Positions 1-64,000 of a stretch of DNA of 64,000 nt are shown here, one piece after another. Source of the DNA: Kocuria carniphila (GTDB lineage: Bacteria; Actinomycetota; Actinomycetes; Actinomycetales; Micrococcaceae); the NCBI RefSeq assembly GCF_004136555.1, contig NZ_NOIT01000011.1, forward strand, positions 62,001 through 126,000, in the 5' to 3' direction. Position 1 is the stretch's first letter, and every line of letters begins with the position of its first letter. Position numbers and translations under genes: made by a program. Below the pieces are notes generated by a model, which saw only the letters and a list, made by a program, of their open reading frames with translations, was not told the DNA's origin and ran no database searches.

Positions 1-1236
1 GTGGCCACTACCATCAAGCACTTTCCGGGCGGCGGCGTGCGTCTGGACGGTCACGATCCGCACTTCGAGTGGGGCCAGACCAACGAGTACCCCACCGAGA
101 ACGCGCTCGAGAAGTACCACTTACCCCCGTTCCAGGCCGCTCTGGACGCCGGTGCCGCCTCGATCATGCCGTATTACGCCCGCCCCATGAACAACTCCTC
201 CCCGCAGCTGGACCAGGAGTTCTGGCAGGGCCCCACCACTCAGTTCGAGGAGGTTGCGTTCGCCTACAACCGCACCTTCATTCAAAGGCTGCTGCGCGAC
301 AAGATGGGTCATGAGGGCTACGTGAACTCCGACTCCGGGGTCATCGACGCCATGATGTGGGGCGTCGAGGACCTCAGCGAGGCCGACCGTTTCGCCGCCG
401 CCGTCCGCGCCGGCACCGATATCTTCTCGGACATGGCCAACCCCGCCCAGCTGATCGCCGCCGTCGAGCAGGGTCACCTGGAAGCCTCCGAGCTCGACCA
501 GCCCGCCGCGCGGCTGCTCACCGAAATCTTTGCGCTCGGCCTGTTCGAGAACCCCTACGTCGACGCCGCTCGTGCCGCCTCCGTCATCGGCGCCCCTGAG
601 ATCTCGGCCCTGGGCGAGCGCGCGCAGCGACAGTCGGTCACGCTCCTTCGTAACGACGCCGACGCCGCTCTGTTGCCTCTCCAGCTCGACAAGCCCATCA
701 AGGTCTATCCCTTCGTGACGGGCCGTACCAAGATCGACCAGGTGCAGGGCCAGCTGGAAGAGGCCATTGCGGCGGTATGGCCAACCGCAGACATCGTGAG
801 TGCTCCCGAGGACGCGGACTTCGCGCTCATCTGGGCCCGCCCTGAGATCGCACTGTTCGAGGACGATCGCGAAGGTGTGTCGCTGTCTCTCGACCCCCGT
901 GACAACGGCGTGGACGTGGACCGTGTTCAGGTGATCGAGAAGACCGTTCCCACACTGTTGGTGGTCAACGCGACCAACCCGTGGTTGCTGGCCGAACTCG
1001 AGCCCGAAGCCCAGGCGGTGGCGATCACGTTCGAGATCAAGCCCGAGCACCTGCTGCGCTCGCTGTCCGGAGAAGATGGCGGCCCTGCCGGTCGCCTGCC
1101 CATGACCCTGCCTGTGTCCGCGCAAGCCATTGCGGATTCACCCCGCGATGTGCCCGGCAAGTTCCTGGGTGACGAGTACGCCTACCGCGACCGTGACGGG
1201 AACCTGTACAGCTACGGATTCGGGCGTAGTCTCTAG
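1..1236 (+). CDS. Glycoside hydrolase family 3 protein, C-terminal part (5' end outside window)
   Basis: The reading frame is already open at base 1 and begins inside the GH3 N-terminal barrel with ATTIKHFPGGG, where the Lys-His pair normally binds the sugar. The likely nucleophile is Asp111 of the visible part (YVNSDSG). The GH3 C-terminal sandwich follows from about residue 210, and the protein ends in YSYGFGRSL, which resembles the usual PFGYGLSY end. No fibronectin-III tail is present. GH3 enzymes hydrolyse beta-glucosides, beta-xylosides or N-acetylhexosaminides with retention; the substrate cannot be told here. The first codon (GTG) is probably an internal valine. Only 411 codons are visible, whereas family members are usually 600 residues or more. 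Confidence 0.85.
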   Translation: MATTIKHFPGGGVRLDGHDPHFEWGQTNEYPTENALEKYHLPPFQAALDAGAASIMPYYARPMNNSSPQLDQEFWQGPTTQFEEVAFAYNRTFIQRLLRDKMGHEGYVNSDSGVIDAMMWGVEDLSEADRFAAAVRAGTDIFSDMANPAQLIAAVEQGHLEASELDQPAARLLTEIFALGLFENPYVDAARAASVIGAPEISALGERAQRQSVTLLRNDADAALLPLQLDKPIKVYPFVTGRTKIDQVQGQLEEAIAAVWPTADIVSAPEDADFALIWARPEIALFEDDREGVSLSLDPRDNGVDVDRVQVIEKTVPTLLVVNATNPWLLAELEPEAQAVAITFEIKPEHLLRSLSGEDGGPAGRLPMTLPVSAQAIADSPRDVPGKFLGDEYAYRDRDGNLYSYGFGRSL

Positions 1237-1332
1237 TTTCTCGGGGAGGGGCGCAGCTGCGAACTGCGGGACCCGGCACGCCTTCATGACGGAGCGATCT
1301 GTGGTGAGGTGGGCCTAACGAGAGGGACGCAA

Positions 1333-1896
1333 ATGAACGATGTGCTGAGAGACGTGGGCCCCAGGCTACGAGCCTTCAGGCATGCGAGATCCCTGACCCT
1401 CGAGGAAGTGGCTGTTCGAACGGGTATCTCGTCCTCGACCTTGTCTCGGTTGGAATCGGGTGGTCGACGTCCGACCTTGGAACTGCTGTTGCCGCTCTCG
1501 CAGTGCTATGAGCTACCGCTCGATGAACTGGTGGGTGCCCCTTCGGTTGGCGATCCCCGGGTTCATCCGCGACCCGTGCGACGAAAAGGGGTGATAGTGG
1601 TGCCGTTGACGCACCTTCCCGGGCCCCGGCAGGCACTCAAGATGATCTTGCCTTCCGACCATTCGACACCGGTGACCACTCGACACGAGGGCGTCGAATG
1701 GCTGTACGTTCTGTCCGGTCGGCTGCGGCTGATCGTGGGAGACCACGATGTGATTCTGGAACCCGGGCAGGCCGCCGAGTTCGACACGCGTGCTGAACAC
1801 TGGTTCGGTAGCACTGGTAACGGCCCCGTAGAAATCCTGAGTCTGCTCGGTCGGCACGGGGAGCGGGTGCATTTGGCCGAACCTGCTGGTGAGTGA
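1333..1896 (+). CDS. XRE-family regulator with C-terminal cupin domain
   Basis: A 187-residue cytoplasmic DNA-binding protein. Residues about 10-65 form an XRE helix-turn-helix (LTLEEVAVRTGISSSTLSRLE), and residues about 100-175 form a cupin barrel (HEGVEWLYVLSGRLRL, then LEPGQAAEFD) that presumably senses a small ligand. The ATG at 1333 follows a GAGAGGGA purine run; a GTG at 1309 is in frame but has no such signal. It converges on the DUF2938 gene with a 16-bp gap, so the two could be functionally linked. The ligand and targets are unknown. Confidence 0.88.
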   Translation: MNDVLRDVGPRLRAFRHARSLTLEEVAVRTGISSSTLSRLESGGRRPTLELLLPLSQCYELPLDELVGAPSVGDPRVHPRPVRRKGVIVVPLTHLPGPRQALKMILPSDHSTPVTTRHEGVEWLYVLSGRLRLIVGDHDVILEPGQAAEFDTRAEHWFGSTGNGPVEILSLLGRHGERVHLAEPAGE

Positions 1897-1912
1897 GCTC
1901 TGAGACGACGAC

Positions 1913-2410
1913 TCAGGAACGCAGGTGGCGAAGAATATTGGCCGCGACCCAGATGCCCAGCCCATAGATGGTGTGGGTCCGCAAGCTTCGGGCGCGAGCA
2001 ATGGTCGGCGTCGGAGTCTTTGCGGCGGCTATGCCGAGTCCGAAAGCCGGCTGCATCACGAACCACGGTGCCACGATGGTTCCTATGCCGGTGATCAAGG
2101 CCGGGATAATCGTGGGGCGTTCCAACCAACGTGGGTGCACGGCAACCAACACGAGCACGAACCCGGTTCCAATGCTGTAATGCGCCGCCCAACCCAATAG
2201 TCGTTCATACCGAACCGGGACGGCGTCCATGATGGCTGGGTGTCGGAACTGCCCCTCTGACATGTGACCGATCCAGCGTCCGAGCAGGGCGTAGTCCAGA
2301 GGTTTCACTCCGCGAGTTCGGCGTAGGACCTCTCCGCCGGAGTCCATGACAACCGTTGCTCCAATGCCTACTGCGACTGCCTGAGCCAATCTACTGGTGT
2401 TGATGCGCAT
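1913..2410 (-). CDS. DUF2938 family membrane protein
   Basis: A 165-residue protein with about four hydrophobic segments. The order GATVVMDSGGE, then LLGRWIGHM, then HYSIGTGFVLVLVAV is recognisable as the DUF2938 family of uncharacterised integral membrane proteins. The ATG at 2410 is preceded by AAGGAG at good spacing; an upstream in-frame start at 2464 lacks this signal. It lies convergent with the XRE-cupin regulator. No function is known. Confidence 0.75.
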   Translation of the reverse strand: MRINTSRLAQAVAVGIGATVVMDSGGEVLRRTRGVKPLDYALLGRWIGHMSEGQFRHPAIMDAVPVRYERLLGWAAHYSIGTGFVLVLVAVHPRWLERPTIIPALITGIGTIVAPWFVMQPAFGLGIAAAKTPTPTIARARSLRTHTIYGLGIWVAANILRHLRS

Positions 2411-2474
2411 GATGACGACTCCTTGATGGATTGCCTGTGGACTTCCATCAGGCCCCAACCACACGGAAGTAGCA

Positions 2475-2503
2475 ATCTTTCTTGCCGAGCCAGCAAGAAA
2501 GAT
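2475..2503 (-). terminator. Perfect 11-bp hairpin downstream of TauE/SafE gene
   Basis: ATCTTTCTTGC (2475-2485) and GCAAGAAAGAT (2493-2503) are exact complements around a 7-base loop. The hairpin lies between the stop of the TauE/SafE gene (2585) and the start of the DUF2938 gene (2410), both on the minus strand. No long T tract follows, so it may be a weak terminator, an RNA-processing hairpin or a protein-binding palindrome. Confidence 0.45.
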
Positions 2504-2584
2504 GGCTCAGAGGCGTGGCCCTCATACAGCCGCGACTGGCCGAGGGAAGCGTGGTTCCCTCTCAGCCGAGCGGCGTCGTTGGCC

Positions 2585-3505
2585 TTACTGGTTGACCAGC
2601 ACCTTCTCCGGCTCGTCGGGGGAGCGCTCGGCCTTGCGGTCGGCCAGCTCGCGGCGAACCACCCACACCATGCCGGCGATCCACAGTGCGGCCAGCGCAC
2701 CCAGGATCGAGTAATAGGCGCCGGCCCCGGGGAGGACGGACTGCACGGCGTCGAGCCCCAAGAGCGTGCGAACGTTCGTGAAGATGATCAGGCCGCCCGC
2801 GGCGATCGCCAGAATGCGCGGGGCGAGCAGGCGCACGAGATACGCGGCGATCGGCGCGGCCAGCACTCCCCCGATCAGCAGTGCGATCACGAAACCGAAA
2901 TCAATGCCCTGGCTACCCAGTGCCAACAGGAAGCCCGCGGACGCGCCCAGGCTCACCACGAACTCGGACGTATCGATAGAGCCGATGACCTTGCGCGGAG
3001 CGATCTTCCCCGAGGCCAACAGCGTGGGGGTACCCACCGGACCCCAACCGCCACCGCCGATCGCGTCCATGAAGCCCGCGACCGTGGCCAGCGGGATCAA
3101 CAGGAAGCCGGGAACCTTGCCCTTGAAGTCCGGGCGACGGTCCGGGATGGTCAGGAAGCGCCACACCACAAAGATGCCCAGGGCTAGCAGCACCATGGAC
3201 ATCACCGGCGCCGCGGCAGCTCCCGAAAGGGTGAGCACGTGAGCCCCGAAGAACGCTGCGATGCCGCCGGGCACCGCCATGAACCCGACCACGCGCCAGT
3301 CGATGTTGCCGAACTTCCAGTGCGATACACCCGAGGCGAGCGTGGTGCCCACCTCAGCCAGGTGTACCGTGGCCGAGACCGAGGCGGGAGCCAAACCCAC
3401 GGCGAGAAGCAGCGTGGATGAGGTCACGCCGTAGGCCATGCCCAGGGACCCGTCCACGAGCTGCGCCCCGAATCCCACGAGGGCGAGCAAGATGAGTGTT
3501 CGCAC
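2585..3505 (-). CDS. TauE/SafE family sulfite/anion exporter
   Basis: A 306-residue polytopic membrane protein with about eight hydrophobic segments and the two-fold TauE/SafE repeat. The first repeat shows GFGAQLVDGSLGMAYG and the second GFMDAIGGGGWGP. Family members move sulfite, sulfoacetate or other small anions across the cytoplasmic membrane; this substrate is unknown. The start is a GTG at 3505 with GGAG seven bases upstream. The C-terminal end (from about residue 285) is short and charged. It is a single gene with no sulfur-metabolism neighbour in the window. Confidence 0.85.
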   Translation of the reverse strand: MRTLILLALVGFGAQLVDGSLGMAYGVTSSTLLLAVGLAPASVSATVHLAEVGTTLASGVSHWKFGNIDWRVVGFMAVPGGIAAFFGAHVLTLSGAAAAPVMSMVLLALGIFVVWRFLTIPDRRPDFKGKVPGFLLIPLATVAGFMDAIGGGGWGPVGTPTLLASGKIAPRKVIGSIDTSEFVVSLGASAGFLLALGSQGIDFGFVIALLIGGVLAAPIAAYLVRLLAPRILAIAAGGLIIFTNVRTLLGLDAVQSVLPGAGAYYSILGALAALWIAGMVWVVRRELADRKAERSPDEPEKVLVNQ

Positions 3506-3704
3506 GGAAGCTCCTGCCGCGAAGAAGATGAGTTGGCTCCATCCAAAACCCCCACGTCAGCTCACTCAATATTTGTTGAGAAGTGCGTCCTCGCATGTAG
3601 AACCGTGACAATCACTTGACTTGGACGGCCCCGGGGTGCGTGGTCCGCGCCACAGCCCGTTCGGCGCGGTTTCCTGCCCGGTGCCGACGAATCGACGACG
3701 CCGC

Positions 3705-3738
3705 TCGGTCACCACACGACGTCGGTCACCACACGACG
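3705..3738. repeat. Tandem 17-bp duplication at the 3' end of the protease-nuclease gene
   Basis: The unit TCGGTCACCACACGACG occurs twice, back to back (3705-3721 and 3722-3738). It covers the last codons and stop of the gene at 3726-5591. Seventeen is not a multiple of three, so the duplication most likely put a second copy of the C-terminal codons behind the present stop codon. It looks like a recent slippage or recombination event. Confidence 0.8.
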
Positions 3739-5591
3739 TCGCTGGGGGACTCCACGACCCGCGGTTCCGCCAGCGCCTCGGGAGCCGGCTGCTCCGTGAG
3801 CGCGGGAGCAAACTGCACGCCCGTGCGCTCGGTCAACTCATCCAGGGTCAACTGGTAAGTCTTGAACTCTTGCAGGTCCAGTGTCTCCAACCGGTCCAAG
3901 TTCTGGGTCAGCAGGAACGCCTTGGTGGTGAGCTGCCCGTCGGTCGTGTAGGCCAGGACCTTCCAGAACTCTCGAGGGACGCGCACGCCGCGGTATTCGC
4001 GGTCGTCATCGTGGAACACCGGCCCGCCGAAGACGCTCAGTCGCAGTCGGTCCACTTCGACCTGGTCGTAGACGGTGTCCTCGAGGCGGCCCCACAGGCC
4101 GCCGCGTGAGGATTGATTGAAGCTGTTGATCTGCGGGGAAATGTTGGTGAAGTAGAACGAGTCCTCGTTGGCTTGCTGCGCCTCCGCTCGCGGGCCCCAG
4201 GTGAGGTCCGCACGGCGCGCGAGGTGCCCGCGGTCCAGGTCGTTGGCCTTGTACACTTCGTCGCCCATCTGGTGCTCGGCATCGATCTGCGGGTCCAGCT
4301 GGAATTTGATGGAGCTGCGGGAGAGCTTCTTGAGTGACTCCCCATCGATGTTCCACGCAACCCACCGTGCCAGCCGTCGTGACGCACTCATGGTCAGAGA
4401 GAAGTGCGTGTGGTGAACGACCTCGCTACCGTCCTTGACCGGTGCGATGTCATCCGCGAGATCGGCGCTCAGGGTGGGCAGAGCGACCTCGTCCCCCAGG
4501 AAACTCGAATCGAAACCATGGCCGGGGGCGGCCGCGGCCTCCGCGCGGACCGTTTCGTACGTGATGGGGCTCAGGCTGATGTCGAGCTTCTCGAAGACCG
4601 AGGCCGGGAGGCACGCGATGGCGGATTCCGCGCCGCCGCCGGCGTCACCCGCGAAGTGCAGGCCGGCCATCACACGGGAGGTGCGACCATTGCCGCTGCG
4701 GAACATCCACACAGAGCCGGAATCGCCGCCCTCGCTCAGTTCCAACTCCTCGCCGCGGGAGGAGTCGGGGCCGATCTCGAAACCGCCGATGTTCCGTTCG
4801 CCGAAACCCTCGCCGTAATCGAGTTTGGTGAGCACGTCCACGCGCCGGACCACGCCGTACGTGACGCCGCTGGTGCGCCCGGATTTGACCACTTTGTCAC
4901 CGAGCTCGGGATCGCCGATCTCCTCAGGGATCACGTCCAGCTCCAGGATGGTCGGGTCGAAGCGACGATCGGTGAGTGACGTGATGGCGCAGTCACCGGC
5001 CGGCCCCAGGTGGGAGCGCACGAGCTCGCCCAGAGCGTTTTGGCCCACGCGGTTGTCGTCAAAGGTGCCCGGCTGAACCGTGCGCGCACCGATCTGGCTA
5101 CCCGGACCGTGCAACACATGCCAGTTGCTCAGTGCATAAGGAGTGCCGTCCTCGCGGCCGTAGACGATCGCGCCCAGGGTGCCCGCGGATGTGGTCACAT
5201 TGCTGATGCTCACGCCCGGTACCACCGGATCGTGCCGCCGGGTCCTGATCTTGGGCGCGACCTCCGGCACCAGCACGTAGCTCGGGACGTAGCTGACCTC
5301 GAGCACATCGGTGGGCACGGTCAGCTGTTCCACCTCGATGCTGTCCGGGAGGGCATGCGTGCCTTGCCGCGCCAGCTCATCCATCGGCAGTTTGCGATGC
5401 ACCGTGAACTGCACCGCGATCTGATCGGTGGTCTTACCGTCCACCACCTTGTATCCGACCCCGATCGAACTGACATTGGGGTCCTTCAAATACGCCTGGC
5501 CGCGCACCCGAATGAACTCGCGCAGAGTCCTGGTGTCCTTGGCCGAAAGGTTTCCGAGTTTCCGCTCTCCGGCGGGCTGTGAATTCGACAT
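3726..5591 (-). CDS. Trypsin-like serine protease fused to DNA/RNA non-specific endonuclease
   Basis: A 621-residue two-enzyme fusion without a signal peptide. Residues about 20-110 form an N-terminal domain. Residues about 130-335 are trypsin-like, with candidate triad His158 (SNWHVL), Asp200 (AGDCAI) and Ser291 (GGDSGS). Residues about 390-595 are a DNA/RNA non-specific (NUC/EndoG) nuclease, with the DRGH motif at 453-456, catalytic His456, metal ligand Asn492 and Glu504 after FTNISPQ. The tail (595-621) is Pro/Ala/Glu-rich. The protease may cleave a partner or release the nuclease; this is inference. The gene stands alone, with no immunity gene beside it. All catalytic residues seem intact. 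Confidence 0.85.
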   Translation of the reverse strand: MSNSQPAGERKLGNLSAKDTRTLREFIRVRGQAYLKDPNVSSIGVGYKVVDGKTTDQIAVQFTVHRKLPMDELARQGTHALPDSIEVEQLTVPTDVLEVSYVPSYVLVPEVAPKIRTRRHDPVVPGVSISNVTTSAGTLGAIVYGREDGTPYALSNWHVLHGPGSQIGARTVQPGTFDDNRVGQNALGELVRSHLGPAGDCAITSLTDRRFDPTILELDVIPEEIGDPELGDKVVKSGRTSGVTYGVVRRVDVLTKLDYGEGFGERNIGGFEIGPDSSRGEELELSEGGDSGSVWMFRSGNGRTSRVMAGLHFAGDAGGGAESAIACLPASVFEKLDISLSPITYETVRAEAAAAPGHGFDSSFLGDEVALPTLSADLADDIAPVKDGSEVVHHTHFSLTMSASRRLARWVAWNIDGESLKKLSRSSIKFQLDPQIDAEHQMGDEVYKANDLDRGHLARRADLTWGPRAEAQQANEDSFYFTNISPQINSFNQSSRGGLWGRLEDTVYDQVEVDRLRLSVFGGPVFHDDDREYRGVRVPREFWKVLAYTTDGQLTTKAFLLTQNLDRLETLDLQEFKTYQLTLDELTERTGVQFAPALTEQPAPEALAEPRVVESPSDVVW

Positions 5592-5694
5592 GCAGACACT
5601 GTGCCTCCACAGCCTGACAGTCGGGTGACTAGGAGCTTAACGGGACGACGGCGCTCGCGGGATGTCGCACGGTTGTCACCTTCCACGGGCAGAA

Positions 5695-5732
5695 AGTTGC
5701 CGCCCCACTGCATGCGCAGGGAGGCGGCAACT
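5695..5732 (-). terminator. Intrinsic terminator after catalase gene
   Basis: AGTTGCCGCC (5695-5704) pairs perfectly with GGCGGCAACT (5723-5732) across an 18-base loop. On the minus strand the stem is followed by TTTCTGCCC. It lies 30 bases past the catalase stop codon, where a terminator is expected. Confidence 0.75.
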
Positions 5733-5761
5733 GTCTTCACTAGCTCAGGTCAGGCGGCTGT

Positions 5762-7981
<2,220 letters not shown>

Positions 7982-8054
7982 AACAGACCTCCTAGGACTG
8001 AAAAGGATCAGTACCTTTTGTCTACCAGGTTCCACCTGAGATTTGGCAGGCTAC

Positions 8055-8714
8055 TTATGAAATTCTCGGATTATTCCCAGGGCGGAAGTCGCCGCGCACG
8101 GTGCTCGTCAAGGCCGTGAGGCTCGGTTGCCGTGGCGTTGAACTGAACCCGAAATCCGGTGGCGGCGTCATGTCCGTCATGGCGCCCAGAGGTGCGCCGT
8201 CCCAGGTTGCGGTCGACTCGCTCAACCCGTGGAGGTCACTGGCGGAGTACCACTCGAGCCGGTCGTTACCCGCGGTTCCCAGCGTCCGCACGCCGAGCAT
8301 GATCCGGCGGGCGACGACGTCGCTGGCTCGAGTGAACGTCAACGTCCGGCCGATCGGGGCGGGCACGGCCCGCAGGACATATCCCAGGAGATCCCGCGGA
8401 CCCACGGTGAAGTCCCAGGCGAGGGGCCCGGCAGCCACGTGCCACATTGAGTTCTGAGCGGTGCCGGTGCGTTGGGCGTGTACGGGCAGGATCCGAACGT
8501 CGTCGAACTCGTAGGTGCCGGCCACGAAGTCCGCGACCCATTCGTCCGGGGCGAGCAGTTCACGCCGACCGTCCGGGTGGGCGACCATGACGTCAGCGAA
8601 CGGGCCGTGGGGTGTGCGGGTCCAGCAGCCGAGGACCAGGCGGGTGCCGCCGGAGGTGCCGGCTCCGGCAATGTGGCCGTGAAAACGGTGGCGGGTGGAG
8701 CGGATATGGGTCAT
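8055..8714 (-). CDS. Hypothetical protein of unknown family
   Basis: A 219-residue soluble protein that I cannot assign to a family. It contains THIRSTRHRFHGHIAGAGTSGG at the start, a central segment rich in hydrophobic beta-strand-like stretches (FADVMVAHPDG, YVLRAVPAPIG) and an Asp/Pro-rich C-terminus. The ATG at 8714 has almost no Shine-Dalgarno sequence, so the transcript may be leaderless. It follows the alpha/beta hydrolase gene by 26 bases on the same strand and may be cotranscribed with it. Confidence 0.6.
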   Translation of the reverse strand: MTHIRSTRHRFHGHIAGAGTSGGTRLVLGCWTRTPHGPFADVMVAHPDGRRELLAPDEWVADFVAGTYEFDDVRILPVHAQRTGTAQNSMWHVAAGPLAWDFTVGPRDLLGYVLRAVPAPIGRTLTFTRASDVVARRIMLGVRTLGTAGNDRLEWYSASDLHGLSESTATWDGAPLGAMTDMTPPPDFGFSSTPRQPSLTALTSTVRGDFRPGNNPRIS

Positions 8715-8740
8715 GGGGCCAGCGTAGGGGCAGCGGGTGG

Positions 8741-9490
8741 TCAGTCGAGCGACTCGACGAGCTCGGTGATCAGCTCGATGACGTCCCGGGGGCGTTCTAG
8801 CATGGGCCAATGCCCGGAGTCCATGATGCGGATGTCCCACGTGGCCGCGTCCGGTGTTCGCAGGACGGCCGGGATGTTGGTCGCCGCAGAGGCTACGAAC
8901 AGCGCTTTCTGCTGGGTGACGGGATGGTCCAGGCGGGCGGGGTCGAGCACGGTGTGTCCGGGGTGCGGGGTGAACCGTTCCAGGAGGAACTCTCGGTCCT
9001 GCGGAATGAGCCCCGGTTCGAGCTCCAGCGCTTGCCGGGGCGGCGGTGCCCAGTGGAAGGGGTAACCGGTGCCGTTCTCGATGTCGGATCGTTCCCGGGC
9101 GCGCTCGGCCGGGTCCGAACCCCAGTCGTCGATCAGGCTGCGCCCGTTGACCGGTAGGAAACTGTCGAAATGAATGGACGAGATCACGCGGTCCGGCAGG
9201 CGGTCAGCCACGTGGCCGACAACTATCCCGGAATAGGAATGGCCCACCAGAACCACTGACTGGTCCGGCCATTCGAGAATCACATTGGCGACCTGGGTGA
9301 CATGTTTTTCGAGCCGAACGGAGCCGACATGGTGAGCCACGGCCCCGGGTTCCAGGCCATCCAGAGTGAGGGACGCTGCCTCCAACCCTTGGGCACGGAG
9401 TTGGTCGACCGTGGGCTCCCAGATCCACCCGCCCATCCAGGCTCCGGGGATCAGGAGAATACGGGGTGCGGAGTTGTTGTGGGTGCTCAT
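8741..9490 (-). CDS. Alpha/beta hydrolase
   Basis: A 249-residue soluble hydrolase. The nucleophile elbow is GHSYSG with Ser85, and the C-terminal catalytic histidine is His227 (DSGHWPM). The N-terminal LIPGAWMGGWIW carries the usual oxyanion segment. The acid is probably an aspartate in the region before residue 215. The sequence resembles the esterase-like group often annotated as salicylate- or pyrethroid-esterase relatives, but the substrate is unknown. It sits just downstream of a GlxA-type regulator on the same strand. Confidence 0.85.
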   Translation of the reverse strand: MSTHNNSAPRILLIPGAWMGGWIWEPTVDQLRAQGLEAASLTLDGLEPGAVAHHVGSVRLEKHVTQVANVILEWPDQSVVLVGHSYSGIVVGHVADRLPDRVISSIHFDSFLPVNGRSLIDDWGSDPAERARERSDIENGTGYPFHWAPPPRQALELEPGLIPQDREFLLERFTPHPGHTVLDPARLDHPVTQQKALFVASAATNIPAVLRTPDAATWDIRIMDSGHWPMLERPRDVIELITELVESLD

Positions 9491-9577
9491 GTTTGAAGAT
9501 TAGATCCGTGAATCAGGTGACCGGGCGGTAGCCAGTCGGTCCGTCCACATTCCTGGGGCACATGTCCAACCGGCCCA

Positions 9578-10555
9578 TCAGTGTTCGGCTAGCGGTCGTC
9601 CGACACGGTCCCGATACGCACTGGGTGAGGTGTCGTACTGACTCACGAAACTCTGGCGCAGGGCTTCCACGGACCCGAAACCGCAACGGCGTGCGATCTC
9701 GGAGATGGGTAAGGCGCTGGTGTCGAGGAGTCTCGCGGCGGCGTCGTTGCGTATCCGGCGCACAAAACGCGCCGGTGAATCGCCCAGGTGCGCATCGAAA
9801 AGGCGCGCAAGGTGCCGTGGGCTCATGCCCACGTGATCGGCGACGGCCGTGATGGTCAGATCCTCGTCCAGGTGGGTGGTGATGAAGGCGACCGCCGCGT
9901 GGACGATCTCGCTGCCCTCACCGGACGTGGCCGTGAACATGCTCATTTGTGCTTGATTGCCCGGCCGCTGCAGATAGGTCACCAGGTCACGGGCGACCTG
10001 ACTCGCGAGACCGACACCGTGGTCCTCCTCGATGAAGGCCAGCGTCAGATCCAGCGCGCTGGTGACCCCGGCGGCGGTTGCCACTGAGCCGTCGCGAATG
10101 AAGATGGGATCGGGGTCCACCGTGACCTGCGGGTATTTGCGCACCAGGTCGGCGGCGAATCGCCAATGCGTGGTGGCTCGCTTGCCGTCCAAAAGACCGG
10201 CCGCGGCCAGAACGGTGGCACCCGTGCACACTGAGGCGACCCGGCGGCTCGAATCAGCCAACCTCCGGACGTGCCGCAGCAACGGTTCACTGTCGGCGGC
10301 GCGCAAATGCCCCACGCCGCCGGCCACGATCAAAGTATCGAGTGGGCCCAGCAGATGCTCGACGGCGCCGTGCGCTTGCAAGGTCAGGCCGGTATCGCAC
10401 CTGATGGGCGCCCCGTGAAGACTGACAACCTGCACCTGGTACGGATTGCTGGGCCGGCCGATGAGATTGGCCAGGTACAACGGCGTGGTGATGCAGGCGA
10501 CGTCCAGAAGTTCGGTGTGGTCGTAGGTGATCACTGCTGTCTTACGATCGGCCAT
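9578..10555 (-). CDS. GlxA-family AraC transcriptional regulator (DJ-1/PfpI + HTH)
   Basis: A 325-residue regulator. Residues 1-190 are a DJ-1/PfpI-like domain with the nucleophile-elbow cysteine at Cys110 (SVCTGA), although in this regulator family the domain usually senses rather than catalyses. Residues about 215-318 hold two AraC helix-turn-helix motifs (LTITAVADHVGMSPRHLARLF and ISEIARRCGFGSVEALR). A GGGGGAA run precedes the ATG. It probably controls the downstream hydrolase or the divergent membrane protein gene at 10658. Confidence 0.9.
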   Translation of the reverse strand: MADRKTAVITYDHTELLDVACITTPLYLANLIGRPSNPYQVQVVSLHGAPIRCDTGLTLQAHGAVEHLLGPLDTLIVAGGVGHLRAADSEPLLRHVRRLADSSRRVASVCTGATVLAAAGLLDGKRATTHWRFAADLVRKYPQVTVDPDPIFIRDGSVATAAGVTSALDLTLAFIEEDHGVGLASQVARDLVTYLQRPGNQAQMSMFTATSGEGSEIVHAAVAFITTHLDEDLTITAVADHVGMSPRHLARLFDAHLGDSPARFVRRIRNDAAARLLDTSALPISEIARRCGFGSVEALRQSFVSQYDTSPSAYRDRVGRPLAEH

Positions 10556-10657
10556 CAGATTCCCCCGTCCGAAGCCGTAGGACGAGTATCCCAGGATTCC
10601 GGACCGGATATAAGAGCTACCGGCCGGTCACCGTCCGCACGCTCCTAACCTCCAAGC

Positions 10658-11275
10658 ATGAACACGCATACCGTTACCGCTCGTACCGATCGGCGTTCCG
10701 ATACGCTGACGGCGCCCTGGCCAGTTCAGCTGGCACGGACTGTTGTTAGGCGCTGGCCTTTGCTGTTGGGCGTGGCTTTCGCGGTCTTCAACTTGGTGAC
10801 CGACGACAACTCCAACGCGCTCGGCGCACTCATGGTGCTGCTGGTGGCGACCACGGCCTATGTGGTCATCGCGGCCCTCGACAAGCCCAGTTGGTCCTGG
10901 TCGGTCCTGGGAGTTCTCGTGGTTGTTGTCGTCGCTCTTCGATTGCTGTCCGACAACTTGGCCCTCGAAATGGGGGTGTTCGCCTTGGTGATTGTTGGCT
11001 CCATCATTGCGGGGTTGATCCGAGGCCTGTGGAAACGGTCGGGGGCCTACCGCTGGCAGCCGTTTGCCGCCGTCGGATTTCTTGCCGTGGGATTGATTGC
11101 GCTGTGGCTTGACCCTGTTGGCGGTCGCGTACTCGTGGGTGTCGGGCTGATCGGCCACGCCATCTGGGATGTGGTCCATTGGCGGCGCCACGCGGTCGTA
11201 TCGCGGTCCCTGGCCGAATGGTGCGCTGCTCTGGATCTGACCCTCGGGGCCGGAATCCTGCTGATGCTCGCGTGA
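10658..11275 (+). CDS. Hypothetical integral membrane protein
   Basis: A 205-residue protein with about six transmembrane helices after a 30-residue basic N-terminus. Hydrophobic stretches include WPLLLGVAFAVF, ALMVLLVATTAYVVIAAL and WSVLGVLVVVVVALRLL. A cytoplasmic Trp/Arg/His segment (DVVHWRRHAVVSR) precedes the last helix. No family is recognised. It is divergent from the GlxA-type regulator, with about 100 bp between the two starts. Confidence 0.7.
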   Translation: MNTHTVTARTDRRSDTLTAPWPVQLARTVVRRWPLLLGVAFAVFNLVTDDNSNALGALMVLLVATTAYVVIAALDKPSWSWSVLGVLVVVVVALRLLSDNLALEMGVFALVIVGSIIAGLIRGLWKRSGAYRWQPFAAVGFLAVGLIALWLDPVGGRVLVGVGLIGHAIWDVVHWRRHAVVSRSLAEWCAALDLTLGAGILLMLA

Positions 11276-11305
11276 GCGGGCATCCATTGTTCTGAGGAGA
11301 ACATC

Positions 11306-11506
11306 ATGATGTCACCCGTCACCACCGACCTCGCCCTCATGGATCACCGTGAGCGGCTGATCACCGCGGAACGTATTCGCCAAGTCCGGATTGCCCGGGC
11401 CCTCCGCCTCAGCCACAAGAACCACAAGGAATCGTCATGGGAAAGATCGTCGTCAGCAGCCTCGTCAGCTTGGACGGGTACACCGAAGGACCCGGCGGAG
11501 ACGTAA
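11306..11506 (+). CDS. Possible small basic protein overlapping the next gene
   Basis: A 66-codon frame with GAGGAG well placed before tandem ATG codons. Its first 40 residues are Arg-rich and amphipathic (ALMDHRERLITAERIRQVRIAR), which resembles short Arg-rich peptides often seen in actinobacteria. The frame runs 70 bases into the next gene, which would allow translational coupling. Codon choice past base 11437 reflects the overlapping gene, so the true end or reality of this peptide is uncertain. Confidence 0.4.
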   Translation: MMSPVTTDLALMDHRERLITAERIRQVRIARALRLSHKNHKESSWERSSSAASSAWTGTPKDPAET

Positions 11507-12015
11507 TGGCCATGCCCATGGACATGGCCTTCGGCAACCAGAACGCCGAGCGGATGGCCGCGGCCAGCTCGCTCCTGTTCGGAGCCACCACCTTCCATGG
11601 CATGGTCAGTTACTGGCCTCATCAGGTCAACAATCTCGACGCAGGCGAAGACGACCGGTTCATTGCCCGACGATATGCGGACGGCATTCCGATCACGGTT
11701 GTTTCCGATTCGCTGACTCCGGAAGAGACCGAGCCTTATCGCGAGCAGACGACCATTGTTCCTCGGTCGGGTCTCGCTCAGCGGGTTGCTGAGCTGCGGC
11801 AGCAAGAGGGTGAGGCGCTCGTCTTCGGCAGCCGAACCTTGTGGACGGAACTCATGGCGCAGGGGTTCGTGGACGTCCTGTACTTGATGGTCGGTCCCAA
11901 GATCGTAGCCGGAGACCACCGCATTCTTGAGGGCGTTCCCGAAACCGACGCGCACCTGATGGACGCTCGACGGTTGCCGGATTCGGAGATCGTGCTGCTC
12001 ACCTATGGTTTCTAA
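11437..12015 (+). CDS. RibD-C/dihydrofolate-reductase-like protein
   Basis: A 192-residue protein of the RibD C-terminal domain family. The diagnostic N-terminus SSLVSLDGYTEGPGGD is followed by LLFGATTFHGM and the C-terminal VFGSRTLWTELMAQGFVDVLYLMVGP. RibD itself reduces a pyrimidine riboflavin precursor with NADPH; stand-alone homologues like this one have no settled substrate. AAGGAAT lies before the ATG. The last 17 bases overlap the convergent AraC gene. Two more members of the family lie at 12950 and 16758. Confidence 0.88.
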   Translation: MGKIVVSSLVSLDGYTEGPGGDVMAMPMDMAFGNQNAERMAAASSLLFGATTFHGMVSYWPHQVNNLDAGEDDRFIARRYADGIPITVVSDSLTPEETEPYREQTTIVPRSGLAQRVAELRQQEGEALVFGSRTLWTELMAQGFVDVLYLMVGPKIVAGDHRILEGVPETDAHLMDARRLPDSEIVLLTYGF

Positions 12016-12862
12016 GCGCATATCCGAAGTCACCGGGTTGCACCCCGAGGGCGGTGAAGGCCGTGGGGCGCCGAGACGTGGACAACGACAGTGGCGTTTC
12101 CCCTGAAAATTGCAATACCTCGCGGCACAAATGACTTTGATCCGATAGTCCGTGACGCTGTGCGACGTCACTGAGTTGCCAGGCGCCAAGCTCCGCGTGA
12201 ATGTGTTCGAAGCGGATCAACCGTGCTACCTCCTTGAGAGAAACACCGGTTACTGCTTTGAATAACTGACCGAGATGGCGCACGCTCCAGCCCGAGCGTT
12301 GCGCAAGTTCGCCCACTCGAACCTGCCCGCCAGAGAGCTGGAGTTCATTCCAGGCCCACGTCACCAACGGGGCGGCAGCGAACCCGATCCCAGCGTGGCG
12401 GACGAGTTCACGATCTACCGCCGCGAACCGTTGTGGCCAGTTAGTAAAGTCTGTCATTCTGTCGGCCAAGTCGTGAGCCCACTGCGGAACGAGTTCATCA
12501 GCAGAGGCCACTATCCTCGCTGTTTCGGTGCCCGGAATGCCTAGCAGCTGATAAGCACCCATCGGAGACAGGTAGATCTGAATTGACGTGTGGCGGCCAA
12601 AAAATACCGTCTGCACCGGGGCAGTGCTGAGCCCCGCCAAAAACGTGCGGTGAGCGACGTCGGCATCTAAACCCGCGTGCAATGGGCGGATATGCAGTGG
12701 CGAAGTGAGCGAGATTTCGAGAATCAACAAGCTGCTGGCTGGTTGTATCCGTGCACGCCCGCCAGGGGGAGCTACGTCGTCGTGTCCCACGATGCCCACA
12801 ATCACCCCGCGAAGTGAGGGCGGAACCTGATGTCGGACGATCGTGGGTTGGTCCACGTTCAT
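11999..12862 (-). CDS. AraC-family transcriptional regulator
   Basis: A 287-residue protein. Residues 1-150 form a weakly conserved sensor domain, and residues about 180-265 form an AraC helix-turn-helix pair (VRVGELAQRSGWSVRHLGQLF and LSDVAQRHGLSDQSHLCREV). It is divergent from the RibD-C gene at 12950 with 87 bp between the starts, and its 3' end overlaps the RibD-C gene at 11437. Control of one or both neighbours is likely but inferred. Confidence 0.85.
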   Translation of the reverse strand: MNVDQPTIVRHQVPPSLRGVIVGIVGHDDVAPPGGRARIQPASSLLILEISLTSPLHIRPLHAGLDADVAHRTFLAGLSTAPVQTVFFGRHTSIQIYLSPMGAYQLLGIPGTETARIVASADELVPQWAHDLADRMTDFTNWPQRFAAVDRELVRHAGIGFAAAPLVTWAWNELQLSGGQVRVGELAQRSGWSVRHLGQLFKAVTGVSLKEVARLIRFEHIHAELGAWQLSDVAQRHGLSDQSHLCREVLQFSGETPLSLSTSRRPTAFTALGVQPGDFGYALRNHR

Positions 12863-12895
12863 GCCCGCCTACTTTCCGTGCCGATTTATGCAATA

Positions 12896-12923
12896 CCACG
12901 GGGGAGGCGCGTTCCTACCGTGG
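12896..12923. promoter_or_regulatory. Inverted repeat in divergent AraC/RibD-C promoter
   Basis: CCACGG (12896-12901) and CCGTGG (12918-12923) are perfect inverted arms 22 bp apart, in the 87-bp region between the AraC start and the RibD-C start at 12950. The two-turn spacing fits a dimeric regulator, but six-base arms can arise by chance in this GC content. Confidence 0.3.
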
Positions 12924-12949
12924 AAGTACAACGACGAAAGGATGCTGTC

Positions 12950-13531
12950 ATGGGCAATCTGATGTTAATTGAGTTTCTAACGGTCGACGGGGTCATGCAA
13001 GGCCTCGGCTCTCCGCAGGAAGACACGGAGGGTGGCTTCACCCACGGGGGATGGGGTGCTCCGTTCGCCGAGAGCATCCATCAGGTCGTGGCACCCTCAG
13101 GCTTGGGCAATACGTCCAGCTATCTGTTCGGTCGTAAGACCTACGAGAAAATGGCTGCCTTCTGGCCGTTCCAACCGGACGACAATCCGATGGCCGCTCA
13201 CCTGAACGCGACGCCCAAGTACGTGGCCTCCCGCACCCTTCATGACGTTGCGTGGGCCGGTACAACCGTTCTGTCGTCCGATTTCAGCGCTGCCGTACGG
13301 GAACTCAAGGAAACGGAAGCCGGAGAGATCGCTGTGTTGGGGAGCGGGAATCTCTGTCGTCAGTTGTTGGCCGAGAACCTGGTCGACGAGCTGCGCCTCT
13401 TCATCCATCCCCTCCTGCTGGGAGCCGGCAAGCGCCTGTTCGGCGAGCTCCCAATGCCCAAGAACCTTGAACTGAAGTCCGTGGCCCAGACCGATCTGGG
13501 AACCGTTGCGCTGGTTTACGGGGTTCAGTGA
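12950..13531 (+). CDS. RibD-C/dihydrofolate-reductase-like protein
   Basis: A 193-residue RibD C-terminal domain protein. It starts MLIEFLTVDGVMQGLGS, continues with YLFGRKTYEKMAAFWP and ends in VLGSGNLCRQLLAENLVDELRLFIHPLLLGAGKRLF, which together are characteristic of YyaP/YwjB-like reductases. The ATG at 12950 follows AAAGGA; an earlier in-frame ATG at 12830 would overlap the divergent promoter. It is the second of three family members in 6 kb and the three are well diverged, so they are not recent duplicates. Confidence 0.9.
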   Translation: MGNLMLIEFLTVDGVMQGLGSPQEDTEGGFTHGGWGAPFAESIHQVVAPSGLGNTSSYLFGRKTYEKMAAFWPFQPDDNPMAAHLNATPKYVASRTLHDVAWAGTTVLSSDFSAAVRELKETEAGEIAVLGSGNLCRQLLAENLVDELRLFIHPLLLGAGKRLFGELPMPKNLELKSVAQTDLGTVALVYGVQ

Positions 13532-13605
13532 GTTGCTTCGACACTGAGTGATGAAGGTGCTCGCGGCGTTGTTTCGGTCGCTCAGCAGAACCACCCATTG
13601 TCGAA

Positions 13606-13641
13606 TTAGACCGTGAGGTCTAAAATTTGACCAAGCGGTCA
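13606..13641. promoter_or_regulatory. Twin GACC-N4-GGTC palindromes (TetR-type operator pair)
   Basis: TTAGACC-GTGA-GGTCTAA (13606-13623) and TGACC-AAGC-GGTCA (13628-13641) are both perfect palindromes that share GACC-N4-GGTC. Their centres are 20 bp apart, about two helical turns. They lie 48 bp before the membrane protein gene at 13689. The second site closely resembles known TetR-family operators. No TetR gene is adjacent. Confidence 0.65.
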
Positions 13642-13688
13642 GTTCCGTTCAGAAAGGGCCGACCCCGCGCATCCGTTAGGAATGATCC

Positions 13689-14486
13689 GTGATGAGTTCA
13701 CTTTCCGATTCACCGCAATATCTCATTGGTCCTCAGCTGTATCCCGCCTTCGTCAGACTCGCGCGTTGGATGCTTCCCATGGTGCTGGTTGTTGCGGCGG
13801 TGGTGAACGCCGCGGTGTACCTGGCTGTTGAGCCCACACCCGTGATCGGCGAATTGATCGCGGTCGCGGCGGCGAAGGCCGTCATGGCGGCCCTACTCAC
13901 CGTGGCGATCTTGGCGGCACTGTTCGCGATTCTTGAGCGAGTGCTATCACCGGAGCAGCTGGCCCGGATCGCACCAGTGGAGTCGTCCAAGGTTCGAGGC
14001 GACCACAGTCGTGGTGTATTTCTACACACCACGCATCCCGGACTCACCGAGACTGTCGGGTCATTGGTTTTCATCGTGTTCCTCGCGCTCATCCCGGTGA
14101 TACCCACGTCTTTCGTTTACGCGGGTCAGCTCAATGACGGCGGCAGCTTCGTCAACCCTGACCTCTGGAACGTCTGGCTACCGGTGTACTACGGCTTCCT
14201 CGTGGTCTTCGCCGCTGCAGAAGTATGGAAACTTCGAGCGCGGAAATCGACCACGGCCATGCGAGTCGTGAACCTCGTAGCGACCTTCGTCTTCGCCGCG
14301 TTCCTCACCGCCGCTGTCCTCACCATGGACATTGTGGATCCAGTCATTCTCGACGACGCCGCCTGGTCACGTTCCTCGTGGGCGGACCCCGCGTTGGTGG
14401 TCGTGATCTGGGCCGTCACGTTGTGGAGCGTGATCACTGCAGTCCGTACCCGGGGAGTCTCCGACAAGCGGCTAAGTCTGAGGTGA
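13689..14486 (+). CDS. Hypothetical multi-spanning membrane protein
   Basis: A 265-residue protein with about six transmembrane helices, including LPMVLVVAAVVNAAVYLAV, AVMAALLTVAILAALFAIL and LWNVWLPVYYGFLVVFAAAEVW. A hydrophilic loop lies at about residues 90-115. The start is GTG at 13689 or ATG at 13692, with AGGA upstream; the choice makes one residue of difference. No family is recognised. Twin palindromes immediately upstream suggest repression by a TetR-type protein encoded elsewhere. Confidence 0.7.
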   Translation: MMSSLSDSPQYLIGPQLYPAFVRLARWMLPMVLVVAAVVNAAVYLAVEPTPVIGELIAVAAAKAVMAALLTVAILAALFAILERVLSPEQLARIAPVESSKVRGDHSRGVFLHTTHPGLTETVGSLVFIVFLALIPVIPTSFVYAGQLNDGGSFVNPDLWNVWLPVYYGFLVVFAAAEVWKLRARKSTTAMRVVNLVATFVFAAFLTAAVLTMDIVDPVILDDAAWSRSSWADPALVVVIWAVTLWSVITAVRTRGVSDKRLSLR

Positions 14487-14517
14487 GGAGATCGACGGGC
14501 TCGGATAGCATCGGCTC

Positions 14518-15012
14518 ATGGCCGAGGATCCCGAGAAGCAGTGGCAACACAGCGATTCCATCGACATTGTCGTGGAGCCAGAGGTGCTCTACGACATGGT
14601 GACCAACCCCAAGCGAATTGGGGAGTGGTCACCCATTTGTCGCGGCGGGGAGTGGAAAAACAGCGGTACCGGCAAAGTGGGAGATGTGTTCACCGGTCGC
14701 AACGTGGTCGGTGACGTCGAATGGACCACGATCTCCGAAGTTCTCGTGGCCGATCACCCGCGTGAATTCGCTTGGCTTGTGGCGCCTGACCTCGGTGGTG
14801 TGGCTCGGTGGAGCTACATCATTGAACCCACCGATAACGGCTCCCGTCTGACCGAGACCTGGCACGTACTCCCTACGGGGCGTGAATGGTTGCGAAAGAA
14901 CAGGGGCGAGGATGCGCCCGATAAGCGTCGCGAAGCCGCTCGTCGGGGCATCCCGGAAACACTGGCCGCGATCAAGCGAGTTGCTGAGAATGAGGCGGCA
15001 AACGGCTGCTGA
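14518..15012 (+). CDS. SRPBCC (START/Bet v1-like) family protein
   Basis: A 164-residue soluble protein. The opening SIDIVVEPEVLYDMVTNPKRIGEWSP and the later GRNVVGDVEWTTISEVLVADHPREFAW fit the polyketide-cyclase/SRPBCC fold, whose barrel binds hydrophobic ligands. The C-terminus is a charged helix (about 120-160). No catalytic residue can be assigned. It follows the membrane protein gene by 31 bp on the same strand and may belong to the same transcript. Confidence 0.82.
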   Translation: MAEDPEKQWQHSDSIDIVVEPEVLYDMVTNPKRIGEWSPICRGGEWKNSGTGKVGDVFTGRNVVGDVEWTTISEVLVADHPREFAWLVAPDLGGVARWSYIIEPTDNGSRLTETWHVLPTGREWLRKNRGEDAPDKRREAARRGIPETLAAIKRVAENEAANGC

Positions 15013-15179
15013 ACGGCTGTCTCAATGGGGGTGCTGCTCCTAGCTCAAATCAACCCATGCGGGTGATTGACAGGCCACTTAGTGCCGGGGGAAGCTCGGG
15101 GGACAAGGGCTTTTGCGGGCCGGCACCCCATCTGTCGGTCGTTGCCGCAGAGGTTTGAGGACACGCGAAGGAGCACCCC

Positions 15180-15347
15180 ATGCAGTCGCAGAACAACGGT
15201 AAACCCGGCGAAGACTCGATCAAGATGAGCGCCGAAGAAGAGCGCGAAGAACTGAGCAGCCGCACCGAAGCCGACGCCGAACCCGCCGATGAGGGTGTTG
15301 GTGCCATGACCGACAACAAGGACGAAGACCCGGCCACGGAGAACTGA
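15180..15347 (+). CDS. Small acidic hypothetical protein (55 aa)
   Basis: A 55-codon frame with a clear GAAGGAG ribosome-binding site seven bases before the ATG. The product is strongly acidic (EEEREELSSRTEADAEPADE) and without hydrophobic segments, so it is probably disordered. Similar short Asp/Glu-rich proteins are common in Micrococcales and have no assigned role. Its good ribosome-binding site and codon use support a real gene. Confidence 0.6.
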   Translation: MQSQNNGKPGEDSIKMSAEEEREELSSRTEADAEPADEGVGAMTDNKDEDPATEN

Positions 15348-15375
15348 CAACGGCTGGCCCTGCTACGGTCCCGTC

Positions 15376-15438
15376 ATGACCAACGTTTTGGTACTTGGCG
15401 GGACCGGCTTTTTGGGCGCGCATCTTGTAGGAGGCTAG
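15376..15438 (+). pseudogene. 20-codon remnant of an NAD-dependent epimerase/dehydratase gene
   Basis: An ATG at 15376 opens a frame encoding MTNVLVLGGTGFLGAHLVGG and then a stop. LGGTGFLG is the dinucleotide-binding start of extended short-chain dehydrogenases such as UDP-glucose epimerases, which are normally about 300 residues long. The frame ends exactly where the toxin gene begins (15435), and nothing resembling the rest lies on the far side of the toxin-antitoxin pair. This reads as a gene cut by insertion plus deletion of the toxin-antitoxin segment. Confidence 0.6.
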
Positions 15439-15692
15439 CGATAGATCTCTCGCCTGTGTCCCGCGGCCAAGACCAGGACCATCAAGACTCCGTCATCGAT
15501 CTCGTAGATAACGCGGTAATTGCCCGTGCGTACCCGCCACTCTCCTTTGCCGCCCACGAGCTTTTTAGCGCCGTGAGGTCGGGGATTATCGGCCAAAAGT
15601 TCAATTGCGGCCTGAATTCGTAACCGTGCGGGCTTGTCGAGTTTCCTGATCTGGCGCAACGCTGCCGGTGCTAGTTCAATCCGGTAGGTCAT
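15435..15692 (-). CDS. RelE/ParE-family toxin
   Basis: An 85-residue protein with the RelE/ParE fold signature: YRIELAPAALRQIRKLDK, then GEWRVRTGNYRVIYEI and a C-terminal VLAAGHRREIYR. RelE toxins cleave mRNA in the ribosome, and ParE toxins poison gyrase. The conserved arginines and the closing His-Arg-x-x-x-Tyr motif suggest the RelE/YoeB side. It overlaps the antitoxin gene by four bases (ATGA), which is typical of type II pairs. Confidence 0.92.
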   Translation of the reverse strand: MTYRIELAPAALRQIRKLDKPARLRIQAAIELLADNPRPHGAKKLVGGKGEWRVRTGNYRVIYEIDDGVLMVLVLAAGHRREIYR

Positions 15693-15952
15693 GAAAGGCC
15701 AAGATCAGATTTGACCTGGTCCCATGGGATGGCATCCTCGCCGTCATCCATTTCCTTCCGGGCAGCCTGGGCAGCCTGAATGTCTGCCAGGTCCTCGGCT
15801 GCTGACATAAGTTTCTCTAAGTCGCCAGCATCCACAACTGCGGCAATGCGGTGTCCGCGCCGTGTTAGGAAGACGGGTTTGTGGCCAACTCGTGCGGTGT
15901 CCACTACGTCGGCTAGTCGGGCCCGAGCGTCACTTACGGTCATGTCACTCAT
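15689..15952 (-). CDS. Phd/YefM-family antitoxin
   Basis: An 87-residue protein. MTVSDARARLADVVDTARVGHKPVFLTRRGHRIAAVV is the classic Phd/YefM DNA-binding N-terminus. The acidic C-terminal half (DIQAAQAARKEMDDGEDAIP) would wrap the toxin. It precedes and overlaps the toxin gene, so it should neutralise the toxin and repress the operon. There is no Shine-Dalgarno sequence, but TATTCT lies six bases before the ATG, which fits a leaderless transcript. Confidence 0.93.
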   Translation of the reverse strand: MSDMTVSDARARLADVVDTARVGHKPVFLTRRGHRIAAVVDAGDLEKLMSAAEDLADIQAAQAARKEMDDGEDAIPWDQVKSDLGLS

Positions 15953-15980
15953 GCACTCAGAATACAGGCATTCTTGACGC

Positions 15981-15992
15981 TTTTGTACAAAA
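15981..15992. promoter_or_regulatory. TTTTGTACAAAA palindrome, Phd/YefM operator candidate
   Basis: A perfect 12-bp palindrome with the TGTACA core known from the E. coli YefM-YoeB operator. It lies 29-40 bp upstream of the antitoxin start, so bound antitoxin would cover the promoter. A second perfect palindrome, AACCGCGGTT (15991-16000), overlaps its edge. Confidence 0.6.
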
Positions 15993-16030
15993 CCGCGGTT
16001 ATAGCGTGAAGGTCTGAGTGCGGCCGTAAA

Positions 16031-16648
16031 TTACATCGGTCTTCGCATCACAATCACCCGGTCCTGAGAATGGTGGGCTCCGGCACCACCGGAGACACGG
16101 CGCTCGCGGACTTCGTCCACCAGGAAATCCCAGCCAGCGTGCGCAAAGTACTGGGCAATGTCCCCCGGCATGACATAGTCCGCTGGGTCGAATCCGTGAG
16201 GGCCGTCGTCCATGACGTGATGGACGAACATGAGCAGTCCGCCGGGCTTCACGGCCTGGGCGAAGTGCAGTTCTACCTCATGGTCGCCGACCTTGGGGAT
16301 GGCCGGGTACTGGGCGGACACCAGATCAAAATCGATAAACGGCGCGTCAAGGAAACCCTGAACCAACCATCTGACCCCCACTCCGGCGGCATCCGCAGCG
16401 GTGCGGGCACGCTCCACGGCAACGGTGGAAACGTCCACACCCGTGACGGACCAACCCCGTTGAGCGAGCCACACGGCATCCGCGCCCTCACCGCAGCCGA
16501 CGTCCAATGCGGATCCGGGCGTGAGCGATGAAGCCTCGGCCACCAGTGCGCCGTTCGGGTTGCCACTCCAGATGTGCTCGGTGTCGTAGCGGGCATCCCA
16601 CTCTTGGGCGGTGACGGGTGCCTTGTGCTCCGGGTGTTCGTGCGTCAT
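16031..16648 (-). CDS. Class I SAM-dependent methyltransferase
   Basis: A 205-residue cytoplasmic enzyme. Motif I ALDVGCGEG (residues 47-55) binds S-adenosylmethionine, and GVDVST (70-75) is the motif II acid region. The opening WDARYDTEHIWSGNPNG is typical of a group of small methyltransferases related to thiol/tellurite-type TehB proteins. The acceptor is unknown. It stands alone between the toxin-antitoxin pair and a RibD-C gene. Confidence 0.88.
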   Translation of the reverse strand: MTHEHPEHKAPVTAQEWDARYDTEHIWSGNPNGALVAEASSLTPGSALDVGCGEGADAVWLAQRGWSVTGVDVSTVAVERARTAADAAGVGVRWLVQGFLDAPFIDFDLVSAQYPAIPKVGDHEVELHFAQAVKPGGLLMFVHHVMDDGPHGFDPADYVMPGDIAQYFAHAGWDFLVDEVRERRVSGGAGAHHSQDRVIVMRRPM

Positions 16649-16757
16649 GGCTTCAGGGTGACACGACTAGAAGCTTATTGCGAACGATTCCGCGTAGGGC
16701 GAGCGGCAGAGACGGGTCGGCAGCGCCTACCAGCACACGACCGCCGGCAAAGATGCC

Positions 16758-17318
16758 CTATGCGCTGGGACTCGGGTTCACGACGTCGTAGGTAATCTCC
16801 ACGAACTGGCCGACCGTCCGCGCGCCCTTGAGGGTCAAGCGGTCGGGATACACAGTGCGCGGAAGTAACGGCTTTCCGCTGGCAAGGAACGCGGGCGCGA
16901 GCGTCATGATGATGCGGTCGAGAGCACCGGCATCCAGGAACTGGCCGACCAGGTCGCCACCGCCCATGACCCACACGACGCCCTCGCCAGCGGTTTCCGT
17001 GATCGTGGGAAGCGCGTCGGGAACGGAGGTGTTCAAGAACCGGACATCCACGCCGGGCGGCACGGGAAGGTCCCGGCTCGTGAACACGTAGCTGGGCCGG
17101 TCGCCGAAGAATCCGGTCCACTTCTCCGGGTGCTCGAGCATGTTCTCGGTGTTGAGCAACCATTCATAGGTTGACGAACCCATCACGAACACGGAGACGG
17201 TCTGGGTGAAGGGCTCCATATCCGGTGCCTCGCTCTTGACCTGGAACAGCCATTCGAGTGAGTTGTTGGGATCGGCCAGGAAGCCGTTGGCCGTGGTGGC
17301 TGTGTTGAAGATGAACAT
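16758..17318 (-). CDS. RibD-C/dihydrofolate-reductase-like protein
   Basis: A 186-residue RibD C-terminal domain protein. It starts FIFNTATTANGFLADPNN and ends with VVWVMGGGDLVGQFLDAGALDRIIMTLAPAFLASGKPLLP, both of which are family marks. GGAGG precedes the ATG. It is the third member in the window and differs clearly from the other two. An NADPH-dependent reductase role is likely, but no substrate is known. Confidence 0.88.
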   Translation of the reverse strand: MFIFNTATTANGFLADPNNSLEWLFQVKSEAPDMEPFTQTVSVFVMGSSTYEWLLNTENMLEHPEKWTGFFGDRPSYVFTSRDLPVPPGVDVRFLNTSVPDALPTITETAGEGVVWVMGGGDLVGQFLDAGALDRIIMTLAPAFLASGKPLLPRTVYPDRLTLKGARTVGQFVEITYDVVNPSPSA

Positions 17319-17441
17319 GGGACCAAACCTCCGAAAGGAGCGGTGTGTGGGCCTTTAGTGTGCGCCCATGCTCAGACACGCATAACCCCCGCCGGGCGCC
17401 CGCCGGAGACGCACCCCTCGCGGTCCAGTGACAGAAATGGG

Positions 17442-17954
17442 TCAGTACTCGGCGCGCTCCGCGTTGGCCGCCCAGGATTCGAAGGGCGCCTTCCGGCTGT
17501 CCACGGCAACGTGGCGGACCGGGACCAGCTTGTCTCGCTCCTCCGGGGTGGCCGTGAAGAACTCGTAGAACACGGCGTCGTCGAAACCGCCGTCGGCGGC
17601 GTCGTACCGATCGGCCGCGAAGTAGACCGCGTCCAGGCGCGCCCATAGGGAGGACGAGAGGCACATGGGGCACGGTTCGCAACTGGTGTAGAGCACAGCG
17701 CCGGTCAGGTCATGCGTGCCCAGGGCCTTACAGGTTGCGCGGATGGCCGACACCTCTGCGTGGGCCGTTGGGTCGTGATCTGCGGTGACGCGGTTGACCG
17801 CAACGAACTCCTGGCCGTCGGCCGTGACGACCACCGCTCCGAATGGGCCGCCATCCACGGATGCGTTCTGGGCGGCCGCCTCAATGGCGGTTTGCAGGTG
17901 CTTCTGGACGTCGGCGTCGGAGGGCGTCTTTGCCGTCGCGGAATCGGTTGTCAT
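17442..17954 (-). CDS. Nucleoside/guanine deaminase (CDA-fold, GuaD-like)
   Basis: A 170-residue zinc deaminase. The HAE motif (His65-Ala-Glu67) and PCPMC (Cys95, Cys98) bind zinc and catalyse deamination; FGAVVV at 38-43 is also typical. The length and YDAADGGFDDA...FYEFF segment match bacterial guanine deaminases of the cytidine-deaminase fold. It lies 42 bp downstream of a purine permease on the same strand, which supports conversion of guanine to xanthine. Adenosine- or tRNA-type deaminases are less likely. Confidence 0.85.
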   Translation of the reverse strand: MTTDSATAKTPSDADVQKHLQTAIEAAAQNASVDGGPFGAVVVTADGQEFVAVNRVTADHDPTAHAEVSAIRATCKALGTHDLTGAVLYTSCEPCPMCLSSSLWARLDAVYFAADRYDAADGGFDDAVFYEFFTATPEERDKLVPVRHVAVDSRKAPFESWAANAERAEY

Positions 17955-17996
17955 GGTGTTTTCTTCCTGTTGTTTCGGGTGAGGATGGCGGGAAAA

Positions 17997-19565
17997 TCAG
18001 AGGCCGTCGCGCTTGTACACGCGGTGTATTTGGCCGGTGTCGGTGAGCTCGCCAGTCTCCACGCGGCGTCGGGCTTCGTCCACCAGATGGTCATCGACCA
18101 CGGCGATCTCCTGGCCGTCCGCGCCGATCAGGCGCCCGTTGACCAAGGTGTCGCCTTCTTGCAGGCCCTGAAGTATGGACTTGGGGAACACGCGCGGTGG
18201 GTATGCGGCGAGCTCGGACGAGCCGGGGCGCGATCCAAACCTGAGCTCGTTGAACAGGATGTTGAGCAGCACGGCGGTGAGCGCGGCCGCGCTGATGCCC
18301 GACCCCAGAACTACCTGGACCCAGGACGGGAACTGGTCGTAGAAGGTCGGCGAGACTACGGGGATCAGACCCATGGCCATCGAGACGGCCACGACGATCA
18401 GGTTGAGACCCGACCGGTAATCGACGCCCGCCAGGGTTCGGATTCCCGACGCCGCCACGGTCCCGAACAGCACGATGCCCGCACCTCCCAGCACGGGAGA
18501 GGGCACTGCCGCGACCACGCGACCGAGCACCGGGAGCAGCCCCAGCACCACCATGATCACGCCGGCCCCGGCCACCACGAAGCGGCTGCGAATGCCAGTG
18601 ATCGCCACCAAGCCCACGTTCTGAGCGAAGGCGGTCTGGGTGAACGTGTTGAACAGCGGAGCCACTGTGGAGGAGAGCATGTCAGCGCGCAACCCGTTGG
18701 CGATGCGCTTGGAGTCCACTCCAGTTTCGGCGATTTCACCTACGGCCACGATGTCCGCTGTGGTCTCGGTCATCGTCACGATGATCACGATGAACATGCC
18801 CAGGATGGCCGAGGCCACGAACAGCGGCGTGCCGAACTCGAAGGGGGTGGGGAAGCCGATCACGGGACCTTCGCCCACACCGGAGAAGTTGGCGCGACCC
18901 AACAGGGCTGCCGCGATCGTGCCGATCACGATGGCCAGCAGGATGGACAAGCGTGAGATCGCGGCCGAACCCACCTTGGAGAGCAACAGGACCATGAGGA
19001 GAGTGAAGGCGGCCAGCCCGATGTTGGCCACTGACCCGTGGGCCGGATCGCCCTCGGGACCCAGGGACCAGCCCGCGGCCACTGGCATCAGCGTCACGCC
19101 AATGGTCGTGATGACCACCCCGGAGACGACCGGTGGGAAGAACCGAATGATCTTCGCGAAGAACGGCGCCAGGATGAAACCGAGCGCGGAGGCAACTAGC
19201 ACTGCTCCGAAGATGACGCGGAGGCCTTCCTCGCCGGGTGTTCCCTGCAGGATGGTCAGCATGGTGGCCACGCCAGCGAAAGACACGCCCTGCACGAGTG
19301 GCAACTGGGCGCCTAAGAAGGGAACACCGATGCTCTGCAGGATGGTGGCAAGGCCACCAATGAAGAGTGCGGCGGCAACCAGGATGCCGGTCTCGGTCGC
19401 GTCCAGTCCGGCGGCGGTTCCGATGATCAGCGGCACGGCAATCACGCCGCCGTACATGGTCAGGACGTGTTGCAGGCCGTAGGCCAAGGATCGCCCGACA
19501 CCCAGGTACTCGTCCTCGGGGCGTTGCGGTGTGGTGGCGTCGACTGACGCGGGGCGCTTTTTCAC
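17997..19565 (-). CDS. NCS2-family purine (xanthine/uric acid) permease
   Basis: A 522-residue membrane protein of the nucleobase-cation symporter 2 family with about 12-14 helices. The marks are GLQHVLTMYGGVIAVPLIIG near the N-terminus and FNTFTQTAFAQNVGLVAITGIRSRF, whose QNVG segment lies in the substrate site of xanthine and urate carriers. The GTG at 19565 has CGGAGAG seven bases before it; longer upstream starts would run through the promoter. It is in one operon with the deaminase and divergent from the amidohydrolase. The C-terminal 60 residues are hydrophilic. Confidence 0.92.
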   Translation of the reverse strand: MKKRPASVDATTPQRPEDEYLGVGRSLAYGLQHVLTMYGGVIAVPLIIGTAAGLDATETGILVAAALFIGGLATILQSIGVPFLGAQLPLVQGVSFAGVATMLTILQGTPGEEGLRVIFGAVLVASALGFILAPFFAKIIRFFPPVVSGVVITTIGVTLMPVAAGWSLGPEGDPAHGSVANIGLAAFTLLMVLLLSKVGSAAISRLSILLAIVIGTIAAALLGRANFSGVGEGPVIGFPTPFEFGTPLFVASAILGMFIVIIVTMTETTADIVAVGEIAETGVDSKRIANGLRADMLSSTVAPLFNTFTQTAFAQNVGLVAITGIRSRFVVAGAGVIMVVLGLLPVLGRVVAAVPSPVLGGAGIVLFGTVAASGIRTLAGVDYRSGLNLIVVAVSMAMGLIPVVSPTFYDQFPSWVQVVLGSGISAAALTAVLLNILFNELRFGSRPGSSELAAYPPRVFPKSILQGLQEGDTLVNGRLIGADGQEIAVVDDHLVDEARRRVETGELTDTGQIHRVYKRDGL

Positions 19566-19770
19566 GATGCTCTCCGGATCACGGGTTTTGTCTTGTCGGT
19601 GCTGAGGCAGCCCGCAAAGCGCACGAGACCCGGAATACACGGGCCCATGTACTCGCCTTGCAGCTCGCGTTGTACTGGATTCGTGCCCGGTAGATAGCCC
19701 TGAAAGGGCCCGCCGTGGCGGTTGTGCTGTCGAGCGTAGCCTTGCCAGACTGTGACGGGCAACACTTTTT

Positions 19771-19802
19771 ATTTCCGGAATGTTAATTATGATTTCCGGA
19801 AT
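19771..19802. promoter_or_regulatory. Twin ATTTCCGGAAT boxes in the divergent purine promoter
   Basis: The 397-bp gap between the permease start (19565) and the amidohydrolase start (19963) contains two copies of ATTTCCGGAAT (19771-19781 and 19792-19802), each with the 8-bp palindrome TTCCGGAA. Their centres are 21 bp apart, two helical turns, within a locally AT-rich stretch. They probably bind the regulator of this purine module. The rest of the gap shows no gene or recognised riboswitch. Confidence 0.65.
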
Positions 19803-19962
19803 ATGAAATACCGCGCGGCCGGTCGTTCTCCGAACGTTGGCCCGTGCGGCGTTGGCCTCCGCGAACCCTGCGGCACCTGGATCGGCAGACAGGAACACTG
19901 AGCCGGCTCGGTGCCATGCCGAGCTCATCACGGGTGACGGCGGTTGCCCGGAAAGGTGCGCC

Positions 19963-21390
19963 ATGACCCTCGAACGTCCCACCCAAGACCCGACCACGCA
20001 GCCGAACGGCACGTTGCTCTGGATCAAAGATCCGGCCGGTATCCACACGTCCTCCCGCGAGAATACTGAAGCGAGCCGCGGCCTGGTGGTGGACACCGGC
20101 ACCGGGGTCATCACGGAGATGGTGGGCGCGGGATCGGAGCCGACACGGTACGACAGGGTTTTCGACGCCGCCGCCCACGTGGTGCTGCCCGGCCTGATCA
20201 ACACGCATCACCACTTCTACCAAACGCTCACGCGCGCCTGGGCACCGGTGGCGGACGCTGAACTCTTCCCCTGGTTGCAGGGCCTCTACCCTGTGTGGGC
20301 GCGGCTTACTCCGGACGCACTGGAGTCCGCCGTGACCGTGGCGGTGGCCGAACTGTTGTTGTCCGGGTGCACCACGGCGGCCGACCACCACTACGTGTTC
20401 CCCGCGGGCATGGAGGAGTCCGTGGACATCGAGGTTGACGTGGTGCAACGTCTGGGCGCTCGCGCCATGCTCACCCGTGGATCCATGTCACTGGGCCAGG
20501 ACGACGGCGGCCTGCCACCCCAGTCCACGGTGCAGGATCACGACACCATCCTGGCCGATTCCCAACGGGTCGTGGAGAAGTATCACCAACGCGGAGAGGA
20601 CGCCAGAATCCGGGTGGCCTTGGCGCCCTGCTCCCCGTTCTCTGTCACCCGAGAACTCATGCGGGACACCGCAGCGCTGGCCACCGACCTGGATGTTCGG
20701 CTGCACACCCACCTGGCCGAAACCATTGACGAGGAAGACTTCTGCCGCGAACGTTTTGGCCTGCGAACCGTGGACTATCTGGAATCCGTGGGCTGGCTCA
20801 GCTCGCGCACGTGGTTGGGGCACGCGATCCACCTGGACGACTCCGAAATCGCACGTTTGGGTGCGGCAGGAGTGGGTGTGGCCCACTGCGCAACGTCGAA
20901 CATGCGGTTGGGATCGGGGACGTGTCGAGCCCTGGAGCTTGAGGAAGCAGGTTCGCCGGTGGGGTTGGGCGTGGACGGGTCCGCATCCAATGACGGGTCC
21001 AACATGATCGAGGAAGTTCGTGCGGCCTTGAACATTCAGCGGCTGTCCGCGGGGCCTTCGCGTGTGCCCGTTTCGCGGGCTCTGAACTGGGCTACTTGCG
21101 GGTCCGCGGGAGCACTCGGCTGGGACAACATCGGTGTCCTGGAGCCCGGAGCCAGGGCGGATCTCGTCATGTTCACGCGCGATGAGTTGCGGTTCGCGGG
21201 CTCCCACGATCCCGTCGCATCCCTGGTGCTGTGCGGTGCGCACCGGGCGGATCGGGTCATGGTGGACGGCCGATGGGTTGTTGAGGGCGGATCCCTGCCG
21301 GGCGTGGATCTCGAGCGCGTCATCGCGCGGCAGGGTGAGCAGGCGAGGCTCTTGATGCGGGACGAATCCAACCCCGCAGTTCTAGGATGA
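19963..21390 (+). CDS. 8-oxoguanine/guanine deaminase-like amidohydrolase
   Basis: A 475-residue amidohydrolase-superfamily enzyme. Metal ligands are visible as H82-H84 (INTHHHFYQ), His250 (LHTHLAET), His287/His290 (GHAIHL) and Asp338 (VDGSASND). THHHFYQ, the ERFG segment and VDGSASNDGSNM are hallmarks of the 8-oxoguanine deaminase/AtzB-like group. It should hydrolytically deaminate 8-oxoguanine or guanine. GGAAAGG precedes the ATG at 19963. It is divergent from the purine permease and GuaD-like genes, so uptake and deamination are likely co-regulated. Confidence 0.88.
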   Translation: MTLERPTQDPTTQPNGTLLWIKDPAGIHTSSRENTEASRGLVVDTGTGVITEMVGAGSEPTRYDRVFDAAAHVVLPGLINTHHHFYQTLTRAWAPVADAELFPWLQGLYPVWARLTPDALESAVTVAVAELLLSGCTTAADHHYVFPAGMEESVDIEVDVVQRLGARAMLTRGSMSLGQDDGGLPPQSTVQDHDTILADSQRVVEKYHQRGEDARIRVALAPCSPFSVTRELMRDTAALATDLDVRLHTHLAETIDEEDFCRERFGLRTVDYLESVGWLSSRTWLGHAIHLDDSEIARLGAAGVGVAHCATSNMRLGSGTCRALELEEAGSPVGLGVDGSASNDGSNMIEEVRAALNIQRLSAGPSRVPVSRALNWATCGSAGALGWDNIGVLEPGARADLVMFTRDELRFAGSHDPVASLVLCGAHRADRVMVDGRWVVEGGSLPGVDLERVIARQGEQARLLMRDESNPAVLG

Positions 21391-21394
21391 ACCC

Positions 21395-21766
21395 ATGTCT
21401 AAGACCCCCGCGGAAAAGCTGCTGATCAAGCCCGGTTCCTCCGTCTACTAGGCCGGGGATACCCCGGAAACGCGCGATCTCCTGGAACCGCTGCCGGAGG
21501 ACGCGGTCTACGTGGAGCACGCCAATAACGCGGACGTTGCGGTGCTGTTCGCCATGAGTCGCGCCAACCTGGACGACCTGTTGGAAGCAAACCTCGAAGA
21601 CCTCCGGGGTACCCGCGCAGCGTGGATCGGCTACCTCAAGGGCGGCCGATCCAACATCAATCGGGACACCATTTGGACCCGCGTGAACGAGTTGAACTGG
21701 ACGCTCAACGCCAACGTGGCCATCTCCGAGGAATGGTCCGCCGTGCGGCTCAAGGCCCTGGACTGA
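21395..21766 (+). pseudogene. Conserved small protein gene interrupted by an in-frame amber codon
   Basis: An ATG at 21395 opens SKTPAEKLLIKPGSSVY, then TAG at 21449-21451, and the same frame continues without another stop to 21766. The continuation (AGDTPETRDLLEPLPEDAVYVE) and the end (WTLNANVAISEEWSAVRLKALD) have normal codon use and match an actinobacterial DUF3052-like small protein. A single base change explains the stop. Readthrough, or restart at GTG 21512 (84 residues), is possible but unproven. Confidence 0.75.
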
Positions 21767-21804
21767 TTCGCTCAGGAGCTTGGAGCGCCCAGCTAGCCCA
21801 ACCC

Positions 21805-22368
21805 TCACCACTCCCGATTCGGATCCAGCCCGTCGACCAGGTCGTTGAGCTCGTACGACCCCTTGCCGTCAATCGACTCTCGGATGATGTCCGCGTGCCC
21901 CACATGGCGCGCGAGCTCGCCGACGATGTGGGTCAACGCCCAGCGAGCCTCCCAGGATTCGAGTTCGGGCGGGTACCACGGCGCGTCCGGGACGGGCATG
22001 GGGGCGCTTAAGTCGGTGATGGACTCCATCTGCTCGGACGCGTAGGACACGCATCGGTCGAAGAACTCGAGCGTCTCGTCCAGGGTTGCTGGGTGGGCCA
22101 CGCAATCTTCCATGTACATGTCTTCACCGATGTCCTCCGGAACATCAGGAACATTGGTCTGCTGCGCAGCCATGTTGGACCATCCCGCTGCCACGAGCGC
22201 GCAATGCCGCAACAACCCCGTGAGATTCAGCGAGGATGCGGACGGCACGGAATGTGCCTGCTCGTTGGTGAGTCCGTACACCGTGGTGCGCACTTGCGCG
22301 AGGTGATACAGGATGTGGGTGATCAGAACGTCTTTTTCGCCGTGTGCTTGGGGAACCAGGAAACCCAT
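21805..22368 (-). CDS. DinB/DUF664-family protein
   Basis: A 187-residue helical-bundle protein. HILYHLAQVRTTVYGLTNEQAHSVPSASSLNLTGLLRHCALV and the late ALTHIVGELARHVGHADIIRESIDG are diagnostic of DUF664 in the DinB-like superfamily. Spaced histidines can bind a metal, and relatives include mycothiol-dependent enzymes; that role is only possible here. AGAGAGG lies before the ATG at 22368. It is divergent from the WYL regulator. Confidence 0.9.
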   Translation of the reverse strand: MGFLVPQAHGEKDVLITHILYHLAQVRTTVYGLTNEQAHSVPSASSLNLTGLLRHCALVAAGWSNMAAQQTNVPDVPEDIGEDMYMEDCVAHPATLDETLEFFDRCVSYASEQMESITDLSAPMPVPDAPWYPPELESWEARWALTHIVGELARHVGHADIIRESIDGKGSYELNDLVDGLDPNREW

Positions 22369-22457
22369 GATCTTGCCTCTCTTGAGTGCTTCGACTGCTG
22401 ATGAGAGCATCATGAACCCCATTGCGGACAGATCCTGTCCCCAGTCACACTGGGTGC

Positions 22458-23417
22458 GTGACGGATCCGACTTCGCGCGCCCTGAAACTACTGAGCTTGC
22501 TCGGCCACCGCCCCGTGTGGCCTGGGCCCGTGCTCGCCGCGGAACTGGGCGTTACGCCGCGAACGCTGCGCCGCGACGTCGACCGCTTGCGAAATCTCGG
22601 GTACACCGTGGATGCCGAGCCGGGCCAGGGTGGCGGGTACGCGTTGCGTCGTGGCCAGGCACTGCCCGCGCTGTCGCTCGACGAGGACGAGGCACTCGCG
22701 GTCAATGTCGCCCTCGCCGCCGCGGCCGGGTACCTCACCGACGCGCACGCGGGCCAGCGGGCGCTCGCCAAGATCGACGCCGTCCTGCCGCCCGCCGCTC
22801 GGGCCCGTGCGCAGGAAACCCGTGCGGCCACGGATCTGAGCGGTGCGGGGATGGCGGTCGATTCCGCGATTCTGGCTGCGTGCGCGGACGGGACCAGGCG
22901 CCGCCGTCGGCTGCGGTTCAGCTACGTGGACCGTCGCGGGCGGCATTCGGAGCGATGGGTCGAACCGCACCAGGTCTCGTGCCGCGGGCAGGTTTGGTAC
23001 TTGGCCGCGTACGACGTCGCTCGTGAGGCTTGGCGTTCCTTTCGCCTCGATCGCATGGCTGAGGTGCGCGTGGGCGACTGGGTGTTTCGTCGCAGGCCCG
23101 ACGCGGCCGAAGCGCTGGAACGAACGCTCGATCCCGTGCCGTTGGAGGCCTACGAACACGAGGTGGTGTTGCACGTGCGATGTCCGATCGAGAGCGCACC
23201 GGACTTCATGACCTGGGACGGCGCGATCCTCCGCGAGCTCGAACCGGGTCTGTGCGAGTACGTCACGGGGACGGATGATCCTGAGGAAGCGGCGTCGTGG
23301 TTGACCGGGATCGAGTACGAATTCACGGTGATCGAGAACCCGGAGGTCCGAGAGGCCCTCGCAGAGCTGGGGGAGCGGTTGCTCCGGGCGGCCGGTGGCG
23401 CACGACGCGAGGTATGA
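22458..23417 (+). CDS. WYL-domain transcriptional regulator
   Basis: A 319-residue regulator. The N-terminal winged helix (RALKLLSLLGHRPVWPGPVLAAELGVTPRTLRRDVDRLRNLGY) is of the DeoR/YafY type. Residues about 135-215 form the WYL domain (LRFSYVDRRGRHSERWVEPHQVSCRGQVWYLAAYD), which binds nucleic acids or nucleotides in homologues. A WCX-like C-terminal domain follows. The start is GTG at 22458 without a clear Shine-Dalgarno sequence. Autoregulation and control of the divergent DUF664 gene are plausible. Confidence 0.92.
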   Translation: MTDPTSRALKLLSLLGHRPVWPGPVLAAELGVTPRTLRRDVDRLRNLGYTVDAEPGQGGGYALRRGQALPALSLDEDEALAVNVALAAAAGYLTDAHAGQRALAKIDAVLPPAARARAQETRAATDLSGAGMAVDSAILAACADGTRRRRRLRFSYVDRRGRHSERWVEPHQVSCRGQVWYLAAYDVAREAWRSFRLDRMAEVRVGDWVFRRRPDAAEALERTLDPVPLEAYEHEVVLHVRCPIESAPDFMTWDGAILRELEPGLCEYVTGTDDPEEAASWLTGIEYEFTVIENPEVREALAELGERLLRAAGGARREV

Positions 23418-23447
23418 ACAAATGCGTCAAGGTGCAGGCCCGGTGCT

Positions 23448-23942
23448 TCACGCGCGAGCCTCGCGGTCCAACAAGTTTTGTTTGATGTCGAGCCCCCACG
23501 CGAACCCGCCCAGTGAACCGTCCGTGCGCAGTACACGGTGGCACGGTACGAACAGGGCCGCGGGGTTGCGGGCGCAAATGGATGCTGCCGCGCGCACGGC
23601 AGATGGACTCCCCAGGGCACGAGCGAACTGCGAGTAGTTCAGCGGTTGTCCTGGTTTGATCTGGCGGAGCGCTGCCCACCCGGCGAGCTGGCCGTCGGTG
23701 CCGTGCAGTTCGACCTCCACAGCGTCGAGGGCGTGCGCGTCCCCGGCGTAGTAGGCCTCCACAGCCGACGCCGCGTCCACGGTCCCTTCCATGAGATCGC
23801 TGGGGCGGTGAGACGGGCGGATCCGAGAGGCAGTGTCTTCGACGGACGAGGTCCACCCAGAGGCCATGACTTTTCCCGCGTCGTTGGTGATCACCGTGAA
23901 CGGTCCGTCCGAGGTGTCGATGGTCTGGAATGTGGCGGTCAC
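23448..23942 (-). CDS. ogt: Methylated-DNA--protein-cysteine methyltransferase
   Basis: A 164-residue suicide repair protein that removes O6-alkyl groups from guanine. The active-site motif FVPCHRV places the acceptor at Cys134, preceded by the DNA-recognition helix SAVRAAASICARNP. The GTG at 23942 has AAGGAG seven bases upstream and overlaps the last bases of the Ada-AlkA gene, so the two are translationally coupled. This gives one operon for alkylation damage. Confidence 0.96.
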   Translation of the reverse strand: MTATFQTIDTSDGPFTVITNDAGKVMASGWTSSVEDTASRIRPSHRPSDLMEGTVDAASAVEAYYAGDAHALDAVEVELHGTDGQLAGWAALRQIKPGQPLNYSQFARALGSPSAVRAAASICARNPAALFVPCHRVLRTDGSLGGFAWGLDIKQNLLDREARA

Positions 23943-25432
23943 GAGGGGTCTCCTTGTTGCGACTGCGCGGGCGCGGCGGGCGCCCTCCACAGGTGGGTGG
24001 TCAGGTAACTGCGCCACGGCGATGCCTGGGCCGACCAGGCGAGTAGCTCGGACTTGTCCGCCGGCAAACCGGCGCGGCGTGCTCCGGCGCGCAGAGCGCC
24101 GTCGTCGATCAGGAACACGTCCGGGTCGCCGGTGACGCGCATGCGCACGTAGTCGGCGGTCCAGGGGCCCACGCCTTTCAGGGCGAGCAAGGCCCTGCGC
24201 TGTTCGGCGGGGTCGTCGCCGAACCCGAGACGTAGCTCGCCTGTCGCAATGGTTTTCGCCGCATTGACGACGGCGTTCTGGCGGGCTTTGGGGCCCCGCA
24301 AGACTGTGCTGCCTCGCTCCGCGATGGCGTCCATGGTGGGAAACAAGTGAGTGAGTCCGGGCGCGAAGTCGGGGGCGGGCTCACCCAATCCGGTGGTGAT
24401 CCGGGTGAGGATCGTGCGAGCGGCGGCCACCGAAATTTGCTGACCGATCATGGTTCGGATCAGGAGTTCGTGCGGATCCATGCAGCCTGCTACGCGCACC
24501 CCGGGCAGGGCAGCGACGAGCGACTGAATGGCTGGCAAAGAGGCGAGGGCCGTGTCGACGGCGACCGGATCGGCGTCGAGATCGAATAACCGGCGGACGC
24601 GGGACATGAGAACGGGGAGGTCTTGCAACTCGGTGACCCGGGCCTGGAGGCGTAGGTCCCCGCTTGGATTCGGCGAGCTGTAAATCCTGAACCACGCGGG
24701 TCCACCGGGTAATTGGATGGACCGTTCGTAGGAGGAATCGTTCGCGAATTCGAGGCCGGGAATGGCGCGTGCGGCTAACCAGGCGAACAACCCGGGAAGG
24801 TCGATGGGCTCTCGAAAGCTCAGGGAGAGGTCCACCGTGGCGGTATCGGCCTGTGCAGTGCGGTGACCGTGCGCTCGAACCTGCTGGGGTGAGAGTTCAT
24901 ACACGTCGCGAATCGTGTCATTGAACTGGCGGATGCTGCTGAACCCTGCCGAGAACGCGATGTCAGAAATCGGTATGGCTGTTTGCGTGAGGAGGACCCG
25001 GGCCGTTTGAGCGCGGTGGGCTCGAGCGAGAGCGAGCGGGCCGGCACCCGTTTCGTCGCGCAGGATGCGGGTGAGATGGCGGGTGGAATAGCCCAGTTGC
25101 TGAGCGAGCCCGGAGACGCCCTGCTGATCGATCACGCCGTCATTGATCAGCCGCATGGCTCGCCCGGCAATGTCTCCTTGAAGGTTCCATTCGGGGGAGC
25201 CGGGGACGGCCTCCGGCAAGCAACGTTTGCAGGCCCGGAACCCAGCGGCGTGGGCTGCGGCACTCGCGCGGAAGAACTGTACGTTCTCGGCTTTGGGAGT
25301 GCGCGCCGGACAGCTGGGCCGGCAGTAAATCCCGGTGGTTTTCACGCCCAGCACGAACTGACCGTCAAAGCGATGATCGCGCGCTTGAACCGCGCGATAC
25401 CGCTGGTCGAAAGTCATGTTCTGGAAGGTCAT
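23939..25432 (-). CDS. Ada metal-binding/AraC regulator fused to AlkA DNA-3-methyladenine glycosylase
   Basis: A 497-residue fusion. Residues 1-75 are the Ada zinc domain with Cys37, Cys41, Cys68 and Cys71; Cys37 is the expected methyl-phosphotriester acceptor. Residues about 88-190 are AraC helix-turn-helix motifs. Residues about 200-485 are AlkA with the helix-hairpin-helix LKGVGPWTA (418-426) and catalytic Asp443/Asp444. It should sense DNA methylation, activate transcription and excise alkylated bases. Such fusions are common in actinobacteria. A palindrome overlaps the start codon. No ribosome-binding site is visible. Confidence 0.95.
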   Translation of the reverse strand: MTFQNMTFDQRYRAVQARDHRFDGQFVLGVKTTGIYCRPSCPARTPKAENVQFFRASAAAHAAGFRACKRCLPEAVPGSPEWNLQGDIAGRAMRLINDGVIDQQGVSGLAQQLGYSTRHLTRILRDETGAGPLALARAHRAQTARVLLTQTAIPISDIAFSAGFSSIRQFNDTIRDVYELSPQQVRAHGHRTAQADTATVDLSLSFREPIDLPGLFAWLAARAIPGLEFANDSSYERSIQLPGGPAWFRIYSSPNPSGDLRLQARVTELQDLPVLMSRVRRLFDLDADPVAVDTALASLPAIQSLVAALPGVRVAGCMDPHELLIRTMIGQQISVAAARTILTRITTGLGEPAPDFAPGLTHLFPTMDAIAERGSTVLRGPKARQNAVVNAAKTIATGELRLGFGDDPAEQRRALLALKGVGPWTADYVRMRVTGDPDVFLIDDGALRAGARRAGLPADKSELLAWSAQASPWRSYLTTHLWRAPAAPAQSQQGDPS

Positions 25433-25447
25433 GTCACTAGAGTGACA
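25432..25447. promoter_or_regulatory. 16-bp palindrome at the Ada-AlkA start codon
   Basis: TGTCACT-AG-AGTGACA is a perfect palindrome (25432-25447) whose left edge includes the last base of the start codon. If transcription is leaderless, as the lack of a Shine-Dalgarno sequence suggests, a protein bound here would block RNA polymerase. It may be an operator for Ada or another repressor. Confidence 0.45.
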
Positions 25448-25501
25448 CGCTTCCGTGTGTTGAACTAGCGGTTTTCGGACATGACAGTTGGCCGTGCGCG
25501 G

Positions 25502-25702
25502 TTAGGTGCGGGGACGGCGTTCGGCCGGGGTGCGGGCCCCTCGTGCGCCGTCTTGTCCGAAGACACCGACCGCGATCCACGAAACAGTCACCAGGGCCGC
25601 ACCAAGCACCGCATAGGCCCGACCGGTGTCGAACGCCGCGAAGCCGACCCCGTAGAAGATGGTGATGGCGAGAGCAATGAATGCCAGTGTTTGCCGTTTC
25701 AT
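25502..25702 (-). CDS. Small membrane protein
   Basis: A 66-residue protein with two transmembrane helices (TLAFIALAITIFYGVGFAAF and AYAVLGAALVTVSWIAVGVF) and a basic Arg/Pro-rich tail. I chose ATG 25702, which gives a short basic start MKRQ; an upstream ATG at 25744 adds 14 residues. No family is recognised. Confidence 0.55.
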   Translation of the reverse strand: MKRQTLAFIALAITIFYGVGFAAFDTGRAYAVLGAALVTVSWIAVGVFGQDGARGARTPAERRPRT

Positions 25703-25781
25703 GACTTGAGTGTGCCAGTCACGGAAGGGGCGGACTACTGACATTTGTCACGAATTTGCTCGTGACGGGGCGGCGGAAGAG

Positions 25782-26168
25782 CTATTCCAACAGGCTGTTC
25801 AGCGTCTCAAGGTCCGCGCGCACCATGTCGGTGTCTCGGTCGAAATCCTCGTCACTCGCATTCAGCTGTCGAATCGTGAAGATGACCTCCGCGCCGTCCG
25901 GGTGGGGGATCACTCGTAGCGGGTTGTAGACCTCGGTGCCGTCAGGCAAGGTCACCGTGTGGTCCAGTACGCCCAGGTCATTGCGGGAGGTAAACGCGAC
26001 GGTGACCCGGCCCATGGGTGAGTCGACGAGCAGCCGGTCCCCGTCCTGGGTGACCTCGCTCTGCGCCAGGCCGGCGGCCCAGCGGGGAAGGTTCATGGGC
26101 TCTGTCATGAAGGCGTAGATCTCGGCCGGGTCGCGCTGAATGACCTGGGAGACGTGGCGAGTGTTCAT
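25782..26168 (-). CDS. SRPBCC family protein
   Basis: A 128-residue soluble protein. MNTRHVSQVIQRDPAEIYAFMTEPMNLPRWAAGL is a typical SRPBCC opening with the Pro-Trp turn. The remainder alternates beta strands and ends in the long helix DEDFDRDTDMVRADLETLNSLLE. The ligand is unknown. It shares the fold but little sequence with the protein at 14518. Confidence 0.8.
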   Translation of the reverse strand: MNTRHVSQVIQRDPAEIYAFMTEPMNLPRWAAGLAQSEVTQDGDRLLVDSPMGRVTVAFTSRNDLGVLDHTVTLPDGTEVYNPLRVIPHPDGAEVIFTIRQLNASDEDFDRDTDMVRADLETLNSLLE

Positions 26169-26274
26169 GGGTTCCAGCCTAAAGCGCGGTCCGGGTAAGC
26201 GCTCAGCGCAAGTCCTCACCATTCACTGCGCCCACGCATAGGCTCGTAGTCCCGAACCATCGATCGGAGAATTT

Positions 26275-27297
26275 ATGCGTGCCATCACTTTGTCCAAATA
26301 CGGCGGCCCCGATGTCATGAAATTACAAGACATGCCGCGACCAGTCCCGGAAGCGAATCAGGTCCTGATTCGCACGGTCACCGCGGGGTTGAATCCCGTG
26401 GATGCATTGCAGCGGCAGGGCACGTTCAGGATGGTCCAGCCGTATACATTCCCCAAGATCACGGGCAACGAATTGAGCGGCGTGGTCGAATCCGTGGGAT
26501 CGCTCGTCCGAGAGTTCCAGCCGGGGGATCACGTCATGACCCGCACTGGCTCCGAGCAATTGAGCGCGCTGGCTGAGTACGTCGCAGTGGACCAGGATTT
26601 TGTGGCGAGGGCGCCCCAGAACCTTCCGCTGTCGGACGCGGCGGCCATTCCGTTGGCTGGGTTGACCGCCCAACAAGCGCTGGGCCCGGAGCACCTCGAT
26701 CTTCAGGCGGGCGAACGGTTGTTGATCACGGGTGGCGCTGGTGGCGTCGGCCTGTTGGCCATCCAGCTCGCCAAGCTGGCGGGCGCGCACGTGACGACCA
26801 CGGCGTCGTCGGCGGGTGAAGAACTCGTGCGCGAAGCAGGAGCGGACCACGTGATCAACTACCGCGACCGGAAAATCTCCGAGGGTAACGAGCGCTTCGC
26901 CAAGGTCTTGGACCTGGTCGGCGGCGACACGGTGGCCGATCTGATGTCCACTGTGGAGCGCGGGGGAGCCGTGGTGAGCATTGCGGGACCGCCCACCCCC
27001 GGCAGTCTGGCCGAAGATAGGGACCTTTCCAAGCCCAAGGCGGCGCTGGTTCGTGCCGTTGAGGAAATTCTGAGCTTCAAAATTCGCCGCTCGGCCAAGA
27101 AGGCGCGGGCGACGTTCGAGTTCTTCCTCATGCACCCGGACGGCGAGGGTCTCGCCCGGTTGGCATCGTTGGTGGATCAGGGCAAGCTGCGGGTCACGAT
27201 CGACAGCCGCTATCCACTCGATCAGTTCCGGGCCGCCTTCGAGCAGTTGGAGTCCCGGCGTTCCAAAGGCAAGGTTCTGGTCGAGATATCGGACTAA
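26275..27297 (+). CDS. Zinc-free medium-chain dehydrogenase/reductase (quinone oxidoreductase-like)
   Basis: A 340-residue NADPH-dependent enzyme. GNELSGVVESVG marks the catalytic GroES-like domain, and ITGGAGGVG (151-159) is the nucleotide-binding loop. The zinc-binding GHE and cysteine lobe of alcohol dehydrogenases are absent, which places it with quinone oxidoreductases and enoyl reductases. It probably reduces quinones or reactive enones. It is monocistronic and convergent with the TspO gene across a strong hairpin. Confidence 0.9.
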   Translation: MRAITLSKYGGPDVMKLQDMPRPVPEANQVLIRTVTAGLNPVDALQRQGTFRMVQPYTFPKITGNELSGVVESVGSLVREFQPGDHVMTRTGSEQLSALAEYVAVDQDFVARAPQNLPLSDAAAIPLAGLTAQQALGPEHLDLQAGERLLITGGAGGVGLLAIQLAKLAGAHVTTTASSAGEELVREAGADHVINYRDRKISEGNERFAKVLDLVGGDTVADLMSTVERGGAVVSIAGPPTPGSLAEDRDLSKPKAALVRAVEEILSFKIRRSAKKARATFEFFLMHPDGEGLARLASLVDQGKLRVTIDSRYPLDQFRAAFEQLESRRSKGKVLVEISD

Positions 27298-27318
27298 TCC
27301 GGCCCAGGACGACGACGC

Positions 27319-27350
27319 CGCGTGGGCAGCCAGCGTTGGGCGCCCACGCG
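27319..27350. terminator. Bidirectional hairpin between convergent genes
   Basis: CGCGTGGGC (27319-27327) and GCCCACGCG (27342-27350) form a perfect 9-bp stem with a 14-base loop. It lies 22 bp after the oxidoreductase stop and just before the TspO stop on the other strand, so it can serve both. Confidence 0.55.
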
Positions 27351-27353
27351 CGG

Positions 27354-27905
27354 TCACTTGCCCGGGTTCAAAGCGGCGATCGCGCCACTGAGGGCCGTAG
27401 CACCGCTGGTCCACACCGCGTAAGGGGACAGGAGCAGGCCGAGGCCAGCGTGGGACTTGTCCGCGCGGCGAACCAGGTCGATGGAGCTCACGGCCAGGGC
27501 GCCGGCTTCAATGGTCGAGACGACCGGGCGCTCACCGCGGAAGAACAAACCACACCACGCGGCATTGAGAGCAAGGTTGGTGCCGAGTGCTCGCGAGTAG
27601 CTCTTGAACTCGGCGGCGTCCCCGCGTTCGTGTGCATCGGCGAGCACTTTGTAAGACACATAGGCGATGTCCGCGTACAAGGCCGTCCACACGATGGGGA
27701 AAGCTGCGGCCGGCGGCTGCCAATCAGGCTTGCGAAGGGACTTGTACCAACTGTTCTCGGGGTCGGTGAGGAGTGTGCCCACCGCCGCACAAGCACCCAC
27801 GGCAGCAATGGTGCCGATGGCTATCTTGCGACGATCGCGTTTACTCTGACGCGTCCGTTCCCGGCGAGTAGGAGAAATCTTGATGCGACTGACGGTGGGC
27901 TTCAA
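27354..27905 (-). CDS. TspO/MBR-family membrane protein
   Basis: A 183-residue protein with five helices. WYKSLRKPDWQPPAAAFPIVWTALY and NLALNAAWCGLFF are the signature segments of TspO, a membrane protein that binds tetrapyrroles and cholesterol-like ligands and is linked to oxidative stress. It starts at TTG 27905 with GAGG upstream. The N-terminus carries an unusually basic 28-residue extension (SPTRRERTRQSKRDRRK) ahead of the first helix. Confidence 0.88.
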   Translation of the reverse strand: MKPTVSRIKISPTRRERTRQSKRDRRKIAIGTIAAVGACAAVGTLLTDPENSWYKSLRKPDWQPPAAAFPIVWTALYADIAYVSYKVLADAHERGDAAEFKSYSRALGTNLALNAAWCGLFFRGERPVVSTIEAGALAVSSIDLVRRADKSHAGLGLLLSPYAVWTSGATALSGAIAALNPGK

Positions 27906-27954
27906 GGGGACCTCTTCCCTGGATTCCTAGTGGACAGCAGGCTTCTTACTCTTT

Positions 27955-28485
27955 CTATCGAGATTTTCTGTGAAGTGCCACCAGGGCGGCACCGAGCACA
28001 CCAACGGTCACATCGCTCAGGGTGTCGAGGGGTGGAATGTGGATGTCCGGGGTGACCAGAAGAAAGCCGAGGAGCTCCATAACTTCCCACACGACGGCCA
28101 GGACGAGCCCGGTGATTGCGCACATCATCAACCGCTGCCCACGGGAAAGACGACCAAGTTCCGGAGATCTCCGCAGCGCGTAGTTCCAAGCGATCCACAC
28201 CAGTACGTAGGTGCACAAGAAGTGGATCAGTAGATCCCACCACCAGATGCTGCTGTAGACCTGCTCCGCGGCACTCACCCCGGCGACCAGCATGATCAGG
28301 CTCGTTACCGCGCGAGCGTGTCCATGGCGGAAGCACAAGAACGCGACGACTTGTCCAAGCCCCACCAGGAGTAGGACCGCCACGTCGATCCAGCGTCCCT
28401 GAATTCCGTAGATCAGGGCGAAAAGCAACCCCGAAAAACACATGCTGGAAGCGATATATTCCCTTGCCGCGCCTCGATCAGCCAC
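27955..28485 (-). CDS. Hypothetical membrane protein (DUF2238-like)
   Basis: A protein of about 176 residues with five or six helices. WWWDLLIHFLCTYVLVWIAW, VWEVMELLGFLL and DTLSDVTVGVLGAALVAL recall the DUF2238/YjdF group, where the Asp/Glu/His residues sit in membrane helices. GTG at 28485 overlaps the glycosyltransferase stop (GTGGCTGA), which suggests coupling. ATG at 28443 (162 residues) is the alternative start but its nearest purine run is too far away. Confidence 0.65.
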   Translation of the reverse strand: MADRGAAREYIASSMCFSGLLFALIYGIQGRWIDVAVLLLVGLGQVVAFLCFRHGHARAVTSLIMLVAGVSAAEQVYSSIWWWDLLIHFLCTYVLVWIAWNYALRRSPELGRLSRGQRLMMCAITGLVLAVVWEVMELLGFLLVTPDIHIPPLDTLSDVTVGVLGAALVALHRKSR

Positions 28486-29227
28486 GCGGTGCCGTCCAGC
28501 GGGCACGCATGCGCTCCCACGGCTTCTGCTCGACCCAGTTGGTTTGCATGGTCGTACCTGCCATGTGTAGTTGTCGCATAATCCGGGGTGTCGAGGCGGC
28601 CGCCCGCCACGACACCAGCATGACGTTCCGGTGATCCAGCACGACCTTCTGGCGGGGGCCCAACCGGAAGCTGAGGTCGTAGTCGTCATGGATCTCCGGG
28701 GACAAGTGCACGCGGTCCCTGACGGAATGCCACCATGCTGAAGACATGGCCATGTTGGACCCCCACAGGGCAATGTGACCTAGCGCGAATCCGCCCACGA
28801 GGCGGTACGCGTACGAGTACAAGGCGCCCGCGACTCTGCCCAGCAGCGGGGAACGGGGCCCGAACCGGGCAATACCTGTCACGGCAACCACCTGAGTTCC
28901 GCCCTTGCGGGACATGTGTCGTTCCATGCTCTCGGCCATGTGCTCGACCCATTCCTCGGTCGGAATACTGTCCGCATCGCAGCGCAGGATCACGGGATGT
29001 TGCGCGGCGTCGTACCCGGAACGCACGGCGTACGCCACGCCGGGGATGTCCTCGCGAAAGCACGTTACGTCCGGGAATTCACTGAGGACCGTCGCGATGT
29101 CATCGGTTGAGCCGTTGTCCACCACGATGATCTCGTCCGGTAGGTGCGTTTGCCGGCTCAGTGCACGCAAGCAGCGGTGCAGGTACGCGGAATCATTGCG
29201 GGTGGGTATAACCACGCTGCACTTCAT
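28478..29227 (-). CDS. Family 2 glycosyltransferase
   Basis: A 249-residue inverting glycosyltransferase. CSVVIPTRNDSAYLHRCLRALSRQ and EIIVVDNGSTDD form the nucleotide-sugar site, RCDADS is the DXD metal motif and HDDYDLSFRLG gives the catalytic ED-like segment. Two weak hydrophobic stretches near residues 140-165 may touch the membrane. TTGGAG precedes the ATG at 29227. It is coupled to the membrane protein gene downstream. The acceptor (glycolipid, carotenoid or wall polymer) cannot be told. Confidence 0.88.
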   Translation of the reverse strand: MKCSVVIPTRNDSAYLHRCLRALSRQTHLPDEIIVVDNGSTDDIATVLSEFPDVTCFREDIPGVAYAVRSGYDAAQHPVILRCDADSIPTEEWVEHMAESMERHMSRKGGTQVVAVTGIARFGPRSPLLGRVAGALYSYAYRLVGGFALGHIALWGSNMAMSSAWWHSVRDRVHLSPEIHDDYDLSFRLGPRQKVVLDHRNVMLVSWRAAASTPRIMRQLHMAGTTMQTNWVEQKPWERMRARWTAPRG

Positions 29228-29324
29228 GGTTCTCCAAGCCGGTGGGGAGGGGGCTACATGCGACTTTACGGGGGGATGCTCCCTGGTACCCATGTCAAGA
29301 CAACGGCGTTCGCTCACCGCTCGA

Positions 29325-29777
29325 TTAACTGCCCAGCGGCTTGATGCGCTCCCAGGGCTCGATGGGTCCCTCGACCACGGTGAAGAGTGGGTGCGGGGTG
29401 GGAGTGTTCACTGCGTCCAGGCGCGCGCGGCCCCAGTCCGGATCGCGGCCTTCAACCTTCTGGCGAAGGAACGCGAGCTCGTAATCGAGCTGCCCGGTAG
29501 TCACATTGATGGTGTCTGGTTGGTGGGAGCGATCAAGCGAAATCCGCCCGCGATCAAAGCTGTAACCGCGCCGGTCCGCTTCGTCCGCGATGGCATGCAG
29601 ATAATCAGCGACTGCCTGCAGGGGATCGGGGCGATCACGGAAACGCTCGAGTTGGGGGTGGTGGGTATAACCCTTTGTTTCGCCGCGCAGGACCTTTTGA
29701 GCCAGTAAGGTTTCTCGCCAGCCGGCGACCAATGCGCGTCGATCCAACAGGGCGGGGTCCAGCGACCAGAGTCTCAT
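29325..29777 (-). CDS. Pyrimidine-dimer DNA glycosylase family protein (Pyr_excise)
   Basis: A 150-residue protein. MRLWSLDPALLDRRALVAGWRETLLAQKVLRGETKGYTHHPQLERF is the hallmark of the bacterial branch of the T4 endonuclease V-like Pyr_excise family. T4 enzyme uses its N-terminal Thr amine; here the residue after Met is Arg, as in most bacterial homologues, so enzymatic activity is not assured. There is no Shine-Dalgarno sequence before ATG 29777, which suggests a leaderless transcript. Confidence 0.8.
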   Translation of the reverse strand: MRLWSLDPALLDRRALVAGWRETLLAQKVLRGETKGYTHHPQLERFRDRPDPLQAVADYLHAIADEADRRGYSFDRGRISLDRSHQPDTINVTTGQLDYELAFLRQKVEGRDPDWGRARLDAVNTPTPHPLFTVVEGPIEPWERIKPLGS

Positions 29778-29892
29778 GGGCTCATTGTGCCCTTTGTCTC
29801 TCCACGTTTTGAGGGGGATTGCGTTGGGGAATCTCCAAGCGCGCTCACGTATCATGACCGCGTTCCTGAACCCCACACAAAGCGAATGCGTG

Positions 29893-30561
29893 ATGTCCCT
29901 AGTCTCTGTCCTCCTGCCCGCCCAAGCAGCCGGTAGTGCTGAACTCGATGGTCTCGCAGGGTGGGTGGTCGACGTCATGGAGGCGATTGGCGCCCCGGGT
30001 GCCGGTCTGCTGGTTGCGTTGGAGAATCTGTTCCCGCCGTTGCCGTCGGAAGTCATCCTGCCGCTGGCCGGGTTCACCGCGAGCCAGGGCAACTTTTCCC
30101 TGGCCGGTGCCATCTTCTGGACCACTCTGGGTTCTGTGATAGGGGCGATTGCCCTGTATTGGATCGGTGTTGCGCTGGGCCGCCGCCGCCTGCGTGTGAT
30201 CGTGGACAAGATGCCTCTGGTTGATCTGGATGATCTGGACCGCACCGAAGACTGGTTCAATCGGCACGGTAAAGCGACCGTGTTCTTCGGTCGAATGATC
30301 CCCATCTTCAGATCATTGATTTCAATCCCCGCCGGAATCGAACGCATGTCGTTTCTTCTTTTCGTGGCATTGACTGCGGCAGGTTCCCTGATCTGGAACT
30401 CCGTTTTTGTGGTGGCCGGTTATTTCCTGGGCGAGAATTGGCATATCGCGGAGCAATACGCCGGAGTGTTCTCCCGAATTGTGGTCATCGCCGTTCTGGT
30501 GTTCCTGATCTGGTGGGTGGTTCGGCGCGTGCGTCGAAACAAAAGGAAGCCGGCAGCCTAA
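29893..30561 (+). CDS. DedA-family membrane protein
   Basis: A 222-residue protein of the DedA/SNARE-associated family. The marks are ENLFPPLPSEVILPLAGF (with the membrane-embedded Glu) and FFGRMIPIFRSLISIPAG (with the essential Arg). Members flip undecaprenyl phosphate or other lipids back across the membrane (UptA-type). Upstream ATG 29854 is possible, but 29893 gives a compact N-terminus. A basic tail ends the protein. Confidence 0.92.
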   Translation: MSLVSVLLPAQAAGSAELDGLAGWVVDVMEAIGAPGAGLLVALENLFPPLPSEVILPLAGFTASQGNFSLAGAIFWTTLGSVIGAIALYWIGVALGRRRLRVIVDKMPLVDLDDLDRTEDWFNRHGKATVFFGRMIPIFRSLISIPAGIERMSFLLFVALTAAGSLIWNSVFVVAGYFLGENWHIAEQYAGVFSRIVVIAVLVFLIWWVVRRVRRNKRKPAA

Positions 30562-30608
30562 CCGTCCAACACTCAGAGACCCAGGCCGACCAGAAAGCAG
30601 GTGCATCC

Positions 30609-30683
30609 ATGAACCTTATGGGCATTCTGGGAGGCCTGGGTCTTTTCATGGTCGGTGGTTCTTATTTGATAGTCGCTAAATAG
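30609..30683 (+). CDS. Possible 24-residue membrane peptide
   Basis: ATG 30609 to TAG 30683 encodes a single hydrophobic helix (MGILGGLGLFMVGGSYLIVAK) with a C-terminal lysine. It follows the DedA gene by 47 bp. The ribosome-binding site is weak (CAGGTG). The remaining 248 bp to the TetR gene show no other frame. Many single-helix peptides are real, but this one rests on composition alone. Confidence 0.3.
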   Translation: MNLMGILGGLGLFMVGGSYLIVAK

Positions 30684-30891
30684 GGTGCGGCCGGTCTGAT
30701 CAGTCGAAACAGTTCGATCGGGATACGCACCGCGAAGACTCAAGCCTCCGATGCGGCCGCGGTCAGGGCGCAGAAGTCTCAGGGCCGAACGCAATCAGCC
30801 GATGGACCGTAACCCAATCTGCGGCGGGATGCCCCCGAGACATCCCTCGACTTAACTGATCCTGAGAACGCCTGGACACGTCCATACATTT

Positions 30892-30904
30892 ATAACAGCG
30901 TTAT
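30892..30904. promoter_or_regulatory. ATAAC-AGC-GTTAT palindrome before TetR gene
   Basis: A perfect 5-bp inverted repeat with a 3-base spacer ends 27 bp before the GTG of the TetR gene. It overlaps TATAAC, a possible -10 element. This ATAAC-N3-GTTAT form is common for autorepressing TetR proteins. Confidence 0.5.
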
Positions 30905-30931
30905 CTCGATAGTCACCAGTACCATTGCGGG

Positions 30932-31549
30932 GTGGCCAGACCCAGAAAGTTTGATGACGAAACGCGCGCGGCGCTGATTCGCGATACCGCCGACCAAATT
31001 GTGTCCGGCGGCGTCGAATCGGTATCGCTTCGCCCCTTGGCAGCCAAGCATGGCTGTTCCACCACCGCGATTTACACCATGTTCGGGAGTCGCGATGCCT
31101 TGATAGAGGCCGTCGTTTACGAATCCGTCGGTAGTTTCACCCGATCGCAAGAGAGCGTCCCGGTCACCGGGGACTCTTTGTCTGATCTCTTAGAACTCGG
31201 CAGGGCTTACCGGCGTTGGGCTCTCAAATACCCGGCGCTTTACGTGATCATGATCGGCCGCGGTGGAAAGCGCCCGGACATCAACCCGGAGGATTTCACG
31301 GAGGACTCCCCCAGGATGATCGCAGCGAAGAAGGCGATCGAAACGCTTTTCAGGCGAGTGGCTGACTGCGCCGCGAACGGAATTCTCGGGGATTACCCCA
31401 TTGAAGAAATGGGCAATTCCATCTGGGCTGGTGTGCACGGCTGGGTTTCCATCGAGGCAGCCCGTCCCGTGATGATCGGTCAAGACGCGGACGCCGCGTA
31501 CGAGCGCTATATGCAATCGCTCGTACGCGCGTGGGCACCTGTTACTTAG
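30932..31549 (+). CDS. TetR-family regulator with WHG-type C-terminal domain
   Basis: A 205-residue repressor. Residues about 10-55 form the TetR helix-turn-helix (VSLRPLAAKHGCSTTAIYTMFGSRDALIEAV). The C-terminal part has the YRRWALKYPALYVIM and WAGVHGWVSIE segments of the WHG domain. The start is GTG 30932. Adjacent genes are on the other strand (PTS) or upstream (DedA), and the ATAAC/GTTAT palindrome suggests autoregulation. Confidence 0.9.
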   Translation: MARPRKFDDETRAALIRDTADQIVSGGVESVSLRPLAAKHGCSTTAIYTMFGSRDALIEAVVYESVGSFTRSQESVPVTGDSLSDLLELGRAYRRWALKYPALYVIMIGRGGKRPDINPEDFTEDSPRMIAAKKAIETLFRRVADCAANGILGDYPIEEMGNSIWAGVHGWVSIEAARPVMIGQDADAAYERYMQSLVRAWAPVT

Positions 31550-31565
31550 GACGTATGAAGCCGAA

Positions 31566-33104
31566 TCAGTTCATCGGTGGTGGGGGTACTGGAGCACCCT
31601 GTGGAGGAGGAATTTTTCTGTAGCTCCTGCCTGAGCTGGCTGGACTCGCTGGTTTCTCGGGCGTGGTTTTCTGAGTGGCCCGAGACGGAGCAGGGTCCCA
31701 ATGACCATCAACGGCCTTCTTCTGGAACAGGATGGCCAGCGCAAGAACGGTTAAGCCGATAAGTAAGACCACGAAGATTCCGCCAACCGCGCCCAATTTG
31801 GCTGCCGAGCCGACCAGGATCCCAAACCAGCCAAAATCTGCGTCGCCAAATGTGGTGTTCTCTGAGCCGAATGTTCCAAGAACGGACAGAAGGAAGGCTG
31901 GCAGGAATGTAATGATCAGACCGTTGACCAGACCACCTGCCATCGCACCCCGACGCCCACCAGTGGCGTTGCCGTAAACGCCAGCCGCTCCCCCGGTGAA
32001 GAAGTGGGGGACCAGGCCAGGCAGGATGAGAGCGATACCGAATGCCGGATTGAGCCAAACACTGAGTACGGCGAGACCGAGAAGACCTCCAATAAAACTG
32101 AAGATGAAGCCCAAGAGGACGGCGTTCTGCGCGTACGGAAAAACTATGGGTGCGTCCAAGGCCGGAATGGCACCCGGCACGACTTTGGAGGCGATGCCTT
32201 GGAATGCGGGCACGAGTTCACCCAAGATGGTTCGCACACCAAAAAGAATCACGGCTACTGCCACACCGAACTGCAGCCCTTGTGTGACCGACTGCATAAT
32301 GTAGTTGCCCACGCTGGTCGCACCGCCCTCAAATGCAGTGAACGCTTCCTCCGTGCCGGTGCGCACCATGAACAGGATGGCCATGACGACGTACATGAGA
32401 GCCATTGACAGCGCTGTGGCGACCATTGAATCTCGCAGGAACCGTAAGCCTTCGGGGAGCTTCAGGTCCTCGGAGGAGGGGCTGTTCTTACCCACCGCGC
32501 GTCCGGCGGCACCCGCTGCGATATAACCAGCGGTCCCGAAGTGGCCAATGGCCACGCTGTCATCTCCCGTGATTTTTCGAGTCCAGGGGTGAGCGAAAGC
32601 GGGCATGGAGACCATCAGGATTCCCAGCAGGAGTGCCCCGAGTAGGACTGTCACCGTTCCGTTGTAGCCCGCGGTAGCAAGAATGATCGTCAGCATGGTA
32701 GCCATGAAGAGCACATGGTGACCGGTCAGGAAGACGTACCGGAGTGGTGTAAAACGCGCCAGAATCAGGCTGACGACAAAGCCCAGGATCATCAACCAGG
32801 CGACCTGGGCGCCGTACTGTTCTTGGGCGATTCCGGCGATGGCTTCGTTCGTAGGTATGACACCTTGGGCGCCGGTAGCTCCCAGGATCATGTTCCCCAG
32901 GGGGTCCAAGGACGCCACCACCAACGTTGCGCCGGCGCCGATGAGCAAAAAGCCAAGCGTGGCCTTGATGGCGCCGCCCACCACCTGGCCGGAGGATTTC
33001 CGCAGGGCAATGAGACCGATGGCCGTGATGATGCCGATGAGGAATGCGGGCACGGCCAAAATTTCGTTGACCAGGAATTCTGCGATGCTGACTAGCCAGT
33101 CCAT
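31566..33104 (-). CDS. Ascorbate-type PTS permease, EIIC component
   Basis: A 512-residue membrane protein of the UlaA/SgaT family with about 11-12 helices. GHHVLFMATMLTII, MVSMPAFAHPWTRKITGDDSVAIGHFG and GGAAGVYGNATGGRRGAM are signature segments. It moves L-ascorbate or a related sugar acid while phosphorylating it. The last 45 residues are a Pro-rich cytoplasmic tail. It lies 18 bp after the EIIAB gene. No ascorbate-6-phosphate lactonase or decarboxylase gene is nearby, so the substrate may be another one. Confidence 0.92.
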   Translation of the reverse strand: MDWLVSIAEFLVNEILAVPAFLIGIITAIGLIALRKSSGQVVGGAIKATLGFLLIGAGATLVVASLDPLGNMILGATGAQGVIPTNEAIAGIAQEQYGAQVAWLMILGFVVSLILARFTPLRYVFLTGHHVLFMATMLTIILATAGYNGTVTVLLGALLLGILMVSMPAFAHPWTRKITGDDSVAIGHFGTAGYIAAGAAGRAVGKNSPSSEDLKLPEGLRFLRDSMVATALSMALMYVVMAILFMVRTGTEEAFTAFEGGATSVGNYIMQSVTQGLQFGVAVAVILFGVRTILGELVPAFQGIASKVVPGAIPALDAPIVFPYAQNAVLLGFIFSFIGGLLGLAVLSVWLNPAFGIALILPGLVPHFFTGGAAGVYGNATGGRRGAMAGGLVNGLIITFLPAFLLSVLGTFGSENTTFGDADFGWFGILVGSAAKLGAVGGIFVVLLIGLTVLALAILFQKKAVDGHWDPAPSRATQKTTPEKPASPASSGRSYRKIPPPQGAPVPPPPMN

Positions 33105-33122
33105 GGGGAATCTACTTTCGCA

Positions 33123-33944
33123 CTAGACGTCGTAAGAATCGCGCAGGACAGCGTCGAGCTCTGCCGTGCTGGTGAAGTTTTCAATGACTTTGACCGGAAT
33201 TCCGAGGTCACCCAGGGTTCGTGCGATTTCTCCCGACGTGAGAATCAGATCGGCCTCTTTGGCTTTGCCTTTGGCGGAGATCGTGTCGGTCGCTTCCACC
33301 GTGATGTAAGAACCCCATCCCCAGTGGTCGAGTACCTGTTCGAGAGTGTTTTTGAGGAACAGGCTGGTCCCCAAGCCATTGCCACATACCGTGAGGATCT
33401 TGTTTGTGGTGGTTTGGGTCTGCTGGTCCGCCGCTGCGCCTGAACGTGCAGTTGATTCGTCCTGGCTGTTCGGATGACTGGCTTGACGGCCCGCAGGGGC
33501 GCCATCGAGTATGGCGAGGACTTCTTCGGGAGTTGCGGCCTGATCTAAAGCGGCGCGCTTCTTGGGTGCCCCGAGAACCTTGGCCAGTTGCTGCATCGCT
33601 TTAGTGTGGGCGGAATCGTCGTGTGCCGCTAGTGCCACAACCAGCGACACGGGGTCATTCTTGGCGTGACCGAACTCGACCGGAGTTTTCAGACGCACCC
33701 ATGACATTGCAGTGCGATGGACGGCCTCTGACGGGCGAGCGTGGGCGAAAGCGAATCCGGGGGCCACGACAATGTAGGGGCCGTTCTTTTCGACACTGTT
33801 GATCATCGATTGTGTGTACTGCTCGGTGCACGCGTCCGACTTCTCAATAAGGGAGCCGGCGAACCGAATGGCTTCGCGCCAATCGTCGGCTTCGTGATCC
33901 AACGCAATTGCGGAGCTGTCCAGTAACTCAACGATTTCCGACAT
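33123..33944 (-). CDS. PTS EIIA-EIIB fusion, ascorbate type
   Basis: A 273-residue soluble phosphotransferase. Residues 1-150 are EIIA of the mannitol/fructose type with phospho-site His68 (FAFAHARPS). A hydrophilic linker covers about 150-181. Residues 182-273 are EIIB with phospho-site Cys188 (ILTVCGNGLGTS). Phosphate passes from HPr to His68, Cys188 and the sugar carried by EIIC. The gene leads the two-gene operon. E. coli has separate UlaB and UlaC, so this is a fusion in the order A-B. Confidence 0.93.
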   Translation of the reverse strand: MSEIVELLDSSAIALDHEADDWREAIRFAGSLIEKSDACTEQYTQSMINSVEKNGPYIVVAPGFAFAHARPSEAVHRTAMSWVRLKTPVEFGHAKNDPVSLVVALAAHDDSAHTKAMQQLAKVLGAPKKRAALDQAATPEEVLAILDGAPAGRQASHPNSQDESTARSGAAADQQTQTTTNKILTVCGNGLGTSLFLKNTLEQVLDHWGWGSYITVEATDTISAKGKAKEADLILTSGEIARTLGDLGIPVKVIENFTSTAELDAVLRDSYDV

Positions 33945-34040
33945 GGTGTCAGGCTAGCCCCGGCGGCCTTACCGCGGAAGGATTCTGCGCCTGATGGGGC
34001 CGTCGGGATGACCCCGCGGCGCCGTGAAATACTCGTCTGC

Positions 34041-35234
34041 ATGAGTGCACAGGGTGAGTTCAGATTTCGCTTGGCCGATCGTTTGGACGGGGTGGACTCC
34101 TCTCCGGTGCGGGACCTGCTGGATGCGGTCTCCAAGGAGGGCGTGATCTCGTTTGCCGGCGGTGTGCCGGACCCCGCGTATTTCGAGGTCGATGACATTC
34201 GCGCCGCTTATGATTGGGTCTTCGAGAACCACGCCGAGCGGGCCTTGCAGTACGCCTCGAGCGAGGGAGAGATCGAACTCCGAGAGGAAGCCGCGCGGCG
34301 CGTGAGCCGTCACTTGCCCACCATCCCCGAGCAGATCCAGGTCACGACCGGTTCGCAAGAGGGATTGTTCGTAGTGGCGCAGGCGCTGGTGAATCCGGGT
34401 GACGTGGTGCTGGTCGAACGCCCCACCTACCTGGCGGCAGTTCAAGCCTTCGAACTCAACGGCGCACGGCTGATCGGTGTGCCCACCGACGACAACGGCG
34501 TGATTCCACACGAACTCGAGAAGCTCATCGCGGAGCATTCGCCCAAGTTCGTGTACCTGATCCCGTCGTTCCAGAACCCCTCGGGCGTGTGCATGTCGGT
34601 CGAGCGTCGGGCGGCCGTGGCGGATGTTCTGCTGCGTACTGGTACCGCGCTTGTGGAGGACGATCCATACGGCGAGCTGTGTTTCGAGGGTGAGCCACTG
34701 CCTCCCATCGCGTCGGAACCGGGAATGTCCGCGCAGACCATCCTCCTGAACTCGGTCTCCAAGGTCATTGCCCCGGGTGTGCGGATCGGGTGGATGCGCT
34801 CGGAAGGACCCATTCAGTTCACCCTCACCGTGGCCAAGCAGGCGATCGGGCTGCAGTCCCCGGTCCCGGACCAGCTCGCAGTCGCGCGATACCTGGCCAC
34901 CGCCGACGTCGAGGCCCACCTCGACAAGGTTCGTCCCGTCTACGCCATGCGCGCTAAAGCCATGTACCAGAGCCTCCAGCGCATCCTTCCCGACGGCGCC
35001 GAGGTCACCCAACCCGACGGCGGCATGTTCCTGTGGGTCCGCCTGGGCCACGGAATCGATACCACTCGATTGTTGGAGATCGCACTCGACGAAGGCGTGG
35101 CCTTCGTGCCCGGTGCATCGTTCTTCGCTCACGATCCGGATCGCTCGACCATGCGCTTGTCGTTCGTGACCCACTCACCCGAGGTGATCGACGAGGGGCT
35201 GGATCGTCTGGGGCGCGCGTTGGCCAAGTACTAG
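34041..35234 (+). CDS. PLP-dependent aminotransferase (2-aminoadipate/aromatic type)
   Basis: A 397-residue fold-type I aminotransferase. GSQEGLFVVAQALVNPGDVVLVERPTY binds the cofactor phosphate, LIPSFQNPSG is the Asn-Pro motif and NSVSKVIAPGVRIGW holds the Schiff-base lysine. This arrangement fits the LysN/Aro8-like group that acts on aromatic or branched amino acids or 2-aminoadipate. It is divergent from the PTS operon by about 100 bp. ATG 34041 was chosen over 34008 because family members begin there. Confidence 0.9.
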   Translation: MSAQGEFRFRLADRLDGVDSSPVRDLLDAVSKEGVISFAGGVPDPAYFEVDDIRAAYDWVFENHAERALQYASSEGEIELREEAARRVSRHLPTIPEQIQVTTGSQEGLFVVAQALVNPGDVVLVERPTYLAAVQAFELNGARLIGVPTDDNGVIPHELEKLIAEHSPKFVYLIPSFQNPSGVCMSVERRAAVADVLLRTGTALVEDDPYGELCFEGEPLPPIASEPGMSAQTILLNSVSKVIAPGVRIGWMRSEGPIQFTLTVAKQAIGLQSPVPDQLAVARYLATADVEAHLDKVRPVYAMRAKAMYQSLQRILPDGAEVTQPDGGMFLWVRLGHGIDTTRLLEIALDEGVAFVPGASFFAHDPDRSTMRLSFVTHSPEVIDEGLDRLGRALAKY

Positions 35235-35238
35235 GGCT

Positions 35239-35269
35239 TGACCCTCACGCGACGTCAGGGCGAACAGTA
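35239..35269 (+). promoter_or_regulatory. MerR/TipA-type promoter with long spacer
   Basis: TTGACC (35239-35244) and AACAGT (35264-35269) are separated by 19 bp, the overlong spacer typical of MerR-activated promoters. Between them lies the dyad CCCTCACG-CGA-CGTCAGGG (35243-35261; seven of eight arm positions pair), which resembles known TipA-type operators. It is followed by the TipAS gene, so autoactivation is likely. Confidence 0.65.
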
Positions 35270-35293
35270 GGGGTTGTGAGAGATGCTGAAGCC

Positions 35294-36118
35294 ATGACGC
35301 AAGAACACGAGGCAAGCGAGAACCCAGCGGGAGACGAGCTGCTGACGGTGGGAACGGCGTCGTCGTTAATCGGCGTGAGCGTGAGGACGCTGCATCACTG
35401 GGACCATATCGGCCTGGTGGGCCCCAGCGGCCGCACGAGCACGGGATATCGCCTGTATTCGGCGGACGACGTGGCGCGGATCCACCGTGTGCTCATTTAC
35501 CGGGAGCTGGGGTTTTCGCTGACCGAAGTGGGCAAGATTCTGGACGACCCGTCCGTGAACGAGAGCGCACACCTCGAGAAGCAGCGAAAACTGCTGGCCG
35601 AACGCATTGATCACCTGCAGCAGATGGTCTGCGCAGTAGATCAGATGATGGAGGCGCGAGCCGTGAACAAGAAACTCACTCCACAGGAGCAAAGCGAGAT
35701 TTTCGGTCAGGACTGGAACCCCGAGTACCAGCGTGAGGCCGAGGAGCGCTGGGGCGATACCCACCAGTGGGAACAGTCGCAACAGCGGGCCGCCGGGATG
35801 TCCAAGGACGACTGGCAGCGGACCAAGGCCCAGAGTGATCAGCTCAACCAGGAACTGGCCCAAGCCGCTCGGGATGGGATCGAACCGGGGTCGGAACAGG
35901 CCAATCAGCTGGCGGAACAGCACCGTGCATCCATTGGGCAGTTCTACGACTGTACCCATTCGATGCAGGTGTGCCTGGCGACCATGTACACCCAGGATCC
36001 GCGATTCACGGAGTACTACGACACCCTCGAACCGGGGTTGGCCGACTGGTTGTACCGTGCGGTGGCCGAGAACGCTCGGGCGAACGGGGTGGACCCGGAC
36101 AACGCCACGTGGGAGTAA
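35294..36118 (+). CDS. MerR-family regulator with TipAS antibiotic-recognition domain
   Basis: A 274-residue activator. Residues about 15-85 are the MerR winged helix (LTVGTASSLIGVSVRTLHHWDHIGLVGPSGRTSTGYRLYS), followed by a coiled coil to about 125. Residues about 140-265 form the TipAS domain (FGQDWNPEYQREAEERWGDTHQWEQS and FYDCTHSMQVCLATMYTQDPRFTEYYD), which in Streptomyces binds thiopeptides. Ligand binding would activate its own promoter and drug-tolerance genes. Ribosome binding site is weak. Confidence 0.92.
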   Translation: MTQEHEASENPAGDELLTVGTASSLIGVSVRTLHHWDHIGLVGPSGRTSTGYRLYSADDVARIHRVLIYRELGFSLTEVGKILDDPSVNESAHLEKQRKLLAERIDHLQQMVCAVDQMMEARAVNKKLTPQEQSEIFGQDWNPEYQREAEERWGDTHQWEQSQQRAAGMSKDDWQRTKAQSDQLNQELAQAARDGIEPGSEQANQLAEQHRASIGQFYDCTHSMQVCLATMYTQDPRFTEYYDTLEPGLADWLYRAVAENARANGVDPDNATWE

Positions 36119-36126
36119 CCGAATCG

Positions 36127-36170
36127 CCCCGTGGGCAGCGCGTGTGACGGATGACGCGCGGCCCACGGGG
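36127..36170 (+). terminator. Strong hairpin after TipAS gene
   Basis: CCCCGTGGGC (36127-36136) pairs with GCCCACGGGG (36161-36170), and inside it GCGCGT (36138-36143) pairs with ACGCGC (36154-36159). The 16 paired bases lie 9 bp after the stop and are followed by TGATTTCTC, as in an intrinsic terminator. Confidence 0.75.
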
Positions 36171-36279
36171 TGATTTCTCAACCCACATTGCAGTGTTCTC
36201 CGGCAAGATAGAGGGTGAATCCGCACCGGGGACCTGGCGCATTCGCGCGCCCCGGTGAGCCGCGCTGAGAGGATCCCGC

Positions 36280-37992
36280 ATGTCCGTGAAGCCCCTGCCC
36301 GTTCCCGAGTTGGACGCAACCCTCGATCGCTTCCTGGCCACGGCCCGTCCGTTGCTGGATGACGCCACGTACGAGGAGACCGTGCAGGCCACCCGTGATT
36401 TCCGGGAGCAGCAGGGTAGTGAGGTGCAGGCCGGCCTCGAAGAATTCGCCCGCGACGAGAACGCCGCCGGCAACAGCTGGCTGTCCGAGGACTGGCTCAG
36501 CGGCTACCTGATGACCCGTACCTCCTTGCCGCTCACGAGCAATGTGGGTTTCCAGATCACGGGTGACTTTGGTGCCCCCGGCCTGGGCCGGGCGGCCGAG
36601 CTCGTGTATCGAGCGGCGTCGGTGCATCTGCAGCAGGTGCGCGGCGAGACCCCGCAAGAAGTGGATCCGCGCGGCAACGAGATCAGCATGGAGCAGTGGC
36701 GGTGTCTGGAGGGCGGGCTGCGTCACCCGGCCGTGGAAGTCGACGAGGTCACCCGCCCGGAACTCTCCGCTGCGGATCGCGAGATCGGCGTGATTCACCG
36801 GGGCCGCCTGTTCGCGGTGCCCGTGAGCGACCAGGACGGCCAGCCGCTGTCGCTGCGCACCGTGGCCGAATCATTGCGTTCGGTGGTCGACGGCGCTGAG
36901 GCCGCCACGGAGCCCGAGCTCCCGTTCGGCACGCTGTCCTACCTGGGCAGTGAGAAGGCCGCGCCGCTGCTGGAGGAGCTGACCGAGAACCCTCACAATG
37001 CGGAGATCTACGACCGGATCACCCGCATGATCTTCATGGTCAACGTGCTGGACGCCCAGGCCGAGGTCATCGAACACCTCGAACACTCTGCCTTCGAAGT
37101 GGGTCACGCGTGGGCCTATAAGCCGCTGACCTACGAGGTGTGCCTGGCCGATGATTGGCTGGCCGTTCACGTGGAACACAGCACGGTGGACGGCGCCACG
37201 ATCCTGGCTGCCGTGGCACGCATGCAGGAGGTGGCCATCCCGGAGCAGCCGGCCGCCACGGGGATTGCGTCACCGGAGCCGCTGACGTGGGACCTGAGCG
37301 ATTCCCTGCGCTCGACCTTGCTGGATGAACTCGCCGCCTACCGCCGCGCGGCGGCGCTGCACGGCGTACACCGGGTGTTCGTGCACCGGCCGCACAAGGC
37401 TGAACTTCCGTTCCGCATCAGCGACGACGCCGCCCAGCAACTGATCATGCTCTACGCCCAGTTGGCCACCTACAACCGGGTGCGCAGCGTGTACGAGGCT
37501 GTGGACATGCGCGAGTACCAGGCCGGTCGCACGGAATGCCTGCGCCCGGTGACTGCGGAGGCGGTGGGGTTCGTTGCGGCATTGCAGGCGGGGGAGGCGA
37601 CCCTCGAGCAGTTCCAGGCCGCCCTTGATGCTCACCGCGGCTGGGTCAAGGCGTGCAAATCTGCTCAGGGCATCGACCGTCATTTGCTCGGCCTGCAGTA
37701 CGTGGCCGAACGGAGCGGTATGGACACCTCGTTCTTCGCCAACCCGGGTCTGACAACCATGCGGCGTGATTTCCTGTCCACCACGTCCATCGGTGGGCCG
37801 GAACAGATCGTGCGCTACGCCTTTGCCCCAACCACCCCCGAGGGCTTCGGCATGACCTACACGCGCCTGTCCGACGGGTACGAGTTCTGTATCAACTACC
37901 GCAGGGATACTTCCGAGGACCTCGAGGGGTTCGCGCGCAACCTCACGGTTGCTGCCGAGAAGCTGTGGGAGTTCGTGAAGCGGGTGGGTTAA
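36280..37992 (+). CDS. Choline/carnitine O-acyltransferase family protein
   Basis: A 570-residue enzyme. The catalytic HxxxDG motif is His300-Ser-Thr-Val-Asp304-Gly305. The opening PLPVPELDATLDRFLATARPLL and late LRPVTAEAVGF (the Thr/Ser residues that bind carnitine) plus GFGMTY near the end fit the Carn_acyltransf family. It moves acyl groups between CoA and carnitine, choline or another alcohol. The family is chiefly eukaryotic and patchy in bacteria. It has its own unit between the TipAS terminator and the LysR gene. Confidence 0.9.
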   Translation: MSVKPLPVPELDATLDRFLATARPLLDDATYEETVQATRDFREQQGSEVQAGLEEFARDENAAGNSWLSEDWLSGYLMTRTSLPLTSNVGFQITGDFGAPGLGRAAELVYRAASVHLQQVRGETPQEVDPRGNEISMEQWRCLEGGLRHPAVEVDEVTRPELSAADREIGVIHRGRLFAVPVSDQDGQPLSLRTVAESLRSVVDGAEAATEPELPFGTLSYLGSEKAAPLLEELTENPHNAEIYDRITRMIFMVNVLDAQAEVIEHLEHSAFEVGHAWAYKPLTYEVCLADDWLAVHVEHSTVDGATILAAVARMQEVAIPEQPAATGIASPEPLTWDLSDSLRSTLLDELAAYRRAAALHGVHRVFVHRPHKAELPFRISDDAAQQLIMLYAQLATYNRVRSVYEAVDMREYQAGRTECLRPVTAEAVGFVAALQAGEATLEQFQAALDAHRGWVKACKSAQGIDRHLLGLQYVAERSGMDTSFFANPGLTTMRRDFLSTTSIGGPEQIVRYAFAPTTPEGFGMTYTRLSDGYEFCINYRRDTSEDLEGFARNLTVAAEKLWEFVKRVG

Positions 37993-38042
37993 GGCTCAAC
38001 CGGAACGAAACAAGTGGCGCGGTCACCTGCCACACTGACCCC

Positions 38043-39011
38043 ATGGCTGATACGAGTTTTCGCCGGGTCAAGTACTTCCTGGCCGCGGTGGATGCGGGGA
38101 CTATGACGGCGGCGGCGCAGTCGCTGCGGATGGCCCAACCGGCGTTGAGTCGGCAGATCAAGTTGTTCGAGCAAGACCTCGGTCTGACCCTGTTCCGGCC
38201 CAAGGGCAACCGGTTGGTGCTCACTACCGCGGGGGAGCGGCTGGTGCCCATGGCGCGCAGACTCATGGGCGAGGTGGATCGCTTCGAACGCGGCGCAGCC
38301 ACGTTGAGCACCGGTCGGGTGTCGACCCTCACGGTGGGCACCACGGAGGCCACGCTGCGCAATCTCCTGGCGCCGTTCATCGCCACTCTCGGTTCGGACG
38401 ACCCCTTGGTCAACGCCCGCACGGTGATCCAGGCGAACATACCGGTGGCCCTGCGCGAAGGCTGCGATGCCGCCATCTCCACCGCCCCCATGCAGGGTGA
38501 ATTGGTGTCCGAGACCCTGGGGTCAGCCCCAATCTACGCGTGCGTGTCCGCGCGTCACCCGATGGCGCTCGCGGGCATCGTCGAGGCGCCCATTGAAGAC
38601 TTCGCCGATCACGCGGTAGTCCTCCCCACCCACCGCAATGCGAGTCGTTACCTCCTGGACTTTGCGCTCTCCGCAGCCGGCATCCGTTTCCCCTCGGTCA
38701 TGGAATCCGACGACGGCCAGGCGATCATGGCGCTCGCCGCCTCCGGGACCGCCACGGGCTTCACGTCCGAGCTCCCGCGATTCGAGGTACATCCCATCCG
38801 CGTGCTGGTTCCGACCATGCGCGCTCCAAGCAGGGTCGTCGATGACGACGCCGCTCGCGAACCTCTCGCGATCGAGCTTCACCTCGTGTGGCCGCGAGGG
38901 CACTACGCCCACGAACAACTGCTCGAGCTGCCTGGAAGGCTGTCGCATTTCCTGGACCGATGGGCCGCTGCGGATTGGGCTGGCATGGACGAGCCCTGGA
39001 ACTATGCCTAA
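38043..39011 (+). CDS. LysR-family transcriptional regulator
   Basis: A 322-residue regulator. Residues 5-65 are the LysR helix-turn-helix (YFLAAVDAGTMTAAAQSLRMAQPALSRQIKLFEQDLGLTLF). Residues about 95-300 are the periplasmic-binding-like effector domain. It is 130 bp upstream of an MHS permease gene on the same strand and probably controls the permease-amidohydrolase-dehydrogenase cassette. ATG 38043 is supported by alignment of the helix-turn-helix near the N-terminus. Confidence 0.93.
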   Translation: MADTSFRRVKYFLAAVDAGTMTAAAQSLRMAQPALSRQIKLFEQDLGLTLFRPKGNRLVLTTAGERLVPMARRLMGEVDRFERGAATLSTGRVSTLTVGTTEATLRNLLAPFIATLGSDDPLVNARTVIQANIPVALREGCDAAISTAPMQGELVSETLGSAPIYACVSARHPMALAGIVEAPIEDFADHAVVLPTHRNASRYLLDFALSAAGIRFPSVMESDDGQAIMALAASGTATGFTSELPRFEVHPIRVLVPTMRAPSRVVDDDAAREPLAIELHLVWPRGHYAHEQLLELPGRLSHFLDRWAAADWAGMDEPWNYA

Positions 39012-39142
39012 GGGGCATGAACAGACTGCTCGTTCGGTATTTGACGCCTTGCGATCCGGGTCACATAGTGAGTATTTAACACTCTCTGTGCCCTGAATCA
39101 TGCAGTTTTGGGGCTCGCACCACCGTTCTTTCGAGGTTTCCC

Positions 39143-40528
39143 ATGTCCAGTACTTCAGCTTCCCCGGCTGGTGGCGTCGATCCCACGCCCACCGAGCGGG
39201 TCCATGATCCGAAGAAGGCCCGCCGCGCCCTGTGGGGTGCGTACATGGGTACGTCCCTCGAGTGGTACGACTTCTTCCTGTTCGGCACCACGTCCGCCAT
39301 TGTGTTCGCCCCGCTGTTCTTCGGCGGAGACGATCCCGCCTTGGCCACCATCAGCTCGTTCCTGCTCTTCGGCGTCGGCTTCATCGCCCGCCCGGTGGGT
39401 GCTTTGCTCGCGGGTCACTTCGGCGACCGCATTGGCCGCCGTACCATCTTGATGATCACCATCGTGGCCATGGGCGTCGCATCCACCTTGATCGGCTTGT
39501 TGCCCACCTATGAAACCGCGGGCATCGTGGCACCCATCCTGTTGGGCGTACTGCGTTTCGTGCAGGGCATGGCCGCCGGCGGCGAGTGGGGCGGTGCCAC
39601 GCTCATGGCCGTGGAGAACGCGCCCGAGAACAAGCGTGGGTTCTACGGGTCCGTGGTGCAGCTGGGTTCGCCCACCGGCACCATCCTCTCCAGCGTGATC
39701 GTGGCTGCTGTGGTTGCCGCGTCCGGTGAACAGTTCCTCGAGGGCGCTTGGCGTATTCCCTACCTCATCTCCCTCCTGCTGGTTGCCGTGGGTGTGTGGA
39801 TCCGTCTCAAGGTTGACGAGACCGATGACTTCAAGGAAGCGGAAGCCGCCAAGGCCGCCTCACCCATCGAGAAGGAAAGCGCACCGGTTGTCGAAATCAT
39901 TCGCACAGTTCCGGGTCGCTTGCTCGTGGGTATCGGCACCTACCTGTTCGGCAACGCAGGCTTCTTCATGCTGACCACGTTCATGATCAGCTACGTAACG
40001 GATGAGCTCGGTCTGCCGTCCACCACTATCCTCAACGCCATCACATGGGGTGCCGTGGCGCAGATCGTCTGCATGTTCGTGGCCGGCAAGGTCGCGGACA
40101 AGACGAGCCCCTCCGCCGTGGTGGTTGTCGGCTATGTGATCGCCGCACTCGTTGCCTTCCCGATCTTCTGGCTCATGGACACCCGCTCCACCGGCATGAT
40201 CACCGTGGCGCTGATTCTTGGCTTGGGCTTCGCATCGATTGCCTACGCCCCCGTGGGTACCGTGCTGACCCAGCTGTTCCCCGTCAAGGTTCGCTACTCG
40301 GCGATTGCCCTGTCCGCCAACTTGGCGGGCATCGTGGCGGGCTTCATGCCGGCCTTGGCCGCCACCATTCTTGTCGCGACCGGCGGTGGATCGACCGGCC
40401 CGGCCATCCTGCTGTTCGTCATCGCTGTCATCTCCCTGGGCTCCTCCATCATCGCCCGCATTCTCATCCGGCGTGATAATGCACAGGGCGTCGACCAGAT
40501 CGGCGGGGAGCTGCTCAACCGCAAGTAA
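39143..40528 (+). CDS. MHS-family MFS transporter
   Basis: A 461-residue, 12-helix transporter of the metabolite:proton symporter group, as in ShiA, ProP and KgtP. GTSLEWYDFFLFGT, GHFGDRIGRRTIL and RFVQGMAAGGEWGGA are the group's signatures. It should import an organic acid or zwitterion with protons. The amidohydrolase gene follows by 18 bp, so the cargo is probably the amidohydrolase substrate. Confidence 0.92.
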   Translation: MSSTSASPAGGVDPTPTERVHDPKKARRALWGAYMGTSLEWYDFFLFGTTSAIVFAPLFFGGDDPALATISSFLLFGVGFIARPVGALLAGHFGDRIGRRTILMITIVAMGVASTLIGLLPTYETAGIVAPILLGVLRFVQGMAAGGEWGGATLMAVENAPENKRGFYGSVVQLGSPTGTILSSVIVAAVVAASGEQFLEGAWRIPYLISLLLVAVGVWIRLKVDETDDFKEAEAAKAASPIEKESAPVVEIIRTVPGRLLVGIGTYLFGNAGFFMLTTFMISYVTDELGLPSTTILNAITWGAVAQIVCMFVAGKVADKTSPSAVVVVGYVIAALVAFPIFWLMDTRSTGMITVALILGLGFASIAYAPVGTVLTQLFPVKVRYSAIALSANLAGIVAGFMPALAATILVATGGGSTGPAILLFVIAVISLGSSIIARILIRRDNAQGVDQIGGELLNRK

Positions 40529-40546
40529 CCGCATAAGGAGTCACGC

Positions 40547-42293
40547 ATGAAGCGTCCCACCCGCAACCTCACCATCATCAATGCCGTGGTGTACGACCCC
40601 GGCAGCGCATACGAAACGGTGCCACGCGGCGTCGTCGTCACCGATGGTGTGATCACCTTTGTGGGCAGTTCGGAGCAAGCGCGCGAGTGCAGCGCTCCGG
40701 ACGCCCAGGTGATCGACGCGGGTGGGCGTTTTCTTATGCCGGGGCTCATCGAATCGCATGGCCATCCGGGCATGTATGCCAAGAGCCTGCTCCAGGTGGA
40801 TTGCCGCCCGGCCGTGACGCCCACGGTCAAGGACATTGTCGAGGCCCTGCATGAAGCTGCGGGGCAGGCTGAACCCGGCGAATGGATTGCCGGGTGGGGT
40901 TACGACGAGCACCGCATGGACGGCCCCGGCCCCACGCTGGAAGATCTGGATCGGGCGGCGCCCGAGCACCCCGTCTTCCTGAGGCGTACGTGCGCGCACA
41001 TGGCGCTGGTGAATACCGCGGCGCTGGCGCGGGTCGGGATCACCGATGACACCCCGGATCCGTCCGGTGGCTGCATTGTGCGGGACCCGGACTCGGGGCA
41101 GGCCACGGGTCTGCTGCAGGAAAAGGCGATGTCCCTGGTCGACCTCCCCACGGATACCCCTGAAGGCATGGCCGAGGGCATGCGCCTCGCCCTCGATGAC
41201 CTGGCCAGCAAGGGTGTCACCACGGTCCACGACATGAGCTCCGGCCCCACCGAGATGGGCGTCTACCAAACCCTGCTTGCCGAGGGGGCGCTTTCGGTGC
41301 GGTTCCGGCCGTGGTACTTCGCGCTCGCGCAGGGTGAGTTCCCGGGCAGTTACGACGCCGTTCTGGGCACCGGCCTGCGCAGCGGTTTCGGTAACGACAT
41401 GCTGCGGTACCAGGGCCTCAAGTTCGTTCTCGACGGTTCCGTGGGCGGACGCACCGCCGCGGTGTCCGAGCCGTTCGAGGACAGCAGCTCACGCGGAATT
41501 CTGTACTACGACACCTCCGAGATTAAACCTCTCGTGGTCAGGGCCGTTGCCGCGGGGCAGCGGGTGGCCGTGCACGGTATCGGTGAGCGCGCTGTGACGC
41601 AGGCATTGGATCTAATCGAAGCGGGTGGCCGGGACGCGGCGGCAATCTCGGACGCGGATGGTTCCTCCGAGGCGGAGCCGGGCCACACGGATCAGCGTGA
41701 GACCACGGCTCAGGAGCACCACGACTCCACGGATCACGATACCCAGGAGCGTTACGACACCGTGGTCCGTTCGCGGCGCCACCGCGTGGAGCACTGCGGG
41801 CTACCCAATGAGGAAGAACTGGATCGGTTGCGGGACGGCAACATCATTGCTGCGGCATCCACGGCGTTCCTTTACGAGCTGGGCGACAGCTACCTGAACA
41901 ACTTGGGTCCGGACCGGATTGCGCGCACTTACCCCATGCGCACGTTCATCGATCATGGAATCGAGGCACCGATCAATTCGGACTTCCCGGTGACCACGCC
42001 CAATCCATGGCTGGGTGTCTACGCCGCGGTGGCCAGGCGAACTTCCTCCGGGAGACTCCTGGACACCGTCCAGAACATCTCCGTGGCAGAAGCCATTGCC
42101 GCGTTCACCACCGTGGCAGCCCGCGCGTCCTTCGAGGAAGACCGGCTGGGCCGGATCGCGGAGGGGTTCCTGGGGGACCTGGTGCTCATGGACCGCGACC
42201 CGTTTAGTGTTGAGACCGAGGATCTCAAGGACCTCCGACCGGCTCTGACCGTGTGTGACGGGCGGGTCGTCTACCGCGCTGAAGGGGAGAGCA

Positions 42294-42301
<8 letters not shown>
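40547..42301 (+). CDS. YtcJ-like amidohydrolase (Amidohydro_3)
   Basis: A 584-residue metal-dependent hydrolase. GLIESHGHPG gives His71 and His73; AVHGIGERA and RVEHCG are later metal segments, and NSDFPV precedes the final Asp region. An acidic, His/Thr-rich insert (about residues 363-405) interrupts the barrel between the HGIG and VEHC motifs. YtcJ/LAF-like enzymes are often weakly selective on amides, N-formyl groups or lactones. It lies in the LysR-MHS-SDR cassette. AAGGAG precedes the ATG. Confidence 0.9.
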
Positions 42302-43094
<793 letters not shown>

Positions 43095-43233
43095 CATCGG
43101 CCCTGATCCGTGATGGCGGCCGGAGCATGGCTTGCCACCACGGGTTGATCGGTTCTGGGCGGCTCGCGCGGATGCGCCGTACCTGCCGCCCCGGTACCGT
43201 TGACCCTTGAGCCACGAGCAAGGGGAACACCGA

Positions 43234-44199
43234 ATGAGCGTCAACGCGCAACCAACCACCGACCAGCATCAGGTCACCCAACATCGCAACGTCCCGGCGA
43301 ACGTTCTCCGCGGAGCCTTGATCGGCACGGTGGAAACCATCCCGGGCGTTTCCGGCGGCACCGTCGCCTTGGTCGTGGGTATCTACGACGAACTCATCGA
43401 CTCGGCCTCCCACGTGGTGAGCGCGGGAAAGCGGGCCATCCTGGGCCCGGATCGCGTGGCGGGGGTCAAGGAGAACCTGGCCAAGGTGCACTGGCGCATG
43501 ATCGTCCCGGTCCTGCTGGGCATGGTCCTGGCCGTGTTCACGATCGCGGGCCCCATGTCCCAAGCGGTGGAGGATCACCCAGAGGTCATGCGGGCCCTGT
43601 TTTTCGGGATGGTGCTGGTCTCCGTGGCGGTTCCGCTGCGTATGGCGGGGCGCAATTGGCGCGCGCTGGACTGGGTGCTGGGTCTTGCCGCGTGTCTTTT
43701 CGCGTTCTTCGTGGTCTCGATTCCGCCCACCACGGTGGAACCGAACCCCGTGATCATTGTCCTCGCGGCAGCCATCGCGGTCTCCGCTCTGCTGCTTCCG
43801 GGACTGTCCGGGTCGTTCATTCTGCTCACCATCGGCCTCTACCAGCCCACGCTCAAGGCCGTGGATGAGCTGGACCTCGGATACCTGGGTCTCTTCTTGG
43901 TGGGCGCGATCATGGGCATGGCCGTGCTGGTGAAGGGTCTGCAGTGGTTGCTGGCCTACCGCTATCGACCCACCATGGTGGTCCTGGCCGGCCTGATGCT
44001 CGGAGCGCTACGCGCGCTGTGGCCGTGGCAGGTGGACGATCGCACCCTCGAAGCTCCCGGTGACAACTGGCCCATGCTGCTTCTGGTGGCTGCTGTGGGC
44101 GGCATCGTTGTGGGGATCTTGATTTACGTGGACGTCAAGATGGCCACGCGGCGCGCGCAGTTGGAGGCAACCCGGGTGGATGCGGATGAGGCTCGCTAG
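43234..44199 (+). CDS. DUF368 (PopT-like) undecaprenyl-phosphate translocase
   Basis: A 321-residue protein with about nine helices. RGALIGTVETIPGVSGGTVALVVGIYDELI and LLLPGLSGSFILLTIGLY are the DUF368 signatures. The family returns undecaprenyl phosphate from the outer to the inner leaflet, like DedA proteins. AAGGGG precedes ATG 43234; an upstream TTG at 43207 is less likely. It ends in a 4-bp overlap with the convergent thioesterase gene. Confidence 0.9.
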   Translation: MSVNAQPTTDQHQVTQHRNVPANVLRGALIGTVETIPGVSGGTVALVVGIYDELIDSASHVVSAGKRAILGPDRVAGVKENLAKVHWRMIVPVLLGMVLAVFTIAGPMSQAVEDHPEVMRALFFGMVLVSVAVPLRMAGRNWRALDWVLGLAACLFAFFVVSIPPTTVEPNPVIIVLAAAIAVSALLLPGLSGSFILLTIGLYQPTLKAVDELDLGYLGLFLVGAIMGMAVLVKGLQWLLAYRYRPTMVVLAGLMLGALRALWPWQVDDRTLEAPGDNWPMLLLVAAVGGIVVGILIYVDVKMATRRAQLEATRVDADEAR

Positions 44200-44633
44200 G
44201 ACTTGTTCTCACGCGGCGGCGGGGGCGTGGTTCCCTGCCCCGTGAAGTAGGCGACCACGCGCCCGTCGGCCTCCAGAACGACGTCGCAGATCTGGTTCCT
44301 GCCAAAGCTCACCCGGCGCGTGGCGGTCGCCGTCACGATCTGGCCGGCGTGGGCCGGGGCGACAAACGTGATTTCCGCGTTGCGGGTGACAATGCGCGTA
44401 CCCGCGGTCGCGCAGCAGTAGGCGAGAGTTGTGTCGGCCAGGGTGAACAGGTAGCCGCCGTGGCTCATACCGTGGCTGTTGGCCATGTGATCGGCGATGG
44501 GCATGGTCATGACCACGCGTCCCTGGTCGATGTCCCCCAATTGGATGCCCAGGTGCAGTGGGGCGGGATCATTCCGCAAAATCTCGTGAAGCATTTCGCG
44601 GATTGCGGGCATGTCATTCGGGTCGGCGTTCAT
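44196..44633 (-). CDS. PaaI-family hot-dog thioesterase
   Basis: A 145-residue acyl-CoA thioesterase. The hot-dog core carries SHGGYLFTLADTTLAYC, whose Gly-Gly and Asp (the catalytic acid in PaaI-type enzymes) are present. The C-terminus is Pro-rich. GAGG lies upstream of the ATG. It may clear phenylacetate-type acyl-CoAs, but no aromatic-degradation genes lie next to it, so a general acyl-CoA role is equally possible. Confidence 0.9.
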   Translation of the reverse strand: MNADPNDMPAIREMLHEILRNDPAPLHLGIQLGDIDQGRVVMTMPIADHMANSHGMSHGGYLFTLADTTLAYCCATAGTRIVTRNAEITFVAPAHAGQIVTATATRRVSFGRNQICDVVLEADGRVVAYFTGQGTTPPPPRENKS

Positions 44634-44720
44634 GCGGGTCCTCCGAGGGGAGCAGAAATAGCAAAACTTTTTACTACCTTAGGTGCCCGCTGGTGATTTG
44701 AGGAGTGCCCGGCGCAAAAG

Positions 44721-44754
44721 AACGTGCCCCGCACCAGAAGGTGCGGGGCACGTT
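44721..44754 (-). terminator. Intrinsic terminator of the secreted-protein gene
   Basis: AACGTGCCCCGCACC (44721-44735) pairs perfectly over 15 bases with GGTGCGGGGCACGTT (44740-44754), with an AGAA loop. On the minus strand CTTTT follows. It lies 26 bp after the stop of the gene at 44781, and such a strong terminator implies that gene is expressed. Confidence 0.85.
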
Positions 44755-44780
44755 CACTAGGAAATCAGTGAAACGGAACC

Positions 44781-45080
44781 TCAGTGCTTGAAGCTGAAGA
44801 TCTTGTGGAACAGACCCAGCTTGAAGTCGATGACGTCCTTGACGAAGTTGATCTTGTGACCGAACAGGCCGCCCAGGATGTCCTTGCCGCCGGTGTGACC
44901 ACCGGTGTGGCCGCCGCCGGTGCTGCCGCCGTCCTTGCAAGGGTCATAAGTGGAGCAGGAGGTCACGGGGTGGCTGGGAGCCGGGTGGAAGAAGGTGGCC
45001 TGTGCCGGAGCGACAGAACCGAAGGTCAGGGCGCCGAAAGCTGCGATGGCGGTACCGGTCTTGACGATATTCTTTTTTAC
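44781..45080 (-). CDS. Small secreted Gly/His-rich protein with non-standard GTA start
   Basis: A 99-codon frame. Lys-Lys then a hydrophobic core (TAIAAFGALTFGSV) and APAQA form a clear signal peptide, with cleavage after residue 28. The mature 71 residues hold two cysteines (Cys42, Cys48), a GGGHTGGHTGG stretch and an amphipathic end (INFVKDVIDFKLGLFHKIF). GGAGG lies six bases before the first codon, but that codon is GTA and no ATG, GTG or TTG is near in frame. It may be a noncanonical start or a start-loss mutation. No family is recognised. Confidence 0.6.
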   Translation of the reverse strand, partial: VKKNIVKTGTAIAAFGALTFGSVAPAQATFFHPAPSHPVTSCSTYDPCKDGGSTGGGHTGGHTGGKDILGGLFGHKINFVKDVIDFKLGLFHKIFSFKH

Positions 45081-45103
45081 GGGTTTCCTCCAGATATTTG
45101 ATG

Positions 45104-45121
45104 CGCCTGCCCCCGCAGGCG
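45104..45121 (-). promoter_or_regulatory. 7-bp leader hairpin ahead of the ribosome-binding site
   Basis: CGCCTGC (45104-45110) and GCAGGCG (45115-45121) pair around four bases, 13 bp upstream of the GGAGG of the secreted-protein gene. A second small hairpin (AGGTT/AACCT) lies further up the same leader. The structure could adjust translation, but it matches no riboswitch I know. Confidence 0.4.
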
Positions 45122-45360
45122 TCGAACTAAGAAGCCCATGTCGCGAGTGTCGGTTAGGTTCCCCCAAACCTTCTCCCTGACCTGGACGTAACCAACGTAA
45201 CAACCGAGAATCACCCGTGGATGAATGTGATTGCCCACACTTGCGACCGGCTTCTTGTGAGTTCATGGAGCCTACTGACTAGGAACAACGCGGAGAATGG
45301 TGGGGAGAGCTCCGCGGTGACCCTGGCGGGTTTGAAGGACGTAACAACGAGGGAGATGCA

Positions 45361-46722
45361 GTGGATCGCAAAGCCGAACCGGTGACCGGCCGGCAGCTTC
45401 AGGATGTTGAATCCGCAGTCTCGAAACGGGACTTCGACCGGGTGACGAGCTCGATCGACGCCATGCCCTCGGGCCAGGTGGTCGAGCTCCTGGAACGACT
45501 GAGCGTGCGTGATCGGGCACTGGTGTATCGCATGCTTCCCAAGGACCGTGCGTCCGTGGTGTTCGAACGTTTGGATGCGCCGCTCCAAAAAGAACTGGTC
45601 GTGGGGTTGCAGGACGAGGACGTCGCCGCGATCTTCGCGGGGTTGACTCCGGATGACCGTGCCCGCCTGGTTGATGAGCTCCCCGCCACCGTGGCTACCC
45701 GATTGCTGCGGGACCTCCCGGACGACGAGCGGGAGCTCACCTCCGTGGTGCTGGGCTACCCGGAGCGCTCCATTGGGCGTCGGATGAACCCCGAGTGCGT
45801 GACCACCCACCCGCACCTCACCGCCGGAGAGAGCTTGCAGCGCATCCGTCACGGACTGCAGCGTGCGGAGACGATCTACACGATTCCCGTGACCGATGAC
45901 TCCCGGAAGCTGGTGGGCGTTGTGGGGCTGCGCCAGGTGATGGGTGCCGATCCCGAAACTCCCGTGGCTGAGCTGATGAGCGAGGCGGATTCCGCGACCG
46001 CGACCGAACCTGCGGAGGAGGCGGCACGCCGCTGCGCGGGGTTGCGATTGTTGGCCATGCCCGTGGTGGATCACGAGGATCGGCTCGTGGGCATCCTGAC
46101 CGTGGACGACGCCCTGGACATCCTCGAGAACGCCGAATCCGAGGATCAGGCGCGCATCAGCGGTTCCGAGCCCCTGCGTCGTCCGTATTTGTCCACTCCG
46201 GTGCGCACTCTCGTGCAAGCCCGCGTGGTCTGGCTGCTCGTGCTGGCGATCGGTGCGACCCTCACAGTCCAGGTGCTCGAGGTCTTTGAATCCACGCTCG
46301 AGCAAATGGTGGTGCTATCCGTGTTCATCCCGCTGCTCATCGGCACGGGCGGCAATACGGGTAATCAGGCGGCCACATCCATCACGCGTGCACTCGCCCT
46401 GGGTGATGTTCGCCCGCGAGACGTGGCCAAGGTGGCCCTGCGGGAACTGCGCGTGGGCGTGAGCTTGGGCCTACTCCTGGGAGCTGCGGGCTTTGTCATC
46501 GCCGGAATCATCTACGGGGCCTCGATCGGCGCGGTCATCGGCCTGACCTTGGCTGCGATCTGTACCTTGGCTGCCACGGTGGGTGGCCTCATGCCCCTGA
46601 TCGCCCGCGCCATCAAAGTGGACCCGGCGGTTTTCTCCAACCCTTTCATCACCACGTTCGTGGACGCGACCGGCCTGGTGGTCTACTTCTTCATTGCTCG
46701 CGCCATTCTGGGATTGGGCTAG
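45361..46722 (+). CDS. mgtE: MgtE magnesium transporter
   Basis: A 453-residue channel/transporter. Residues about 20-130 are the superhelical MgtE N domain, with LVDELPATVATRLLRDLP. Two CBS domains (about 130-255) sense magnesium. Five C-terminal helices carry GTGGNTGNQAAT, the pore signature. It imports magnesium when cytoplasmic levels are low. The start is GTG 45361 with GAGGGAG upstream. It is monocistronic. Confidence 0.95.
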   Translation: MDRKAEPVTGRQLQDVESAVSKRDFDRVTSSIDAMPSGQVVELLERLSVRDRALVYRMLPKDRASVVFERLDAPLQKELVVGLQDEDVAAIFAGLTPDDRARLVDELPATVATRLLRDLPDDERELTSVVLGYPERSIGRRMNPECVTTHPHLTAGESLQRIRHGLQRAETIYTIPVTDDSRKLVGVVGLRQVMGADPETPVAELMSEADSATATEPAEEAARRCAGLRLLAMPVVDHEDRLVGILTVDDALDILENAESEDQARISGSEPLRRPYLSTPVRTLVQARVVWLLVLAIGATLTVQVLEVFESTLEQMVVLSVFIPLLIGTGGNTGNQAATSITRALALGDVRPRDVAKVALRELRVGVSLGLLLGAAGFVIAGIIYGASIGAVIGLTLAAICTLAATVGGLMPLIARAIKVDPAVFSNPFITTFVDATGLVVYFFIARAILGLG

Positions 46723-46774
46723 AAATGTGTTCCATGCTTCCCTGGGTCTTTATTTTTAGACCCCATCGTGCTTA

Positions 46775-46785
46775 TGGTCAGACCA
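46775..46785. promoter_or_regulatory. TGGTCAGACCA, FadR-subfamily GntR operator candidate
   Basis: A perfect palindrome around a single central base that matches the FadR-subfamily GntR consensus T-N-G-T-N3-A-C-N-A. It lies 51 bp before the butanediol-type dehydrogenase gene. No GntR gene is in the window. A separate short hairpin, GGGTCT/AGACCC (46744-46763), follows the mgtE stop. Confidence 0.4.
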
Positions 46786-46835
46786 CAGGGATCGAGTCTC
46801 CATTCCCGGTCCCATGAGTGATCCGGAGGTTCATG

Positions 46836-47912
46836 ATGAAGGCAGCACGGTTTTACGACCGAGGCGACATTCGTATTGAAGAGATTCCCGAGCCCACGGT
46901 GGCCCCGGGCGAGGTGGGAATCAAAGTGGCCTGGTGCGGCATCTGTGGCACTGACCTGCATGAGTACAAGGACGGGCCCGTTTTCTGCCCCACCCACGAC
47001 ACCCCGCACCCCATCTCGGGTGAGACTGCTCCGGTGACTCTCGGGCACGAGTTCTCCGGAGTGATCGATGAACTCGGTGAAGGCGTGGAAGATCTCGAGG
47101 TCGGTCAGCACGTGGTGGTCGAGCCTTACATCATTGGTGACGAGGTGGACACCGGTCCTGAATCCAAGGATTACCACCTGTCTCCGAACATGAACTTCAT
47201 CGGTCTCGCCGGACGCGGCGGCGGCCTGGGGGAGCGCATTGCCGTCAAGCGCCGCTGGGTGCACCCGATTTCGGACTCCGTGAGCTTGGACGAGGCCGCC
47301 CTGATCGAGCCACTATCTGTGGGATATCACGCCGTCGAGCGCTCCGGGGCCAAAGCCGGGGACGTAGCAGTGGTGGGTGGTGCCGGCCCCATCGGTTTGC
47401 TGACCGCCGCCGTGCTCAAGGCCCTTGGTATCACCGTGGTGGTGTCGGAGCTCTCCTCCCTGCGTCGCGAGAAAGCTCTGGAGACCGGCGTGGCAGATTA
47501 TGCGCTGGATCCACGGGAAGTGGACGTGGTGAAGGAAGTTCAGAAGATTACCGGCGGTAAAGGTGCGGATGTCGCATTCGAGTGCACGTCGGTTCAGGTG
47601 GTGCTGGACACCTTGATGGATGCCCTGCGACCCACTGGCGTGCTGGTCGTCGTATCGATCTGGGCGGAACGGTCCAACTTCGATATCCATAAGCTGGTCA
47701 TGAAGGAGATCGACCTGCGCGGCACCATTGCATATGTGAATTCCCACCCCGCCACCATCGAGCTCGTGGAGTCCGGCAAGATTGATCTCAAGCCGTTCAT
47801 CACCGGCAAGATCGGGTTGGAGGGTCTTGTGGATGAGGGGTTCGATACGCTCATCCACCGCAACGAGACTGCGGTCAAGATTCTCGTCTCCCCCTCGGGT
47901 GAAGGACTGTAA
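46836..47912 (+). CDS. 2,3-butanediol/sorbitol-type zinc dehydrogenase
   Basis: A 358-residue medium-chain dehydrogenase. Cys37 (CGICGTD), His71-Glu72 (GHE) and the later Glu of EPLSVGYHAV are zinc-site residues; VVGGAGPIGLL binds NAD. The DLHEYKDGPVF and FIGLAGRGGGLGERI segments match the (R,R)-butanediol dehydrogenase (BdhA) group, which interconverts acetoin/diacetyl and butanediol. GGAGG precedes two ATGs; the second (46836) has better spacing than 46833. A terminator follows. Confidence 0.9.
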   Translation: MKAARFYDRGDIRIEEIPEPTVAPGEVGIKVAWCGICGTDLHEYKDGPVFCPTHDTPHPISGETAPVTLGHEFSGVIDELGEGVEDLEVGQHVVVEPYIIGDEVDTGPESKDYHLSPNMNFIGLAGRGGGLGERIAVKRRWVHPISDSVSLDEAALIEPLSVGYHAVERSGAKAGDVAVVGGAGPIGLLTAAVLKALGITVVVSELSSLRREKALETGVADYALDPREVDVVKEVQKITGGKGADVAFECTSVQVVLDTLMDALRPTGVLVVVSIWAERSNFDIHKLVMKEIDLRGTIAYVNSHPATIELVESGKIDLKPFITGKIGLEGLVDEGFDTLIHRNETAVKILVSPSGEGL

Positions 47913-47940
47913 GTAGTCCTCGGCAGGCTCTAGATGGTTG

Positions 47941-47986
47941 CGAAAATCCCGGCTTGGCTCGCGATCGAGTCAGGCCGGGATTTTCG
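47941..47986. terminator. Bidirectional terminator between dehydrogenase and MFS gene
   Basis: CGAAAATCCCGGC (47941-47953) and GCCGGGATTTTCG (47974-47986) form a perfect 13-bp stem. The A/T bases at its foot provide U runs in both directions. The right arm overlaps the last codons of the truncated MFS gene, which ends at 47970. Confidence 0.8.
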
Positions 47987-48926
47987 ACGTCGCAGGGATC
48001 AGTCCACGGTCACTCGGACGGGCACCGGGGGTAGCTTCTTCACGAACGGAGCGCACATCCAGGAGGGCGACGTCCGTTGCGCGCTGGAGGCGCACCTGGC
48101 GGATGGTGAACAGCGCAAGGGCGACTGCGCCGACCGCCAGGGCGAGCACAGGAAGCAGCGAACCCTGGAACAAAGCGCTCATGGATCCCAGGCCGTAAAC
48201 GATGCCTCCGAAGGCGAAGACCGAGAGCAGCACGGAGAAGGCGCCCAGGGGAATCTTGCGGGTCTCACCGGTCGTCTTGATGAGCACCAGACCCAGGAGC
48301 AGCACGAGCATCCCGACCGGAAGCATCAGGCCGAAGACCCAGCGCCAGTTCAGGGCATTGACGATCATGCCGGAGATGGTCGGGCCAATGGCCGGAGCCA
48401 CTGAGATCACCACGGAGTTGAGTCCCATGATGGTGCCGCGGTGGGCCGGGGGAACGTAGGTGAGGGTGGTGGTCATCAACAGCGGCAGGATGATGGCCGT
48501 GCCGCCGGCCTGCACAATCCGACCCAGAAGGACCACGGCGAAGCTTGGCGCGAACGCAGCCATGGCGGTACCGATCCCGAACAACAGCAGGGCCGCGGTG
48601 AACAGGCCCTTGGTGGTGAAACGCTGGAGCATCCATCCGGTCGTGGGGATCACCACGGCCATGGTCAGCATGAATCCTGTGGTCAGCCACTGGGCCGTGG
48701 CCGCAGTAATGCTGAAGTCGGCCATCAGGTTGGGCAGGGCCACCGTCAGGACCGTTTCGTTCAGAATCATGATCAGAGCGGAGGTCACCAGCACGGAGAT
48801 CACGGCAACGATGTGCTTGGTGGCGGGGCGCTCCGGTTCGAGCTCGAGAGCGGATCGGGCGGCCGTATCGGCTACCGCTTGGAATTGGCCGGTGGTCGGC
48901 TCATCCTGAATGTGGGCATGGGACAT
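47970..48926 (-). pseudogene. DHA2-family MFS efflux pump, truncated at the C-terminal half
   Basis: A 318-residue frame. NETVLTVALPNLMADFSITAATAQWLTTGFMLTMAVVIPTTGWML and the later GLNSVVISVAPAIGPTISGMIVNALNWRWVF are DHA2 (14-helix) signatures. Family members are about 480 residues; this one stops after about eight helices, at RLQRATDVALLDVRSV, and then 25 unrelated residues. Only 57 bp separate its end from the dehydrogenase gene, so the distal half is deleted rather than frameshifted. Drug export is unlikely. Confidence 0.75.
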
Positions 48927-48964
48927 GCAAGTACCTGTTTCTCAGAGGGGATTACACTCAATAA

Positions 48965-48988
48965 TGGCACTGAATGCCACTTTGGCAT
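48965..48988. promoter_or_regulatory. Overlapping TGGCA/TGCCA palindromes between MFS and TetR genes
   Basis: TGGCA-N5-TGCCA (48965-48979) and ATGCCA-CTT-TGGCAT (48974-48988) overlap and share the middle half-site. They lie in the 121-bp divergent gap between the MFS start (48926) and TetR start (49048), where a TetR regulator would bind to repress both genes. Confidence 0.6.
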
Positions 48989-49047
48989 AAGTGACATAAA
49001 GCCGTGGGCTTGGTCACAATGGGGTGCCGAGCGTCAGGGAGGGCGTC

Positions 49048-49653
49048 ATGGAGCATGAACCGCAGGCGGGGCTGAGGGCTCGTCGAAAACTGGAAACGCA
49101 GCGCGAGATCCATCAAGCTGCACTGGAACTTTTCGAGGCGCACGGGGTGCGGGAGACCACGGTCCACCAGATTGCCGAACGCGCCGGGGTTTCACCGCGC
49201 ACGTTCTTCCGCTATTTCTCGACCAAGGAGCAAGCGGCACTGCCCGGTCAGCGGCGGATGCTGCGAGCCATCGATTCGCTTGAGATCACTGATCCAGATC
49301 CCGCGGCGGTACTCCGTGCGGTGGAAACCATGGCGGAAACGGTCATGGGTGCGGACAATGATCCCGAACTCGATGAACACCGGCGCGTGGCCAAACTGCT
49401 GGCGCGGGACGCGGATCTGCAGTCTCTGGCAGCATCGCAAGAGTTGGTCCTCCCGGTGCGCCTGCGTGCACGTCTGGCCGAGCAACTACCGGAGGCAGAC
49501 CCGGCCACGCTGCTGCTGATCTCCGAAACAGCGGTGGCAGTGTGGCGGGTCAGTTGGATCCGCTGGGGCGAGTTGGCCACGCGTGGCGAGACCGCCGACC
49601 CCGTTGCGGTCTACCGAGAATGCCGGGCCCGGTTACGCAGCGCCGTCGGATAG
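49048..49653 (+). CDS. TetR-family transcriptional regulator
   Basis: A 201-residue repressor. The helix-turn-helix covers about 15-62 (ETTVHQIAERAGVSPRTFFRYFSTKEQAAL) and the ligand domain follows. The N-terminus is charged. It is divergent from the truncated DHA2 pump, the classic repressor-pump pair, so it may now regulate a non-functional target plus itself. Confidence 0.92.
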   Translation: MEHEPQAGLRARRKLETQREIHQAALELFEAHGVRETTVHQIAERAGVSPRTFFRYFSTKEQAALPGQRRMLRAIDSLEITDPDPAAVLRAVETMAETVMGADNDPELDEHRRVAKLLARDADLQSLAASQELVLPVRLRARLAEQLPEADPATLLLISETAVAVWRVSWIRWGELATRGETADPVAVYRECRARLRSAVG

Positions 49654-49758
49654 CCGCCGACGCCGCTCCGTCCCGCTAGCGAGGATCGGTCTCCTGGTGT
49701 CGGCCGCACCCGAATCTTCGTAGGATGCCGTCAACCGGGCAGCGAGGGAGAGAGGGAC

Positions 49759-50724
49759 ATGGCGACACCCCAGCAACCGTCTGTTGAACCTGCCGGTCTG
49801 TACACCGGCCTGACCATGCCGCAGTGGCGGGAAGTGATTCGTGGTTCGTTCTCGGCATTGGAAATCACTGCTCCCAATGAGGGCCAATTCCGCGCGAACT
49901 TACGCGTGGTGGAACTCGACGACGTGCATTTGTTCGATATGTCCACCGACGCTCACCGGGTGGTGCGCACTGCACAGCTGGTCGAGCAGGACCAGGGGGA
50001 GTACTTCAAGCTCAGCCTGCAGTTGGAAGGGGTGTGCACTCTCCGCCAGGACGGGCGTGAGTGCCAGTTGGAGCCCGGTGACCTGGGACTGTACGTAGCG
50101 TACCGGCCCTACGAGCTGGATTTTCGTGGTCCGCAGCACTCTATGGTTATGACGTTTCCTCGCTCCGTGGTTCACATGACTCCGGCTCAGGTGGAGATGG
50201 TCACCGCGCGGCGGATCACCCAGGACCATGGGCTGGGCCGGGTGGCCGCCCCCATGTTCCGTGATCTCGCCGAGAACATGGATCTACTTCACGGGCCCCA
50301 CGCCATGCGTTTGGTCAGGAGCGCGCTGGGCATGCTTGTGAGCGTGCTGTCCTCGGACGTTCTGGAACTCAGCGAGGAGCAGCCGGGAGACCTGCTGGTC
50401 CAGCAGGCAGCGGCCTACATCGACGACCATCTGGGCGATTCTGAGTTGTCGCCGGGCACCATTGCTAAGGCGCTGTACGTTTCGGTTCGCCAGCTGCACA
50501 GCAGATTTGCGGCCCAGGACCTCACCGTGTCCTCGACCGTTCGTCTGAAGCGGTTGGAAGCGATCCGTGAAGATCTCTCGGATCCCGCGCTCGCGGACGA
50601 GACGGTGCACAGCGTGAGTTCTCGCTACGGCTTACTGGACGCAGCACACGTAAGTAAGAGCTTCAAAGCGGAGTATGGGGAGACGCCGTCGGCATATCGA
50701 AGACGCATCCTGGCCGGGGCCTGA
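49759..50724 (+). CDS. AraC-family regulator (FeaR-like) of amine catabolism
   Basis: A 321-residue regulator. Residues about 40-175 are the AraC-binding-like sensor (FKLSLQLEGVCTLRQDGRECQLEPGDLGLYVAYRPYEL). Residues about 215-315 are the AraC helix-turn-helix pair (LSPGTIAKALYVSVRQLHSRF and YGLLDAAHVSKSFKAEYGETPSAYRR). This arrangement matches FeaR, the activator of tyramine oxidase and its aldehyde dehydrogenase in E. coli. The neighbours are an amine oxidase and aldehyde dehydrogenase, which supports the same role here. Confidence 0.9.
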   Translation: MATPQQPSVEPAGLYTGLTMPQWREVIRGSFSALEITAPNEGQFRANLRVVELDDVHLFDMSTDAHRVVRTAQLVEQDQGEYFKLSLQLEGVCTLRQDGRECQLEPGDLGLYVAYRPYELDFRGPQHSMVMTFPRSVVHMTPAQVEMVTARRITQDHGLGRVAAPMFRDLAENMDLLHGPHAMRLVRSALGMLVSVLSSDVLELSEEQPGDLLVQQAAAYIDDHLGDSELSPGTIAKALYVSVRQLHSRFAAQDLTVSSTVRLKRLEAIREDLSDPALADETVHSVSSRYGLLDAAHVSKSFKAEYGETPSAYRRRILAGA

Positions 50725-50746
50725 GTATCCCGCCGGGCCCGGCCAG
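50710..50746. terminator. Bidirectional hairpin between AraC and amine oxidase genes
   Basis: CTGGCCGGG (50710-50718, inside the last AraC codons) pairs with CCCGGCCAG (50738-50746). The overlapping GCCGGGCCCGGC (50732-50743) is itself palindromic. It separates two convergent genes 37 bp apart. Confidence 0.5.
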
Positions 50747-50761
50747 CATGCGTTATGACGG

Positions 50762-52093
50762 TTAGACCTTCAGCTCCTTGATCACGTTTCGCGCCGTGCT
50801 CAGCCCGGTTTCAATGGCGCCATCCACCACGACACCGCGCCAGCCCCGCGCCCAGTCCGCTCCCGCGAAATGCAGGCGGCTGTCGGTGGTGCGGAAGTGG
50901 TGCCAGCCGTTGGTGAACTGTCCCGAACGCAGCGTTGCCCAAGCCTGACCGCTCCACTTGTCCGCGACCCAGTCATGGCCGGTGGAGTCTACGACTTCCA
51001 GGTCAGGTCGCCATTGGTTGACGATCTCTTGCCCGTGTTTGGGGTCGTTGAGATTCACCTGATCGTGGTGGGGGCCGAACCCTACGCAAATGGTGGTGTC
51101 GTCGTCGAGAAAGAATTCGCTGCGGAAAATCGCCATCTTGGCGGGGGTGGGGGCGTAACCAAGGATGCTGTGGTGGCCCTTGATCTTGACCCAGATCTTG
51201 CAGCCGGTGGAGTTCCACTTCTTATCGATGATGTTGCGCATGCCGTCTGGAAGTGTCGGGGTGAACTCGATGGTGGGCAACGCTCCCACGGGGACCGTGA
51301 CGATCACGCTGTCGCAGGAGATGCTCTCACCATTCTCCAGGGTGACCGTGGCTCCGGCTGCTCGGTGGTCAATGGACTTGACCGGGGTGTTGAGCCTGAT
51401 CGGGCAGTTGAGGTCGGCCGCGATGTTCTCGTAGATGCCCCGCATGCCATTCGTGAGTTTGTACCGAAGAGTCTGTTCTTCCATGAGGCTCATTCGGTGA
51501 TCGGACAGTGCCGCCCATTGTTTGGCCATGAGCGGCGATCCCTGTTCCGGGTCACCGATGTAACCGGCGGCCCAAAAGGCGTTACAGAGGTCGATCTCTT
51601 CCTGGCTGAAGGACCCATCGCGGAGGCAGTCAAGAACGCTACCTTCGTCAGCGGCGAGGAATTGCTGCCGCAGTTCTGGGGAGCTTCCGCTGCGCTCATC
51701 GAGGACATGCAGTGGTTCGTAGGGGTACGGGAAGAAATCGCGAGAGTTCTCGAAGATCTTCTGCATCGGGCGGTCGATCGCGGCCTCGAGGTCAGCTTCG
51801 GAACCGTGCTTGACCGAGTCGCCGGTGACCCAGTAGGCGTCATCACAGAACGGGCTGGGGTAGATGCTTTGGTCGTACCGGGTGATCTCGGACCACACGT
51901 GAGGCTGCATCCAATGCACCCAGGTGGCACCGAGCTCAAGTGGGCGCCCCATTCGTTCCTCGGTCCACGCTCGTCCGCCGATACGGTCGCGGGCTTCAAC
52001 GATTTCCACGTCTACGCCAGCCATCTGCAGTTCTCGGGCCGCCACTAGGCCAGCGAAGCCGGCCCCGACAACTACGACGTGGGGATTGCTCAT
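50762..52093 (-). CDS. Flavin monoamine oxidase (putrescine/tyramine oxidase-like)
   Basis: A 443-residue FAD enzyme. VVVVGAGFAGLVAARELQ (residues 5-22) and IVEARDRIGGRAWT bind FAD; the C-terminal DWARGWRGVVVDGAIETG closes the cofactor site. It oxidises an amine to an aldehyde with oxygen, releasing ammonia and peroxide. Relatives include putrescine oxidase from Kocuria rosea. GGAGG lies seven bases before the ATG. It is 34 bp downstream of the APC permease gene and likely shares its transcript. Confidence 0.92.
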   Translation of the reverse strand: MSNPHVVVVGAGFAGLVAARELQMAGVDVEIVEARDRIGGRAWTEERMGRPLELGATWVHWMQPHVWSEITRYDQSIYPSPFCDDAYWVTGDSVKHGSEADLEAAIDRPMQKIFENSRDFFPYPYEPLHVLDERSGSSPELRQQFLAADEGSVLDCLRDGSFSQEEIDLCNAFWAAGYIGDPEQGSPLMAKQWAALSDHRMSLMEEQTLRYKLTNGMRGIYENIAADLNCPIRLNTPVKSIDHRAAGATVTLENGESISCDSVIVTVPVGALPTIEFTPTLPDGMRNIIDKKWNSTGCKIWVKIKGHHSILGYAPTPAKMAIFRSEFFLDDDTTICVGFGPHHDQVNLNDPKHGQEIVNQWRPDLEVVDSTGHDWVADKWSGQAWATLRSGQFTNGWHHFRTTDSRLHFAGADWARGWRGVVVDGAIETGLSTARNVIKELKV

Positions 52094-52127
52094 GGTGATT
52101 CCTCCAGTGAATGGGTTGTTGGACAGA

Positions 52128-53618
52128 TCAGGAATGGGGATGGTTTGCGACTACCGGAAGTTCTTGCGACTCAGGGATCTGGTCCTCGTGCTGCATGGCC
52201 CGGTACACGTCCGGGCGGCGTCGGCGAAGGACTTCACCCCAGATCAGTCCCACTACTCCCGAGCCGATGATGATGCCCGGCATAATGGCCACCAGCGGTG
52301 ATGGGCCCTCCGCCCCGATCATGAGGTCGAAGTTGACCAGGATGAGGATGGCCACGGTGATCAACCCGAGGGCCGAGACCACCGGGGCAACCACTCGCGT
52401 GCCCACACCGTGGCCGTGATGACGGCGGGAGAACCATGCGACCACGGCGATAGAAGTAATGGCCAGAAGGAAGACCAGCCCAAAAGCGGCCGCGTTGGTC
52501 AGCCAGGTGAAAAGCGTCAGAACTGGGAAAAGATCTCCCAAGGGCGATCCTGCACCGGCCAGTGCGAAAACTACGATGACCACAACCGCCACGGCAGACT
52601 GCGCAAGGGACCCCGCGAACGGGGCGCCGGTCCGAGCGGATGTCAGTCCGAGTTTCTTCGGAAGCACTCCGGTGCGGCCTAAAGCGAAGAAATACCTGGC
52701 GGCGCCGTTGTGAAAAGCGACCAGTGCGGCAAGCAGGCTGGTGATGAAAAGGACATTAGCGACGTCGGCAAGCAGAGGGCTGCGCTCCGCGAGCCACACG
52801 AAGACGAGGTCGGGCCCGAATTCTTGAGACGAGGCCACGATGCTCGAGGCGCCCACGCCTACCGAGAATGCCCATGACGAAAACATGTAAAACACGGCGA
52901 TTACGGCCACTGCGACGTAGGTCGCGCGGGCCACGGTCTTGCGAGGATTCTTGGTTTCTTCGGAATAGATGGCACCCGATTCGAACCCCATAAACGCAGC
53001 GATACCGAAAGCCAGAAGTACGCCAATTCCGGGCGTGAAGAAGTTCTGTGGATCGAGAGTCTGGAACTCGATTCCCTCCGGGGCGGCTACCAGCGCCAGG
53101 ATGGAGACCACGCCCACGACGAGAAACTCTAAGGCGACCAAAATGCCCAGTACCTTGGCGGAGAGGTCCACGCTGTTAACACCCAAAACACCGACAATCA
53201 CCCACCCGGCCAGCGCAGCGAGCCACCACGGAACCGTCATGCCGGTCAGACCAGTGATCAAGGTGGCCAACGAGAAGCCGAACAGTCCATACAGACCAAC
53301 CTGCATCATGTTGTAGGAGACCAATGCCAGGATGGCCGCGGCGATGCCTTGCCTGTTTCCCAGGCCTTCGGCCACGTACGCGTAAAACGCTCCGGCGTTC
53401 TGAACATGCCCACTCATGGCGCCGTATCCAATGGCGAATACGGCGAGGATGAGTCCCAGGATCAGATAACCCACCGGCACACCCAGAAGACCGGATACCG
53501 CGAAACTGGTCGGCACGCCGCCGGCGAGGACGGTCAAGGGCGCTGACGCGGCGATGATCATGAATACCAGGGCTGTGGTGGACAGATGACGCCTCGCGAG
53601 GCGAGTAGGTTGCTGCAC
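52128..53618 (-). CDS. APC-superfamily amine/amino-acid permease
   Basis: A 496-residue protein with about 12 helices. The N-terminal IIAASAPLTVLAGGVPTSFA and GFESGAIYSEETKNPRKTVARATY are typical of the APC family. The start is GTG 53618 with GGAGG seven bases upstream. It probably imports the amine oxidised by the neighbouring enzyme. The 270-bp gap on its 5' side is shared with the divergent aldehyde dehydrogenase and holds both promoters; no clear operator is visible in it. Confidence 0.92.
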   Translation of the reverse strand: MQQPTRLARRHLSTTALVFMIIAASAPLTVLAGGVPTSFAVSGLLGVPVGYLILGLILAVFAIGYGAMSGHVQNAGAFYAYVAEGLGNRQGIAAAILALVSYNMMQVGLYGLFGFSLATLITGLTGMTVPWWLAALAGWVIVGVLGVNSVDLSAKVLGILVALEFLVVGVVSILALVAAPEGIEFQTLDPQNFFTPGIGVLLAFGIAAFMGFESGAIYSEETKNPRKTVARATYVAVAVIAVFYMFSSWAFSVGVGASSIVASSQEFGPDLVFVWLAERSPLLADVANVLFITSLLAALVAFHNGAARYFFALGRTGVLPKKLGLTSARTGAPFAGSLAQSAVAVVVIVVFALAGAGSPLGDLFPVLTLFTWLTNAAAFGLVFLLAITSIAVVAWFSRRHHGHGVGTRVVAPVVSALGLITVAILILVNFDLMIGAEGPSPLVAIMPGIIIGSGVVGLIWGEVLRRRRPDVYRAMQHEDQIPESQELPVVANHPHS

Positions 53619-53887
53619 GGTGAGCCTCCGATGCGGGTTTCAACAGGTTTATCCCATTGTTAGCCAGCTCACACCCGCAAGGCGTTGTCCAGGAGTGCTG
53701 GGCACTTGTCATTGGCTGCGGGGTGCTGCTTGAGACGTCGCGAGGTGAACGCCGGAGCCCTCGCCTGCACCGAGGAGCAAGACGGCTGCACGGGCAGACA
53801 ACATGAGCGGCGTGACACAAGCCACAATGGATGCAGAACGAGGCCTTCGCCAGCCGTTGGCGGACCACCGGCATCCAAGGAGCACCC

Positions 53888-55294
53888 ATGAGCACGTATC
53901 AAGAACTGTTGTCAGCCATTGCAGATCCCTCCGGTCGCGAGATTCTCGACCCCGCCTCGGGGGAGCTGGTGGGCAAGGTCCACGAGTCCACGGTCGCCGA
54001 ACTGAACCGGGCGATCGAGGCGGCCCGCGCTGCGCAACCGGAGTGGGCGGCGTCGGGCCATGCCAAACGGTCCGAGTACCTGCATCGCGCGGCGGATGCG
54101 GTGGAGGCCAACGCTAAGGCGCTCGCGGAGCTGCTCTCCCGTGAGCAGGGCAAGCCGATCAAGAACGGCCCGAACGCGGCCTTCGAGGTGGGTGCATGTG
54201 CCGCATGGTTGCGCGCCAATGCGGACACGCCCATGGAGTCGGAAGTTCTCGTGGATGATGAATCCGGCAAGGCCGAACTGCATTACGTGCCGCTGGGAGT
54301 GGTGGGTGCGATCGGCCCGTGGAACTGGCCCATGATGATCACCGTGTGGCAGGTTGCGGCGTCCCTGCGCATGGGTAACACCGTGGTGGTCAAGCCCTCC
54401 GAATACACACCGCTATCCGTGCTGGGGCTCATTCACGTGCTCCATCAGGCGCTTCCGGAGAACGTGCTGCACGTGGTCCCGGGCGGTGGCGAAATCGGGC
54501 AGGCCCTGACCGAACACACCGGGATCGACAAGATCATGTTCACCGGCTCCACCAAGACCGGCCAGGCCATCATGCGTTCCGCGGCCGACGGACTCGCTCG
54601 TTTGACCCTGGAACTGGGAGGCAACGACGCCGGCGTCGTGCTGCCCGACGCGGACGCCCAGCAGATCGCGGGCGACCTGTTCTGGGGTGCGTTCATCAAC
54701 ACCGGCCAGACCTGCGCGGCGCTCAAGCGCCTTTACGTCCACGAGGACGTTTACGAGGACGTGTGCAACGCCCTGGTCGCGGTGGCCCAGCAGATGCCCA
54801 TGGGCAACGGCCTCGAGGAGCAGAACGTGCTGGGCCCGCTGCAGAACAAGCAGCAGTACGACATCGTGGCCGGCCTCGTGGAAGACGCCAAGAACGGCGG
54901 CGGCCGGGTGCTGATCGGCGGCGAACCGCAGGCCGAGCAGCCCGGTTACTTCTACCCGACCACGTTGATCGCGGACCTGCCCAACGACAATCCGCTGGTG
55001 GCGCAGGAACAATTCGGTCCGGCTCTGCCGATCATCAAGTACTCGGACCTGGACGAGGCCATCGGCATGGCCAACGGCCTGGACGTGGGGTTGGGCGCCT
55101 CGGTATGGTCCTCCGATCCGGACGCCGCGGTCGAGGTGGCGCAGCGGATCGAGGCCGGCACGGTGTGGATCAATAAGCACGGGGCCGTGGATCCGCGTGT
55201 GCCGTTCGGCGGCATCAAGAGCTCCGGTTACGGCCTGGAATTCGGGGTAGAAGGCCTCAAGTCCGTGGCCGCGCCCAAGGTGATCTCCAGGTAA
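53888..55294 (+). CDS. NAD(P)-dependent aldehyde dehydrogenase
   Basis: A 468-residue enzyme. Catalytic Cys276 (NTGQTCAALKR), general base Glu242 (LELGGND) and Asn146 (GPWNWP) are intact. It oxidises an aldehyde to an acid. AAGGAG precedes ATG 53888. Its place divergent from the permease-amine oxidase pair, with the FeaR-like regulator beyond them, suggests it takes the aldehyde made by the oxidase (aminobutanal or an aryl acetaldehyde). Confidence 0.94.
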   Translation: MSTYQELLSAIADPSGREILDPASGELVGKVHESTVAELNRAIEAARAAQPEWAASGHAKRSEYLHRAADAVEANAKALAELLSREQGKPIKNGPNAAFEVGACAAWLRANADTPMESEVLVDDESGKAELHYVPLGVVGAIGPWNWPMMITVWQVAASLRMGNTVVVKPSEYTPLSVLGLIHVLHQALPENVLHVVPGGGEIGQALTEHTGIDKIMFTGSTKTGQAIMRSAADGLARLTLELGGNDAGVVLPDADAQQIAGDLFWGAFINTGQTCAALKRLYVHEDVYEDVCNALVAVAQQMPMGNGLEEQNVLGPLQNKQQYDIVAGLVEDAKNGGGRVLIGGEPQAEQPGYFYPTTLIADLPNDNPLVAQEQFGPALPIIKYSDLDEAIGMANGLDVGLGASVWSSDPDAAVEVAQRIEAGTVWINKHGAVDPRVPFGGIKSSGYGLEFGVEGLKSVAAPKVISR

Positions 55295-55445
55295 CGGCCG
55301 CCGACGCCGCTCGGTCCGGCGCCAGCCGATGGACACCAGGGCCGGCGCCGTTGGAATGTCTCGGGGCCGCATTGCGTTGTTGTCTTCGGAAAGTGTCCGG
55401 GCGGGTTATTTGCCGCGACCCGGAGAGAACCGTGGAAGGATGCAT

Positions 55446-56531
55446 ATGACTACTCTTTTCGACCCGCTGACGGTGGGCAAGTACGAACTGAATAACCGCG
55501 TGGTGATGGCCCCGCTTACCCGCATGCGGGCAGATGCGGACGGCGTGCCCACGGACATCATGGTGGAGTACTACGCCCAGCGTGCATCGGCCGGCCTGGT
55601 CGTTTCCGAGGGCACGTTCCCCACGCTGGTGAGCCGCGGTTACATGAACGAGCCGGGCCTGGCCACGGATGAGCAGGCTGCCGGCTGGGGTCGCGTGGCC
55701 GAGGCTGTGCACAAGCGCGGTGGCCTGTTCTTCATTCAAATCATGCATGCCGGACGTCTGGTCCACCCCGCGTTGACCGGCGGGCAGCAGGGTGAAGCTC
55801 CCAGTGCCATCGCGTCGGGTGAGCCGATTCACATTCCCGGCGGAAAGGAAGAGACTCCCGAGCCTCGCGCCCTGGAGCTCGACGAGCTGCCGCGCGTGAG
55901 GGACGAATTCGTGGCTGCGGCTCGCCGTGCCGTGGATGCCGGTGTGGACGGTGTGGAATTGCACAGCGCCAACGGCTACCTGCTGCAGCAGTTCCTGACC
56001 CCCGCGTCCAATCAGCGCACCGATGAATACGGAGGCTCCCCGGAGAATCGTGCGCGCTTCGTCATTGAGGTAACGCGCGCAGTGGCCGAGGAAATCGGCG
56101 CGGATCGCGTAGGCATCCGCATCTCTCCGCAGCACAACGTGCAGGGTGCTGTGGAGGCTGATCACGAGGACGCCGTGGCAACTTACGAAGCACTGGTGGA
56201 CGGCATCCAGGACCTGGGTCTGGCGTACCTGTCCATGTTGTACAAGGACATCGACAGCTCGTTCGTGCAGGATCTTCGCACTCGTTTCGGCGGCCCGTTC
56301 ATGCTCAACAGCGGTTTCAGCGAGCACACGGATCTGGAAGAGGCCGAGCACATCGTGCAGGACAACCTCGCCGACGCCGTGGTGGTCGGCCGTGCGCTCA
56401 TCGCCAACCCGGACTTGGTTGAGCGCTGGCGCGACGGCCTGGAGCTCAACAAGCCGGACAGCAAGACCTTCTACGGTGGCGGGGCTCGCGGTTACACCGA
56501 CTACCCGTTCGCGAAGGTAGCGGTGCAGTAG
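55446..56531 (+). CDS. Old Yellow Enzyme-family alkene reductase
   Basis: A 361-residue FMN enzyme. The N-terminal LFDPLTVGKYELNNRVVMAPLTRMRA, the substrate-binding ELHSANGYLLQQFLTPASNQRTDEYGGS and C-terminal VVVGRALIANPDLVER match the NemA/YqjM-like group. It reduces activated C=C bonds of enones, maleimides or nitro esters with NADPH. AAGGA lies before ATG 55446. It converges on the GMC gene across repeat copy 1. Confidence 0.94.
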   Translation: MTTLFDPLTVGKYELNNRVVMAPLTRMRADADGVPTDIMVEYYAQRASAGLVVSEGTFPTLVSRGYMNEPGLATDEQAAGWGRVAEAVHKRGGLFFIQIMHAGRLVHPALTGGQQGEAPSAIASGEPIHIPGGKEETPEPRALELDELPRVRDEFVAAARRAVDAGVDGVELHSANGYLLQQFLTPASNQRTDEYGGSPENRARFVIEVTRAVAEEIGADRVGIRISPQHNVQGAVEADHEDAVATYEALVDGIQDLGLAYLSMLYKDIDSSFVQDLRTRFGGPFMLNSGFSEHTDLEEAEHIVQDNLADAVVVGRALIANPDLVERWRDGLELNKPDSKTFYGGGARGYTDYPFAKVAVQ

Positions 56532-56571
56532 GTCCTTGCGCGCATCCTTGCCCCTAGTGGGCTTGGCTTCG

Positions 56572-56693
56572 CACGTGGTGGGCCGTTAGAGCCGCCACCT
56601 ACACCTCAGGGGCCGGTGGAACCTCTTTCCTGTGTGGAAAGGGTTCCAACGGCCCCTGATGTGTGTCCGGGGGTTCCAAAGCGCCACTAAACG
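56572..56693. repeat. 122-bp palindromic intergenic element, copy 1
   Basis: Starts with CACGTG and contains four related boxes: GTTAGAGCC (56585), GGTGGAACC (56615), then in reverse GGTTCCAAC (56642) and GGTTCCAAA (56672). The spacing is 30, 27 and 30 bp. The inner pair forms a hairpin with TTTCC/GGAAA on top. It lies between the convergent OYE and GMC genes. Copies 2 and 3 have the same architecture. Confidence 0.85.
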
Positions 56694-56697
56694 CGGC

Positions 56698-58308
56698 CTA
56701 CTCCTCATCCAGCAGCATCCGTGCGCCCTTCTCGCCGATCATCGCCGACGGCGCGTTGGTGTTTCCCGTGGTCACGGACGGCATGATCGACGCGTCAATC
56801 ACCCGCAGGCCCTCCACTCCGTAGACCTTGAAAGTCTCAGGGTCCACGACCGCCATAGAGTCGGTGCCCATCCTGCAGGTGCCGACTTGGTGGTGATAGG
56901 TGGTTACCGCCCGGTCCATGTAGGCGTTCTCTTCCTCCTCGGTGGCAAGCTCGGACTCGGGGTAGACCTCCCGCGCACCCCAGTCCTCGGCCAGCGGTGC
57001 GGCCTTGACCATCTCCCGGGCTTGCCGGAACGAGGCTCGCAGAGATTCCCGATCCCGCGGATCCGCGAAAATCTGCGGATCGTAATCGGCAGGGTCGGTG
57101 CTGCTGGGCCCAGTGAGCCGAATAGTCCCGCGCGAATAGGGGCGCACCAGGCCACTGTGCAGCGTGAACGCATTGGCGGGCCCGGTCATGTTGTCGTCGT
57201 ACATCGGGACGCAGAAGTGGATGGGCTGGGTGTCCGGTCGGTCCTGCTCCGGTCCCGAGCGCCAGAACAGGTGCGTCTGCGATACCGATTGCTCGTCCAC
57301 CTTGTGATCGATGGCCCGGTTGGTGGCTTCCGCGATCACCGGCAGCAGTAGATGGTCGTGCAAGTTCTCACCCACGCCCGGCAGGTCAACGACCGGCTTG
57401 ATTCCTACCTCTCGCAAATGGTCTGCCGGGCCGATTCCGGAACGCATCAGAATCTTGGGGCTGTCCAGGGCACCGGCGCACAGGATGACCTGATCAGCGC
57501 GGATCACCTCACCGGTACCATCTGCCGTGGCCGCGGGGTCGTCCGATTCCACGCCTTCGACCTCTTGGTTGTCTCCGGCATGCAGCTCCACGCCGACCAC
57601 CGCGCCGTCCTCGATCAGCAACTTCTCCACGATCGCCCCGGTACGAACCGTGATTTTCCCCGCCTCGACAAGCGGCTTCACGTACGCGGTGTACGTGGTG
57701 CAGCGTTTTCCGTTCCGGACGGTCAGCTGCTCGTAGGAGACACCGTCCTGTTGGTCACCGTTGTAATCGGGATTGAACTCCACACCCACCGCCTCCGCCG
57801 CGGCAATGATCGACTCGAAGATCGGGCTGCGTTCGTAGTTGCCCACCACGGGAATCGGGCCGTCCGCGCCGCGGGGGTTGAGATTGTCAGGCGACGCGGC
57901 GCCGTCGTAATTTTCCAAGGCCTCGAAAACGGGGCCGACGTCGCTCCAAGACCACCCGTCGCAGCCCGCCGCGGCCCAGTCGTCGTAGTCGAGAGGGTTA
58001 CCTCGAACCCAGATGGATGCGTTGAGCGCGTGGGATCCGCCCAAAACGCGACCGCGTGGCCAGTGGATGACCCGGTCGGACGCGTGCTCTTGCGGGACGG
58101 TGAAGTAATCCCAGTCCTCAGCGCCGTGCCATAGTTCGCCCAGGCGGGGGAGTTCTGCAATGGCGGGGTTCGTGTCCTGCCCGCCGGCCTCCAGAAGTGT
58201 CACGTTGTGGCCGACCGCGGCCAACCTCCCCGCAACGATGGATCCTGCCGTTCCTGCGCCAATCACCACGGTGTGCTGGCCGGATTTGTTCGAATTCGTG
58301 TGTGCCAT
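56698..58308 (-). CDS. GMC-family FAD oxidoreductase (choline dehydrogenase-like)
   Basis: A 536-residue enzyme. VVIGAGTAGSIVAGRLA binds FAD, GRVLGGSHALNASIWVRG and VILCAGALDSPKILMRSGIG are the two GMC signatures, and YHHQVGTCRMG holds the catalytic histidine. It oxidises an alcohol to an aldehyde or ketone. The substrate is unknown; choline and long-chain or aryl alcohols are the usual choices. No good ribosome-binding site precedes the ATG. It lies between repeat copies 1 and 2. Confidence 0.93.
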   Translation of the reverse strand: MAHTNSNKSGQHTVVIGAGTAGSIVAGRLAAVGHNVTLLEAGGQDTNPAIAELPRLGELWHGAEDWDYFTVPQEHASDRVIHWPRGRVLGGSHALNASIWVRGNPLDYDDWAAAGCDGWSWSDVGPVFEALENYDGAASPDNLNPRGADGPIPVVGNYERSPIFESIIAAAEAVGVEFNPDYNGDQQDGVSYEQLTVRNGKRCTTYTAYVKPLVEAGKITVRTGAIVEKLLIEDGAVVGVELHAGDNQEVEGVESDDPAATADGTGEVIRADQVILCAGALDSPKILMRSGIGPADHLREVGIKPVVDLPGVGENLHDHLLLPVIAEATNRAIDHKVDEQSVSQTHLFWRSGPEQDRPDTQPIHFCVPMYDDNMTGPANAFTLHSGLVRPYSRGTIRLTGPSSTDPADYDPQIFADPRDRESLRASFRQAREMVKAAPLAEDWGAREVYPESELATEEEENAYMDRAVTTYHHQVGTCRMGTDSMAVVDPETFKVYGVEGLRVIDASIMPSVTTGNTNAPSAMIGEKGARMLLDEE

Positions 58309-58382
58309 GAAGACATGATGCGCCTAAATGTGATCTGCGTCTCGTCCTGCCGTGCATGGGTTTTGGTGCTCCGTGCATGGTG

Positions 58383-58504
58383 CACCCGGTGTGTTGTTAG
58401 AGCCATCGTCTACACATGAGGTGTCGTTGGAACCCTCATCCCTTGTGGGAAAGGTTCTAACGGCACCTGGTGTGCATCTGAGGGTTCTAATCTGCCACCA
58501 GACG
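58383..58504. repeat. 122-bp palindromic intergenic element, copy 2
   Basis: Begins CACCCG where the other copies have CACGTG. Boxes are GTTAGAGCC (58396), GTTGGAACC (58426), then reversed GGTTCTAAC (58453) and GGTTCTAAT (58483), again 30/27/30 bp apart. The centre pairs CCC with GGG around TTGT. Its last 18 bases are the final codons and stop of the ASCH gene. Confidence 0.85.
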
Positions 58505-58891
58505 CTCCACCACCCGGAACTCCTGCATCACCACCGGTGTGCTGTCATCAAGGTGACCAGCGGGGGAGTGGGCGGCCCAGAACACTTCGTGGTCCCGGCG
58601 CCAGTCCGCCAACGAGGTGTGGCCTTCGCCTTCGGCCACCACATGGGACCAGGGGATATCTCCCAGGGGCACGACGGTGACCGCAGCTGTCTCGAGAACA
58701 GCAACGCCGCGGTCACTGGAATCCAGCAAGAGCTCCAACTCACCTGGTTCAGGCAGTGGTTCACCTTCAATCTCGTAGTCCGAAACCAGCGAACTCGTCG
58801 CCGTCTTCCGGCCTGCCACTATCAGCGACACCAGTCGATCCCGTAGCGGCCCCGGCGGACCGAACTCGGCGGACCTCACACCCTGTTCCAT
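58487..58891 (-). CDS. ASCH-domain protein
   Basis: A 134-residue protein of the ASCH/PUA-like fold. LVSLIVAGRKTATSSLVSDYEIEGEPLPEPGEL is the family signature, with the GRKTAT segment binding the ligand. Members bind RNA or hydrolyse N4-acetylcytidine; this one is unassigned. Its last six codons (58487-58504) lie inside repeat copy 2, which also provides the stop codon. The upstream start abuts repeat copy 3. Confidence 0.88.
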   Translation of the reverse strand: MEQGVRSAEFGPPGPLRDRLVSLIVAGRKTATSSLVSDYEIEGEPLPEPGELELLLDSSDRGVAVLETAAVTVVPLGDIPWSHVVAEGEGHTSLADWRRDHEVFWAAHSPAGHLDDSTPVVMQEFRVVERLVAD

Positions 58892-58925
58892 GTCCCAAGT
58901 ATGGCGTGACGTCTCACCTGCACCT

Positions 58926-59048
58926 CACGTGGTGCGCCACTAGAACCGCTCCCTCCATCTGAGGCGCCGTTGGAACCCTTTCTGCCCAGCGGGAAGGGTT
59001 CCAACGACACCTGAAGCGCATCTAAGGGTTCTAACGACGCCTCACGTG
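58926..59048. repeat. 123-bp palindromic intergenic element, copy 3
   Basis: The most symmetric copy, bounded by CACGTG at both ends (58926-58931 and 59043-59048). Boxes are ACTAGAACC (58939), GTTGGAACC (58969), then reversed GGTTCCAAC (58997) and GGTTCTAAC (59027), 30/28/30 bp apart. The inner stem is a perfect 12-bp hairpin (GTTGGAACCCTT/AAGGGTTCCAAC) capped by CCC-AGC-GGG. Confidence 0.88.
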
Positions 59049-59066
59049 TAAAGGAATGCCCCACCG

Positions 59067-59125
59067 AACCACCAAGTACTTGGGTCCCGAGGGTTCGAAA
59101 CAAACCGCCAGGTGCTTGAGCCCCG
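59067..59125. repeat. 23-bp direct repeat pair next to copy 3
   Basis: The 23-bp units at 59067-59089 and 59103-59125 share 18 bases and start AACCRCCARGTRCTTGRG; all five differences are transitions. Their period is 36 bp. The first contains the perfect palindrome CCAAGTACTTGG (59072-59083) and is flanked by CGAACC/GGTTCG. This belongs to the 421-bp gap between the ASCH and MFS genes. Confidence 0.6.
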
Positions 59126-59177
59126 TCTGCCCCAGCGACCCCCCAGGCACGCACCCATGACCGGGCCTACGCACACT

Positions 59178-59208
59178 CCCACCCGTGACCAACCCCTCCC
59201 CTCCACCC
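59178..59208 (-). other. Putative G-quadruplex motif on the minus strand
   Basis: On the plus strand five C-runs (3, 3, 4, 4 and 3 bases) lie within 31 bp. On the minus strand, which is the template strand for the MFS gene at 59314, this gives five G-runs with loops of 4, 1, 8 and 1 bases, which fits a stable G-quadruplex. The surrounding 60 bases are markedly C-rich on the plus strand. Confidence 0.45.
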
Positions 59209-59313
59209 AGCGCCAACCACCCGATTCGCGAGTACCATTTGAAGCGAACTTAGAGGGATCGGTCCGCACGTGTGGTCGGGTGTGCGGTGGTTTGATGTAC
59301 CCGGAGGATCCTT

Positions 59314-60561
59314 TTGCCCAGCTCGACCGCCCCGCAGGCGCAGACGCCACTCTCAGCACAGGATTCGCTCGTTGCCGCAGGTGGCTGGCCGTTCCTGATC
59401 ACGGCCTTCATCGGTCGCCTGCCTGCGGCCACGCTGCAACTCGGGCTGCTGCTGTACGTCAGCGGCGCTGGACTGAGTCTTGGTCTGGCCGGCATCACGG
59501 TGGCAGCCGTGGGACTTGGTTCAGCAGTTGGCGCCCCGTTGGTCGGCAGGCTCATCGACCATTTCGGTCCGCTGCCCGTGGTTGTCAGCGCAACGCTCAT
59601 CCAGTTGCTGAGCCTCACGGCCCTGCTCCTGACGGTCGTCAATGACGGGCCCACCCCCCTCATCCTCGTGTGCGCTGCCCTGGTCGGTTCCGCGAACCCG
59701 CAAGTGGGCGCGATCGCGAGGGCGCACTGGTCGGGCTTGGCGCGGCGGCGTCGGCAACCGCGACTGATCAGCCGCGCGCTGGGCTACGAAACTGCCTGCG
59801 ACGAAACCAGCTTCATCCTGGGTCCCGTGATTGCCGGTCTGCTCGTCGGATTACTCGGTCCCAACCCCGCTCTGCTCACCATCATGGCGTGGGTGATCGT
59901 GGGCCAGGGCGCGTTCATCATGTACCTGGCGCGCCACCGCACCGAGCACGGCGCGGCCACGGTCGAGGACACTGCGGCGGGTGGCATCGGCAAGATTTCG
60001 ATCGCCAAGGCGCTGCCGCCCATGATGGTGTGCCTGTGCGTGGGTACCGTGTTCGGCTCGACCCAGACCGCGCTGACCGCCGTCAACGTGCTGCGCGGCA
60101 CGGAAGCTTACACCGGTGTCATTTACGGCTTCATGGGTGCGGGCAGCGCGGTCGCAAGCATTCTGGTCTCCCGCCTTCCCGAACGCTTCCCCTTGTCCTT
60201 GCGCGTGGCGATCGGCGCCTCCATCATCGGCCTAACTTGCCTGGGTCTGGTCACCCTGCCCAGCACCCCGGTCATCGCCGGCCTGTTCGTGATCATCGGC
60301 GTGGGCGTGGGCACCATGCTCGTGAGCTCGTTCGGTCGCGGCGAGCGGATCGCGCCGTCGCACCGCATCGCCTCGGTGATGACCATGCTCACCACCTGCC
60401 TTGTGCTTGGCGTCTCGCTCGGCGCTGCCTTGGGCGGCGTGCTGTCCGTGCAGCCCGAGCGCGGGTTCATGCTCACGATGGCCGCGGCCGTGGTCGGCAT
60501 CCTCGCCTCCTTTGCCCTCCACATCACCAAACCCGGACGGCTCGCCACTCATCAGGAGTGA
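59314..60561 (+). CDS. MFS transporter
   Basis: A 415-residue protein with 12 predicted helices (GGWPFLITAFIGRLPAATLQLGLLLYV, then GRLIDHFGPLPVVV as the loop 2-3 motif). It looks like a drug/metabolite exporter of the sugar-efflux or YcaD-like type; the substrate is unknown. The start is TTG 59314 with GGAGG six bases upstream. The 421-bp region before it holds repeat copy 3, the direct repeats and the G-rich tract. Confidence 0.88.
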   Translation: MPSSTAPQAQTPLSAQDSLVAAGGWPFLITAFIGRLPAATLQLGLLLYVSGAGLSLGLAGITVAAVGLGSAVGAPLVGRLIDHFGPLPVVVSATLIQLLSLTALLLTVVNDGPTPLILVCAALVGSANPQVGAIARAHWSGLARRRRQPRLISRALGYETACDETSFILGPVIAGLLVGLLGPNPALLTIMAWVIVGQGAFIMYLARHRTEHGAATVEDTAAGGIGKISIAKALPPMMVCLCVGTVFGSTQTALTAVNVLRGTEAYTGVIYGFMGAGSAVASILVSRLPERFPLSLRVAIGASIIGLTCLGLVTLPSTPVIAGLFVIIGVGVGTMLVSSFGRGERIAPSHRIASVMTMLTTCLVLGVSLGAALGGVLSVQPERGFMLTMAAAVVGILASFALHITKPGRLATHQE

Positions 60562-60615
60562 CTACGCCGCCCGGGCCGGGTCGCGTGGGTCAGGTCAGGA
60601 GATCACGAGGTTGCG

Positions 60616-62049
60616 TCAGCGACGCCCCGCAGCCGCGGTTTCCTTGCGGTCCAGGGCACCCAGTTCGAGGGCCTCGGTGCGCGTGGTGTGCAGGTCGTCG
60701 ATCTCGTCCAGGGAACGGTCTTTGGTCTCCTTGGCGGTCAGCGCTGCGACCACCGAGATCAATCCCGCGGCAGCGACGACCAGGGCCACGTTCATCCACT
60801 GGGCACCGTCCGCGCCGGCCACGGAGGTGGCCAGGATGGGAGTCAGACCACCGGAGATCGCAAAGCCGATCTGCGTGCCCAGGGCCAGGCCGGTCACTCG
60901 GACGCGGGTCGGGAACATCTCCGCGTAGAACGAGGGCCAGATGCCGTTGGCCATGGAGTAGAAGCAGCCGGACAGCAGCGCACCCAGCACGAAGATGAGC
61001 GTCCAGTTACCGGCGGACACGGCGGCCAGGTAGGGGAACATGAAGCCCACCGCACCCAGCACGCCCACGACGAACACGGGCTTGCGGCCGATCTTGTCCG
61101 CCAGAAGTGCCCACGCCGGAATCGTGAACAGTGCCACGAAGTTCGCGACCACCGAGACCCACAGCATGGTGGAGCGTTCCAGGCCCACGATGGACGTTGC
61201 GAAGGACAGCGACCAGACCAGGAACACCACGTTGATGGTGTTGACCATGGCGGCAGCGGCAATACGGAGCACAGCTGCCTTGTGGTACTTCAGCAGCGTG
61301 GTAAGGGGAGCGGTGCGCTTGACCTCGGCGCCCTCAGCCTGAGCTTCCTCGAAGGCTGGCGGCTCTTCCAAGTGGCGGCGGATCATGTACGCCACGAAGA
61401 CCACCACGGCGGAGGCCCAGAACGGTACGCGCCAGCCCCAGCTGAACAGCTGTTCCTCGGTGAGGATCAGGGTGAAGGGAATGAACACGGCGGTCGCGAG
61501 CAATGTGCCGAACTGGGTGCCCTGCAGGGTCCAGCTGGTGGTGAAGGCGCGGTGGCGGTCATCGGAGTGCTCGAGTGAGACGGAAATAGCGCTCGCCTGC
61601 TCGCCGGAGGCCGAGAGGCCTTGGATCACGCGGCACAGCACCAACAAGGCCGGAGCCAGCAGGCCCGCCTGATCGAAGGTCGGCAGGCAGCCAACCGCGA
61701 ACGTGGCGCCGCCCATCATGAACAGGGTCAGCATGAGCACGAACTTGCGCCCGTACTTGTCGCCGAGCGGGCCCATGATCAGCGCACCGAGCGGGCGAAC
61801 TACGTAGGCCACGCCCACGGTGCCCATGGCCAGCAGAATAGCGACGCCAGGGGAGGTTTCCTCCGGGAAGAACAAGTGGTTCAGCACCAGAGCCGCGGCG
61901 GTGCCGTACACGGCGAAGTCGTAGTACTCCAGGGCCGAACCGATCCAGCTCGCGAGCGCGGCCTTCTTCGGGGTCTTGGCGGGAGTCCCGGCCGAATGGT
62001 TGGGCGGGTTTTCGGCCCCCGGGGAGCCTGTGTGGTGGGTGGTGCTCAT
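60616..62049 (-). CDS. MHS-family MFS transporter (shikimate/quinate-type candidate)
   Basis: A 477-residue, 12-helix symporter. GSALEYYDFAVYGTAAALV, GPLGDKYGRKFVL and RVIQGLSASGEQAS are MHS signatures close to ShiA-like permeases. The cytoplasmic tails are hydrophilic. It is divergent from the IclR gene, which is followed by a shikimate/quinate dehydrogenase, so uptake of shikimate or quinate is the simplest guess. Confidence 0.92.
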   Translation of the reverse strand: MSTTHHTGSPGAENPPNHSAGTPAKTPKKAALASWIGSALEYYDFAVYGTAAALVLNHLFFPEETSPGVAILLAMGTVGVAYVVRPLGALIMGPLGDKYGRKFVLMLTLFMMGGATFAVGCLPTFDQAGLLAPALLVLCRVIQGLSASGEQASAISVSLEHSDDRHRAFTTSWTLQGTQFGTLLATAVFIPFTLILTEEQLFSWGWRVPFWASAVVVFVAYMIRRHLEEPPAFEEAQAEGAEVKRTAPLTTLLKYHKAAVLRIAAAAMVNTINVVFLVWSLSFATSIVGLERSTMLWVSVVANFVALFTIPAWALLADKIGRKPVFVVGVLGAVGFMFPYLAAVSAGNWTLIFVLGALLSGCFYSMANGIWPSFYAEMFPTRVRVTGLALGTQIGFAISGGLTPILATSVAGADGAQWMNVALVVAAAGLISVVAALTAKETKDRSLDEIDDLHTTRTEALELGALDRKETAAAGRR

Positions 62050-62111
62050 GAGAAGTCATCCTTCACGGAAGGCGTGGGATCGAACGTCCCCGCTGCGGTG
62101 ATTGCCAAATA

Positions 62112-62138
62112 TTGGAAATAGTTTTCAAATACTTGAAA
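62112..62138. promoter_or_regulatory. TTGGAAA/TTTTCAA/TTGAAA operator between MHS and IclR genes
   Basis: TTGGAAA-TAG-TTTTCAA (62112-62128, one arm mismatch) and TTTCAA-ATAC-TTGAAA (62123-62138, perfect) overlap and share a half-site, giving three evenly spaced TTGNAAA-like half-sites. They lie in the 153-bp divergent gap, the expected binding place of the IclR regulator. Confidence 0.6.
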
Positions 62139-62202
62139 CACAAGCATGATGTGAGTCACACTGTTCGTCAAGTACCCGACGAAAAATAATCAGGAGCACA
62201 TC

Positions 62203-63024
62203 ATGAGCCCCACCAAGACCACCGCCTCGGCGGCGGACGCGGCAGGAGCGCCGGACAAGTCGCGCCCCGCCGATCGCTCCGGCACCGTGCGCAAAGGACT
62301 CACGCTCCTGGAACTGCTGGCCAACTACCCGCACGGGGCCACCGCGGGCCAGATCGTCGCAGACTCCGGCTACGCCTTCAGCACCTGTTACCGCCTGCTC
62401 ACCACGCTGGTTGACTCCGGTTTCGCTGAGTTCGATGCCGCCACCAAGCAGTACCGCCTGGGCCTGCTCGTGTTCCAGATGGGCCAGAAGGTCGCCACGG
62501 CCAGGGGGTACTCGGGCGTCGCGCTCCCCATTCTCCGCAAGCTCACCGAAGCCACCGGTGAAAGCTCATTGCTGGCCATTCTGGACGGCGACCGCTTCCT
62601 CACCGTGCACACCGTGGACGGCCCCAACCACCGCATCACCACCGACCCGGGAGACCGCGGCGAGCTGCACACCTCATCTCTGGGCCGCGCGCTGCTCGCC
62701 TTCAGTCCGCAAGAGACGCGCGACGAGTTGGTCGCCACCATCGACTTGGGCCAGCGCACCGACCGCTCCCTCACCGATCGCGACGACCTGCGGCGGATCC
62801 TCGAGGAAACCCGCGCACGCGGCTGGGCCTCCCAGGACCAGGAACACGACGACGGGATGTGCGCCGTCGCCGTGCCCGTCATGACCCCGGGCGGGCCGCT
62901 CGTCGCCGCGCTCGCGCTCGCCGCCCCCGTCTATCGCTGCGACCTGGCCGGCCTCGAGGAGCACCTGCCTTTGCTCAACGACGCCGCCGCCCAACTGGCC
63001 TCGCAACTCCCGCAGCGTCCGTAG
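62203..63024 (+). CDS. IclR-family transcriptional regulator
   Basis: A 273-residue regulator. Residues about 30-85 are the winged helix (GLTLLELLANYPHGATAGQIVADSGYAFSTCYRLLTTLVDSGF). Residues about 95-265 are the IclR effector domain with SSLGRALLAFSP. CAGGAG precedes the ATG. It lies between the divergent MHS gene and the dehydrogenase gene it probably controls, and may sense quinate, shikimate or protocatechuate-pathway compounds. Confidence 0.93.
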   Translation: MSPTKTTASAADAAGAPDKSRPADRSGTVRKGLTLLELLANYPHGATAGQIVADSGYAFSTCYRLLTTLVDSGFAEFDAATKQYRLGLLVFQMGQKVATARGYSGVALPILRKLTEATGESSLLAILDGDRFLTVHTVDGPNHRITTDPGDRGELHTSSLGRALLAFSPQETRDELVATIDLGQRTDRSLTDRDDLRRILEETRARGWASQDQEHDDGMCAVAVPVMTPGGPLVAALALAAPVYRCDLAGLEEHLPLLNDAAAQLASQLPQRP

Positions 63025-63115
63025 TCACCCCTACGTCGCTCGTTACCGCGGCGCCTGCCGCCCCATCAACGCATCCAGTCACTTCAGCATCCACGGATTC
63101 CCCGAAAGGAACCGC

Positions 63116-64000
63116 ATGTCCACTCGCAACGAGTCCTTCCTGATCGGTCTGATCGGCGACGGCATCACCGAAAGCCTCACCCCACCCATGCACGAGCGCG
63201 AAGCCGATCACCACGGCGTGCGCTACCTCTACCGGCCCGTGGACCTCACGGTGATCAATCGCCCCGGATCGGACGTGGGCGAGTTGCTGCGTGCCGGCCG
63301 GGATCTGGGCTTCAACGGCTTCAACATCACTCACCCGTGCAAGCAGATCGTGCTGGAGCACCTGGACGAGGTGGATCCCCAGGCCGCCGCGATCGAAGCG
63401 GTCAACACCGTGCTGATCAGGGACGACAAGTTCATTGGCTACAACACCGACTGCTCCGGGTTCACGGCCGGTTTCCGCGCCGGCCTGCCGGGGGCCAACC
63501 TGGAACGCGTGGTCCAGTTCGGCTCGGGCGGCGCGGGTTCCGCGGTCGCCGAGGCCCTGCTCACCGTGGGCGTCCAGCGCCTGGATCTGGTGGATGTCGA
63601 CGTCGCTCGCGCGGCTCAGCGCGCCGCAGCCCTAGCCGGGCGGTACCCGGGCGCCGTCGTCGAGACTGTCTCACCCGAACAGGCGCCCGAGCTCGTGAAG
63701 GGGGCGAGCGGCGTCGTCAATGCGACCCCCGTGGGCATGCATCACCACCCGGGCACCCCGTTCGATACCGCCCTGCTCAACGCGCAGCAGTGGGTCGCGG
63801 ACGTGGTCTACCTGCCGTTGGCCACCGAACTCGTGACCGCGGCCAAGTCGCTGGGCTGCCAAGTGCTGGACGGCGGCCACATGGCGGTCGGGCAGGCGGT
63901 CGATGCTTTCAGGCTGTTCACCGATCTGGAACCGGACCGGCAGCGGATGCGCGACCACTTTCTGTCCCTGACCGGGCAGGCACCGGTGGCCAGCGAGCAG
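63116..64000 (+). CDS. Shikimate/quinate dehydrogenase (3' end outside window)
   Basis: At least 295 residues, open to the end of the window. Ser20-Leu-Thr22 contact the substrate carboxylate, Lys76 (NITHPCK) and Asp112 (NTDCSG) form the catalytic pair and GSGGAGSAV binds NAD(P). The S-x-T form in place of S-x-S is, from memory, a feature of quinate/shikimate dehydrogenases such as C. glutamicum QsuD, rather than biosynthetic AroE. GAAAGGA lies before ATG 63116. The 92-bp gap to the IclR stop holds no other gene. The stop should lie just beyond base 64000. Confidence 0.92.
   Translation, partial: MSTRNESFLIGLIGDGITESLTPPMHEREADHHGVRYLYRPVDLTVINRPGSDVGELLRAGRDLGFNGFNITHPCKQIVLEHLDEVDPQAAAIEAVNTVLIRDDKFIGYNTDCSGFTAGFRAGLPGANLERVVQFGSGGAGSAVAEALLTVGVQRLDLVDVDVARAAQRAAALAGRYPGAVVETVSPEQAPELVKGASGVVNATPVGMHHHPGTPFDTALLNAQQWVADVVYLPLATELVTAAKSLGCQVLDGGHMAVGQAVDAFRLFTDLEPDRQRMRDHFLSLTGQAPVASEQ

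Follow-up and report, generated by a model that had tools for sequence, protein, structure and literature searches.

A palindromic element of about 122 letters forms a dispersed family that occupies 41 places in the 3.42-Mb genome of the window (the whole 64-kb stretch of DNA analyzed here), and the family belongs to one small Kocuria group of four genomes. Palindromes scattered between genes are commonly interpreted as selfish elements or as hairpins, and the orthologous copies available here separate the two. What has been conserved is a recognition site, repeated with fixed spacing, and not the letters that pairing would require. From sequence comparison, we propose, at a probability that we would set about even, that each copy is a four-site docking element for a putative sequence-specific DNA-binding protein.

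Anatomy and distribution of the element

In each element, a 26-bp unit, ACACCTGAGGYGYCGTTAGAACCCTT, occurs twice in direct and twice in inverted orientation, with the left pair of units pointing inward and the right pair likewise inward. The unit is no palindrome by itself, and its conserved positions extend over more than two helical turns. Unit starts lie 30/38/30 apart in nearly every copy of the window's own genome, and the anchor-to-anchor spacing across the four genomes is constant in 99/103, 97/103, and 99/103 copies, the center of the element being of fixed length as well (97/103). Inner units carry about 30 bits of information and outer units about 20 bits. At one locus (L074, ~3748-3852), additional repeats of GAACTACCGCCCSAGATGTC lie next to a copy, and arrays can thus exceed four units.

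A preliminary description reported three copies in the window, all of which are borne out; they are listed here with the genes that flank them, the two oxidoreductases being named from their reading frames.

55446..56531, plus strand: presumably a flavin oxidoreductase-like gene, upstream of copy 1
56572..56693, no strand: copy 1, between convergent genes; 26-bp units at 56571(+), 56601(+), 56639(-), 56669(-)
56698..58308, minus strand: presumably a GMC-type (choline dehydrogenase-like) oxidoreductase gene, between copies 1 and 2
58383..58504, no strand: copy 2; 26-bp units at 58382(+), 58412(+), 58450(-), 58480(-)
58487..58891, minus strand: ASCH-domain gene (PF04266), between copies 2 and 3
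58926..59048, no strand: copy 3, between divergent genes; 26-bp units at 58925(+), 58955(+), 58994(-), 59024(-)
59314..60561, plus strand: MFS transporter gene (PF07690), on the far side of copy 3

The preliminary description was built around four GTTRGAACC boxes per copy, which prove to be the inner ends of the longer 26-bp units. The boxes are present at 56585/56615/56642/56672 in copy 1, 58396/58426/58453/58483 in copy 2, and 58939/58969/58997/59027 in copy 3, and their fixed spacing holds (30/27/30, 30/27/30, and 30/28/30, respectively), but only 6 of the 12 are exact, 5 having one mismatch and 1 having two. Exact GTTRGAACC occurs 6 times in the 64-kb window, versus 0.76 expected, and 0/100 shuffles contained at least 6. 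A CACGTG-like end, also described, is seen in the window copies, yet across the family it amounts to a weak preference.

Copies 1 and 2 have orthologues in all three relatives that carry the family (Kocuria atrinae C3-8, Kocuria sp. cx-455, and the metagenome-assembled genome [MAG] S36M_Sa_5), and copy 3 has orthologues in K. atrinae and cx-455; none was found in the corresponding contig of the MAG. When the window copies are aligned with these orthologues, most of the boxes prove intact; among the exceptions is a CC altered in the MAG's copy 1. The flavin oxidoreductase-like gene is conserved in other Kocuria. The ASCH gene, whose 3' terminus shares 18 bases with the end of copy 2, is kept in the own genome and K. 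atrinae and largely missing in cx-455, where the deletion of its middle lies inside the gene and not at the elements, and in the MAG, where most of the gene and copy 3 are missing. The copy 1 place in two other Kocuria genomes (loci L127 and L125) holds a plain hairpin with 25- to 34-bp arms and a gene that we take to be cold-shock-protein-like.

The preliminary description looked to a search of the wider genome and its relatives, and such a search, run with a sequence-only model made from 14 own copies, reveals a dispersed family well beyond three copies. The 91 own-genome matches over both strands merged into the 41 places, and the relatives have 33 (K. atrinae C3-8, 79% complete; G002), 24 (cx-455; G012), and 16 copies (MAG S36M_Sa_5, 94% complete; G023). 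These counts leave out seven partial places in the own genome (nine rows, e.g., C2:121023, C11:57032, C22:154233, and C24:259) and one match in the MAG (G023:C72:4301). Of 114 copies in all, 107 (>110 nt with 6-nt flanks) were extracted and 103 (>118 nt) were aligned.

The family model gave no match at an E value of 0.001 in 21 other Kocuria genomes and 14 genomes of other families. Under stricter filters, a scan of 396 genomes of the order found strong matches in the own genome and one weak match in each of two others (24.7 and 21.0 bits), which we take as chance. A strict inner-box pattern, run against one genome for each of 84,980 species in a scan that left out records near the own genome, matched only in the three relatives. 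In the relatives, 2, 1, and 1 known copies fit this pattern, and in the own genome 7/41, so that a more loosely built family elsewhere could have gone unseen in that scan. The preliminary description recognized no known family, and within positions 56000 to 59500 there is indeed no Rfam match above the gathering score, the best subthreshold match touching a copy reaching 22.2 bits versus the 68 needed. Literature on Kocuria repeats, covered as titles and abstract beginnings with most subscription journals outside the scope, contained nothing on such repeats.

Conservation and base pairing in orthologous copies

Selection was assessed with 23 pairs of own and K. atrinae copies matched by synteny alone, with no identity filter. 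Pairs came from loci with one copy each or with equal numbers taken in order; loci with unequal copy numbers were excluded, except for two single pairings (C4 and the two ends of C47:98). Twenty-one recognition columns, picked as informative in the cx-455 and MAG copies only, were compared with 28 low-information columns. The recognition columns were changed in 16/482 cells (3.3%) and the low-information columns in 172/643 (26.7%), which is not the decay expected of a neutral miniature inverted-repeat transposable element (MITE) after insertion. An earlier form of the test used 25 reciprocal best own/K. atrinae pairs with at least 0.74 identity and gave 11/523 versus 197/696, with three of the 25 pairs compared in a wrong or arguable orientation; since an identity filter could favor conserved pairs, the test was repeated on the synteny-only pairs.

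The broader set of 40 pairs with at least 0.74 identity, which includes some local duplicates matched to one partner (34 are reciprocal, 25 of them own/K. atrinae), has nine single columns unchanged in all 39 to 40 pairs; linker columns were changed in 22 to 43% of pairs and apex columns 64 to 75 in 15 to 40%. In three synteny pairs, the identity (0.60 to 0.66) is at the level of unrelated copies, and replacement of a copy may have occurred; these pairs were kept in the count. Detection bias is an unlikely explanation, because one lost position costs few bits and most copies score 40 to 90, although the test is blind to wholly lost copies. Given that recognition columns are far less changed than low-information columns, the copies of the element are under purifying selection. 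That the key letters have stayed largely unchanged since the species split suggests that a protein grips the elements.

The preliminary description instead argued for selection on structure, from hairpin tops that differ between copies yet still pair. On either strand, copies 1 to 3 do fold much more stably than shuffled sequences (z scores of -5.4 to -7.8). Over 103 aligned copies, a set that includes related copies, the tops nevertheless pair at the shuffle level (0.547 versus 0.545), the linkers below it (0.367 versus 0.423), and the outer arms about at it (0.688 versus 0.677), while the inner arms have a paired fraction of 0.785 versus 0.759 when shuffled. When the set is reduced to 60 mutually dissimilar copies, pairing of the outer arms is at the chance level (936 versus 933 pairs), and the inner arms have 1196 pairs of 1558, versus 1170 shuffled (3/1000 shuffles), or 1034 versus 1012 when only Watson-Crick pairs are counted (31/1000 shuffles), with the surplus mainly at column pairs 46-93, 48-91, and 53-86.

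Selected pairing would need changes on one side to be answered on the other. The 40 orthologous pairs have three Watson-Crick-preserving double changes in the inner arms, versus 0 to 5 at slid registers, and the outer arms of orthologous pairs have five pair-keeping double changes, versus 2 to 7; a dedicated covariation tool scored 14 copies at 0.203, versus 0.206 shuffled. With no excess of compensatory changes, and with pairing explained by column composition, the argument from structure fails. Of the structure-preserving changes that the preliminary description had in mind, a slight inner-arm covariation is present, whereas tops, linkers, and outer arms are at or below chance. A weak selection for symmetry could lie behind this residue, as could copying from one arm to the other at replication forks. 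On these pairing and covariation counts, we rejected RNA structure as the feature under selection.

The same counts bear on an RNA-level element, that is, a bidirectional terminator or a 3'-end hairpin that would stabilize or process transcripts of converging genes. Copies do lie at transcript ends, fold strongly on both strands, and covary slightly in their inner arms. However, compensatory changes are not in excess, apex and linkers pair no more than by chance, positions 56400 to 59400 gave no match to an intrinsic terminator (a stem followed by a T run), and 12/27 intervals have a separate long hairpin beside the element. We regard the RNA-level explanation as improbable.

Chromosomal setting, multiplication, and proposed function

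With genes called by a simple codon-usage script, 0/41 own copies lie wholly inside a called gene. Among the classifiable intervals with copies, tRNA genes counted, 17/24 are convergent, 5 are tandem, and 2 are divergent, versus a background of 12/57 convergent neighboring gene pairs in the window (binomial P of 2e-7; 4e-5 against the share of intergenic length). Nearby genes include those for trigger factor, S9, GAPDH, ndk, pyruvate kinase, secG, and tRNAs; the 30/48 flanking genes scanned are a mixed set with many housekeeping genes and no common theme.

Convergent placement, along with apparent conservation that needs no host benefit, would also follow if biased DNA uptake spread the element by molecular drive. 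In Neisseria and Haemophilus, uptake sequences likewise sit as inverted pairs at convergent gene ends, and they number hundreds to thousands of copies per genome. Forty-one copies per genome is far below such numbers, and the Kocuria unit is much longer; of all the explanations considered, we give this one the least credence.

For position along the chromosome, loci were mapped on a congener whose record begins with a dnaA-like frame, recognized by eye, and whose single dif-like site, presumably the terminus mark, was located by a dif-like pattern. Locus L001 was ambiguous; L069, L072, L073, and L081 had no match; and L077 had a short match only. Eight of the 19 mapped loci lie within 245 kb of the dif-like site (P = 0.014; Kolmogorov-Smirnov [KS] P = 0.03), a post hoc comparison, and the 14 mapped loci shared with cx-455 give a nonsignificant 5/14 (KS P = 0.40). 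The terminus bias is weak.

Comparison of loci between genomes reveals both stability and turnover. Of the loci in cx-455, 15/17 have a match among the own loci (one displaced), and 9/26 own loci are without a counterpart in cx-455. At L062, L068, L073, and L074, the own genome has copies where cx-455 and the MAG have none; at L062, L068, and L074, the own genome has 311 to 985 bp with copies between alignable flanks, and cx-455 and the MAG have 0 to 78 bp. Because the outgroups are without the family, own-only loci fit gain or loss alike. By eye, the 0.3-kb insert at L062 is bordered by a GTCAGY direct repeat, and L073, L068, L074, and L064 have no clean target duplication.

Copies also multiply in place. 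Near a contig end of the own genome (G000:C46:178451-179142; L008) five copies stand in tandem with a period of 148 bp, and one copy was found at that place in each relative. Such arrays, and copy numbers that differ between species, would be expected of neutral minisatellite-like debris growing by slippage and recombination. We consider this explanation highly improbable, as evidenced by the fixed spacing and by a change rate that is eightfold lower at recognition columns.

The main rival is a mobile palindrome: a MITE or foldback element made of two fused transposon ends with two tandem transposase sites each, its transposase lost or unrecognized, and perhaps put to host use later. Tn7-, Mu-, and IS21-type ends also have tandem transposase sites. 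The Kocuria element has terminal inverted repeats, no coding capacity, and many copies, and its intergenic placement, restriction to one clade, four transposase-site-like repeats, own-only loci, and direct repeat at L062 all fit a mobile origin. In cx-455, moreover, a 3.7-kb block lies between two copy-1-like elements (L082, 6768-10678), with genes that we take to be LysR-, metallo-beta-lactamase (MBL)-fold-, and MFS-like. The block is absent at the same place in the own genome, K. atrinae, the MAG, and the six other Kocuria genomes compared; its best relatives elsewhere are about 70 to 73% identical, and the own relative is on contig C13, where the family model finds no copy. Static orthologous copies of a MITE should, however, decay, yet the recognition columns have been held; 15/17 cx-455 loci are shared; the center is also fixed in length (97/103); and the other compared sites, judged by eye, are without a clean target duplication. 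The preliminary description stated that no transposase is present, which holds for the 30/48 flanking genes scanned. No parental transposon turned up there, nor among phages and plasmids searched with copy 3 as the query, nor among viral contigs searched with the strict inner-box pattern. We consider a mobile palindrome less likely than docking as an explanation of the present-day copies, and it is possibly the origin of a site now kept by the host.

The docking element corresponds to the multi-dimer protein binding site that was among the options of the preliminary description, and it is the best supported of them, given the repeated unit, fixed geometry, and conserved positions. It draws on the kept recognition columns, rigid pitch, shared loci, convergent intergenic placement, absence of a compensatory excess, and separate long hairpins in 12/27 intervals. 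Four subunits, or two dimers, would bind one rigid array as a single complex. Less certainly, the complex might act in cis where transcription units converge, serving to control topology, to set boundaries, or to organize the chromosome, much as has been proposed for gyrase- or IHF-binding BIMEs of enterobacteria. The family would multiply mainly by local duplication and now and then reach new intergenic sites.

Several observations count against docking. The convergent location would also be expected if insertions were merely tolerated there, cx-455 has nothing to match 9/26 own loci, and the bias toward the terminus, a post hoc finding, loses significance when the shared loci are taken by themselves. 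Four independent sites do not predict the slight inner-arm covariation, a chromosome site with a housekeeping role would not be expected in four genomes only, and three of the synteny pairs differ as much as unrelated copies do.

Other repeats occur nearby. A second inverted-unit array, E2, has units of approximately GCGAACCTCTGCCNNAAATGTC, first on the minus and then on the plus strand, some 44 nt from each other; a third unit often follows after 28 to 39 nt. It is found at L063 (3606-3700 and 4074-4170), L080 (5482-5590), and L068 (3737-3947) and in the relatives at L100, L101, and L151 (G002), L144 and L183 (G012), and L184 (G023); at several loci, E2 and the first family share an intergenic interval. 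No E2 array was found in the 64-kb window at up to 3 mismatches. A short motif, approximately GCGGCGTCGKCGGCG, recurs at L080 (5309 and 5360), L065 (3935), L073 (3918), L004 (3416), and window positions 49655 and 55299; in 249 kb, at no more than 1 mismatch, it occurs 23 times between genes, in 11 cases no more than 600 bp from a copy, and 28 times in called genes.

A more far-reaching proposal, which we consider rather unlikely, is that the elements are the cis half of a chromosome-organizing system of this Kocuria group, in which a clade-specific protein would sit on the arrays of four sites where genes converge, most densely near the terminus, and set topological or segregation boundaries, with E2 read by a paralogue. 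Copy 3 is a ready bait for the putative DNA-binding protein, and with that protein the role of tens of such sites on a chromosome would become testable.

Comparison with known repeat systems

Integron attC sites were considered and set aside, as attC boxes face the other way. ERIC elements, the imperfect palindromes of about 127 bp in enterobacteria, resemble the Kocuria element, by description, in length, imperfect palindromy, and intergenic dispersal. The Kocuria element differs in belonging to another phylum and in its four-unit plan, which ERIC elements are not known to have; description rather than sequence sets the two apart.

Correia elements are MITEs that, like the Kocuria element, are short, noncoding, and multicopy, with inverted ends. 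In the Kocuria element, by contrast, the whole is made of ends, the center is fixed, recognition positions are conserved in orthologues, and the limited searches made found no parent transposon.

Chromosome-organizing sites such as matS and those of SlmA and Noc are single short sites. The Kocuria elements are like them in amounting to tens of predicted protein sites per chromosome at defined places and unlike them in being four-unit arrays with a weak terminus bias.

Closest in setting are REP sequences and BIMEs, with which the Kocuria element shares intergenic position, inverted units, and location at the 3' ends of genes. REP/BIME repeats form GTAG- and CGTC-tagged families, often lie between convergent or unidirectional genes, and are often species restricted (PMC3733652). 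ACACCTGAGGYGYCGTTAGAACCCTT is not a 20- to 40-bp self-palindromic unit with a GTAG or CGTC tag. A REP family driven by a RAYT transposase was rejected, since 0/27 Kocuria genomes have a RAYT gene (PF01797) in a search that was positive in 5/14 control genomes. REP units are each 20- to 40-bp palindromes, whereas the Kocuria unit is not self-palindromic and stands four to an element at fixed pitch. Gyrase, IHF, and DNA polymerase I are reported to bind REP sequences (PMC1525189).
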